38,360 nt of DNA from an uncultured bacterium (lineage in GTDB: Bacteria; Bacillota; Clostridia; Lachnospirales; Lachnospiraceae). Every line of letters begins with the position of its first letter. Within the stretch, counting starts at the first letter, position 1. The DNA lies in the NCBI GenBank assembly GCA_945828315.1, contig CALZQA010000017.1, positions 1-38,360 on the forward strand, written 5' to 3'. The translations under genes were made by a program, and so were the position numbers. Under the pieces are notes generated by a model. It searched no databases. It was not told where the DNA came from and saw only the letters and a program-made list of their open reading frames with translations. Shown in pieces: positions 1 through 38,360 of this stretch.

Positions 1-2
1 AT

Positions 3-371
3 TTAAAGCGTACGACTGTTCCGATCCCTGAAACGAAGCAGATGGAGGTCGTTTACGAAAATGGAGACCTTGTACTTAATATTACAGATGCTATCTGGTC
101 TGATGCTCACGGAGTAAGATTTACTTTGAAAGAAGACGGAAAATTATATGAATGTGTTGTTGTAGCCATGAATACCTCAAAATGGAATGAATTGATTTCT
201 TCAGATAAGACCTGTTCGAAATATACAATTGCATATAGTGAAAAAGGTGCAAATGAGATTGACAGGGTTTATTACTCCGGAGACGGAAAAGGTCTGGAAT
301 ATCCTCATAATGGGGAATTAAATGAAAATGATATACAGACGCTGGGCTATACACTTGTGTGGTCCAGATAG
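3..371 (+). CDS. Hypothetical protein, 5' end outside the window
   Basis: The frame is open from the first complete codon (position 3), so the ATG at 42 is probably internal and the N-terminus lies upstream of the window. The visible 122 residues are acidic and soluble, with no signal peptide, membrane segment or cysteine cluster. The alternating polar/hydrophobic pattern and the aromatic ends (VVYENGDL near the start, YTLVWSR at the end) suggest a small beta-rich domain. I do not recognise a family. The stop is followed by a 68-nt gap before the amidohydrolase on the same strand. Confidence 0.5.
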   Translation, partial: LKRTTVPIPETKQMEVVYENGDLVLNITDAIWSDAHGVRFTLKEDGKLYECVVVAMNTSKWNELISSDKTCSKYTIAYSEKGANEIDRVYYSGDGKGLEYPHNGELNENDIQTLGYTLVWSR

Positions 372-439
372 TATGGAGCCCGACATCCTGTGTCAGGTTC
401 AAAAACATGGTTGATATATAGGAAGAATGAGAGCATACT

Positions 440-1792
440 ATGGTTATGAACATTAATATGATCAAAGAACTCCGGAGAACACTTCACAGTATTCCGGAGC
501 CGTCTATGAAAGAAGTGAAAACGAAACGACTGCTTATGGATTTTCTGCGCAGTCACACCGGGCTTGAAATCGTGGAACGCGGCGCGTGGTTTTATGCGTA
601 TTATCAAGGTCAGGATACGGAGCATGCAATTGCATTTCGGGCAGATTATGATGCGGTCGTCTGTCAGGACGGCTGCGCCAGACATCTTTGCGGGCATGAT
701 GGTCATAGCGCGATACTGGTCGGGTTTGCATTGGAACTGGAGCGGATCGCTCCTCGCCGGAGTGTCTATCTGATCTTTCAGCCGGGAGAAGAGACGGGGC
801 AGGGAGCCAGCCTTTGCAGCAGTTTGATCGATGAGTGCAATATTACTGAGATCTATGGAATTCATAATATTCCGGGATATACGCAAAATGAGGTGCTGCT
901 TTTAGACGGCACATTTGCGTGTGCTTCTACAGGCATGGAGATCAGCATACAAGGCAGTCCGGCACATGCAGCGTATCCACAGCAGGGCAAAAACCCTGCG
1001 TTGCTGATGGCAGATCTGATCACATACATGGATGCCCTTGTGAATGGGGAACATCATGGCATTGTTCTTGGAACGGTCATCGGTATTGAAGCGGGGAGCT
1101 GCTCTTATGGTATGTCTGCGGACCGTGGCATTTTGCGTTTGACGCTCAGAGCGGAATATCAGGAAGAATATGATGAACTTGTGGGCAAAATCAGAGAACG
1201 GGCAGAGCAGCAGGCTAAAGAGCAGGGAATGACTTGCACGATCCGTCTGATCGAGCCGTTTCCAGCCACGATCAATCATCCGTTATCTGTCCATAAAGTG
1301 AGAACGGTTGCACGATCGCAGGGATTAAGCATCACCATTCCAAAAGAGCCTTTTCGGTGGTCAGAGGATTTTGGATACTACCTGCAAAAGAGTGAGGGTG
1401 CGTTTTTTGGAATCGGATGCGGTGAGGAGCATGCCGGACTACATACAGCGGATTATGAATTTGATGATGCAATCATAGGTACTGTTATCAATATTTATGA
1501 GGGATTGTTAGACATGAAAGACACAGAAAGAGATTATTTTTTAACCACAGACAGGATCGGTTTTTCCGAATGGAAAAAAGATGATATAGAATTGGCAGAG
1601 CTGTTATGGGGAGATCCGGATGTTACAAGATATATCTGTGCCAGTGGGAAATTCAGCGCAGCTGAGATTACAGCCCGATTAGAAAAAGAGATCGATCATC
1701 AGGCAGAATCCACTTGCGCCCGAAGTTTTGGGGGCAGGGGTACGCAGCGGAAGCAGCAAAAGCGGTCATCGATCATGCCTTTTCGGTTTTGA
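440..1792 (+). CDS. M20-family amidohydrolase, reading into a damaged GNAT domain
   Basis: Residues 1 to about 357 form an M20D-type metallo-amidohydrolase, the family of N-acyl amino acid and hippurate hydrolases. Metal-site and catalytic motifs are visible in order: RADYDAVV, HLCGHDGHSA, QPGEETGQGA, GIHNIPG, PAHAAYP and HTADYEF, so this half looks functional. There is no stop codon after it. The frame passes directly into MKDTERDYFLTTDRIGF, a typical GNAT acetyltransferase N-terminus, and then loses homology around residue 420, where the GNAT part has an internal deletion and frame change. The last 30 or so residues, basic and Ser-rich, are out-of-frame reading. The start at 440 has a purine-rich GAGAG about 6 nt upstream; 446 is an alternative. 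The in-frame join may be a natural fusion or a lost stop. Confidence 0.75.
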   Translation: MVMNINMIKELRRTLHSIPEPSMKEVKTKRLLMDFLRSHTGLEIVERGAWFYAYYQGQDTEHAIAFRADYDAVVCQDGCARHLCGHDGHSAILVGFALELERIAPRRSVYLIFQPGEETGQGASLCSSLIDECNITEIYGIHNIPGYTQNEVLLLDGTFACASTGMEISIQGSPAHAAYPQQGKNPALLMADLITYMDALVNGEHHGIVLGTVIGIEAGSCSYGMSADRGILRLTLRAEYQEEYDELVGKIRERAEQQAKEQGMTCTIRLIEPFPATINHPLSVHKVRTVARSQGLSITIPKEPFRWSEDFGYYLQKSEGAFFGIGCGEEHAGLHTADYEFDDAIIGTVINIYEGLLDMKDTERDYFLTTDRIGFSEWKKDDIELAELLWGDPDVTRYICASGKFSAAEITARLEKEIDHQAESTCARSFGGRGTQRKQQKRSSIMPFRF

Positions 1793-1953
1793 AAACAGAA
1801 AGGCTGTTTGCAGGTCACAATCCCAATAATACAGCATCATCGAAGGTGCTGCGGAAACTGGGCTTTACTTATATTGGCGATGAATTTTATGAGCCGACCG
1901 GGTTATACCACCCGTCTTATGAGTTGAAGCAAATAAAGGAGGAGACGAGATGA
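1514..1953 (+). pseudogene. GNAT acetyltransferase remnant with internal deletion and frameshift
   Basis: The N-terminal part (about 62 residues from ATG 1514) is in the amidohydrolase frame. The C-terminal part, containing HLRPKFWGQGYAAEA (the acetyl-CoA pyrophosphate-binding loop) and SSKVLRKLGFTYIGDEF, is in a different frame from about 1702 to the TGA at 1953. In RimJ-like GNAT proteins roughly 45-50 residues normally separate these two blocks. Here they are only a few codons apart, so I infer a deletion of roughly 130-150 bp at about 1695-1710 that also shifted the frame. A TTG at 1714 could start a 79-residue C-terminal piece, but it would lack the substrate half of the fold. The stop overlaps the aldo/keto reductase start (ATGA). 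Confidence 0.75.
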
Positions 1954-3095
1954 AGAAACGAAGACTTGGAAAAACTGACCTTTGTGTCAGCGAGATCGGA
2001 TTTGGCGGTGAGTGGCTGGAGAGGCACCCGGAGGAAGAAAGCATTGAGCTGATCAAATATGCATCCTCTAAGGGGATCAATATTCTGGATTGCTGGATGC
2101 CGGATCCGAAGTCCAGAAACATCATTGGCGAAGCTATCAAGGGAAACCGCGGAGAATGGTATATTCAGGGACATATCGGGTCTACCTGGAAGGATGAGCA
2201 GTACTATCGAACCAGAGAGATGGAATATGTGCGCCCAGCATTTGAGGATCTGCTGGCAAGGCTTCAGACAGACTATATTGATCTTGGAATGATCCATTAT
2301 GTGGATTCTGAGGCAGAATGGGAGCAGCTTCAGGATTCGGATTATCTGAGATATGTCATGTCACTGAAAGAGAGCGGTGTGATCAAACATATCGGAATGA
2401 GTTCCCATAATCCGAAGGTAGCCCTCAAAGCAGCACAATCCGGTTATGTGGAGATGATCCTTTTCAGCATCAATCCGGCATTTGATATGCTTCCGGCCAG
2501 TGAGAATATTGATGATATGTTTGCAGAGAAATTTGATGCAGATCTGAAAGGCATTGATCCTGAACGGGCATTGCTGTACCAGACCTGCGAGCAGAATGAT
2601 GTGGGAATCACGGTGATGAAGGGATTTGCAGGAGGCAGATTGTTTAGTGAAAAGAGTTCGCCGTTCGGAGTCAGTCTGACACCGGTGCAGTGTATCCATT
2701 ATGCCCTTACCAGACCGGCTGTTTCTGCAATCCTGTGCGGATATGATACAAAGGAGCAGGTGGATGCGGCAGTCAGCTATGAGACAGCAACCGATGATGA
2801 AAAGGATTATGCATCCGTGATCGCTTCCGCGCCACTGCATTCTTATAAGGGACAATGTACCTATTGTGGTCATTGCAGACCCTGTCCGAAAGAGATCGAT
2901 ATAGCGATGGTAAATAAATTCTACGATCTGGCGATGATGCAATCCGAAGTACCGGAGTCGGTGCGATCGCATTATGAATTGTTAGAGCATCATGCGTCCG
3001 AATGTATCGGCTGCAAAGGCTGTGAAAGCAGATGCCCGTTTTCTGTGGAGATCGCAGAGCGAATGAGAAAAACAGCGCAGTTGTTTGGGAAATAG
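1950..3095 (+). CDS. Aldo/keto reductase-like protein with C-terminal 4Fe-4S domain
   Basis: 381 residues. Residues 1-290 follow the (beta/alpha)8 aldo/keto reductase pattern: RRLGKTDLCVSEIGFGG at the start, GINILDC, YIDLGMIHYVD and KHIGMSSHNP. Residues about 295-381 form a two-cluster ferredoxin-like tail with CTYCGHCRPCP and CIGCKGCESRCP. Such fusions are common in anaerobic Clostridia and are presumed electron-transfer linked. Of the classical catalytic tetrad, Asp47 and His116 are visible, but the Tyr five residues after Asp47 is replaced (Asp52) and the Lys-containing strand reads YIQGHIG with no Lys, so normal AKR chemistry is doubtful. An AAGGAGG ribosome site lies 7-14 nt upstream, and the start overlaps the GNAT remnant's stop. 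Cytoplasmic; substrate unknown. Confidence 0.88.
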   Translation: MKKRRLGKTDLCVSEIGFGGEWLERHPEEESIELIKYASSKGINILDCWMPDPKSRNIIGEAIKGNRGEWYIQGHIGSTWKDEQYYRTREMEYVRPAFEDLLARLQTDYIDLGMIHYVDSEAEWEQLQDSDYLRYVMSLKESGVIKHIGMSSHNPKVALKAAQSGYVEMILFSINPAFDMLPASENIDDMFAEKFDADLKGIDPERALLYQTCEQNDVGITVMKGFAGGRLFSEKSSPFGVSLTPVQCIHYALTRPAVSAILCGYDTKEQVDAAVSYETATDDEKDYASVIASAPLHSYKGQCTYCGHCRPCPKEIDIAMVNKFYDLAMMQSEVPESVRSHYELLEHHASECIGCKGCESRCPFSVEIAERMRKTAQLFGK

Positions 3096-3102
3096 TAGGG
3101 AG

Positions 3103-3349
3103 ATGGACATTGTGGCGTATGAAAAACTCTTAAACGAAATATATGCAGCAGTATCGTTGAAGTATCTTTGGAAAGAATACCGGCCGTGTTTTATCAAGAG
3201 CGAGTCACCGGACTGGATCAATGAGACGATGGATTTCGGACTGGAGGTCAGTCGTGCTGCCGAAGAATGCGGAAAATTTTCTGAATACAGAAGCGGAATA
3301 TCTGCGCTACTGCCATGAATGGGAGAATGGTATGTCGCTGGATCTATAG
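3103..3349 (+). pseudogene. Short decayed gene with frameshift
   Basis: From ATG 3103 the frame encodes MDIVAYEKLLNEI and continues through IKSESPDWI and MDFGLEVSRA, a coding-like N-terminus. Near 3250-3256 the sense shifts to another frame, which reads VVLPKNAENFLNTEAEY and ends at TAG 3347-3349, while the original frame ends at 3318 with low-complexity residues. The continuity of the protein-like sequence across frames is the evidence for a single-base-scale frameshift. I do not recognise the family with certainty; the SESPDW segment recalls conserved hypothetical proteins of Firmicutes, and the product looks like the front of a longer protein. It follows the aldo/keto reductase by 7 nt. 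Confidence 0.5.
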
Positions 3350-3394
3350 CACACTTTTTTGCCCACAGAGGCGAATAAAATGTAGAGGATGAAT

Positions 3395-6300
3395 ATGATA
3401 CAACAAAAACAGATTTTAATTGTAGAAGATAATGAGATCAACCGTTCAATGCTGCGCGAGATATTATCAGATGAGTATGAGATTTGGGAAGCGGAGAACG
3501 GACAGGCTGCACTGGATATTCTAAAGCAGAAAAAGAACTCTATTATGCTCATTCTTCTGGATGTGCAAATGCCGGTCATGGATGGCTATACGTTCTTGAA
3601 TATCATGCAGAAGGATGAACAATTGTCATTGATCCCTGTGATCGTAATGACGCAGGACAGTAGCGAAGAGGATGAATTATCCGCGCTTACGCATGGAGCA
3701 ACGGATTTTTTACCGAAACCGTATCGTCCGAAGGTGATCCTGCGTCGGGTGGCAAATCTGATCAAACTGCGTGAGACAGCTGCGATGGTAAACCAGCTTC
3801 AGTATGATGAATTGACAGGCCTTTATACGAGAAAGTGTTTTTACCGCAAAGCCAGGGAACGTCTGGATGAAAATCCGGATAAGGAATACATGATCCTGTG
3901 TACAAATCTGGAGAATTTTAAACTGTTCAACGATACCTTTGGACGGAAAGCCGGTGACCGGCTTCTGTTGGAGAGCGCAGAAATCTTTCAAAAAAGGGTC
4001 GGACAGGAATCTATATGCTGCAGGTTCAATGCAGATCGTTTTGTATGTCTGATCGATAAGGAACTGGAGAAGATCGGAAGAAAGAACTTTGCCGATGGAC
4101 GAAAAAACAAACGCTCAGAGCTGACGGAGAATATTTCCGTCAAGCTTGGTGTCTATGAGATCACGGACCGGTCGATATCTGTTGAGCAGATGTGTGATCG
4201 TGCACTTCTTGCGGTTGACAGTATCAAGGGATTGTACAATCAGTATTTGGCAGTTTATGATGATACGCTTCGGGAAAAGCTGCTGTATGAGAAAGAGATC
4301 ACAGATTCTATGGAGACTGCGCTGGAGCAGGAGCAGTTTCTCATATATTTTCAACCGAAATACAGCCTGCATGATAATTGTATGGTTGGAGCCGAGGCAT
4401 TGGTCAGGTGGGAACATCCCAAGAAGGGATTTATGCCGCCGGACAAGTTTATTCCACTTTTTGAGAAGAATGGCTTTATTCACGATCTGGACAGGTATGT
4501 GTGGGAGAAAGCATGCCAAAAGGTGCAGGAATGGCAAGGGAAAGGTTATCCGCAGATCCCGGTTTCCGTGAATGTTTCGCGTGCAGACATTTATCAGCCC
4601 TGTTTGGTAGAGGGCTTTTGCGAGCTTGTAAAAAAATATGAGATTGAGCCTTCTTCTCTGCATCTGGAGATTACAGAAAGTGCCTACACAGAATGTCCGG
4701 ATCAGATCATCAGTACCGTGGAGGAGTTGCGTAAACGCGGATTTATCATTGAGATGGATGACTTTGGCAGCGGATATTCATCGTTAAGTCTGCTCAGTCA
4801 GCTGTCCATAGATATTTTGAAGCTGGATATGGATTTTATCCGAAATGAATTGGCAAAACCGGTGGAACAGAGCATTTTAAATGATGTGATCAATATGGCG
4901 CACCGGATGCATTTGAATGTTGTGGCAGAGGGCGTGGAGACAAGCGATCAAAGGAAGCGTCTGAAGGTATTGGGCTGTGATTATGCGCAGGGATATTTCT
5001 TTGCTAAACCGATGCCGGTTGCAGAATTTGAAGGTTTGCTGAAGATGTATAAAAATTTATTTAGTGACATGGTCACGGATGTGAGTCTGATGGATAAAAC
5101 TACTCTGATCAAAGACGTAAGCGGGGCGAAGCGAACTGTTTTAGTGATCGAAGATAATGAGGTCAACCGCAAAAGTCTGACAGAGATCCTGGAAGGACAG
5201 TATATCGTGCTAACTGCGGAAAACGGAAAAGAAGGTCTTGAAGTCCTGCGCAAAAACGGACAATATATTACAGCAATCATGCTGGATATACAAATGCCGG
5301 TCATGAACGGATACGAGTTTTTGGAGCATGTAAGCAGTGATCCGGCGTTCAGTAAGATCCCGGTGATCGTTACAACCGTTTTTGGCAGTGAAAGCGAAGA
5401 AGAAAAATGTCTGGCACTGGGGGCCTCCGATTTTATTGGAAAGCCATATAATGCAAAAAGTATCCTGACCCGACTTGGAAATATCATTCATTTGAGAGAG
5501 TGCGACAGCATTATCTCCGAATTGGAGATTGATGCGTTGACAGGTTTTAAAAACCGGAAAGCCTATTATGAAGAGGTCGAGATGATCGAACATGATCCGG
5601 AGCAGTGCGTGCGGCCAATAGGCGTTGTTTTTGCGGATATCAACGGACTGAAAGCAGTCAATGACAGCGAAGGACATGAAGCGGGAGACAAATTGATCGC
5701 AGAGATTGCAAGATCGATACGGGAAGTGTTTACGGAGGCAAACATCTACAGACTTGGCGGAGATGAGTTTGTCATTTTGTCCTTTGAAGAAAACGAAGAC
5801 ATTTTTTCCAAAAAAATGAAAGCGCTGGAACACTGTTGGAAAGACGGACGTTCTGCAGCACTTGGAGGTGTATGGCTGGAACAGGCGAAAGAGCTGGAAC
5901 AGCACGTGGCGCTTGCCGATCAGGCAATGTATCGTGATAAGAGCCAGTATTACGAGAAGAATCATTACGATCGCAGAAGTGTAAAACAGAACAGAGCGGG
6001 AGAAATGAACCGGACAGGAAAACAGAATCTGATCAGTGTGAAGGAATTGACAGACCAGGAGACGATCATACAGGGCCTGGGAGCTGTTTACTATTCGGTA
6101 CTTTTGGTGGATTATTTACATGACAGAGTCACGATCTATCGCCATGAGGGTGAGGATGGTCGTGATATAGCAGATAATTTTGCAAAATACGATTTTCACT
6201 GGACCGAAGGTATCGGGCAGTACTGTCTGAATCTGGTATCCGAGGACAGCAGAGAGGTGCTTTTCAGAGCGCTCTCCGTGGAAAATTTAAGTGAAGCGAA

Positions 6301-6856
6301 GAAAGGTTTTTCTGTCAATTATCAGAAAAAGACTGCAGGCGGATTGTTGTATCTGGAAGCAAGTGTCAGCTTTGTGGATAAAAGTGATGGCGGACGTGTG
6401 GCAGTGATCGGTACGCGGAACGTGAAGAACACAGTCAGACATGCGAAAGTACTCCATGCGAGACTTCAGATGATCGCTGATGCGATAGCATCCGTATATC
6501 CGCTGGTGGTTGTGATAAATCTGACGAAAAATACATATCAGATGACTGCGTACAGTGAATTTATCAATCGGATCGGGGGATCCGATGGTTTGGTGGATGA
6601 CCTGATCGTGATAGGCGCATCGTTCCTTCCGGATCAGGAGGAAGCGGAAGTGTATCGCCGGACTTTTTGCAGGGAAAATCAGATCAGAGCCTTTCAAAGT
6701 GGTGAAAAGCAGTTAGTGCTGTACCACAAACAGAAGGGGGATGACGGTCAGACATACCGGATGGAGACCAGAGTCGTTTTTACAGGCGGAGAAGACGAGG
6801 ATATGCATGCAGTCTTATTTTCGCGTGTTGTTGACACATCAAAATATGCGTGTTAG
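3395..6856 (+). CDS. Multi-domain c-di-GMP protein: REC-GGDEF*-EAL-REC-GGDEF-PAS-like
   Basis: 1153 residues from the second ATG (3395), chosen because AGAGG lies 6 nt before it and abuts the ATG at 3389. Domain order: receiver 1 (acceptor Asp56 in LLDVQMP, Lys108); a degenerate GGDEF whose signature reads NADRF (212-216), so it should not synthesise c-di-GMP; an EAL phosphodiesterase (Glu334 in EALVRW, SVNVSR, EITES, DDFGSGYSSL, LKLD, AEGVET, AQGYFFAKP) with a full set of catalytic motifs; receiver 2 (Asp631 in MLDIQMP); an intact GGDEF (788-792); and about 290 C-terminal residues resembling two divergent PAS-like sensor modules. It has no membrane segment and no partner kinase beside it. 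By motif it should both make and break c-di-GMP, with each half behind its own receiver. Its last 26 bp hold the promoter of the next gene. Confidence 0.93.
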   Translation: MIQQKQILIVEDNEINRSMLREILSDEYEIWEAENGQAALDILKQKKNSIMLILLDVQMPVMDGYTFLNIMQKDEQLSLIPVIVMTQDSSEEDELSALTHGATDFLPKPYRPKVILRRVANLIKLRETAAMVNQLQYDELTGLYTRKCFYRKARERLDENPDKEYMILCTNLENFKLFNDTFGRKAGDRLLLESAEIFQKRVGQESICCRFNADRFVCLIDKELEKIGRKNFADGRKNKRSELTENISVKLGVYEITDRSISVEQMCDRALLAVDSIKGLYNQYLAVYDDTLREKLLYEKEITDSMETALEQEQFLIYFQPKYSLHDNCMVGAEALVRWEHPKKGFMPPDKFIPLFEKNGFIHDLDRYVWEKACQKVQEWQGKGYPQIPVSVNVSRADIYQPCLVEGFCELVKKYEIEPSSLHLEITESAYTECPDQIISTVEELRKRGFIIEMDDFGSGYSSLSLLSQLSIDILKLDMDFIRNELAKPVEQSILNDVINMAHRMHLNVVAEGVETSDQRKRLKVLGCDYAQGYFFAKPMPVAEFEGLLKMYKNLFSDMVTDVSLMDKTTLIKDVSGAKRTVLVIEDNEVNRKSLTEILEGQYIVLTAENGKEGLEVLRKNGQYITAIMLDIQMPVMNGYEFLEHVSSDPAFSKIPVIVTTVFGSESEEEKCLALGASDFIGKPYNAKSILTRLGNIIHLRECDSIISELEIDALTGFKNRKAYYEEVEMIEHDPEQCVRPIGVVFADINGLKAVNDSEGHEAGDKLIAEIARSIREVFTEANIYRLGGDEFVILSFEENEDIFSKKMKALEHCWKDGRSAALGGVWLEQAKELEQHVALADQAMYRDKSQYYEKNHYDRRSVKQNRAGEMNRTGKQNLISVKELTDQETIIQGLGAVYYSVLLVDYLHDRVTIYRHEGEDGRDIADNFAKYDFHWTEGIGQYCLNLVSEDSREVLFRALSVENLSEAKKGFSVNYQKKTAGGLLYLEASVSFVDKSDGGRVAVIGTRNVKNTVRHAKVLHARLQMIADAIASVYPLVVVINLTKNTYQMTAYSEFINRIGGSDGLVDDLIVIGASFLPDQEEAEVYRRTFCRENQIRAFQSGEKQLVLYHKQKGDDGQTYRMETRVVFTGGEDEDMHAVLFSRVVDTSKYAC

Positions 6857-6859
6857 AAT
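6831..6859 (+). promoter_or_regulatory. Strong sigma-A-type promoter for the ABC-F leader
   Basis: TTGACA (6831-6836), a 17-bp spacer, and TAGAAT (6854-6859) preceded by TGT, giving an extended -10 (TGTTAGAAT). It overlaps the last codons and stop of the upstream c-di-GMP gene. The predicted transcript start near 6866 lies a few nucleotides before the leader hairpin, so the ABC-F gene should be transcribed independently. Confidence 0.75.
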
Positions 6860-6871
6860 AACAGCAGTTTA

Positions 6872-7004
6872 GAAAGAGAGAGGTGAAAAAATGAGAAGAT
6901 AATCTACTTTTGATCACATGAGGTTTTGACAGTATGGATCGTAATGTTCATACTGTTTGTCATGTTGCCAAAAGTGGATTATGTTCTCATAACCTCTCTT
7001 TTTT
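6872..7004 (+). promoter_or_regulatory. Ribosome-dependent attenuator leader upstream of the ABC-F gene
   Basis: The whole leader can fold into one long hairpin. Visible helices: 6872-6884 with 6992-7004 (13 bp with two G-U, containing the leader Shine-Dalgarno on the 5' side and a U-run on the 3' side); 6891-6897 with 6984-6990 (7 bp, covering the uORF start codon); 6899-6912 with 6969-6982 (14 bp, one G-U); and an inner 7-bp hairpin 6930-6936/6949-6955. The 3' side ends CCTCTC followed by six T (6999-7004), as in an intrinsic terminator. A ribosome held on the three-codon ORF at 6891 would block the 5' strand and allow read-through. Short-uORF attenuators of this kind are known for other antibiotic-resistance ABC-F genes; the mechanism here is inferred from the sequence. 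Confidence 0.75.
6891..6902 (+). CDS. Three-codon leader peptide (Met-Arg-Arg)
   Basis: ATG AGA AGA TAA, with a good ribosome site (AGAGAGGTG, 6877-6885) 5 nt upstream. It lies inside the attenuator hairpin: the ribosome site and start codon pair with sequence just before the terminator U-run. A minimal ORF of this kind does not make a functional product; it would place a ribosome at initiation or early elongation, where peptidyl-transferase-site antibiotics (lincosamides, pleuromutilins, streptogramin A) act. The two Arg codons are both AGA. Confidence 0.65.
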   Translation: MRR

Positions 7005-7114
7005 GTGTGCAAAATTATTTGGTTGTAACATCATCTCTCCGATGATATGAGGTCATAGAACGTAAGGAAATCGTTTGGCAGCAAACAGTTGGAATGCTAC
7101 GGGGAGGAATGGAT

Positions 7115-8644
7115 ATGGCACAAATAAGAGTAAATAATCTTACGTTTTACTATGATGGAAGCTTTGATGATATTTTTGAAAATGTTTCATTTTCTATTGA
7201 TACGGATTGGAAGCTGGGCTTCATTGGACGAAACGGAAAAGGAAAGACAACATTTTTAAATCTTTTGATGGGGAAGTATGAGTACAAAGGTTCTATCGAG
7301 ACAAATACAATGTTTGACTATTTTCCTTATCAGATCACGGAGCAGCAGATGAAATTGCCGGCAGCCGAATTTTTGGTGGAATTGAAGGCAGGCTGTGAAG
7401 ACTGGCGCGTGATCTGTGAACTGGCAGGATTGGGTGAAAATGCAGAGATTCTTTACAGACCTTTTGGGACACTCAGTCCGGGAGAGCGCACAAAAGTTTT
7501 ATTGGCAATCCTGTTTTCCGGTGATAATGATTTTCTATTGATCGATGAGCCGACCAATCATCTGGATCAGGAAGCCAGAGAGATCGTAAAACAGTATCTG
7601 GCATCAAAAAAAGGATTTATCCTGGTATCCCATGACAGAGATCTGCTGGATGCGTGCACGGATCATTGTCTGGTATTGAACCGGAAAAGTATTGAAGTGC
7701 AGAGTGGAAATTTCTCTGGATGGTGGGAGAATAAGCAGCGAAAAGACCAGTTTGTCATGGCGGAGAATGAAAAACATCAGAAGGAGATCCGGAAGCTGAA
7801 GCAGGCAGCAAGGCAGACTGCTGAGTGGGCTGACAAGAATGAGCGCACCAAGATCGGCTTTGATCCGATCAAGGAGCACGACAGGTTTTTGGATACAAGG
7901 GCATACATCGGTGCAAAGACAAAGAAAATGCAGAGCAGAGTCTCTCAGATGGAAAAACGGATCAGCCGGGAGATTGAAGAAAAAGAAGGACTGTTGCAGG
8001 ATCTGGAAACTCCGGTTGATCTGAAGCTGTTTCAGCTCGAACATCACAAGGACACACTTGTGAATGTGAAGGATTACAGCGTGAGATATGCAGACGCAGA
8101 ACACCCGGTTTTTAAAGGATTGACATTTGCAATTCACAGAGGAGACCGGATCGTGTTGTCCGGGAAAAACGGCTGTGGTAAGTCGACGCTGATCAGGATG
8201 ATCCTGCAGAAAGCAGATGAAGAGCGTATGGATATGAATGTTTTGGAAGAAGGCATTTGTGAAACAGCATCGGGGCTGGTGATCTCCTATGTCGGACAGA
8301 ATGCGACAGGTTTAAAGGGAGATATTCCAACTTTTTGCCGGGCAAATGATCTGGATCAGAGTCTTTTTTGCGCGATACTCCGGCAGCTTGATTTTGACCG
8401 GGTGCAGTTTGCAAAAAACATGGAGGATTATTCTGAAGGGCAGAAAAAGAAAATACTGCTGGCGCGAAGTCTGCTGACACCGGCACATCTCTATATCTGG
8501 GACGAACCTCTGAACTACATTGATGTGTTTTCAAGAATGCAGATCGAAAAACTGTTGCTCACATATCAGCCGACGATGCTGTTCGTGGAACATGATGTGC
8601 GGTTTCGGGAGAAGATCGCTACGGGTTGCATAGAATTGTTTTAG
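7115..8644 (+). CDS. ABC-F ribosomal protection protein, Lsa-like
   Basis: 509 residues with two ABC domains and no membrane segments, as in ABC-F translation factors. Domain 1: Walker A GRNGKGKT (38-45), signature LSPGE, Walker B LLIDEPTNHLD, switch SHDRD. The linker is Lys/Glu-rich (ENEKHQKEIRKLKQAARQTAEW) and includes the helical arm that reaches the peptidyl-transferase centre. Domain 2: GKNGCGKST, YSEGQKKK, LYIWDEPLNYID, EHD. The WKLGFIGRNGKGKTT and WDEPLNYIDVF segments closely resemble Lsa/CplR-type proteins, which expel lincosamides, pleuromutilins and streptogramin A from stalled ribosomes. The start is set at 7115 (MAQIRVNN) because GGGGAGG lies 7 nt upstream; 7094 and 7109 are poorly placed. 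Expression should be controlled by the leader at 6872-7004. The exact drug range cannot be read from sequence. Confidence 0.9.
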   Translation: MAQIRVNNLTFYYDGSFDDIFENVSFSIDTDWKLGFIGRNGKGKTTFLNLLMGKYEYKGSIETNTMFDYFPYQITEQQMKLPAAEFLVELKAGCEDWRVICELAGLGENAEILYRPFGTLSPGERTKVLLAILFSGDNDFLLIDEPTNHLDQEAREIVKQYLASKKGFILVSHDRDLLDACTDHCLVLNRKSIEVQSGNFSGWWENKQRKDQFVMAENEKHQKEIRKLKQAARQTAEWADKNERTKIGFDPIKEHDRFLDTRAYIGAKTKKMQSRVSQMEKRISREIEEKEGLLQDLETPVDLKLFQLEHHKDTLVNVKDYSVRYADAEHPVFKGLTFAIHRGDRIVLSGKNGCGKSTLIRMILQKADEERMDMNVLEEGICETASGLVISYVGQNATGLKGDIPTFCRANDLDQSLFCAILRQLDFDRVQFAKNMEDYSEGQKKKILLARSLLTPAHLYIWDEPLNYIDVFSRMQIEKLLLTYQPTMLFVEHDVRFREKIATGCIELF

Positions 8645-8669
8645 TGTGATTGGGGGTCACCTCTTTTTT
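8643..8669 (+). terminator. Intrinsic terminator after the ABC-F gene
   Basis: A short stem GTGA/TCAC (8646-8649/8657-8660), extended by AG/CT across a bulged T, with a 7-nt G-rich loop and followed by six T (8664-8669). It begins inside the stop codon. The stem is weak but well placed. Confidence 0.55.
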
Positions 8670-8683
8670 CGGGGAGTTTATAT

Positions 8684-8711
8684 TTGAATTCATAATGATT
8701 TACGCTATAAT
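8684..8711 (+). promoter_or_regulatory. Promoter for the yjdF leader
   Basis: TTGAAT (8684-8689), 16-bp spacer, consensus TATAAT (8706-8711). The predicted start near 8718 gives a 5' leader of about 230 nt before the yjdF start codon. Confidence 0.7.
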
Positions 8712-8754
8712 GTAACTGGAATTATCGTTAATCAAGCCACTAGGCATGATTATA

Positions 8755-8943
8755 AATAACAAAGATAAAAACGCAACGAGTATTTGGTGCTTCAGAGCCG
8801 GTTGGGCGCATGACGTCCGGGGGACGTCAGTTTTGCGCCGACCGAAACGGAGTGAAGATGCCCGGCCGTCACGGAGAAATCTGTGGTAAGTAACCTGCCC
8901 CTCCGGGTTGTCCGTTCTTTGTTCATCAATTCATGAAGGAGGG
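8755..8943 (+). promoter_or_regulatory. Probable yjdF-motif riboswitch (azaaromatic-responsive class)
   Basis: A long structured leader precedes a yjdF homologue, the classic position of the yjdF RNA. Visible structure: a two-tier hairpin with CGGT/ACCG (8799-8802/8841-8844), GGCGCA/TGCGCC (8805-8810/8834-8839) and TGACGTCC/GGACGTCA (8811-8818/8822-8829, loop GGG), enclosed by CTTCA/TGAAG (8790-8794/8853-8857). Downstream, CCCTCC (8899-8904) is perfectly complementary to the Shine-Dalgarno GGAGGG (8938-8943), which suggests translational control. No T-run terminator is present. The class assignment rests mainly on gene context; covariance-model confirmation was not possible here. Confidence 0.7.
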
Positions 8944-8949
8944 ATTGTC

Positions 8950-9231
8950 ATGGACAGAGGAAGCGGAAAACTGACAGTGTATTTTGAAGATCCATTCTGG
9001 GTTGGAGTTTTTGAACGGATTATGGATGGGAAATTATCAGTAGCGAAAGTAACTTTTGGCGCTGAGCCGAAGGATTACGAGGTTTTTGATTTTATCTTAA
9101 GACACTATTACAGTTTGAAGTTCAGTCCGGCTGTGGCAGCTGATGTAAAGGAAGTGAAATGCAATCCAAAGAGGATGCAGCGCGATGCGGAAAAGCAGAT
9201 GCAGGAAACAGGTATCGGAGCGAATGTTTGA
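8950..9231 (+). CDS. yjdF: YjdF-family protein (DUF2992), C-terminally shortened
   Basis: 93 residues. The core is recognisable as YjdF: KLTVYFEDPFWVGVFER, FGAEPKDYEVFDF and CNPKRMQRDAEKQ. The ribosome site AAGGAGGG is 6 nt upstream of ATG 8950. Family members such as B. subtilis YjdF (about 140 residues) continue after the NPKR motif with a long Lys/Arg/Gln-rich basic tail. Here the protein stops 20 residues after NPKRM with TGIGANV, and the next gene overlaps it, so roughly 45 residues of tail appear to be lost. The biochemical role of YjdF is not established; its riboswitch association suggests a response to azaaromatic compounds. The shortened protein may or may not be functional. Confidence 0.85.
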   Translation: MDRGSGKLTVYFEDPFWVGVFERIMDGKLSVAKVTFGAEPKDYEVFDFILRHYYSLKFSPAVAADVKEVKCNPKRMQRDAEKQMQETGIGANV

Positions 9232-9496
9232 ACGGAAAGATATCATACTTGAAACAGAGAGATTGTACCTGCGGGAAATGAATCAGGGTGATTTTCATTC
9301 TTTATGTAAAATTCTACAGGACGACGATACAATGTATGCCTATGAAGGAGCATTTAGTGATGAAGAAGTACAGGAATGGCTGGACAGATAGGTTTCCCGT
9401 TATCAAAAATGGAACTTCGGTTTATGGGCTGTGATATTGAAAGAAACAGATGAAATGATCGGTCAGTGCGGACTTACCATGAAAACTGTCCGGTAA
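9224..9496 (+). pseudogene. GNAT acetyltransferase remnant (nonsense codon and lost C-terminus)
   Basis: ATG 9224 opens a RimJ-like GNAT: ILETERLYLREMNQGDFHSL, then MYAYEGAFSDEEVQEWLDR and a TAG at 9389-9391. The same frame continues after the stop with coherent GNAT sequence (RYQKWNFGLWAVILKETDEM, then IGQCGLTM) and ends at TAA 9494-9496, before the acetyl-CoA-binding motif (Q/R-x-x-G-x-G/A) that the family requires. Thus there is one in-frame nonsense mutation plus truncation of the C-terminal half. The start overlaps the end of yjdF by 8 nt, in another frame. UAG read-through is conceivable but would not restore the missing half. Confidence 0.8.
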
Positions 9497-9520
9497 AGGC
9501 GATTAAAAGAAGGTAGAGAA

Positions 9521-10297
9521 ATGAACCAGAATGAAAAACGAGTGTTTTTAATTGAGAGATTGTTAAAAGAACAGCCGGGATATGCAAAGATGCAGATACC
9601 GGATCGGATAGATGAGCAGAAAACCATCCTCCGCTCTCTTATGAATATTCGGATGCCCGGAAATATGGATGATGAATTTTTAAGTGTTCAGGATGAATAT
9701 TTACAGCAGGTCAATGAGGAAAAAGGCGTAGTTACACTTTCGAATATGGAAGAGCTGCAGCCGGACATTTATATCTGGAAGGGTGACATCACGAGATTAA
9801 AAGTTGGTGCCATAGTGAATGCTGCTAATAGCGGAATGACAGGATGCTATCAGCCATGTCATAACTGCATTGACAATTGTATTCATACATATGCCGGAGT
9901 CCAGTTAAGGCTTATATGTGCAAAGATTATGAAAGAGCAGGGGTATGAAGAACCGACCGGTCAGGCAAAGATCACTCCAGCATATAATCTTCCCTGTGAT
10001 CATGTGATCCATACGGTAGGACCGATCGTGCAGGGAGCACTGACAAAAAAGCATGAGGAACTGCTGGCATCCTGCTATCGGTCGTGCCTTGAAACAGCAG
10101 GTGAAAATGGAGTGGCATCCATAGCATTTTGCTGTATTTCAACAGGGGTATTTATGTTTCCAAATAAAAGAGCTGCAGAGATTGCGGTAAAAACGGTGAA
10201 AGAATATAAAGAGAAAACAAATAGTTCGATGAAGGTGATCTTTAATGTGTTTCAAGATCTGGATGAAGAGATCTACAGAGAACTGTTAAGAGGGTGA
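9521..10297 (+). CDS. Zinc-dependent macrodomain ADP-ribosyl hydrolase
   Basis: 258 residues. An N-terminal helical region (1-75) is followed by a macrodomain: WKGDITRLKVGAIVNAANSG (ADP-ribose binding), GCYQPCHNCIDNCIH (108-122), which contains the Cys/His residues of the zinc site typical of sirtuin-linked macrodomains, then HVIHTVGPI and CCISTGVFMFP (distal phosphate loop). This subclass removes mono-ADP-ribose from proteins modified by the SirTM partner. The downstream SirTM gene overlaps or nearly abuts it, so the two are surely co-expressed: writer and eraser. In the S. aureus/S. pyogenes operons the target is a lipoylated GcvH-like carrier encoded alongside, but no GcvH-L or LplA gene is present in this window. 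A GAAGG ribosome site lies 8 nt upstream. Confidence 0.92.
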   Translation: MNQNEKRVFLIERLLKEQPGYAKMQIPDRIDEQKTILRSLMNIRMPGNMDDEFLSVQDEYLQQVNEEKGVVTLSNMEELQPDIYIWKGDITRLKVGAIVNAANSGMTGCYQPCHNCIDNCIHTYAGVQLRLICAKIMKEQGYEEPTGQAKITPAYNLPCDHVIHTVGPIVQGALTKKHEELLASCYRSCLETAGENGVASIAFCCISTGVFMFPNKRAAEIAVKTVKEYKEKTNSSMKVIFNVFQDLDEEIYRELLRG

Positions 10298-10302
10298 TTT
10301 GT

Positions 10303-11259
10303 GTGAAAATGATTAAATTTCCAAATAAGAAAATAACATTTGATTCTTTTCTTTGCGGTACACCTGCAGGGGATTATATCTATCAGGACACAGATTACAA
10401 GAAACAGGTAAGAGATGCCGCTGCAATGATACGTAATGCAGAGTATGTGCTGATTGGAGCCGGAGCCGGAATGAGTACGGCGGCAGGTGCACAGTATGGC
10501 GGGAAATTCTTTGAAGAGAATTTCGGAGAGTTCCAGAAGAAATATGGCAAAGGCCCGTATATGCAGGATATGTATTACGCAGGGTTTTATCCCTTCCCTG
10601 ATGAAGAAAGTTATTGGGGATACTGGTCAAAACAGGCGTTGCTGGGCGGGATCAACCTTGACGTAACGCCGCTTCATAAATTACTTTTGGCGGCATTATC
10701 TGATAAGAAATTATTTGTATTAAGTACGAATGCAGATGCCCAGTTTGTGAAAGCCGGATTATCAGAGCAAAAGATTTTCTGCACCCAGGGAGACTATTTT
10801 CACATTCAATGTGGAAGAGGATGCCATGATAAAACATATGATGCAGTAGAATTGTTTCATCAGATGGATCAGGCAAGAACAGACTGCAAGATCCCATCAT
10901 CTATGGTTCCAAAATGTCCTGTTTGCGGCGGACCGATGGACATGAATCTTCGGAAAGATAGCTTTTTTGTTCAGGATGACGCCTGGTATGAGGCGGAAGA
11001 ACGGTTTTCTGATTTTCTGTCAGACGCAATAGATAAAAAGCTGGTTCTTCTGGAACTGGGCGTGGGATTTAACACCCCGACAATTATCCGGTTTCCATTT
11101 GAAAAGCTGGTAAGAGAACATGATCAGATAAGTCTGATCAGACTGAATCTTGATCAGGCAGTTGTACCGAAAAGTTTTGGAAGCAGAGCTGTGGGTATCA
11201 ATGCGGATATGGCAGAGAGCATCAAAGATATCGCGGAGTGCTGCACGCTGAATGAATAG
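10303..11259 (+). CDS. SirTM-type (class M) sirtuin, protein ADP-ribosyltransferase
   Basis: About 318 residues from GTG 10303, preferred because AAGAGGG ends 8 nt upstream; GTG 10294 (overlapping the macrodomain stop) and ATG 10309 are alternatives. The Sir2 fold is shown by GAGAGMSTAAG (from 52), STNADAQF (Asn143, Asp145) and a zinc site CGRGC ... CPVCG. The residue after STNADAQF that should be the catalytic His reads Gln162 (CTQGDYF). That substitution, with the adjacent macrodomain, marks class M sirtuins, which use NAD to ADP-ribosylate protein rather than deacetylate it. The specific target here is unknown. The FAD/Rieske oxidoreductase starts 54 nt downstream on the same strand without a visible terminator and may share the transcript. 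Confidence 0.92.
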   Translation: MKMIKFPNKKITFDSFLCGTPAGDYIYQDTDYKKQVRDAAAMIRNAEYVLIGAGAGMSTAAGAQYGGKFFEENFGEFQKKYGKGPYMQDMYYAGFYPFPDEESYWGYWSKQALLGGINLDVTPLHKLLLAALSDKKLFVLSTNADAQFVKAGLSEQKIFCTQGDYFHIQCGRGCHDKTYDAVELFHQMDQARTDCKIPSSMVPKCPVCGGPMDMNLRKDSFFVQDDAWYEAEERFSDFLSDAIDKKLVLLELGVGFNTPTIIRFPFEKLVREHDQISLIRLNLDQAVVPKSFGSRAVGINADMAESIKDIAECCTLNE

Positions 11260-11313
11260 GCTGAGATCTGCGCATAATACATCCAAAAAGTATTAAAAAA
11301 GAGGTCTTGGACT

Positions 11314-12624
11314 ATGAATTCTGTTTGGGTGGATCATTGCAATTTACCTCACTTTGAAAGTCTGGAGGGCAGCATCAAAACAGACGTGCTGATCATCGGA
11401 GGAGGTATGGCAGGTGTTTTATGTGCACATTTCTTGCAGGAAAAAGGTGTGGATTATACGCTGGTGGAGGGGCGGACGATCGGCTCCGGCATCACGAAGG
11501 ACACCACGGCAAAGATCACGGCTCAGCACGGGCTGATATACGCCAAACTGTTGCGGACAAAGGGCGAGGACGCTGCCCGGAAATATCTGGACATCAATCT
11601 TCAGGCGGTGCAAAAATATACAGAGCTTTGCAAACAGATAGATTGTGATTTCGAGAAAAAAACGTCCTATATTTATTCGAGGAATGACCAAAAAAAGCTG
11701 GAGGAAGAAGCGGATGCGCTGCGAAAGATCGGCTATGACGCAGTGATGGTACAGAACACTGGACTGCCCTTTGAAACAGCCGGAGCGGTCGGATTTGAAG
11801 ATCAGGGGCAGTTTCATCCGCTGAAATTCCTCGCAGAGCTGGCGCGCGGTCTGCATATTTATGAGCATACATTTGTGAAGGAGTTCAAAGATCACACGGC
11901 TGTGACAGACAAGGGGAATATTGTGTTTCAGAAAGTGATCTTTGCGACGCATTTTCCGATCGACAATAAACACGGCATGTATTTTCTGAAACTGTATCAG
12001 CACCGCTCCTATGTCATCGCACTGGAGCATGCGGCGGATGTGGAGGGCATGTATCTGGATGCAGAGAAAGGGGGATTTTCCTTCCGGAATTATGGAGATC
12101 TGCTTCTTTTGGGCGGCGGTTCCCATCGCACCGGAAAAACCGGAGGCAACTGGCAGCAGCTGCGCGATTTCGCAAGAGATCATTATCCACGTGCCGTACA
12201 AAAATATGCCTGGGCTACGCAGGATTGCATGTCGCTGGACGGCGTGGCATATATCGGACGCTATGGGAAGCACATGCCGGACTGCTATGTGGCGACCGGT
12301 TTCAATAAATGGGGAATGACGTCGTCTATGGTGTCCGCCATAATCCTCACGGATCTGGTCATGGAAAAAGAAAATCCCTATGCGGAAGTGTTTGATCCAT
12401 CAAGAAGCATGTGGACACCGCAGTTGTTGTCGAATGGATGGACAGCACTCACCAATCTGCTGACGATATCAAAAAAGCGCTGCCCTCATCTTGGATGTGC
12501 CTTAAAATGGAATCCGGTGGAACATTCCTGGGATTGCCCCTGCCACGGCTCACGCTTTAAGGAAGATGGTACTTTGATCGACAATCCGGCAAACGTAGAT
12601 CTGAGCAGAAAAAATCTTCTATGA
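11314..12624 (+). CDS. FAD-dependent oxidoreductase with C-terminal Rieske domain
   Basis: 436 residues. N-terminal DAO-type FAD fold: VLIIGGGMAGVLCAHFL (dinucleotide-binding) and GSGITKDTTAKITAQHGLIY, with DGVAYIGRYG and VATGFNKWGMT near the end of the flavin domain. The C-terminal 60 residues hold a Rieske 2Fe-2S motif, CPHLGC ... CPCHGSRF, giving the two Cys and two His ligands. No signal peptide, so cytoplasmic. Proteins of this design are common in Firmicutes and may pass electrons between NAD(P)H or other donors and the Rieske centre; the substrate is not known. AAAGAGG lies 9 nt upstream of the ATG. The stop codon falls inside the terminator stem at 12609-12647. Confidence 0.9.
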   Translation: MNSVWVDHCNLPHFESLEGSIKTDVLIIGGGMAGVLCAHFLQEKGVDYTLVEGRTIGSGITKDTTAKITAQHGLIYAKLLRTKGEDAARKYLDINLQAVQKYTELCKQIDCDFEKKTSYIYSRNDQKKLEEEADALRKIGYDAVMVQNTGLPFETAGAVGFEDQGQFHPLKFLAELARGLHIYEHTFVKEFKDHTAVTDKGNIVFQKVIFATHFPIDNKHGMYFLKLYQHRSYVIALEHAADVEGMYLDAEKGGFSFRNYGDLLLLGGGSHRTGKTGGNWQQLRDFARDHYPRAVQKYAWATQDCMSLDGVAYIGRYGKHMPDCYVATGFNKWGMTSSMVSAIILTDLVMEKENPYAEVFDPSRSMWTPQLLSNGWTALTNLLTISKKRCPHLGCALKWNPVEHSWDCPCHGSRFKEDGTLIDNPANVDLSRKNLL

Positions 12625-12647
12625 TGCAGATCATAGAAGATTTTTTT
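12609..12647. terminator. Strong bidirectional terminator between convergent genes
   Basis: A perfect 17-bp stem: AAAAAATCTTCTATGAT (12609-12625) pairs with 12630-12646, loop GCAG, flanked by A6 and T7, so it can work in both directions. The TGA of the Rieske oxidoreductase (12622-12624) is inside the stem. The convergent hemerythrin gene ends at 12691. Confidence 0.92.
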
Positions 12648-12690
12648 GCGTAATCAGGTGAATCGTAGTATACTTTTTTATATTGCAGTG

Positions 12691-13503
12691 TTAATGAGCT
12701 TTGCGTTCGAAGACACCGATCTTTGTATCCATTTTTAAGATGTGGTTCACGAGCCAGCCTGCGAGAAAATCGATGAGCTCCAATAAGTATTCCTGCTGGT
12801 GATCGTCGATCTCATCCAGTGCATCCAGATCAATGTTCATGAGCTTGTCGACAAAGGCGGTATGCGCGCGGATCTGGGCATCCAGCTCCGGGAAACCGAT
12901 CTTTTTCATGTAATCTTCTTCGTCGTTGAAATGGTATTTGGTGTACTCGCGCAGCTCGTCCAGAAGATGGATGATCTCATCATATTTGTCATGGAGCAGG
13001 TCGTTGTGGATGAGTGTGTTCGTGTCACGGATAATGTCAAACAGGTGCCGGTGCTCATCGTCGATCTGCTGAATGCCGGTGTGATATTTGGCAGTAAATG
13101 CGAAGGGATCGGAGGGCGTGAGCTTACCGATCATCATATCGCTGCTCAAAATATGCCGGTAGAGCCAGCGGATCAGGTAGGGCAGTATCTCATCCAGCAT
13201 GGCGGATGCATTTTCTTCCGTCAGCGGCTGGCTGATGAGCGCCTGTACATGAGCGGTAAATGCTGCGTGCTCTTTTTGCTGAAGCGGCAGCTCAGGGTCA
13301 TCATGTTCACTCATATATGCCTCTTCGTGGGCAAAATGTGTGGCAGCATAGTCTGAAAGCTGTGATAAGATCTGAGCAACGGTTTTTGGCGTGCGTGCCT
13401 CGGAGGGAAGCCCGGCAGCTTCGTTGATCAGGGTGAACAACTTGCGGTGTTCTTCGTCTATCTGTTCAATGCCGATCAGGCAGTCTTCGGTAAACTGATA
13501 CAT
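12691..13503 (-). CDS. Tandem bacteriohemerythrin
   Basis: 270 residues with two hemerythrin domains (about 1-128 and 133-264). Metal-ligand residues seen: domain 1 His19, His56, Glu60, His79, His117, Asp122; domain 2 His151, His191, Glu195, His214, His254, Asp259. In both domains the His expected four residues before His79/His214 is Gln (Gln75, Gln210), so each di-iron site lacks one of the canonical His ligands. Hemerythrins bind oxygen reversibly; in anaerobes they are thought to scavenge or sense oxygen or NO. The start is ATG 13503, set by AGGAGG 8 nt upstream; the longer frame to 13593 has no ribosome site and crosses the promoter. Cytoplasmic, and probably single-gene given its own promoter and the terminator downstream. 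Confidence 0.93.
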   Translation of the reverse strand: MYQFTEDCLIGIEQIDEEHRKLFTLINEAAGLPSEARTPKTVAQILSQLSDYAATHFAHEEAYMSEHDDPELPLQQKEHAAFTAHVQALISQPLTEENASAMLDEILPYLIRWLYRHILSSDMMIGKLTPSDPFAFTAKYHTGIQQIDDEHRHLFDIIRDTNTLIHNDLLHDKYDEIIHLLDELREYTKYHFNDEEDYMKKIGFPELDAQIRAHTAFVDKLMNIDLDALDEIDDHQQEYLLELIDFLAGWLVNHILKMDTKIGVFERKAH

Positions 13504-13528
13504 ATCAAAATCCTCCTTTGATGCCAAT

Positions 13529-13557
13529 ATTTTAGCATAGAAAGGTGCGGAAAACAA
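13529..13557 (-). promoter_or_regulatory. Promoter of the hemerythrin gene
   Basis: Read on the minus strand: TTGTTT (13557-13552), 17-bp spacer, TAAAAT (13534-13529) preceded by TGC (extended -10). It immediately abuts the start of the RelA/SpoT fragment on the opposite strand. Confidence 0.6.
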
Positions 13558-13558
13558 G

Positions 13559-14026
13559 ATGAGAGAATCCGCCGGCGGAGTAAAGGAAAGCACGTCTGCA
13601 CTGCTGACTGATCCGGTGCGGCCCTATTACAGGGATTATATTACAAACGCGAATCCGAACGGATACCGTTCTTTACATATTACATTTTATGATAACAGTG
13701 CAAGATGTTATATGGAGATGCAGCTTCGGACGAAGGAGATGGATGACATTACGGAGATCGGTGCTGCAAACCATCTCGGCTATGAAAAGAAACAGGAATA
13801 TGAACGGGCGAGAAGAGATGCGATACCGGAAGGAGCATGTGTTTATTTCGATGAGGCTTATGAACGCGGAATGAAGCTTCAGCAGCTGGATCTTTCCAAA
13901 CTGGATGTCAACATGTTTGCCGCGATGGACAACAGTCTGATCAATGATGGCTGTGGACTTTACAGGGGAAGGCTGATCCTCCCGTATGAGCATTTGTCGC
14001 GCTTCCAGAATGATCTGATCGATTGA
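13559..14026 (+). pseudogene. RelA/SpoT-domain protein fragment, N-terminus missing
   Basis: 155 codons matching the C-terminal half of a small RelA/SpoT-type nucleotidyltransferase: NGYRSLHITFYD, EMQLRTKEMDD, HLGYEKKQEYERARRDAIP and a conserved tail (LDLSKLDVNMFAAMDN ... LSRFQNDLID). The N-terminal half, which carries the ATP-binding loop and the catalytic metal Asp in this family, is absent. The frame begins at ATG 13559 just 21 nt after a stop, directly against the hemerythrin promoter, with no clear ribosome site (GAAAGG is about 12 nt upstream). I infer a deletion that removed the front of a full-length gene. A stable short protein cannot be excluded, but (p)ppGpp synthesis is not expected. 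Confidence 0.7.
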
Positions 14027-14038
14027 TTATAGAAAGAC

Positions 14039-14066
14039 TTGCAATTTCGTGATTTTTTGTCATAAT
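14039..14066 (+). promoter_or_regulatory. Candidate promoter upstream of the ComEC-like hydrolase
   Basis: TTGCAA (14039-14044), 16-bp T-rich spacer, CATAAT (14061-14066). It lies 28 bp before the start codon and just after the RelA/SpoT fragment. Confidence 0.5.
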
Positions 14067-14093
14067 TAATAGTGACAATCAGAGTGAGGCGGT

Positions 14094-15056
14094 ATGATGA
14101 GGCAAAAAGAAACACGAAGACGCAAACAGAAAAAGAAACAATGGCTGCTGACACTGCTGACGTTTGTCTGTGTGCTAGCAGCTTTGTGCATTTTTAACGG
14201 AATCGGCGGGCAGCAGGAAACATCGACTGTTGATGACGGTGTGGCATCAGACAGCACATCTGTGGGCATGGAAGTGCACTTTATCGATGTGGGGCAGGGG
14301 GATGCGACACTGATCAAGGCGGACGGTCATGCGATGTTGATCGATGCAGGGGAAAATGACAAGGGCACGGCGGTACAGCTTTACCTTCAAAAGCAGGGCG
14401 TGGAGCGGCTGGATTATCTTGTTTTGACTCACACGGACAGCGACCATATCGGCGGTGCGGACGTGATCATTTCCAAGTTTGATATCGGGCAGATCTTTCT
14501 GAGTGATTTCAAGAAAGACAATAAAACGTACCGTGAGCTCATGGATAGTATGAAGAGCAGGAACATGACCTTTTCTACCCCGGAGGTCGGGGCAGAATAT
14601 GAATTGGGAGATGCGGTATTTACGATCGTTGCCCCGAACGATAACTATGAGGATCCGAACAACAGCAGTATCGCGCTGATCCTGGATCATGGAGAGAATT
14701 CATTCCTGTTCAGCGGAGACTGTGAGGAGGAAGCGGAGCAGGACATTCTGGAAAATGGGATGAATCTGGATGTGGATGTGTACCAGGCTGGGCATCACGG
14801 TAGCAGATCGTCCTCCACAGAGGAATTTCTGGATGCCATGTCACCGGAGTATGCCGTCATCAGCTGTGCGGAGGGAAACAGCTACGGACACCCGCATGCG
14901 CAGACTTTAAATAATCTGCGCGGAAGGCGCATCAAGGTGTTCCGTACGGACGAACAGGGCAGCATCGTGGCGTACAGTGACGGAACGGATCTTACGTGGA
15001 ATTGTTCGCCCAGTGACAGCTGGCAGGCGGGTGAACCTTCCGGAAACGGAAAATAG
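14094..15056 (+). CDS. Membrane-anchored ComEC/Rec2-like metallo-beta-lactamase-fold hydrolase
   Basis: 320 residues. A very basic N-terminus (RRRKQKKK) precedes one hydrophobic segment (about 17-36) that would anchor the protein with its catalytic domain outside. The MBL domain shows HFIDVGQGDATLI, LTHTDSDHIGG (112-122), SGDCEEEAE and AGHHGSRSSS, matching the stand-alone ComEC C-terminal domain family. Such extracellular MBL proteins are suspected nucleases or phosphodiesterases; the first His of the classic HxHxDH is Thr, as is usual in this family. It lacks the ComEC membrane channel, so I do not call it a competence protein. GAGGCGG sits before the ATG pair at 14094/14097; either could start. 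The diguanylate cyclase follows after 43 nt. Confidence 0.85.
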   Translation: MMRQKETRRRKQKKKQWLLTLLTFVCVLAALCIFNGIGGQQETSTVDDGVASDSTSVGMEVHFIDVGQGDATLIKADGHAMLIDAGENDKGTAVQLYLQKQGVERLDYLVLTHTDSDHIGGADVIISKFDIGQIFLSDFKKDNKTYRELMDSMKSRNMTFSTPEVGAEYELGDAVFTIVAPNDNYEDPNNSSIALILDHGENSFLFSGDCEEEAEQDILENGMNLDVDVYQAGHHGSRSSSTEEFLDAMSPEYAVISCAEGNSYGHPHAQTLNNLRGRRIKVFRTDEQGSIVAYSDGTDLTWNCSPSDSWQAGEPSGNGK

Positions 15057-15099
15057 AAAGCAGAAACTGCATGGAAACATTGTCTGGGGGGATGTTGCT

Positions 15100-16179
15100 A
15101 TGGTAAAAGAACTGATCATGATGGATCATGCAGCGGTGATGCTGACGATATGTCTGCTGATCTTTATCGTTACAAACAATTATTTTCATAAAAGGGTCAG
15201 ATCTCTGTTTCTGGTGTCATGCATACTCGTGCTGGTTCTGGTAGCGGTTGATTCCGTGGAATATTGGACGGCATCGCTGGATCATTTGTCCGCACTGCGT
15301 GTCTGGATGTCTGTGATCGGTTACAGTCTGAGACCTGCGATCGTTTATGTCGTGGTCCGTCTGATGAGTCCACAACAGAAAAAAGCGGACTGGCTGGCAC
15401 TTCCGCTGGTGATCAATGCGGTAATTGCTTTTTCTGCACTGTTTACGGATGTGGCATATTCCTATTCGCCGGATAATCAGTTTATCCGTGGCCCGCTGGG
15501 CTATTTTGCGTTTGTGACCAGCGGTTTTTATCTTGCCGTATTGCTGATCTATACCTATAAGCTGTACCGGTTGTCCAACATATCAGAGATGTATATATCG
15601 ATTGTTGTGATCTCCATGCTGGCGATCGCGACGACACTGGAATCTGTTGCGAAATGTGAGGGAATGATCAATACAATGGGTGCAGTCACTCTGGTATTTT
15701 ATTACCTGTACCTGAACACGCAGCAGTTTAAACGGGATGCGTTGACAGGAGCGCTGAGCCGTCGGAGCTTTTATCTGGATGCGGAAAAGAATGATGCAAG
15801 TTTAAGCGCAGTTATTTCCATTGATCTGAACAATCTGAAGCATTGGAATGATGAATACGGTCATGCAAAGGGTGATGATGCGATACGCACGCTAGCGGAC
15901 AGCTTGCAGCGGGCGTTGCAGAGAAACTGTTACCTTTATCGAACCGGCGGCGATGAATTCATGGTGCTCTGTTTTGCAAAAGAGGAAAAAGAGATAGAGA
16001 AAATGCTTTCCGACATGAGGGCAGAGATGAGTAAAACACCGTATGCCTGTGCCATCGGAGCTGCGTATCACACGGAAGGAGAGAAGTTTCAAAAACTCTG
16101 CTCCCGTGCCGACCGGCAGATGTATGAAAATAAGTTCCGGATGAAGCAGGAAAACAAACAGCAGGATGCTGAGATCTGA
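15100..16179 (+). CDS. Membrane diguanylate cyclase (multi-TM sensor plus GGDEF)
   Basis: 359 residues from ATG 15100 (TGGGGGGA about 7 nt upstream); longer starts lie inside the previous gene. Six or seven hydrophobic helices fill residues about 8-200, for example MLTICLLIFIV, LVSCILVLVLVAV and VINAVIAFSALF. A GGDEF domain follows (RDALTGALSRRSFY, ISIDLNNLKHWNDEYGHAKG, YRTGGDEFMVL) with an intact signature, so c-di-GMP synthesis is expected. No inhibitory RxxD motif is evident just upstream of GGDEF. The sensor ligand is unknown. It probably shares a transcript with the ComEC-like gene. It is one of two GGDEF proteins with intact signatures in this window. Confidence 0.9.
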   Translation: MVKELIMMDHAAVMLTICLLIFIVTNNYFHKRVRSLFLVSCILVLVLVAVDSVEYWTASLDHLSALRVWMSVIGYSLRPAIVYVVVRLMSPQQKKADWLALPLVINAVIAFSALFTDVAYSYSPDNQFIRGPLGYFAFVTSGFYLAVLLIYTYKLYRLSNISEMYISIVVISMLAIATTLESVAKCEGMINTMGAVTLVFYYLYLNTQQFKRDALTGALSRRSFYLDAEKNDASLSAVISIDLNNLKHWNDEYGHAKGDDAIRTLADSLQRALQRNCYLYRTGGDEFMVLCFAKEEKEIEKMLSDMRAEMSKTPYACAIGAAYHTEGEKFQKLCSRADRQMYENKFRMKQENKQQDAEI

Positions 16180-16255
16180 CTTAAGAAAACAAGATAATTG
16201 GTGATATTTTATTCAAAAATAACGGAAAGAATTGTATTTTCATGCGTTTCTACCA

Positions 16256-16284
16256 TTGTATTTTGCATAATCGTACTGTATAAT
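16256..16284 (+). promoter_or_regulatory. Promoter of the amino-acid ABC transporter operon
   Basis: TTGTAT (16256-16261), 17-bp spacer, consensus TATAAT (16279-16284). The binding-protein gene starts 62 nt downstream of the -10 box. Confidence 0.7.
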
Positions 16285-16345
16285 ACTTTCGAATATGTGA
16301 AATCAAGAAAGAGTGCTGCGTTTTGCAGCAAAAGGAGGAAACAAC

Positions 16346-17107
16346 ATGAAAAAGAGAATACTTTCGATTGCACTGGTAGCAGTGTTGGCAGCTACTTTGG
16401 CTTGTGCATGTGGCAAGAAGGAGTCCACAGGCATGACTGTGAATGACGGTGTACTGACAATGGCCACCAACGCGTATTTCCCGCCTTATGAGTATTATGA
16501 AGGTGAAGAGATCGTTGGCATCGATGCGGAGATCGCAAAGGCAGTTGCAGATAAGCTTGGCCTGGAGCTGAAGATCGAGGATATGGAGTTCGATTCCATC
16601 ATTACCGCCGTACAGACCGGAAAGGCTGATATCGGTCTGGCAGGTATGACTGTCACCGATGAGAGAAAACAGTCTGTAAACTTTTCTGATACATACGCAA
16701 CCGGTATTCAGGTCGTTATCGTGACAGAGGATTCTGACATCACAAGTGTAGATGATCTGGAAGGCAAAAAGATCGGTGTACAGCTGTCTACTACCGGTGA
16801 TATCTATGCATCCGATGATTACGGCGAGGAATTCGTTGAGCAGTACAACAAGGGCGCAGATGCAGTTATGGCACTGACACAGGGTAAAGTAGATGCAGTC
16901 ATTATCGACAATGAGCCTGCAAAGAGCTTTGTTGCTGCAAATGAGGGACTGAAGATCCTTGATACCGAGTATGTGACCGAGGACTACGCAGCATGTATCA
17001 ATAAAGAGAATACCGAGCTGCTGGATGCAGTTAACGGTGCGCTCGCAGAGCTGAAAGAGGATGGAACCTTACAGGGAATTCTTGACAAATATATTACCGC
17101 AGAGTAA
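16346..17107 (+). CDS. Polar amino-acid ABC transporter, substrate-binding lipoprotein
   Basis: 253 residues starting at ATG 16346, with AAAGGAGG 8 nt upstream. The N-terminal signal has a Lys-rich start, a hydrophobic core and an ALACACG region with a likely lipidated Cys, so it should be anchored on the outer face of the membrane. It has the family 3 solute-binding fold: LTMATNAYFPPYEYY, GIDAEIAKAVADKLG, IITAVQTGKADIGLAGMTVT, ERKQSVNFSDTY, and the GKKIGVQLSTTGD hinge region. Cystine, glutamine, arginine or histidine are all possible ligands; sequence alone does not decide. A terminator lies between it and the permease, probably setting a higher dose of binding protein. Confidence 0.92.
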   Translation: MKKRILSIALVAVLAATLACACGKKESTGMTVNDGVLTMATNAYFPPYEYYEGEEIVGIDAEIAKAVADKLGLELKIEDMEFDSIITAVQTGKADIGLAGMTVTDERKQSVNFSDTYATGIQVVIVTEDSDITSVDDLEGKKIGVQLSTTGDIYASDDYGEEFVEQYNKGADAVMALTQGKVDAVIIDNEPAKSFVAANEGLKILDTEYVTEDYAACINKENTELLDAVNGALAELKEDGTLQGILDKYITAE

Positions 17108-17119
17108 TTTGCATTCAGA

Positions 17120-17146
17120 GGCGGGGAAAGCTTCCCCGCCTTTTTT
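17120..17146 (+). terminator. Intra-operon intrinsic terminator
   Basis: A 9-bp GC-rich stem GGCGGGGAA/TTCCCCGCC (17120-17128/17132-17140) with a 3-nt loop, followed by six T. It lies 13 nt after the binding-protein stop and 20 nt before the permease start. Partial read-through would couple high binding-protein and low permease expression. Confidence 0.9.
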
Positions 17147-17166
17147 CACGAGAGAAAGGATCATGT

Positions 17167-17895
17167 ATGTCTGCTTTGGATGAACTAAAACAAAAAATCA
17201 TATTCGTTTTTATTGAAGACCAGCGTTACATGTACATTATCAAAGGTCTTCGCACGACGATCATTGTCACGCTGCTGGCCTTGTTGCTCGGTCTGGTGAT
17301 CGGTATTCTGGTGGCAGTGGTGCGTACCGCTCATGACCAGATGGACAAGAAGGGATTGACCGGTCTGCCCGGATTGATCATGAACATTCTGAATGCGATC
17401 TGCCGTGTGTATCTGACGGTGATCCGCGGAACGCCGGCGATGGTACAGCTCCTCTTAATGTATTTCGTGTTTCTGGCCAGCAGTACCAACAAGGTGCTTG
17501 TTGCAGTGCTGACATTCGGTATCAATTCCGGTGCGTATGTCGCAGAGATCTTCCGTTCCGGTATCATGTCCATCGATAAGGGACAGATGGAAGCCGGCCG
17601 TTCGCTGGGTCTGGGCTATGCCATGACGATGCAGCAGATCATTCTGCCCCAGGCGATCAAGAATGTATTGCCTGCGCTGGTCAATGAGATGATCACCCTG
17701 TTGAAAGAGACATCCATCTGTGGCTACATTGGTCTGAACGAGATGACGCGTGGTGGAGATATCATCCGTGGTATCACATTTGAGGCGCTGCTTCCGCTTC
17801 TGGTCGTAGCGGCGATCTATCTGGCGATCGTCATGTTCTTTACATGGATCATGGGCAAACTGGAAAGGAGGCTGCGCGAAAGTGATAACCGTTAA
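17167..17895 (+). CDS. Amino-acid ABC transporter permease (HisM/GlnP family)
   Basis: 242 residues with about five membrane segments: [43 protein letters not shown] and a last pair near 195-225. The cytoplasmic EAA loop ([20 protein letters not shown]) that docks on the ATPase is intact, as is the typical [13 protein letters not shown]. One permease gene suggests a homodimer. GAAAGGATC lies before ATG 17167. Its 3' end overlaps the ATPase gene by 14 nt, indicating translational coupling. Confidence 0.92.
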
Positions 17896-18604
17896 TCATT
17901 TATACAAGAGCTTTGGCGACCATGATGTGCTGGTCGATATCAATGAGCACATCGCACCCGGAGAAAAAGTCGTGATCATCGGACCCTCCGGTTCCGGAAA
18001 ATCGACGTTTCTGCGCTGCATGAATCTGTTGGAACAGCCGACGAGCGGACAGATCATCTTCGACGGCGTGGATATCACACAAAAGGGTGTAGACATCAAT
18101 GAGATCCGTCGGCATATGGGAATGGTTTTCCAGCACTTTAATCTGTTTCCCCATCTGTCCATCACGGAAAATCTCACGCTTGCTCCGATCAAACTCAAGC
18201 TGATGTGCAGGGAAGAAGCAAATGAGGAGGCAATGCGTCTTCTGAATCTGGTCAATCTGTCAGAGAAAGCGGATGCCTATCCGGGTCAGCTTTCCGGCGG
18301 GCAGAAACAGCGTATCGCGATCGTGCGTTCACTGATGATGAAGCCGAAAATGATGCTGTTCGATGAACCGACTTCCGCACTGGATCCAGAGATGGTCGGC
18401 GAAGTGCTGGGTGTTATGAAGGATCTGGCAAATGACGGCATGACGATGGCTGTCGTGACCCACGAGATGGGATTTGCGAGAGAGGTGGCAACCCGCGTGC
18501 TCTTTATGGATGAGGGAGTGATCATGGAGCAGGGAACTCCGGAGCAGATCTTTAATGATCCGCAGAATGAACGTACCAAAGAATTTTTATCAAAAGTGTT
18601 ATAG
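17882..18604 (+). CDS. Amino-acid ABC transporter ATP-binding protein
   Basis: 240 residues, GTG start at 17882 with AAAGGAGG about 10 nt upstream, inside the permease reading frame. Complete ABC ATPase: Walker [11 protein letters not shown]-loop [11 protein letters not shown], signature LSGGQKQR, Walker [14 protein letters not shown]-loop VVTHEMGFA. The GlnQ/HisP/ArtP-type sequence [10 protein letters not shown] and the [13 protein letters not shown] tail place it in the polar amino-acid uptake class. It is the last gene of the operon, followed by a strong terminator. Confidence 0.94.
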
Positions 18605-18609
18605 TTATT

Positions 18610-18637
18610 ACCGCCCGGAACATTCCGGGCGGTTTTT
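18610..18637 (+). terminator. Terminator of the amino-acid ABC operon
   Basis: CCGCCCGGAA (18611-18620) pairs with TTCCGGGCGG (18623-18632) in a tight hairpin, followed by five T. It starts 6 nt after the ATPase stop. Confidence 0.93.
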
Positions 18638-18675
18638 GCATATGGTAACATAATGAGATTCACAGGGGTAAAAAT

Positions 18676-20361
18676 ATGGATGAACAGCAGTGCCGGGAGG
18701 CGGTCTACTCCAATGAATGGTATGATCTTATGCTGCGCAATGACGATATCGTGGAGGGAATGGCGGAAACAGAGTGTCTGATGAAGCTGGACGGTGCGTA
18801 TCAGATGTGGTATTTCAGCAGGGATATGCTGCCGGAGATCAATTTCGGGACTTATACCTACAGCGCGGTGCCCAAGTGTCTGACACCGCTCTCGGAGCGG
18901 GCGCTGGACGCAAGTGGGATCCTGCATATCCGCAACCAGCCGAATCTGTCGCTTACCGGTGAGGGTGTGCTGATCGGGGTCGTGGACAGCGGTATCTCTT
19001 ATCAGGATGCGGCATTCCGTTATGAGGACGGCTCAAGCCGAATCGTTTCCATCTGGGATCAGACCGTGGAGGACGGAACGCCGCCCATGGATTATTTTTA
19101 CGGTCAGGAATATACACAGGAGATGATCAATGAGGCATTGGCCAGTACAAATCCGCTGCTCACTGTACCGGAAAATGATCCGGTCGGACACGGAACGGCA
19201 GTCGCATCCATCGCAGCAGGCTCCATCGATTCAAGGACAGGATTTTCCGGTGCCGCGCCATATGCGGATCTTGCAGTCGTAAAACTCAAGGAGGCAAAGC
19301 AGTATCTGCGGGAGTTCTATTTTATCCCGGATGGGGCGGTGGCCTATCAGGAAAACGATATCATGCTCGGCATCGATTATCTGAACCGCCTTGCCACGGC
19401 CCGTAACCAGCCGCTGGTGCTTCTGATCGCACTGGGCACGAACAACGGCACTCATGGAGGAAATTCCTATCTGTCCAATTTTCTGGATGACATCGGACAG
19501 CGCCGCCGCCGGGTAGTGGCGGTAGCGGCGGGAAACGAGGCGAATGCCCGTCATCACTACTATGGTCAGGTTTTTGACAAGGATTCGGTAGAGACCGTGG
19601 AGGTAAATGTGGAGCGCACCATGAGCGGGTTCTCCATTGAAATGTGGTCAGCGGAACCGCAGCTTTTTGAAGTGGCGATCGTTTCACCTGCCGGGGAGCG
19701 ACTTTCGCGGATCCCGGCGGAACGGATCGGAAGGCGGGAATACACGTTTGTGCTGGAGGGGACGACGCTGTCGGTAGATTATCGGATCGTAGGTACACGC
19801 AGCGCAAACCAGCTCATCTATCTGCGCTTTGACCGGCCGACAAAGGGAATCTGGAAGATCCTTGTCTTTCCGAAAAATTATATTTACGGAGCTTTCCATA
19901 TGTGGCTTCCGATCAGCGAATTTCTGGAATCACCGGTCTATTTTCTCTCTGCAAATCCGGACACGACACTGACCGTGCCAAGTACAGCCCGGGTGCCGAT
20001 GACGGTGGGCGGTTATAATGATCTGAGCGGAGCACTGTTTTTGGAGTCGGGCCGCGGGTATACGATCACCGGGTCGATCAAGCCGGATTTTGTGGCACCG
20101 GCGGTAGATATCACAGATGCCGGGGGACAAGAGCACACCGGCACATCCTGCAGTGCAGCGATCACGGCGGGAGCCGCCGCCATGTTTATGGAGTGGGCAG
20201 TTGTGCGAGGAAATCTGCCGGCGGCAAACACTGCGGACGTGAAGAGCGAATTCATACGCGGTGCAGTACAGGACATCGGTCAGCTTTATCCGAACCGGGA
20301 ATGGGGATATGGAAAACTGAATCTGACACAGACCTTTTTGATTCTGGCAGGGCTTTCTTGA
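18676..20361 (+). CDS. Subtilisin-like S8 peptidase, CspA-type
   Basis: 561 residues. Catalytic triad visible: Asp104 in GVVDSGIS, His172 in GHGTAVASIAAG, Ser491 in GTSCSAAITAGA. An insert of roughly 150 residues with beta-rich sequence lies between the AAGNEAN oxyanion segment and the Ser motif, as in the CspABC-like family of clostridial subtilases (the clade that includes germination proteases). No signal peptide is seen; the first 90 residues could be a pro-region ending near the start of the catalytic domain. The conserved tail REWGYGKLNL is present. CspA-like proteases are also found in non-sporulating roles, so a germination function is only a possibility. The weak ribosome site (CAGGGGT) lies 6 nt before ATG 18676. 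Confidence 0.9.
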   Translation: MDEQQCREAVYSNEWYDLMLRNDDIVEGMAETECLMKLDGAYQMWYFSRDMLPEINFGTYTYSAVPKCLTPLSERALDASGILHIRNQPNLSLTGEGVLIGVVDSGISYQDAAFRYEDGSSRIVSIWDQTVEDGTPPMDYFYGQEYTQEMINEALASTNPLLTVPENDPVGHGTAVASIAAGSIDSRTGFSGAAPYADLAVVKLKEAKQYLREFYFIPDGAVAYQENDIMLGIDYLNRLATARNQPLVLLIALGTNNGTHGGNSYLSNFLDDIGQRRRRVVAVAAGNEANARHHYYGQVFDKDSVETVEVNVERTMSGFSIEMWSAEPQLFEVAIVSPAGERLSRIPAERIGRREYTFVLEGTTLSVDYRIVGTRSANQLIYLRFDRPTKGIWKILVFPKNYIYGAFHMWLPISEFLESPVYFLSANPDTTLTVPSTARVPMTVGGYNDLSGALFLESGRGYTITGSIKPDFVAPAVDITDAGGQEHTGTSCSAAITAGAAAMFMEWAVVRGNLPAANTADVKSEFIRGAVQDIGQLYPNREWGYGKLNLTQTFLILAGLS

Positions 20362-20445
20362 AAGCTGGCAGTAGTTTTTTTCTCCGGTATCTGGTAAAAT
20401 GAAAAACAGATAAAACGCTTGGCCTAAGGCGGGGGAGGACAAAAG

Positions 20446-21390
20446 ATGGCAGAGAAGAGAAAACTGTTATTATGCGGTGCGAATGGGTCGCTGATCAGTG
20501 ATTTTTTTGAGCAGCTGACGGATCGATTTGAGATCCTCAGCTGCAGCAGCCGGGAGGAGGACATCCGGGGACATTTGAAATATTACGATCCTGAGGCATT
20601 GGTACTTTGTGTGTATGACGAGAAGCGTGAGGAGTTGTCGATGCTTGGACGGATCAAGGAACAGTTAAAGCAGCGGGGAAGCGTTCTGATCGTTGCGGGA
20701 GACGGTACAAAATGTGATGATTTTGAGCGCATGATGCCCCGGATGGCCGATTACGTGGTGCGCAGAGGAAGAGCCATCAATTGTCAGATGATGGGCGGGC
20801 AGATCAATTCATATCTGGATACAATGTCAATGTTCCGAATGATCAAAAAAGAAGAAAAACGGGATGTAAACAGTAATGTTTCTGACGCTGTCAGCAGTCC
20901 TGCAAATAGCCATTCCGGTAGTGTGACGGGAAAGGGCAGGGGAAAAGATAAATTAGATGATATTTTGGCGGCAGCAGCCCAGGCGGTGGAGGAGATGGCA
21001 TCGATGCCTGCTCAGCGGACTCCGGGCGAGCGGCGCCATGTGCTGGTGGTGGATGATGACAGCAGTATGCTTCGGATGATCAAGGATATTCTGGGGGATC
21101 ACTACGATGTGGCGGCAGCGATCAGCGGAAAAGTGGCATTAAAATTTCTGGAGAGCCGGCGCACGGATCTGATTCTGCTCGATTATGAGATGCCGGGACA
21201 GAGCGGAGCTGAGGTGTATGAGAAGATCTTGCAGAATCCGGCGCTGCGGCATATTCCGGTCGTTTTCCTGACCGGCGTGTCTGACAGGGAGCGCATAGCG
21301 GCGGTACTGGCCATGCGACCGCGGGGTTATCTTCTCAAACCGATCGACAGCGAGCGTTTAAAAAAGACTGTGGAAGAAATTGTGGGATAA
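20446..21390 (+). CDS. Response regulator with N-terminal pseudo-receiver
   Basis: 314 residues. Residues 1-120 look like a degenerate receiver (KLLLCGANGSLISDFFEQL ... ALVLCVYDEK) without the acidic pocket. A low-complexity linker (SNVSDAVSSPANSHSGS, then a basic stretch) leads to a canonical receiver at about 198-314: VLVVDDDSSMLRMI, acceptor Asp246 in ILLDYEMPG, VVFLTGVSD, LLKPID. There is no DNA-binding or enzymatic output domain. A GGGGGAGG ribosome site lies upstream. It is followed after 57 nt by the PocR-domain hybrid kinase and probably acts with it, for example as a phosphoryl-transfer or docking partner; its output is not visible. Confidence 0.87.
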   Translation: MAEKRKLLLCGANGSLISDFFEQLTDRFEILSCSSREEDIRGHLKYYDPEALVLCVYDEKREELSMLGRIKEQLKQRGSVLIVAGDGTKCDDFERMMPRMADYVVRRGRAINCQMMGGQINSYLDTMSMFRMIKKEEKRDVNSNVSDAVSSPANSHSGSVTGKGRGKDKLDDILAAAAQAVEEMASMPAQRTPGERRHVLVVDDDSSMLRMIKDILGDHYDVAAAISGKVALKFLESRRTDLILLDYEMPGQSGAEVYEKILQNPALRHIPVVFLTGVSDRERIAAVLAMRPRGYLLKPIDSERLKKTVEEIVG

Positions 21391-21447
21391 CAGTTTTTTG
21401 AATTCGAAATCATACGAAGTAATTGGATAAAGCATGTGAGGGATAAA

Positions 21448-23814
21448 ATGGCAGATCATTTATATTTGACAGAACTGATCGACGTAGAGACATTGCAGCG
21501 AGTACAGGATGCCTTTTCAGATATGACGGGAATGGCGGCTTTGACCACCGATGCGGATGGGGTTGCTGTCACAAACGGTTCAAATTTTACGGATTTTTGT
21601 ATGAAATACACGCGCGCCACAAAGATCGGAGCATTCCGCTGCGGTCTATGTGACAAGCGGGGCGCTGAGATTGCATTGGCAGCAGGACATTCCTGTACCT
21701 ATGACTGCCATGCAGGGCTTGTGGATTTTGCGGCACCGATCATGGTGGACGGCCGTATGGTCGGAAGTTTTATCGGCGGACAGGTGCTGACCGAGCCACC
21801 GGATCTGGAGCGCTATCGTGCGAATGCGCAGCGCATGGGGATCGACCCGGATGCGTATGTGGAGGCGGTCAAAAAGGTCAAAGTACGTGATCGTGAATAC
21901 GTCAAGAAAGCTTCGGAGGCATTATATTCTATGGCGGATGTGCTCTCTACCATGGCATATCGCGGTTTACAGTCCTATATGGCAAATATTGAGATCGAGC
22001 GCGCTGCACGTATGAAATCGGATTTTCTGGCAAATATGAGTCATGAGATCCGGACGCCGATGAATGCGGTGATCGGTATGGCGGAGCTCGCGCTGCGAGA
22101 GGATCTGCCGGAGAACGCCAGAACTTACATCCGGCAGATCAAATCCTCCGGACATGCATTGCTTACGATCATTAACGATATTCTGGATTTTTCAAAGATC
22201 GAGTCCGGGAAAATGGATATAGTTGCGACAGAGTATGAACCGCTGGCGGTCATCCACAATGTGGTGAGTATGATCCGCACGCGTATCGGCGAAAAAAATG
22301 TGCAGCTTTTGACGGATATTTCCCAGAATCTGCCCTCAAAGTTATACGGTGACAGCATCCGTTTTCAGCAGATCCTGATCAATCTTTTGAACAATGCGGT
22401 CAAGTTTACGCCGAAGGGGCATGTGAAGCTACTCATTTCTGTTCGTGAGAGCAGTGAAGATGAGATCATCCTGCACGCGGAGATTGCCGATACGGGAAGC
22501 GGGATCAAACCGGAAAATCTGGAAAAGATCTTCAGCTCCTTCCAACAGGTGGACAGCAAACGCAATCGCAATATCGAGGGCAGCGGTCTCGGGCTCACGA
22601 TCACCAAACAGCTTCTGGAGCTGATGGGCGGTTCTATTCATGTGGAGAGTGTGTACGGTGTGGGAAGTACTTTTGTGTTTGATCTGCCCCAGAAGGTCAT
22701 CGACGCCACACCTGCGGATGTTTCCAGATTGGATGAAGCCGTGGAGAAGATCGATGCTGAGATGGAGAGCTTTACCTTTGTGGCACCGGAGGCACGGGTA
22801 CTGGTCGTGGACGACAATGCGATCAACCTGACCGTGACGAAGGGTCTTTTGGAACCACTGGAAATGCAGATCGATACGGCACTCAGCGGAAGGGAAGCAA
22901 TCGAAAAGGTGCAGCAGACGATGTATGATCTTGTGTTTATGGATCATATGATGCCGGAGATGGATGGCGTGGAGACGACGCACGAGATCCGCAGACGCTT
23001 CCCGGAATATGCAGATCTGCCGATCATTGCGCTGACGGCTAACGCGGTGAATGGTGTGCAGCAGATGTTTCAGGAAGAAGGACTCAACGATTTTGTACCC
23101 AAGCCCATGGAATTGAACGTTCTTGTAAATGCTGTCCGCAAATGGCTGCCAAAGGAAAAAATGCAGATGCGCAGGGGGGAGATCCTGGATGTCAAGCCCC
23201 AGACGGTCGAGCGGGCAAAACTTCCGCAGATCGGGGATCTCGATATTCAGGCAGCATATGCGAAACTGGGAAGCGAGAGGTTGTTTTGGAGCGTGCTTAA
23301 GGAATACTACCGTGTTATCGGGAAAAAATGTGCACTGATCCAAAAGTACTGGGAGCAGCATGACCGAAAGTCATACACCGTTGAGGTGCATGCGCTGAAG
23401 AGTGCTTCCAGACAGATCGGTGCCATGCGTCTGGCGGATGCGGCTGAGCGTCTGGAGGCAGCGGGAAATGCGGGGGATGATGCCATGATCGATGCCCAGA
23501 CGGGAGCTCTGCTGGAAAAATATCGATCTTATCGGGACATATTGGCTCCCTGGTGCGCCGAGCAGGAGAAAAAGGAACACAGTGACAAACTGATTCCGGA
23601 CGAGGAACTGCACCGGGCGCTGGATGAAATGCAGGAGGCGGTGGGAGAACTGGATATGGATGCCATAGAGGCAGTTCTGGAGAGACTTTTGCAGTATCAG
23701 TTTGGAGAGGAAGAAAAAGTGCTTTTGGAACGTTTGCAGGAGGCTGCTGCAGATTTTGATGCGGAGTGCTGCGAAACATTGATCAGTGAATGGAAGAAAA
23801 GGAAACGTATGTGA
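21448..23814 (+). CDS. Hybrid sensor histidine kinase: PocR-HisKA-HATPase-REC-HPt
   Basis: 788 residues from ATG 21448 (GAGGGA 4 nt upstream; GTG 21436 is an alternative). Domain order: an N-terminal PocR ligand-binding domain (about 5-175) with the conserved Cys residues FCMKYTR ... CGLCDKRG ... CHAGLVDFAAPI ... GGQVL; HisKA with phospho-accepting His199 (NMSHEIRTPMNA); HATPase (NLLNNAVKFTPKG, GSGIKPENLEKIFSSF, GSGLGLTI); receiver with Asp499 (VFMDHMMPEMDG); and an HPt with His648 (HALKSASRQIGA). No membrane segment, so it senses a cytoplasmic ligand; PocR domains are associated with small hydrocarbon-derived ligands. This is a complete phosphorelay up to an external regulator, for which the gene just upstream is the obvious candidate. 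Confidence 0.93.
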   Translation: MADHLYLTELIDVETLQRVQDAFSDMTGMAALTTDADGVAVTNGSNFTDFCMKYTRATKIGAFRCGLCDKRGAEIALAAGHSCTYDCHAGLVDFAAPIMVDGRMVGSFIGGQVLTEPPDLERYRANAQRMGIDPDAYVEAVKKVKVRDREYVKKASEALYSMADVLSTMAYRGLQSYMANIEIERAARMKSDFLANMSHEIRTPMNAVIGMAELALREDLPENARTYIRQIKSSGHALLTIINDILDFSKIESGKMDIVATEYEPLAVIHNVVSMIRTRIGEKNVQLLTDISQNLPSKLYGDSIRFQQILINLLNNAVKFTPKGHVKLLISVRESSEDEIILHAEIADTGSGIKPENLEKIFSSFQQVDSKRNRNIEGSGLGLTITKQLLELMGGSIHVESVYGVGSTFVFDLPQKVIDATPADVSRLDEAVEKIDAEMESFTFVAPEARVLVVDDNAINLTVTKGLLEPLEMQIDTALSGREAIEKVQQTMYDLVFMDHMMPEMDGVETTHEIRRRFPEYADLPIIALTANAVNGVQQMFQEEGLNDFVPKPMELNVLVNAVRKWLPKEKMQMRRGEILDVKPQTVERAKLPQIGDLDIQAAYAKLGSERLFWSVLKEYYRVIGKKCALIQKYWEQHDRKSYTVEVHALKSASRQIGAMRLADAAERLEAAGNAGDDAMIDAQTGALLEKYRSYRDILAPWCAEQEKKEHSDKLIPDEELHRALDEMQEAVGELDMDAIEAVLERLLQYQFGEEEKVLLERLQEAAADFDAECCETLISEWKKRKRM

Positions 23815-24278
23815 TGAAAAGATGGATCGGAATTCCGCTTGCCATCATCCTTGGTGACGGAGCGGCAAAAAAATGTGCAGAGAAAAAGCTGGCGGACGGA
23901 AAAACACAAGAGCTCTTTGGCGGGCGTGTCCGTCTGCACCTGCTCCACAATCCCGGTGTTGCTCTCGGCGCACTGAAAAGGAATCCGAAGCTGATCCTTG
24001 TGGTCAACAGTGTGATGCTGGGGATCGCTGCAGATGAATATGGGCATCTGTTAAAGGGAAATGGAGAGACTGCGGCAAAGACCGGACTTGCGCTGCTCAT
24101 CGGAGGCGGTGCCAGCAATCTGATCGACCGCGTACAGCGGGGGTATGTGACGGATTATTTTTCCATTGATGCAGGTAAGCGTTTTCAAAGACTGCGAAAG
24201 ATCGTGTTCAACTGCTCCGATTTCTGTGTGTTTGCCGGAGTCTTGCTTTATTTTTTCGGAAGATCAAAGCGCCGGTAG
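23814..24278 (+). CDS. lspA: Divergent lipoprotein signal peptidase (LspA-like)
   Basis: 154 residues, within the normal LspA size. Matches to the family: HNPGVALGALK (canonical HNxGAAFGxL), GGGASNLIDRVQRGYVTDYF with the first catalytic Asp in NLIDR, and FNCSDFCVFAG with the second Asp. Both aspartates are present, so cleavage of prolipoprotein signal peptides is plausible. The N-terminal DQxxK-like motif is altered (LGDGAAKK) and the first helices are less hydrophobic than usual. The start ATG 23814 overlaps the kinase stop (TGATG), with AAAGGA about 10 nt upstream. The genome may have a second, more typical LspA. Membrane protein with about four helices. Confidence 0.8.
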   Translation: MKRWIGIPLAIILGDGAAKKCAEKKLADGKTQELFGGRVRLHLLHNPGVALGALKRNPKLILVVNSVMLGIAADEYGHLLKGNGETAAKTGLALLIGGGASNLIDRVQRGYVTDYFSIDAGKRFQRLRKIVFNCSDFCVFAGVLLYFFGRSKRR

Positions 24279-24332
24279 TACAGCCAGGGCAGTAGAAAGC
24301 TTTTTGGCATACGCCGAAAGGAACAAAAGCCT

Positions 24333-24836
24333 TCAGCGCACATCAAAATCGATGCCGTGGCTGCTTAAAAAACGCGCTGCCAGCGAATCCCAGGCATTGT
24401 CGAAGGAGCGGTCCAGCGTGAAGGTGCGATAGGAAACACCGGCGGTGAGTACCAGATGACCGTCGCGGAAGGTCAGATTCAAAAAAATACCGCTCACGTC
24501 CTCAGCAGTGAAACCGGTGTCTACCGAAGTGATCGTTTTTATGGCATTGGCGGGAGAGAGCAAAAAAACGAATTTCATGTAAAGCGGAGTGTGTTTTCCT
24601 CGGATCAGCTCATAGCAGATCGGGCGAAAATGAGAAAAGGGAAGATACTCACTGCCGTCGGCGGTGAGGTCAGCCAGTTCTTCTGTATCAAAAAATTCCC
24701 GGTTGATATGTCCGTCCACACTGTACGAGATGGCTCCGTGGATCGTAGCTTCTGCCAGAAGAAAATGGTCAAACAGCTCGGTTTTTAAGAGCCGGTTCAT
24801 AAATTGCTTTTGATCTTTTAAATAAAATGCTTTCAT
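24333..24836 (-). CDS. DUF5721-like conserved protein
   Basis: 167 residues, soluble, no signal peptide. The N-terminal pattern MKAFYLKDQKQFMNRLL, followed by FDHFLLAEATIHGA and SVDGHINREFFD, is characteristic of a small conserved protein found mostly in Lachnospiraceae that I believe is DUF5721; its function is unknown. It is convergent with lspA, divergent from the transglutaminase lipoprotein, and preceded by its own promoter. No clear ribosome site is seen before ATG 24836 (GGAGTATACAC is the nearest purine patch). Confidence 0.75.
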   Translation of the reverse strand: MKAFYLKDQKQFMNRLLKTELFDHFLLAEATIHGAISYSVDGHINREFFDTEELADLTADGSEYLPFSHFRPICYELIRGKHTPLYMKFVFLLSPANAIKTITSVDTGFTAEDVSGIFLNLTFRDGHLVLTAGVSYRTFTLDRSFDNAWDSLAARFLSSHGIDFDVR

Positions 24837-24865
24837 GTGTATACTCCGATGACTGCTTTTCTACC

Positions 24866-24895
24866 ATTATATCATAGAAGATCATTATAAGCCAA
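24866..24895 (-). promoter_or_regulatory. Promoter of the DUF5721-like gene
   Basis: Minus strand: TTGGCT (24895-24890), 18-bp spacer, TATAAT (24871-24866), about 30 nt before the start codon. Confidence 0.6.
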
Positions 24896-24922
24896 ATGAA
24901 AATAAACGCTAAGGGAGATGTC

Positions 24923-26053
24923 ATGATCAGAACAAATAAATGGAAAAAATTGTGTCTCATACTGCTGTCTGCGGTGCTGCTTTCTGTCGGGTGCGGAAAG
25001 GAGGAACTGGCAGATGTGATCGATCTCGCAGTGTCTGAAAACGAGCGGAGTGAGGTCGTCTGTGTGTCATCAGACCGTTATGTGCACAATACGCTGAACG
25101 AGGATCAGCAGATCGTCTATGACGAGATGCTTGGTGCGATCATGAACATGGAAGAAATCGTCCGACTTTCAACGACAGATGAGTCGGATGTGAAGCGGTG
25201 CTATGATGCCATCTGTGCTGACTACGGCGAGATCTTCTGGGTGGATCAATGTTCTTACAGACAGATCTTGCTGTTTGGAAGAGCCTGTGCAGTTAATTTT
25301 ACCGTGAAGTATGCATATACGCCGGAGGAGGTTGAAAATTACAAAAAGCAGATGCAGCCGGTCATAGATGGCTATCTGGAACGGCTGGAGGAATGCGAAA
25401 GTGACTACGAAAAAACGGAAGTGCTCTACCGGAAACTTATCCGTGAGGTCGACTATGATATGAGTGCGGAAAACAATCAGAATATCTTAAGTGTTTTTCT
25501 TGGGAAAAAGACAGTGTGCCAGGGTTATGCGTGCGCAATGCAGTATCTTTTGCAGCAGTCAGGGATCCCGTGTGTGATCGTGACAGGAATTGCGCAGGGC
25601 CAGCCCCATGCATGGAATATGGCAATGCTTGACGGGGATTACTATTATATTGATGTCACCTGGGGGAATACCGATTTTCTGGGGGAGAGCGGCAACGCGG
25701 CAGGCAGCATTAACTACGGATATCTGAATATCACATCAGAGGAGCTGCTGATCAATCATCAGCCGAAGGTGGATTTTCCCCTCAGCATCTGTGACAGTAC
25801 GGAAAATAATTATTATGTAAAAAAGAAGCTGTATTTTGACAGCTGGGATCCAAATGCGATCGGAGCGAAGATCGCCCGCGCATTTGAAAAGGATAAGGAC
25901 AGCATTTCCGTGAAACTTGCGGATGGGGAAATGCTCACCCGCGCAAAGAGCTATTTTATTGATGAGCAGCATATCACAGATTACTGTGTGGGTATCTCAC
26001 AGATCTATTATGTGCAGGACACGGAACTCCATATTCTTACGATCTATTTTTGA
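24923..26053 (+). CDS. Transglutaminase-like lipoprotein
   Basis: 376 residues from ATG 24923 (AAGGGAGA upstream). The signal has a hydrophobic core LCLILLSAVLLS and lipobox VGC, so it is a surface lipoprotein. The C-terminal half contains a transglutaminase-like core with the Cys-His-Asp triad: Cys199 in TVCQGYACAMQYLL, His229 in QPHAWNMA, Asp244 in YYYIDVTWGN. Bacterial members act as proteases or peptide cross-linkers on the cell surface; the substrate here is unknown. The region 60-170 is helical and acidic with no recognised domain. The 56-nt gap to the divergent DUF5721-like gene holds that gene's promoter. Confidence 0.88.
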   Translation: MIRTNKWKKLCLILLSAVLLSVGCGKEELADVIDLAVSENERSEVVCVSSDRYVHNTLNEDQQIVYDEMLGAIMNMEEIVRLSTTDESDVKRCYDAICADYGEIFWVDQCSYRQILLFGRACAVNFTVKYAYTPEEVENYKKQMQPVIDGYLERLEECESDYEKTEVLYRKLIREVDYDMSAENNQNILSVFLGKKTVCQGYACAMQYLLQQSGIPCVIVTGIAQGQPHAWNMAMLDGDYYYIDVTWGNTDFLGESGNAAGSINYGYLNITSEELLINHQPKVDFPLSICDSTENNYYVKKKLYFDSWDPNAIGAKIARAFEKDKDSISVKLADGEMLTRAKSYFIDEQHITDYCVGISQIYYVQDTELHILTIYF

Positions 26054-26224
26054 TGAAATATTAATTTTTTATAAATTTGAGAAAAGGGCTTTTCAAATAC
26101 ATATATTTATGCTACTGTAATCTAGTAATGAAAACTACATGATACATAGCGTGAAAAAATATGATGTATTTTCGGAAATTGTGTATACTAATATATGAGA
26201 AAAAATGCGAAGCAGGAGGCAGAC

Positions 26225-27082
26225 ATGCGTTATAAGATCGTGATTGACAGCTGCGGTGAGCTGACAGATACACTAAAAAAAGATCCGCATTATGAAAATG
26301 TTGCATTGGAGCTGGATGTGGATGATTATCATATTCTGGATGATGCAAGCTTTAATCAGGCGGAGTTTTTGCAGAAGGTAAAGGAGAGTCCCAACTGCCC
26401 GAAATCATCCTGCCCGCCGCCGGCCCGTTTTATGGATGCGTTTGGTGAGGATACGGAGCATGTCTATATGGTGACGCTGTCTTCTCAACTGTCAGGTTCC
26501 TACAACAGCGCGATGCTGGCAAAGGAACTGTATGAGGAACAGCAGGAAAACCGGGACGGAGCCAAGCACACGAAGATCCATGTGTTTGATTCCAAGTCCG
26601 CTTCCATCGGAGAAACGCTGATCGGCATGAAGATCCAGGAGTATGAGGAGGCTGGTTTGTCCTTCGAGGAGATCGTTGAGAAGGTGGACAGCTATATTGC
26701 AGAGATGAACACGTTTTTCGTTCTGGAAAGTCTGGAGACACTGCGCAAGAACGGACGTCTGAGCAATCTGAAGGCAATGCTGGCAACTGCATTGAACATC
26801 AAACCGGTCATGGGTTCCACGGATATGGGTACGATCCAGCAGCTCGGTCAGGCCAGGGGTATGAATAAGGCACTGGAGAGCATGGTGGAGAAGATGCTTG
26901 CCGTCACAAAGAACTGTGAGGAAAAGGTACTTGCGATTTCCCACTGCAACTGTCCGGAGCGTGCAAAACGCGTGTGTGAGCGCATCGAGAAAATGGCCCA
27001 TTTCAAAAAGATCGTGATCGTGGATACTGCCGGTATCAGTTCCATGTATGCCAATGACGGCGGTGTGATCCTGGCGGTCTAG
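26225..27082 (+). CDS. DegV-family fatty-acid-binding protein
   Basis: 285 residues, ATG 26225 with GCAGGAGG 5 nt upstream. DegV motifs: IVIDSCGELT, SSCPPPARFMDAF (phosphate and fatty-acid loop; the canonical motif is TSQP), TLSSQLSGSYNSA, FDSKSASIGETL, ETLRKNGRLS, LNIKPVM. DegV/FakB proteins bind fatty acids and present them to FakA kinase for phosphorylation; fakA is not in this window. It is a single-gene unit: a terminator follows, and an AT-rich 170-bp gap precedes it, in which TATACT (26184-26189) is a possible -10 without a clear -35. Confidence 0.92.
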   Translation: MRYKIVIDSCGELTDTLKKDPHYENVALELDVDDYHILDDASFNQAEFLQKVKESPNCPKSSCPPPARFMDAFGEDTEHVYMVTLSSQLSGSYNSAMLAKELYEEQQENRDGAKHTKIHVFDSKSASIGETLIGMKIQEYEEAGLSFEEIVEKVDSYIAEMNTFFVLESLETLRKNGRLSNLKAMLATALNIKPVMGSTDMGTIQQLGQARGMNKALESMVEKMLAVTKNCEEKVLAISHCNCPERAKRVCERIEKMAHFKKIVIVDTAGISSMYANDGGVILAV

Positions 27083-27113
27083 AGTTTATAAAAAGTTCAT
27101 AATTAACGGCGGA

Positions 27114-27141
27114 AAAGCAGGGCTTCGCGCCTTGCTTTTTT
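27114..27141 (+). terminator. Terminator after degV
   Basis: AAAGCAGGGC (27114-27123) pairs with GCCTTGCTTT (27129-27138; one G-U), loop TTCGC, and the run of six T overlaps the end. Short near-repeats ending ATAATTAAC lie on both sides (27100-27108 and 27156-27164). Confidence 0.85.
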
Positions 27142-27188
27142 GATGTATAAAATTTATAATTAACCTTTAAGGGAGAAGGTGGATATTT

Positions 27189-29591
27189 TTGCAGGAATTC
27201 CAGGAACAGGTGGAACGCTTTGAAACAGAACCGGTCGTCGGTTTACAGCAGGCGCAGGTAGTACAGCGCCGGGAAGAAGGATTGACCAACAAAAGTGTTT
27301 CCTCTGCCACAAAGACGACATCAGACATTATCAAAGAGAATGTCTTTACTTATTTTAATGGTATTTTTTTGATCCTTGCGATCCTGCTCATCGCGGTGGG
27401 ATCCTTTCGGGATCTGACGTTTCTGATCGTGATCACGGCGAATTCCGTGATCGGTATCATACAGGAGCTGCATGCGAAAAGGGTGCTGGATGATCTGACG
27501 CTGGTGGGACGGGCGAAGGTGACTGCTGTCCGGGACGGCGTGCGGGTGGAGGTGGATTCTGAGGAACTGGTGCTGGACGATATGGTGATCCTGTCGGCAG
27601 GCTGTCAGATCCCTGCGGATGCCATTGTGCAGAGAGGAAGTGTTTCCGTAAATGAGTCGCTTCTGACCGGTGAGTCGGACGAGATCGTGAAGCGTCCGGG
27701 TGATGAGTTGCTCTCCGGCAGTTTTATCGTATCCGGAGAGTGTATCGCAAGATTGGAACAGGTGGGTGCAGACTCTTATATTTCCAAGCTTACGCTGCAG
27801 GCGACCAAATCCAAAGAGGGCGAACAGTCAGAGATGATCCGTGCGCTGGACAAGCTGGTAAAAGCAGTGGGTATTCTGATCATCCCCATCGGTATCACCC
27901 TGTTTGTGCAGCAGTATGTGATCAGTGGAAATGATCTGAAAAACAGTGTGACAAGCATGGTTGCCTCTGTGATCGGAATGATCCCCGAGGGACTGTATCT
28001 GATGGCAACGGTAGCGATGGCGGTCAGCGCCACTCGTCTGGCAGGCAGACAGGTGCTGATCCACAATATGAAATGCATCGAGACACTGGCGCGCGTGGAT
28101 GTGCTTTGCGTCGATAAGACCGGAACAATCACGGAACCGCGCATGAGTGTGCATGCTGTACTGCCGATGCTGGATGAGTATGATGGCAGAACTTCTGAGG
28201 AATGGCTTGCTGCCTTTGCGGGTGCTCAGGCACCGGACAATATCACGATGGAGGCGCTGCAGGAATATTTCAGTGATGCAGCTGTCAGACTCCGCGCCGA
28301 CAGCGTGCAGGGTTTTTCTTCAAAGACCAAGTATTCGGGTGTGCAGTTCGGCGAAAGGTGTTTTGTGCTGGGCGCGCCGGAATTTGTGCTGCGGGAAGAT
28401 TATGCGGAGCAGGCGGGGATGATCGAGGAACACTCGCGCGCAGGCTACCGTGTGCTCGTCTTTGCGTCCTATGACGGTACGCTGAACGGAGAGGCGTTGA
28501 CAGGCAGGGCTACGATACTTGCCTATGTGCTGCTTTCCAATCCGATCCGTGAGGGCGCAAAGGAGACCTTTGCATACTTTGCCCGTCAGGGCGTTCAGGT
28601 GCGCGTGATCTCCGGCGACAATCCGGTGACTGTATCGGAGGTAGCGGCCCAGGCCGGCATTGCGAATGCAGGCCGTTACATTGACGCTTCCACGTTGAAA
28701 ACACCGGCGGATCTTGCAAACGCAGCTACAAAATATGTGGTTTTCGGCAGAGTGACACCGGATCAGAAGCGTGCGCTGGTGCGCGCCATGAAGGCGCAGG
28801 GTGAGACTGTTGCCATGACCGGAGATGGTGTCAATGATGTGTTGGCACTCAAAGATGCGGACTGCAGCATTGCGATGGCATCCGGAAGCGAAGCCGCATC
28901 TCAGGTGGCGCAGCTTGTGTTGCTGGACTCGGATTTTTCGAGGATGCCTGCAGTTGTGATGGAGGGACGCCGGGTTGTAAACAATATCGAGCGTACGGCA
29001 TCGCTGTTTCTCGTGAAAAATATATTCTCCATGCTGCTGTCTATCTTCTCTGTGTGCATGGTGCTGGAATATCCGCTGGAGCCGGCGCAGATCTCACTGA
29101 TCAGTATGTTTACCATCGGTATTCCGGGATTTATCATGTCGCTGGAACCCAACAAAGAGCGGATCCGGGGCAGATTTTTGTCCAAGGTCATCCTGAAGGC
29201 ATTGCCTGCGGGACTTACGGATTTTCTTGTGGTCAGCGCAATGGTGATCTTCTGTCAGGAATTTGCCGTGAATGCGGCGGATGTGTCAACCGCATGTACG
29301 ATCATCGTGGCGATCGTCGGTTTTATGATCCTGTACAAGATCGCTTCTCCCATGACAAAAGGCCACTGGATCATGCTGATCGGCGTGATCGCCGGCTGGC
29401 TGTTTTGCGTGATAGAGATCAGCCATCTGTTTGCGATCAACAGTATTTCCAAGCAGTGTGCAATGCTTCTGCTCATTTTTGCAATGCTCACAGAACCGCT
29501 TTTGCGTTATCTGAGTCTGTTGGTTGAAAAGGTCAGGGAGTTGTATCGCAGGGTCCTGAAGAGAATGAGAGGGACCGGTGAAAGGAAATAG
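27189..29591 (+). CDS. Cation-translocating P-type ATPase
   Basis: 800 residues with a TTG start at 27189, supported by GGGAGAAGG 9 nt upstream; there is no ATG nearby. Features: the actuator TGES loop (LLTGESDE), phosphorylation site DKTGTIT (Asp309), hinge TGDGVND, about ten membrane helices, and M4 motif VIGMIPEGLYLM. The PEGL type suggests Ca2+ or a related cation (P2-like) rather than heavy metals, and there is no CPC motif or metal-binding domain. The nucleotide-binding domain is short (about 150 residues with KTKYSG and GAPEFVL). The ion cannot be settled from sequence. The folate fusion gene starts 4 nt after its stop, so the two are co-transcribed. Confidence 0.9.
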   Translation: MQEFQEQVERFETEPVVGLQQAQVVQRREEGLTNKSVSSATKTTSDIIKENVFTYFNGIFLILAILLIAVGSFRDLTFLIVITANSVIGIIQELHAKRVLDDLTLVGRAKVTAVRDGVRVEVDSEELVLDDMVILSAGCQIPADAIVQRGSVSVNESLLTGESDEIVKRPGDELLSGSFIVSGECIARLEQVGADSYISKLTLQATKSKEGEQSEMIRALDKLVKAVGILIIPIGITLFVQQYVISGNDLKNSVTSMVASVIGMIPEGLYLMATVAMAVSATRLAGRQVLIHNMKCIETLARVDVLCVDKTGTITEPRMSVHAVLPMLDEYDGRTSEEWLAAFAGAQAPDNITMEALQEYFSDAAVRLRADSVQGFSSKTKYSGVQFGERCFVLGAPEFVLREDYAEQAGMIEEHSRAGYRVLVFASYDGTLNGEALTGRATILAYVLLSNPIREGAKETFAYFARQGVQVRVISGDNPVTVSEVAAQAGIANAGRYIDASTLKTPADLANAATKYVVFGRVTPDQKRALVRAMKAQGETVAMTGDGVNDVLALKDADCSIAMASGSEAASQVAQLVLLDSDFSRMPAVVMEGRRVVNNIERTASLFLVKNIFSMLLSIFSVCMVLEYPLEPAQISLISMFTIGIPGFIMSLEPNKERIRGRFLSKVILKALPAGLTDFLVVSAMVIFCQEFAVNAADVSTACTIIVAIVGFMILYKIASPMTKGHWIMLIGVIAGWLFCVIEISHLFAINSISKQCAMLLLIFAMLTEPLLRYLSLLVEKVRELYRRVLKRMRGTGERK

Positions 29592-29595
29592 TTGT

Positions 29596-31431
29596 ATGGA
29601 ATTATCAATGAAAAAAAAGGCGCTCAGGAAGCAAAAGAAAGTGGATAGAGATGCACTGACACCTTCCGAGCGCGGAGAACGATCCCACGATATCTGTGAA
29701 GCGTTGTGGCAGATGCCGGTCTTGCAGGAAGCACGGGAGGTTTATTGTTATGCGCCGATCGGGAGCGAGACAGACATCTGGGAGCTGGCAGAGCGTCTCT
29801 GGGCAGCCGGAAAGCGTCTGGCGTTTCCGCGTGTGCTGGGAGACGGATCAGAGGAAATGGAGTTCTACGAGGTGAAAGACCGCGGAGAACTGGAAGAGGG
29901 AGCCTTTCGCGTGCAGGAACCGGTCATGGACGGGCGCATACCGGTCGAATGGAAGGGTGCACCGGTTCTGGTGCCGGGTGTGGCGTTCGATGTGTCCGGG
30001 GCACGATGTGGATACGGAAAGGGTTACTATGACCGGTATTTTGCGGCGCATCCGGAGCTGGTGCGCATCGGTGTCGCCTTTGAATGTCAGCTGTCGGAGG
30101 AACTTTCGGACTGTTGTGAAGCAACGGATGAGCGGCTGGATTATGTACAGACGGAGCGGCATTGCTACGCGGCGGTGGATGCTATGTCCTATGAACAGCT
30201 GGTAGAAAAGATCAGTAGCAGCAGACGCTTCGGAAGAGCACCGGGTATCGAGTGTTCGGCCGCGGTCATGGAGCTGTTGGGACATCCGGAGAGGGAATTG
30301 TCCTTTGTACACATTGCGGGAACGAACGGAAAGGGTTCCGTGGCGGCATTTCTGCGGGAGATCTGTGAGAAGGCAGGAGTGCGGGCAGGGTTGTTTACCT
30401 CACCGCATCTGCAGGAATTTACGGAGCGCATACAGATCGGGCATACACAGATCCCGCGGGAAAAGGTGCTTCAGCTGGGACGGATCGTGATGGAGGCAAA
30501 TCACAGGCTGATGGCCTCGCGGGGAATCAATCTGACAATGTTTGACTATTGCCTTGCAATTGGGTTATTATATCTGAAAGAGCAGAACGTTGACCTGGTG
30601 ATCCTGGAGACCGGCATGGGTGGCAGACTGGATTCGACAAATATCATTCTGCCTCCGGTGGTTTCCGTGATCACCGGCATCGGACTGGAGCATACCGAAT
30701 ATCTGGGCGATACGCTTGGTGCGATCGCATCGGAGAAGGCGGGAATCTTAAAGAGTGGTACGCAGGCGGTGCTGATGGATCAGGAAGCGCAGGCACTGGA
30801 TGTGTTTACGAAGCGTTGCAGGGAGCTGTCCGTTCCTTACCGGGTGAGCGGAAGCGTGGATGCAGACGGAAATTATAAAAACGAGCATTATGAGATCGGT
30901 ATGCCTGGTGTTTATCAGAGGAAAAACGCTGCAGCGGCGATCGAGGCAGCACAGCTGCTGGCGCAGAAAGGCTATCCGCAGATCACGCAGACAGCGATCG
31001 CAGAGGGGATCCGGGATGCGCGCTGGCAGGGGCGCATGGAGATCGTCAGTGAGCATCCGTGGGTGCTTCTGGACGGTGCGCACAATGTGCACGGTGTGAC
31101 AGCACTGACGCAGAGTCTGCGGGAGCTGGGAGGCGGTGCGCGGTATACCTTTTTTATGGGTGTCATGGCAGACAAGGATTACGAGTCTATGGTGGAGCTG
31201 ATCCTGCCTCTGGCAAAGCGCATTTACACTCTGACACCGGACAGCACACGGGCATTGTCGGCAGAGCAGCTCTGCTCGCTCATACGTGCCAGAGGCGGCA
31301 TTGCAGATACGTGCGCGGACGCGGAGCAGCTGGCAGAACTGGTGCACGCACAGCCGGAAGACGAAAAATGTGTTATTTTTGGCTCGCTGTATCTGATCGG
31401 TGAGATCAGGCAGCGGCTTACAGGAATATAG
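29596..31431 (+). CDS. Fused 5-formyltetrahydrofolate cyclo-ligase / folylpolyglutamate synthase
   Basis: 611 residues from ATG 29596 (GAAAGGA about 10 nt upstream). Residues 1-196 are a complete 5-FTHF cyclo-ligase: a basic N-terminus ALRKQKK, YCYAPIGSETDIW, and the ATP-site RCGYGKGYYDRYF. Residues 197-611 are a complete FolC: MSYEQLVEKI, P-loop IAGTNGKGSV, TSPHLQEFTERI, LETGMGGRLDSTN, GLEHTEYLG, LLDGAHNVHG. The two join with no linker exactly where a free-standing FolC would begin (ATG 30184), and a residual internal start could make FolC alone. Together they would convert 5-formyl-THF to methenyl-THF and add the glutamate tail that retains folates in the cell. It is followed by proB after 54 nt. 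Confidence 0.93.
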   Translation: MELSMKKKALRKQKKVDRDALTPSERGERSHDICEALWQMPVLQEAREVYCYAPIGSETDIWELAERLWAAGKRLAFPRVLGDGSEEMEFYEVKDRGELEEGAFRVQEPVMDGRIPVEWKGAPVLVPGVAFDVSGARCGYGKGYYDRYFAAHPELVRIGVAFECQLSEELSDCCEATDERLDYVQTERHCYAAVDAMSYEQLVEKISSSRRFGRAPGIECSAAVMELLGHPERELSFVHIAGTNGKGSVAAFLREICEKAGVRAGLFTSPHLQEFTERIQIGHTQIPREKVLQLGRIVMEANHRLMASRGINLTMFDYCLAIGLLYLKEQNVDLVILETGMGGRLDSTNIILPPVVSVITGIGLEHTEYLGDTLGAIASEKAGILKSGTQAVLMDQEAQALDVFTKRCRELSVPYRVSGSVDADGNYKNEHYEIGMPGVYQRKNAAAAIEAAQLLAQKGYPQITQTAIAEGIRDARWQGRMEIVSEHPWVLLDGAHNVHGVTALTQSLRELGGGARYTFFMGVMADKDYESMVELILPLAKRIYTLTPDSTRALSAEQLCSLIRARGGIADTCADAEQLAELVHAQPEDEKCVIFGSLYLIGEIRQRLTGI

Positions 31432-31485
31432 CAGAAAGGAAGGCAGCTGCCGGATATGGGCGGCTGCAAAAGGGGATTTAGAGTT

Positions 31486-32259
31486 ATGAGAGTTACAGTT
31501 AAGGTGGGCACGTCCACGCTGGCATATCCCACTGGGCGGTTAAATATCCGTCATGTGGAGGAACTGGTAAAGGTGCTCAGTGATCTGAAAAACGCTGGGA
31601 ATGAGGTCGTACTTGTATCGTCCGGAGCCATTGGAATGGGCGTTGGTAAGCTTCCCTTGAAGGAACGTCCATCGGATATGCCTACCAAACAGGCAGCAGC
31701 AGCGGTGGGTCAGTGTGAGCTGATGTATACATATGACCGTTTATTTACGGAATACAATCATGTGGTGGCACAGATCCTGCTCACCGGAGCCGATTTTGAT
31801 CACGAGGACCGTAGAAAAAATCTGGAAAATACATTGTTTCGGCTCATAGAGCTGGGGGCGATCCCCATCATTAACGAGAATGATACGATCGCCACGGAGG
31901 AGATCTCTGTCGGTGATAATGATACACTTGGCGCAATCGTTGCAAAATGCGTGAGGTCCGACCTGCTGGTGATCTTGTCGGACATTGACGGACTGTACAC
32001 AGCAGATCCGCGTCAGGATAAAAACGCCCGTTTTATTTCCATTGTGGAGGAGATCACACCGCAGATCGAAGCACTGGCAGGCGGCAGCGGCACTTCGCTG
32101 GGAACCGGGGGAATGGCAACCAAACTACACGCGGCACACATTGCGACAGAGGCGGGCTTTGACATGGTCATTGCTAACGGCGCAAGACCGGAGATCCTCT
32201 ACGATATCGTGGACGGAAAACGTGTCGGCACCAGATTTATCAGGGAGGGAAAACGATGA
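31486..32259 (+). CDS. proB: Glutamate 5-kinase
   Basis: 257 residues from ATG 31486, ribosome site AAAAGGGG about 10 nt upstream. Amino-acid-kinase fold: [77 protein letters not shown]. It catalyses ATP-dependent phosphorylation of glutamate, the first step of proline synthesis. It ends right after the kinase domain and lacks the C-terminal PUA domain of the E. coli enzyme (367 residues), as in other short Gram-positive forms. The stop overlaps the proA start by 4 nt (ATGA). Confidence 0.95.
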
Positions 32260-33512
32260 CAACACAGGAGATCTTAGAGGCTGCGCGCAGTGCGAAAGTG
32301 CAGATGGCGCAGGCAGATACAGAGAAGAAAAATGCGGCGTTATCTGCGATGGCAGACTGGCTGGTATCCGAGACGAATGCGATACTGATCGCAAACGAGG
32401 CGGATCTGAAGGCAGCAGAAGGAAAAATATCAGAAGTGATGCAGGACAGACTGCGCCTGACAAAGGAGCGCATTGCGGACATGGCGGAGGGTATCCGTCA
32501 GGTGGCTGCGCTGCCTGATCCGGTCGGAAAGATCCGCTACAGCCACAGCAGACCGAACGGCTTGAAAATCGACCGTGTGGCATGTCCGCTGGGCGTGGTG
32601 GCGATCATCTATGAGAGCCGGCCCAACGTGACGAGTGATGCGGCGGCACTGGCCATCAAGAGTGGAAATGCATGTATCCTGCGATGCGGGAAGGAGGCAT
32701 GGCGCTCCAGCGCAGCTATCGTTCACGCATTAAAGCAGGGACTGGCATCGAAAAAACTGCCTATGGATGCGGTCAGCCTGATCGAGGACACAACTCATGA
32801 CAGTGCGAATGCGCTGATGACGGCAGTGGGCTATGTGGATCTGCTCATTCCCCGCGGAGGTGCAGGACTCATCAATGCCTGTGTGCAGAATGCAAAGGTA
32901 CCCTGTATACAGACCGGTACCGGAATCTGCCATATCTATGTGGACAGTTCTGCAGATCTGGATCGCGCGGTGGATATTGTGGAAAATGCCAAGACCAGCC
33001 GACCCAGCGTCTGCAATGCGATGGAGGTATGTCTGGTGGCGGAGGATGTGGCAGAGGTATTTCTTCCGGCATTAAAGGAGCGATTAGTAGATGCGCGCGC
33101 GGCGGAGGGAAAACAGCCGGTGGAACTGCGGCTGGATGCGCGTGCGGCGCAGATCATAGAGGGAATACCGGCATCGGATACGGATTTCGATACGGAATTT
33201 CTGGACTATATTCTTGCGGTGAAGGTCGTTTCCGGTGTGGACGAGGCGATCGCACATATCAGCGCCCATTCCACCGGACACAGCGAGTCCATCCTGACAA
33301 AAAATGAGGAACATGCAAAAAAATTTACCACAATGGTGGATTCGGCAGCCGTTTACGTGAATGCGTCCACCCGGTTTACAGATGGAGGGGAATTCGGTCT
33401 CGGCTGTGAGATGGGAATTTCCACCCAGAAGCTTCATGCAAGAGGACCGATGGGACTGGAGGAACTGTGCAGCTATAAATATGTCATTCACGGTGACGGA
33501 CAGATTCGTTAA
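32256..33512 (+). CDS. proA: Gamma-glutamyl phosphate reductase
   Basis: 418 residues, full length. Aldehyde-dehydrogenase fold: [42 protein letters not shown], with the catalytic Cys in [13 protein letters not shown]; the C-terminal [21 protein letters not shown] is typical. It reduces gamma-glutamyl phosphate to glutamate semialdehyde with NADPH, the second step of proline synthesis after ProB. AGGGAGG lies 6-7 nt before ATG 32256 within proB. proC is not in this window. There is no terminator between proA and the GH5 gene 14 nt downstream. Confidence 0.96.
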
Positions 33513-33526
33513 AGGAGGATGTGTGT

Positions 33527-34579
33527 ATGGGGACATGGAGAAGGCGATTGTGCATGATGCTTGCGGTTGTTCTCGTGGGATGTGCGATACAGCCGACTGT
33601 TTCAGTAAATGCGGAAGAAGTGATCGCACAGAATACAGGGCTTCTGGGGGCGTCATCTGCGAAAACACCCTTTGAAAAGTATGGAAAGCTGTCGGTAAAA
33701 GGCAGTCAGCTGGTGGACAAAAAAAGAAAGGCGGTTCAGTTGAAGGGTGTCAGCTCACACGGTATGTCGTGGTACCCGCAATACATGAACGAAAAAGCCA
33801 TGCGCACGATGCGTGACAGCTGGGGTGTGGAAGTCGTGCGGCTCGCTATGTACACGGCTGAGTATAACGGCTACTGTACCGGGGACAAGGAAAACCAGAA
33901 AAAACTGCGCAAAGAGATCTACGAAGCGGTGGATGCGGCGGAGAAGCTGGGTATGTATGTGATCATTGACTGGCATATTTTAAGCGATAATGATCCCGCA
34001 ACTTACCAGACGCAGGCAAAAGCGTTTTTCAAGACGATGGCAAAGCGTTACGCAGATTCGGATCATGTGATTTATGAGATCTGTAATGAACCCAACGGCG
34101 GAACAAGCTGGACACAGATAAAAAAATATGCAAAATCTGTCATAAAAACTATCCGCACCTATGATAAAAATGGTATAATCATCGTAGGAACGCCTACGTG
34201 GAGTCAGGATGTAGATCAGGCGGCGGCATCGCCCATCACCGGATATAAAAATCTGATGTATGCATTTCATTTTTATGCGGATACCCACAGAGACAGTCTG
34301 CGCGCAAAGGTGGAGGCGGCAGCGAAGGCAGGTCTGCCGATCTTTGTCTCAGAGTACGGGATCTGTGATGCATCCGGTTCCGGTGCGATCAACAAATCCG
34401 AGGCAAATAAATGGATGAAGCTGTTGGATAAATACAAGATCAGCAGCTGCATCTGGAACCTTTCCAACAAATCAGAGACATCTGCGCTGCTGAAGCCGAA
34501 CTGTACAAAGACCTCCGGTTGGAAATTGTCAGATCTCTCGGATTCGGGAAAATGGTTTGTAAATATGATGAAAGGATAG
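33527..34579 (+). CDS. Secreted GH5-family endoglucanase
   Basis: 350 residues from ATG 33527 (AAAGGAGG 8 nt upstream; GTG 33521 is too close). The signal peptide is RRRLCMMLAVVLVGCAIQ with probable cleavage near VNA-EE; its Cys lies too near the core to call a lipobox confidently. GH5 catalytic residues are present: acid/base Glu188 in EICNEPNG and nucleophile Glu276 in VSEYG, with KGVSSHGMSWYP, VVRLAMYT and VIIDWHI as the strand motifs. It should hydrolyse beta-1,4-glucan or related polysaccharides outside the cell. There is no carbohydrate-binding or dockerin domain. It is followed after 10 nt by a sugar-binding lipoprotein and then a chemoreceptor on the same strand. Confidence 0.93.
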   Translation: MGTWRRRLCMMLAVVLVGCAIQPTVSVNAEEVIAQNTGLLGASSAKTPFEKYGKLSVKGSQLVDKKRKAVQLKGVSSHGMSWYPQYMNEKAMRTMRDSWGVEVVRLAMYTAEYNGYCTGDKENQKKLRKEIYEAVDAAEKLGMYVIIDWHILSDNDPATYQTQAKAFFKTMAKRYADSDHVIYEICNEPNGGTSWTQIKKYAKSVIKTIRTYDKNGIIIVGTPTWSQDVDQAAASPITGYKNLMYAFHFYADTHRDSLRAKVEAAAKAGLPIFVSEYGICDASGSGAINKSEANKWMKLLDKYKISSCIWNLSNKSETSALLKPNCTKTSGWKLSDLSDSGKWFVNMMKG

Positions 34580-34589
34580 GAGAAGTAGC

Positions 34590-35876
34590 ATGAAGGGGAG
34601 AAACATATATGCGCTGTGTCTGGCGTCGGCGCTTGTTGCTGCCGGCTTGACAGGCTGTGGCGCGGACAGCGGGCAGACCGCGGATGTGGCGGCAGACAGT
34701 GCGCAGAGCACGGCACAGAAATCGGAGAAGGAGGCAGATAACGGTGAAGTACATCTGCGGATATGGGCCGGTGAAGAAGATAAGGATCTGATCGCCACGA
34801 TCGCGGACAACTTCATCGCGGAGCATGCTACTGAAGCAAACATCACGATCGAGTGGGAGCCGATGGTGGAGGGCGAATGCCGTTCCAACCTGCTGGGTGA
34901 TGTGCTGAATGCACCGGATGTTTATACGACTACAGACGGAGATATCCGGACGATCGCTGCGGGTGGCGCTGCTTCGGAGGTGCTGAATCCGGATGAGATC
35001 CGTGAAAATAATCTGGAGTCAGCCGTGGAGGCGCTCACCATCAATGACAGGATCTATGGCTATCCGATCACTGCAGACAACGGATATTTCCTGTACTATA
35101 ACAAGGCATATTTTTCTGAGGAGGATATTCAGGATCTGGATACGATCCTGGATATTGCAGCAAAAAACGGAAAGCTGTTTGAGATGGACTGGTCTTCGGG
35201 CTGGTATCTGTATTCCTTCTTTGGACAGACCGGGCTGAATGTGGGATTGAACGATGACGGTGTCACCAACTTCTGTGACTGGAACAATACGAAGCGGGAC
35301 ATTAAAGGAACGGACGTGGCAGAGGCATTGTTAAAAATTGCGGCAAATCCCGGATTTAAGAGCACAGGAGACTGGCTGGAAGGTATCAAGAGCGGAGATG
35401 TGATCGCATGTGTCAGCGGCGTGTGGGACGAGAATGCGATCAAAGAGGCATGGGGTGACAATTACGGAGCAGCAAAGCTTCCCTGCTATACAGTAGCGGG
35501 GCAGAAAGTGCAGATGGCATGCTATTTCGGTTATAAGATGATCGGTGTGAACCCTTATTCCGAGCATCTGGAGTGGGCACACAAGTTTGCGGATTACATT
35601 GCAAATGAGGAGAATCAGGAATTGAGATTTAAAATGCGTGGTCAGGGTCCTTCTAATCTGAAGGCGGCTGAGACACCGGAGATCCAGCAGGCGGCAGCGA
35701 TCCAGGCAGTGCTGGCACAGTCGGAGTATTCGGAATTGCAGCGTCTGGGTGCAAACTTCTGGGATGCTTCCACCGTTCTCGGAAATACGTTGGCGGCAGG
35801 CAATCCGGATCATGTGGATCTTCAGGAATTGTTGGATACGGCGGTAGCAGGTATCACCAGTTCAACCGTGCAGTAG
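34590..35876 (+). CDS. Extracellular solute-binding lipoprotein (sugar type, family 1)
   Basis: 428 residues. Signal peptide with lipobox LTGC (Cys23), then an Ala/Ser/Gln/Asp-rich linker, then a maltose-type binding fold: [97 protein letters not shown]. Aromatic residues in these segments are consistent with oligosaccharide binding. No permease or ATPase gene follows, which is unusual for this family; instead a chemoreceptor gene starts 13 nt later. It could feed a transporter encoded elsewhere or serve as the ligand-binding partner of the chemoreceptor. GGAGAAG ribosome site upstream. Confidence 0.9.
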
Positions 35877-35889
35877 GCAGGAGGAAGTT

Positions 35890-37704
35890 ATGAAGCAGAA
35901 AAAACCGAAAAACACGCTTAAAACAGAAAAAGTACAGAAGTCAAAGAAGATAAAAGGCTCTAAGAAACAGCAGAAACGACAGAAAAAGTCCAGTATCAAA
36001 GGGTGGCTGATCATCCCGGTAGCAGCGATGGGTCTGATGATCGTACTGTCAAACTTTATTTCTGTGGTCAGTCTGCGAAATGTAAATAAGGAAGCAAGCA
36101 CGATCGCAGATGTTTATCTGGAGGGTATCACAGAGCTGACAGACATTCAGAGTGACATGAAGGATGTGCATAATCTGGCATTGTCCCACATTGTGGCAAC
36201 CGATTCGGACACGATGATCGAGCTGGTGGATTCTGTGCGTGAAAAGCAGGCTGTGCTCGATGAGGAATTTGTGGCGTGTCGTGTTTATGTAGACAGTCAG
36301 GATATGTCAATCTATGAAGGTATTCTGTCCAGCTATGAAAAGTCAAAGATATCCATTGCAAATATGATGGCACTGAGTGCAGATGCGCAGAACGAGGCAG
36401 CGTTTGCTGTGGCGAACACAGAATTAAAGAGCAGCATGAACGCCATGAGCAAGAATATCAATACGCTGGTGGATCATGCGCGCGAGGCATCAGGTAAGAC
36501 ACGTGCGGAGCTGGCCACCGTATACCGCAAGGCATTTATCATCAATGTGACAACGGCCGTGCTCGGGGTCCTTCTTCTGCTTCTGGCAGTGGTACTGATC
36601 AACAAAAAAGTGCTTTCACCGCTGGAGAAGACCGAAAAATCTCTGGAGGATATCATGCAGGATATCGATCGCAGAGAGGGCGATCTGACGAAGCGTATCA
36701 AGCTGTACGGACATGATGAGATCGGATCGCTGGGAGGCGGTATCAATGCCTTTATCGAGCGTCTGCAGAACATCCTTCGCATGGTGACAAATAGCTCCCA
36801 GCAGATGAACGGTATTGCAGGAGAGGTCAGCGAAAGTCTGGAGAAATCAAACAGCAGCGTGATGGAGCTGACTGCCGTGACAGAGGAACTGGCTGCTACC
36901 ATGACCGAGGTCGGAAGAAATGCCGGACTGATCAACGAGAGCACAACATCTGTGCAGGGTGATGTTGCAGAGATGGCAGAGCGTACGGCGAAGATCAGCG
37001 GTCATTCGAAGAATATGAAGGCACATGCGGATCGTCTGGAGAATACTGCCCGGACAAATATGGAGCAGACAAGCCGAAAGGTCAATGAGATCCTGGAGGT
37101 ATTGAATGAGGCGATCAAGGAGAGCGAGAGCGTCAGCCAGGTAAACAACCTGACGGATGACATTTTAAATATTGCGACACAGACAAACCTGTTATCACTC
37201 AATGCATCCATCGAGGCTGCCCGAGCCGGCGAGGCAGGTAAAGGATTTGCAGTGGTGGCATCTGAGATCAGCCATCTGGCAAACGAGAGTCAGGAGGCAG
37301 CAAACCGGATCCAGGAGATCAACAGTGTGGTTACGGCAGCAGTCAACCATCTGGCAGAGCAGGCAACGGATCTGGTCACCTATATGAATCAGTCTATTCT
37401 GCCAGATTACGAGGCGTTTGTGACTGCCGGTGTGGAATACCGGGAAAATGCATCCTATATTGAAACAGAGATGGAGACCTTCGTAAAGAAGACAGATCGC
37501 TTGAACGAGAACTTCAATGAGATCGCAGAGTCTATTAATTCTATCACTCGCGCCATTGATGAGGGCGTGGACGGTGTCAATGGAACAGCTGTCAGCATGC
37601 AGACACTGGCGATGGAGATTGACGGTGTATCCGGAAAGATGGATGAGAATCAGGAGATCGCAGGTTCTCTGAAGAAAGAGACAGAAATTTTTGTCAATCT
37701 GTAA
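35890..37704 (+). CDS. Methyl-accepting chemotaxis protein
   Basis: 604 residues. An unusually long Lys-rich cytoplasmic start (residues 1-36, half of it Lys) is followed by TM1 ([19 protein letters not shown]), an extracellular four-helix-bundle-type region of about 150 residues, TM2 ([15 protein letters not shown]), HAMP ([18 protein letters not shown]), and the signalling coiled coil with hairpin tip [21 protein letters not shown] and [18 protein letters not shown]-terminal CheR pentapeptide is not seen. AGGAGG lies 5-10 nt before ATG 35890. The extracellular domain is too small and non-globular for direct sugar recognition, which fits sensing through the neighbouring binding protein. A terminator follows. 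Confidence 0.94.
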
Positions 37705-37709
37705 ACGTA

Positions 37710-37748
37710 AAGCAGCCCGGTCAGTTATTCTGACGGGGCTGCTTTTTT
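37710..37748. terminator. Bidirectional terminator between convergent genes
   Basis: AAGCAGCCC and GTCAG (37710-37718 and 37720-37724) pair with CTGAC and GGGCTGCTT (37730-37734 and 37736-37744), with one G-G mismatch and loop TTATT, followed by a T-run to 37748. The TAA of the minus-strand gene (37725-37727) lies in the loop. On the minus strand the A-rich 5' side gives only a short U-run, so termination may be weaker in that direction. Confidence 0.88.
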
Positions 37749-38162
37749 CAATGCCTGATCGATGGCATTTAACAGGACTGCCGAAGTATACTGGTTTTCG
37801 GCTTCGTAGGTGATGCCATCCAAGGACTGCTGCTCGAGGATCTGATCACGCAGATGCTCGATGGTTGGCTCCATCAGCGGATACATGACGGCAACGCTGT
37901 CCTCCAGATCTACCAGGGATATGTCCTTAATGCGGTCTTTGTCTACAATGACCTGCACATCCACACTCCGGTTTTTAAAATCAATGGATGAGGTGTAAAC
38001 ACCCGGTATGTAAGCTGCACTCTCTGCGGTGGGAGTCTCCTTTTTACCCGTACCGAACATAGTGACGAGCAGAACGACAAGAATAACACCCAGCACAAGA
38101 AAGATCGCGGTATACACCAGTTCTTTCATATGAAGTACAAGAATTTTTGTCTGACGGCTCAC
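37725..38162 (-). CDS. Membrane-anchored protein with FMN-binding-like domain
   Basis: 145 residues from GTG 38162, chosen because AAGGGAGG lies about 9 nt upstream on the minus strand; ATG 38129 lacks a ribosome site. One N-terminal membrane helix (TAIFLVLGVILVVLLVTMF), then a short linker and an extracellular domain IPGVYTSSIDFKNRSVDVQVIVDKDRI ending with TYEAENQYTSAVLLNAIDQAL. The pattern resembles FMN_bind-type domains of RnfG/NqrC-like proteins, but the flavinylation Ser/Thr motif (S(T)GAT) is replaced here by QYTSAVL, so covalent FMN attachment is uncertain. Function unknown. The stop lies in the terminator loop. Confidence 0.75.
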   Translation of the reverse strand: MSRQTKILVLHMKELVYTAIFLVLGVILVVLLVTMFGTGKKETPTAESAAYIPGVYTSSIDFKNRSVDVQVIVDKDRIKDISLVDLEDSVAVMYPLMEPTIEHLRDQILEQQSLDGITYEAENQYTSAVLLNAIDQALKKAAPSE

Positions 38163-38251
38163 TGGATCGCACCTCCCTTGCGTGTTTAGTTCAATATATG
38201 AAACGGAGAACAAAAATATTAAAAATATTTAAATATTTTTGATTTTAGTGC

Positions 38252-38283
38252 TTGACTTTTGAAGGGGCATAAGATATTATAAT
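38252..38283 (+). promoter_or_regulatory. Promoter of the tRNA-Gly transcript
   Basis: TTGACT (38252-38257), 17-bp spacer, TATTAT (38275-38280), overlapping TATAAT (38278-38283). A 20-bp A/T-only palindrome (38221-38240) lies just upstream and could act as an UP element. The tRNA starts about 35-40 nt after the predicted transcript start. Confidence 0.75.
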
Positions 38284-38322
38284 ACATGTGCTTCACAACA
38301 GCACAGAAAAACACATAGAAAT

Positions 38323-38360
38323 GCGATAGTGGCGTAGTTGGTAACGCGCGACCTTGCCAA
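38323..38360 (+). tRNA. tRNA-Gly (GCC), 3' part outside the window
   Basis: GCGATAG acceptor strand, then TGGCGTAGTTGGT D-arm, then CGACCTTGCCAA, giving the 5' half of the anticodon stem and a loop TTGCCAA with anticodon GCC. The window ends inside the anticodon loop, so the T-arm and 3' end are not seen. Confidence 0.85.

Follow-up and report, generated by a model that had tools for sequence, protein, structure and literature searches.

A conserved hairpin holding a three-codon uORF upstream of an Lsa-type ABC-F gene in Lachnospiraceae is probably a ribosome-mediated transcription attenuator

Introduction

Why should an open reading frame of only three codons be enclosed in a 133-nt hairpin just upstream of an ABC-F gene? 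The question is raised by a locus in a 38,360-nt stretch of DNA from an uncultured member of the Lachnospiraceae, which we analysed as a whole and refer to as the window. For the leaders of VmlR and CplR, attenuation has been shown experimentally (PMC9226507, PMC10201436). A first-pass annotation of the window, made from the letters alone, read the locus as the same kind of control, with a terminator that a ribosome on the upstream ORF (uORF) would open. Here we ask how far folding and comparison with relatives bear out this reading.

Results

The leader and its gene

The features of the locus are the following:

6831-6859, + strand: extended -10 sigma-70-type promoter, TTGACA-17-TAGAAT plus TG, with the -35 element at 6831-6836 and the -10 element at 6854-6859
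6872-7004, + strand: T1, a 133-nt hairpin ending in a U-run (fold, covariation, covariance-model match of 146 bits)
6880-6885, + strand: uORF Shine-Dalgarno GAGGTG, within the 5' arm of T1 (columns mostly invariant or nearly so in 76 leaders)
6891-6902, + strand: uORF ATGAGAAGATAA, that is ATG AGA AGA TAA (MRR), with start and stop kept in 76 leaders
6965-6996, + strand: pivot strand, the 3' arm of T1, with two alternative partners, the uORF arm and the downstream strand (complementarity, partner permutation, covariation)
6999-7004, + strand: U-run of T1, six U (sequence)
7035-7040, + strand: CUCUCC, predicted partner of the gene's Shine-Dalgarno without the antiterminator (folds, accessibility; not conserved family-wide)
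7049-7081, + strand: antiterminator partner strand GAGGTCATAGAACGTAAGGAAATCGTTTGGCAG (duplex energy, blocked fold, covariation)
7066-7097, + strand: degenerate remnant of a second terminator, T2, without a U-run, -6.4 kcal/mol (fold, comparison with relatives)
7101-7107, + strand: Shine-Dalgarno GGGGAGG of the ABC-F gene (sequence)
7115-8644, + strand: Lsa-type ABC-F ribosomal protection protein, 509 aa (NF000167, NF000355; nearest structure Lsa(A), 7nhk)

The top-scoring family for the gene product is NF000167 (Lsa), matched over 492/492 positions at 616.8 bits; since this is below the curated cut-off of 750, we call the protein Lsa-type. It passes the cut-off of 380 for the general ribosomal-protection ABC-F family NF000355 with 446 bits, and the nearest solved structure by sequence is that of Lsa(A) (7nhk), so that the Lsa-like gene seen by the first-pass annotation behind a uORF-bearing terminator is recovered by profile searches as well. 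We set the gene start at 7115 (MAQIRV...) instead of 7094, where the mechanical ORF begins, because nearly all homologues begin with MAQI-like residues. The gene is chromosomal. Carriage of a close relative on plasmids was considered and rejected, the best plasmid protein being just 52% identical, as was viral carriage, an exact conserved 30-mer having no match in viral contigs. Directly 3' of the gene lies a yjdF azaaromatic riboswitch (RF01764, 55.4 bits; 8755-8931, + strand) followed by a small YjdF-like ORF, which would place two small-molecule-responsive leaders back to back; this riboswitch is the sole match to Rfam at the gathering threshold in the window, and there is no credible match at 6800-7120. 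Farther along the + strand, at 9521-11259, a gene for a macrodomain protein-ADP-ribose hydrolase (NF003163) is directly followed by a sirtuin-like ORF with a weak match to NAD-dependent deacylase.

The promoter, Shine-Dalgarno, uORF, hairpin and U-run were all found where the first-pass annotation had placed them. The promoter has 11 of 12 consensus matches, a 17-nt spacer and the TG, and the predicted transcription start is close to 6866. T1 (6872-7004) folds at -62.5 kcal/mol, compared with -28.3 +/- 3.9 in 200 dinucleotide shuffles (z -8.8), and has the 13-bp basal helix that had been described before any thermodynamic folding; both the Shine-Dalgarno and the start codon of the uORF lie in the stem, as parts of its 5' arm. 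Such an energy is not unique to T1, since another 145-nt tile in the window reaches -61.1. We therefore judge T1 to be real on the strength of conservation, that is, of the orthologue loci, the promoters and the covarying helices. The stem closes over about 110 nt, which is long for an intrinsic terminator and which we count against the terminator reading.

Conservation of the leader and its uORF

Orthologues were taken from 80 species-level genomes and from the family genome set, and those carrying the element are 65-93% identical. A covariance model made from 76 leaders matched the coding strand upstream of 76/80 orthologues at E<1e-9; these E-values are rough, the calibration having been shortened, and the 76 leaders come largely from the same 80 loci, so that the matches are partly by construction and it is covariation that provides independent evidence. 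Alignment A1, chosen with a TTTTT requirement, has 93.9% of T1 cells paired, and pairing falls to 46-62% when the partners are slid. Double-sided changes affect 14 pairs and 44 cells, compared with 7.4 and 15.1 in shuffles (0/500). Among 91 leaders not selected on U-run length, 73 have a run of at least five U, an approximate count because a few leaders are misregistered, and several of the remaining 18 have just three or four.

The promoter is at the expected place in 70/78 leaders, compared with 6/78 shuffled ones. The ORFs upstream fall into 61 clusters among 73 loci, with the element staying with the ABC-F gene; together with the element's own promoter, this variety indicates that it belongs to the downstream gene. 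The element is present in 49/397 family genomes and in a single copy in the genome of the window; cultured species that have it include Ruminococcus flavefaciens and Lacrimispora saccharolytica.

In the 76 leaders the start codon of the uORF is invariant and the stop is always codon 4. Codon 2 specifies R or K in 72 of them, codon 3 does so in 65 and Ile in 10, giving the consensus M-[R/K]-[R/K/I]. Arg at codon 2 is encoded by CGN in seven leaders; five of these keep Arg although the T1 pair at that place is broken, which suggests that the codon is under selection in addition to the helix. The first-pass annotation had raised the conservation of MRR and of the helices across orthologous leaders, and what is conserved are the fixed start and stop, the basic codons and covarying T1 helices.

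In Lsa homologues under about 62% identity the covariance model did not find the element, save for marginal matches at L010 and L007. These two leaders, whose uORF has four codons (MKIR in L010, MEIR in L007) and whose hairpin is similar in part, are possibly an intermediate form. More distant Lsa homologues (L009, L013, L019, L020, L023 and L024) carry a different family of short uORFs, such as MINFSCK, MENTSCK, MYNTFSC and MIVFSC, and in several of their leaders a complementary GCAAGAAA-like segment can be seen by eye downstream.

A predicted antiterminator sharing a strand with T1

In most relatives the interval separating T1 from the gene holds another conserved block, GAGGUUAUAGUAUGUAAUGGAACUGUUUGGCAA, several segments of which complement the T1 3' strand. 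When the region from pivot to block was folded, each of 14 leaders, including that of the window, formed a long antiterminator; in the window the duplex of pivot and partner reaches -25.9 kcal/mol. Averaged over 82 leaders, pairing of the pivot with the partner from the same leader reaches -27.3 kcal/mol, compared with -24.5 +/- 0.22 when partners are permuted between leaders (0/2000 as good as own) and -12.1 when the partner sequence is shuffled. In alignment A2, antiterminator cells are 95.3% paired, compared with 37-46% in slid versions, and double changes occur in 18 cells, compared with 4.3 in shuffles (0/500). Compensatory pairs include GCCUC/GAGGC in L080 and L036, GGCCGC/GCGGUU in L048 and CUCUAACCUC/GAGGUUAGAG in L089. 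Covariation is thus found for T1 and the antiterminator both.

When a ribosome footprint at 6876-6907 was blocked in folding, T1 was lost and the antiterminator became the minimum once 7081 had been made. The earlier proposal that mere occupancy opens the terminator holds to the extent that the blocked footprint stops the T1 stem from forming at the U-run, but it is incomplete, since the T1 3' strand has a conserved downstream partner. A local 3'-arm hairpin, GGAUUAUG-UUCU-CAUAACC, also folds when the 5' arm is blocked; as an antiterminator it was rejected, the long-range partner being better supported. In whole-leader folds of the window the ribosome-bound alternative (-56.6) is slightly favoured over the antiterminator (-53.4), so the switch would rely on co-transcriptional order.

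The second terminator and the gene's Shine-Dalgarno

The 3' half of the GAGGUUAUAGUAUGUAAUGGAACUGUUUGGCAA block is also the 5' arm of T2, which is intact in at least 68/86 leaders, a lower bound given that L058, L119 and L125 also look intact by eye. In the window and its nearest relative, L002, T2 has been lost: the U-run is absent, and the folds reach -6.4 and -5.7 kcal/mol, compared with -14.3 in L003. Despite this loss the antiterminator is kept (-25.9 in the window, -23.7 in L002). With the antiterminator formed, the Shine-Dalgarno of the gene in the window is predicted to be 85% unpaired, compared with 5% when no ribosome is present. L002 (48% vs 12%) and L003 (75% vs 0%) go in the same direction; L063 goes in the opposite one, which makes the release of the gene's Shine-Dalgarno by the antiterminator a prediction for the window's clade alone.

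In L054, L056, L057 and L060, which have lost T2, the sequence at its place seems to fold into a hairpin with the gene's Shine-Dalgarno (CCUUU/AAAGGAGG), which suggests a switch from a terminator to translational control.

Other genes behind the element

Model matches away from an intact Lsa gene were inspected one by one. These genomes are drafts, many of them probably metagenome-assembled, and single cases could be assembly errors. At two loci, L171 (G320:C35) and L172 (G297:C1), the element precedes a different ABC-F gene, 24% identical. The first gene after the element encodes a P-loop-GNAT fusion at L176 (G232:C17), and a lone GNAT gene follows it at L173 (G084:C284), the ABC-F gene of that genome being on another contig. 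At L174 (G376:C39) the element is followed by a truncated Lsa gene and then a GNAT remnant, at L177 (G366:C26) by a short Lsa stub and then a MATE-like pump, and at L175 (G081:C9) a phosphoesterase-like ORF lies 340 nt downstream. The GNAT domains were confirmed by Pfam; the MATE and phosphoesterase assignments come from reading the sequences.

In three genomes a P-loop NTPase with a weak NF005250 match is encoded directly 3' of the Lsa gene (G065:C12:68121-68882, G263:C12:4837-5610, G147:C60:12511-13281), where it is a possible accessory factor. Because such a gene adjoins the Lsa gene in these genomes, some of the cases with another gene behind the element are probably remains of operons that lost their Lsa gene.

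Discussion

The fold, the covariation of T1 and the antiterminator, the constraint on the uORF, the element's own promoter and the VmlR and CplR precedent together lead us to interpret the element as a ribosome-mediated transcription attenuator of the VmlR/CplR kind, with a probability of about 0.86; termination, translation of the uORF and the drug response are all inferred within this reading. The locus has the features of ARE ABC-F attenuators, namely an adjacent downstream gene, a conserved uORF with its ribosome site, a putative terminator and a mutually exclusive antiterminator. T1 would be at once the hairpin sequestering the uORF, an intrinsic terminator and an anti-antiterminator. Without drug, the uORF would be translated and quickly vacated, T1 would zip from the apex outwards until the basal helix closes at the U-run, and transcription would stop near 7004. 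The variable apical part may provide a ribosome loading window, the uORF ribosome site staying exposed while the polymerase makes about 100 nt. If a drug holds the ribosome at the uORF start, the 5' arm would be covered, T1 could not close and RNA polymerase would read on; the freed 6965-6996 would then pair with 7049-7081 as the antiterminator. In most relatives this would block T2 as well, and in the window, where T2 is lost, it would free the gene's Shine-Dalgarno instead. On the basis of the gene family and of VmlR and CplR (PMC9226507, PMC10201436), we expect pleuromutilins, lincosamides and streptogramin A to act as inducers.

Could T1 alone be the switch, the downstream strand being a leftover of an unrelated second terminator? 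With the uORF ribosome site in the 5' arm, a ribosome footprint by itself disrupts T1, and the window has no working T2. This simpler occlusion is nevertheless unlikely, as pivot and downstream strand covary across lineages and the window keeps its -25.9 kcal/mol antiterminator though T2 is gone. We consider it very improbable that the sensor is a riboswitch binding the drug itself, the uORF being incidental: the high sequence conservation of the internal segments CUUUUGAUUACAUGAA and GCCAAAAGUGG would fit, but the double pairing duty of the strand explains much of it, Rfam offers no match, the uORF start is invariant and its stop fixed, and related ABC-F genes are controlled by uORFs (PMC9226507, PMC10201436).

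The AUGUAA present in the downstream strand of many relatives could likewise be taken for a start-stop uORF acting as a separate sensor. We rejected this equally improbable idea because several leaders, the window's among them, have ACG, GCG or AUA there, variants that in most cases leave the antiterminator pair intact (G-U becoming G-C or A-U). Least probable of all is that the hairpin simply terminates the upstream gene or is a palindromic mobile element. It does start 16 bases past the end of the upstream ORF (3389-6856), and long palindromes can be mobile; yet the element stays constant with the ABC-F gene amid the varied upstream ORFs, a promoter separates the upstream gene body from the hairpin, and the uORF codons are conserved. 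Its single genomic copy and the varied upstream ORFs led us to reject this origin.

How does the putative attenuator compare with known ones? The Bacillus subtilis vmlR leader also has a three-codon uORF (MIN), lying in an anti-antiterminator hairpin, and an antibiotic-stalled ribosome lets its antiterminator form, which in turn relieves Shine-Dalgarno sequestration; there, however, the uORF Shine-Dalgarno lies in unpaired RNA ahead of SL-1 and termination is ascribed to SL-3 (PMC9226507), whereas the present leader has this Shine-Dalgarno within the stem and a U-run at the end of the uORF hairpin itself. The Clostridioides difficile cplR leader has a three-codon uORF, MR[I/M], close to the MRR, MKR and MRI found here, a hairpin sequestering it and an antiterminator/terminator alternative, but termination is ascribed only to a second hairpin, which holds the gene's Shine-Dalgarno (PMC10201436), and the protein is of another ABC-F subfamily. 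Since the uORFs of VmlR (MIN), VmlR2 (MK[L/Q]) and CplR (MR[I/M]) are equally long (PMC10201436), three codons are not the extreme form that the first-pass annotation took them for. Enterococcus faecalis lsa(A) shares the Lsa subfamily and a short predicted uORF, but the uORF consensus, MAGN, is unrelated in sequence (PMC10201436). The Listeria hflXr/rli80 attenuator, which is lincomycin-induced, likewise combines anti-antiterminator, antiterminator, terminator and a regulatory ORF, though this ORF has 14 aa with an RLR macrolide-stalling motif and the gene is a different one (PMC6310831).

Three-codon uORFs, uORF-sequestering hairpins and antiterminators are thus already known from VmlR and CplR. 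The layout of those leaders, with a uORF hairpin that is solely an anti-antiterminator and a separate downstream terminator, was not what we found, as the U-run is on T1 and the T2 of the window is degenerate. What is new here is the Shine-Dalgarno and start codon within a U-run-ended stem, and a single strand that, as judged from its pairing potential, would join one terminator and block another. Our literature search, which covered open papers, found no description of a leader of this type in Lachnospiraceae.

We tentatively propose, at slightly less than even odds, a two-gate sensor in which one strand toggles between the uORF hairpin and a second terminator, with the second gate lost in some lineages, and which has been kept or placed as a module before non-Lsa candidate resistance genes (GNAT, P-loop-GNAT fusion, MATE pump, another ABC-F). 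The covariance model can serve as a search tool, and the other genes behind the switch are candidate unrecognised resistance factors. What would set this switch apart from known ones is that the uORF-hiding hairpin is itself a terminator. Lachnospiraceae and ruminococci, major gut bacteria, carry a conserved and probably drug-inducible lsa-type gene whose switch is recognisable by sequence.
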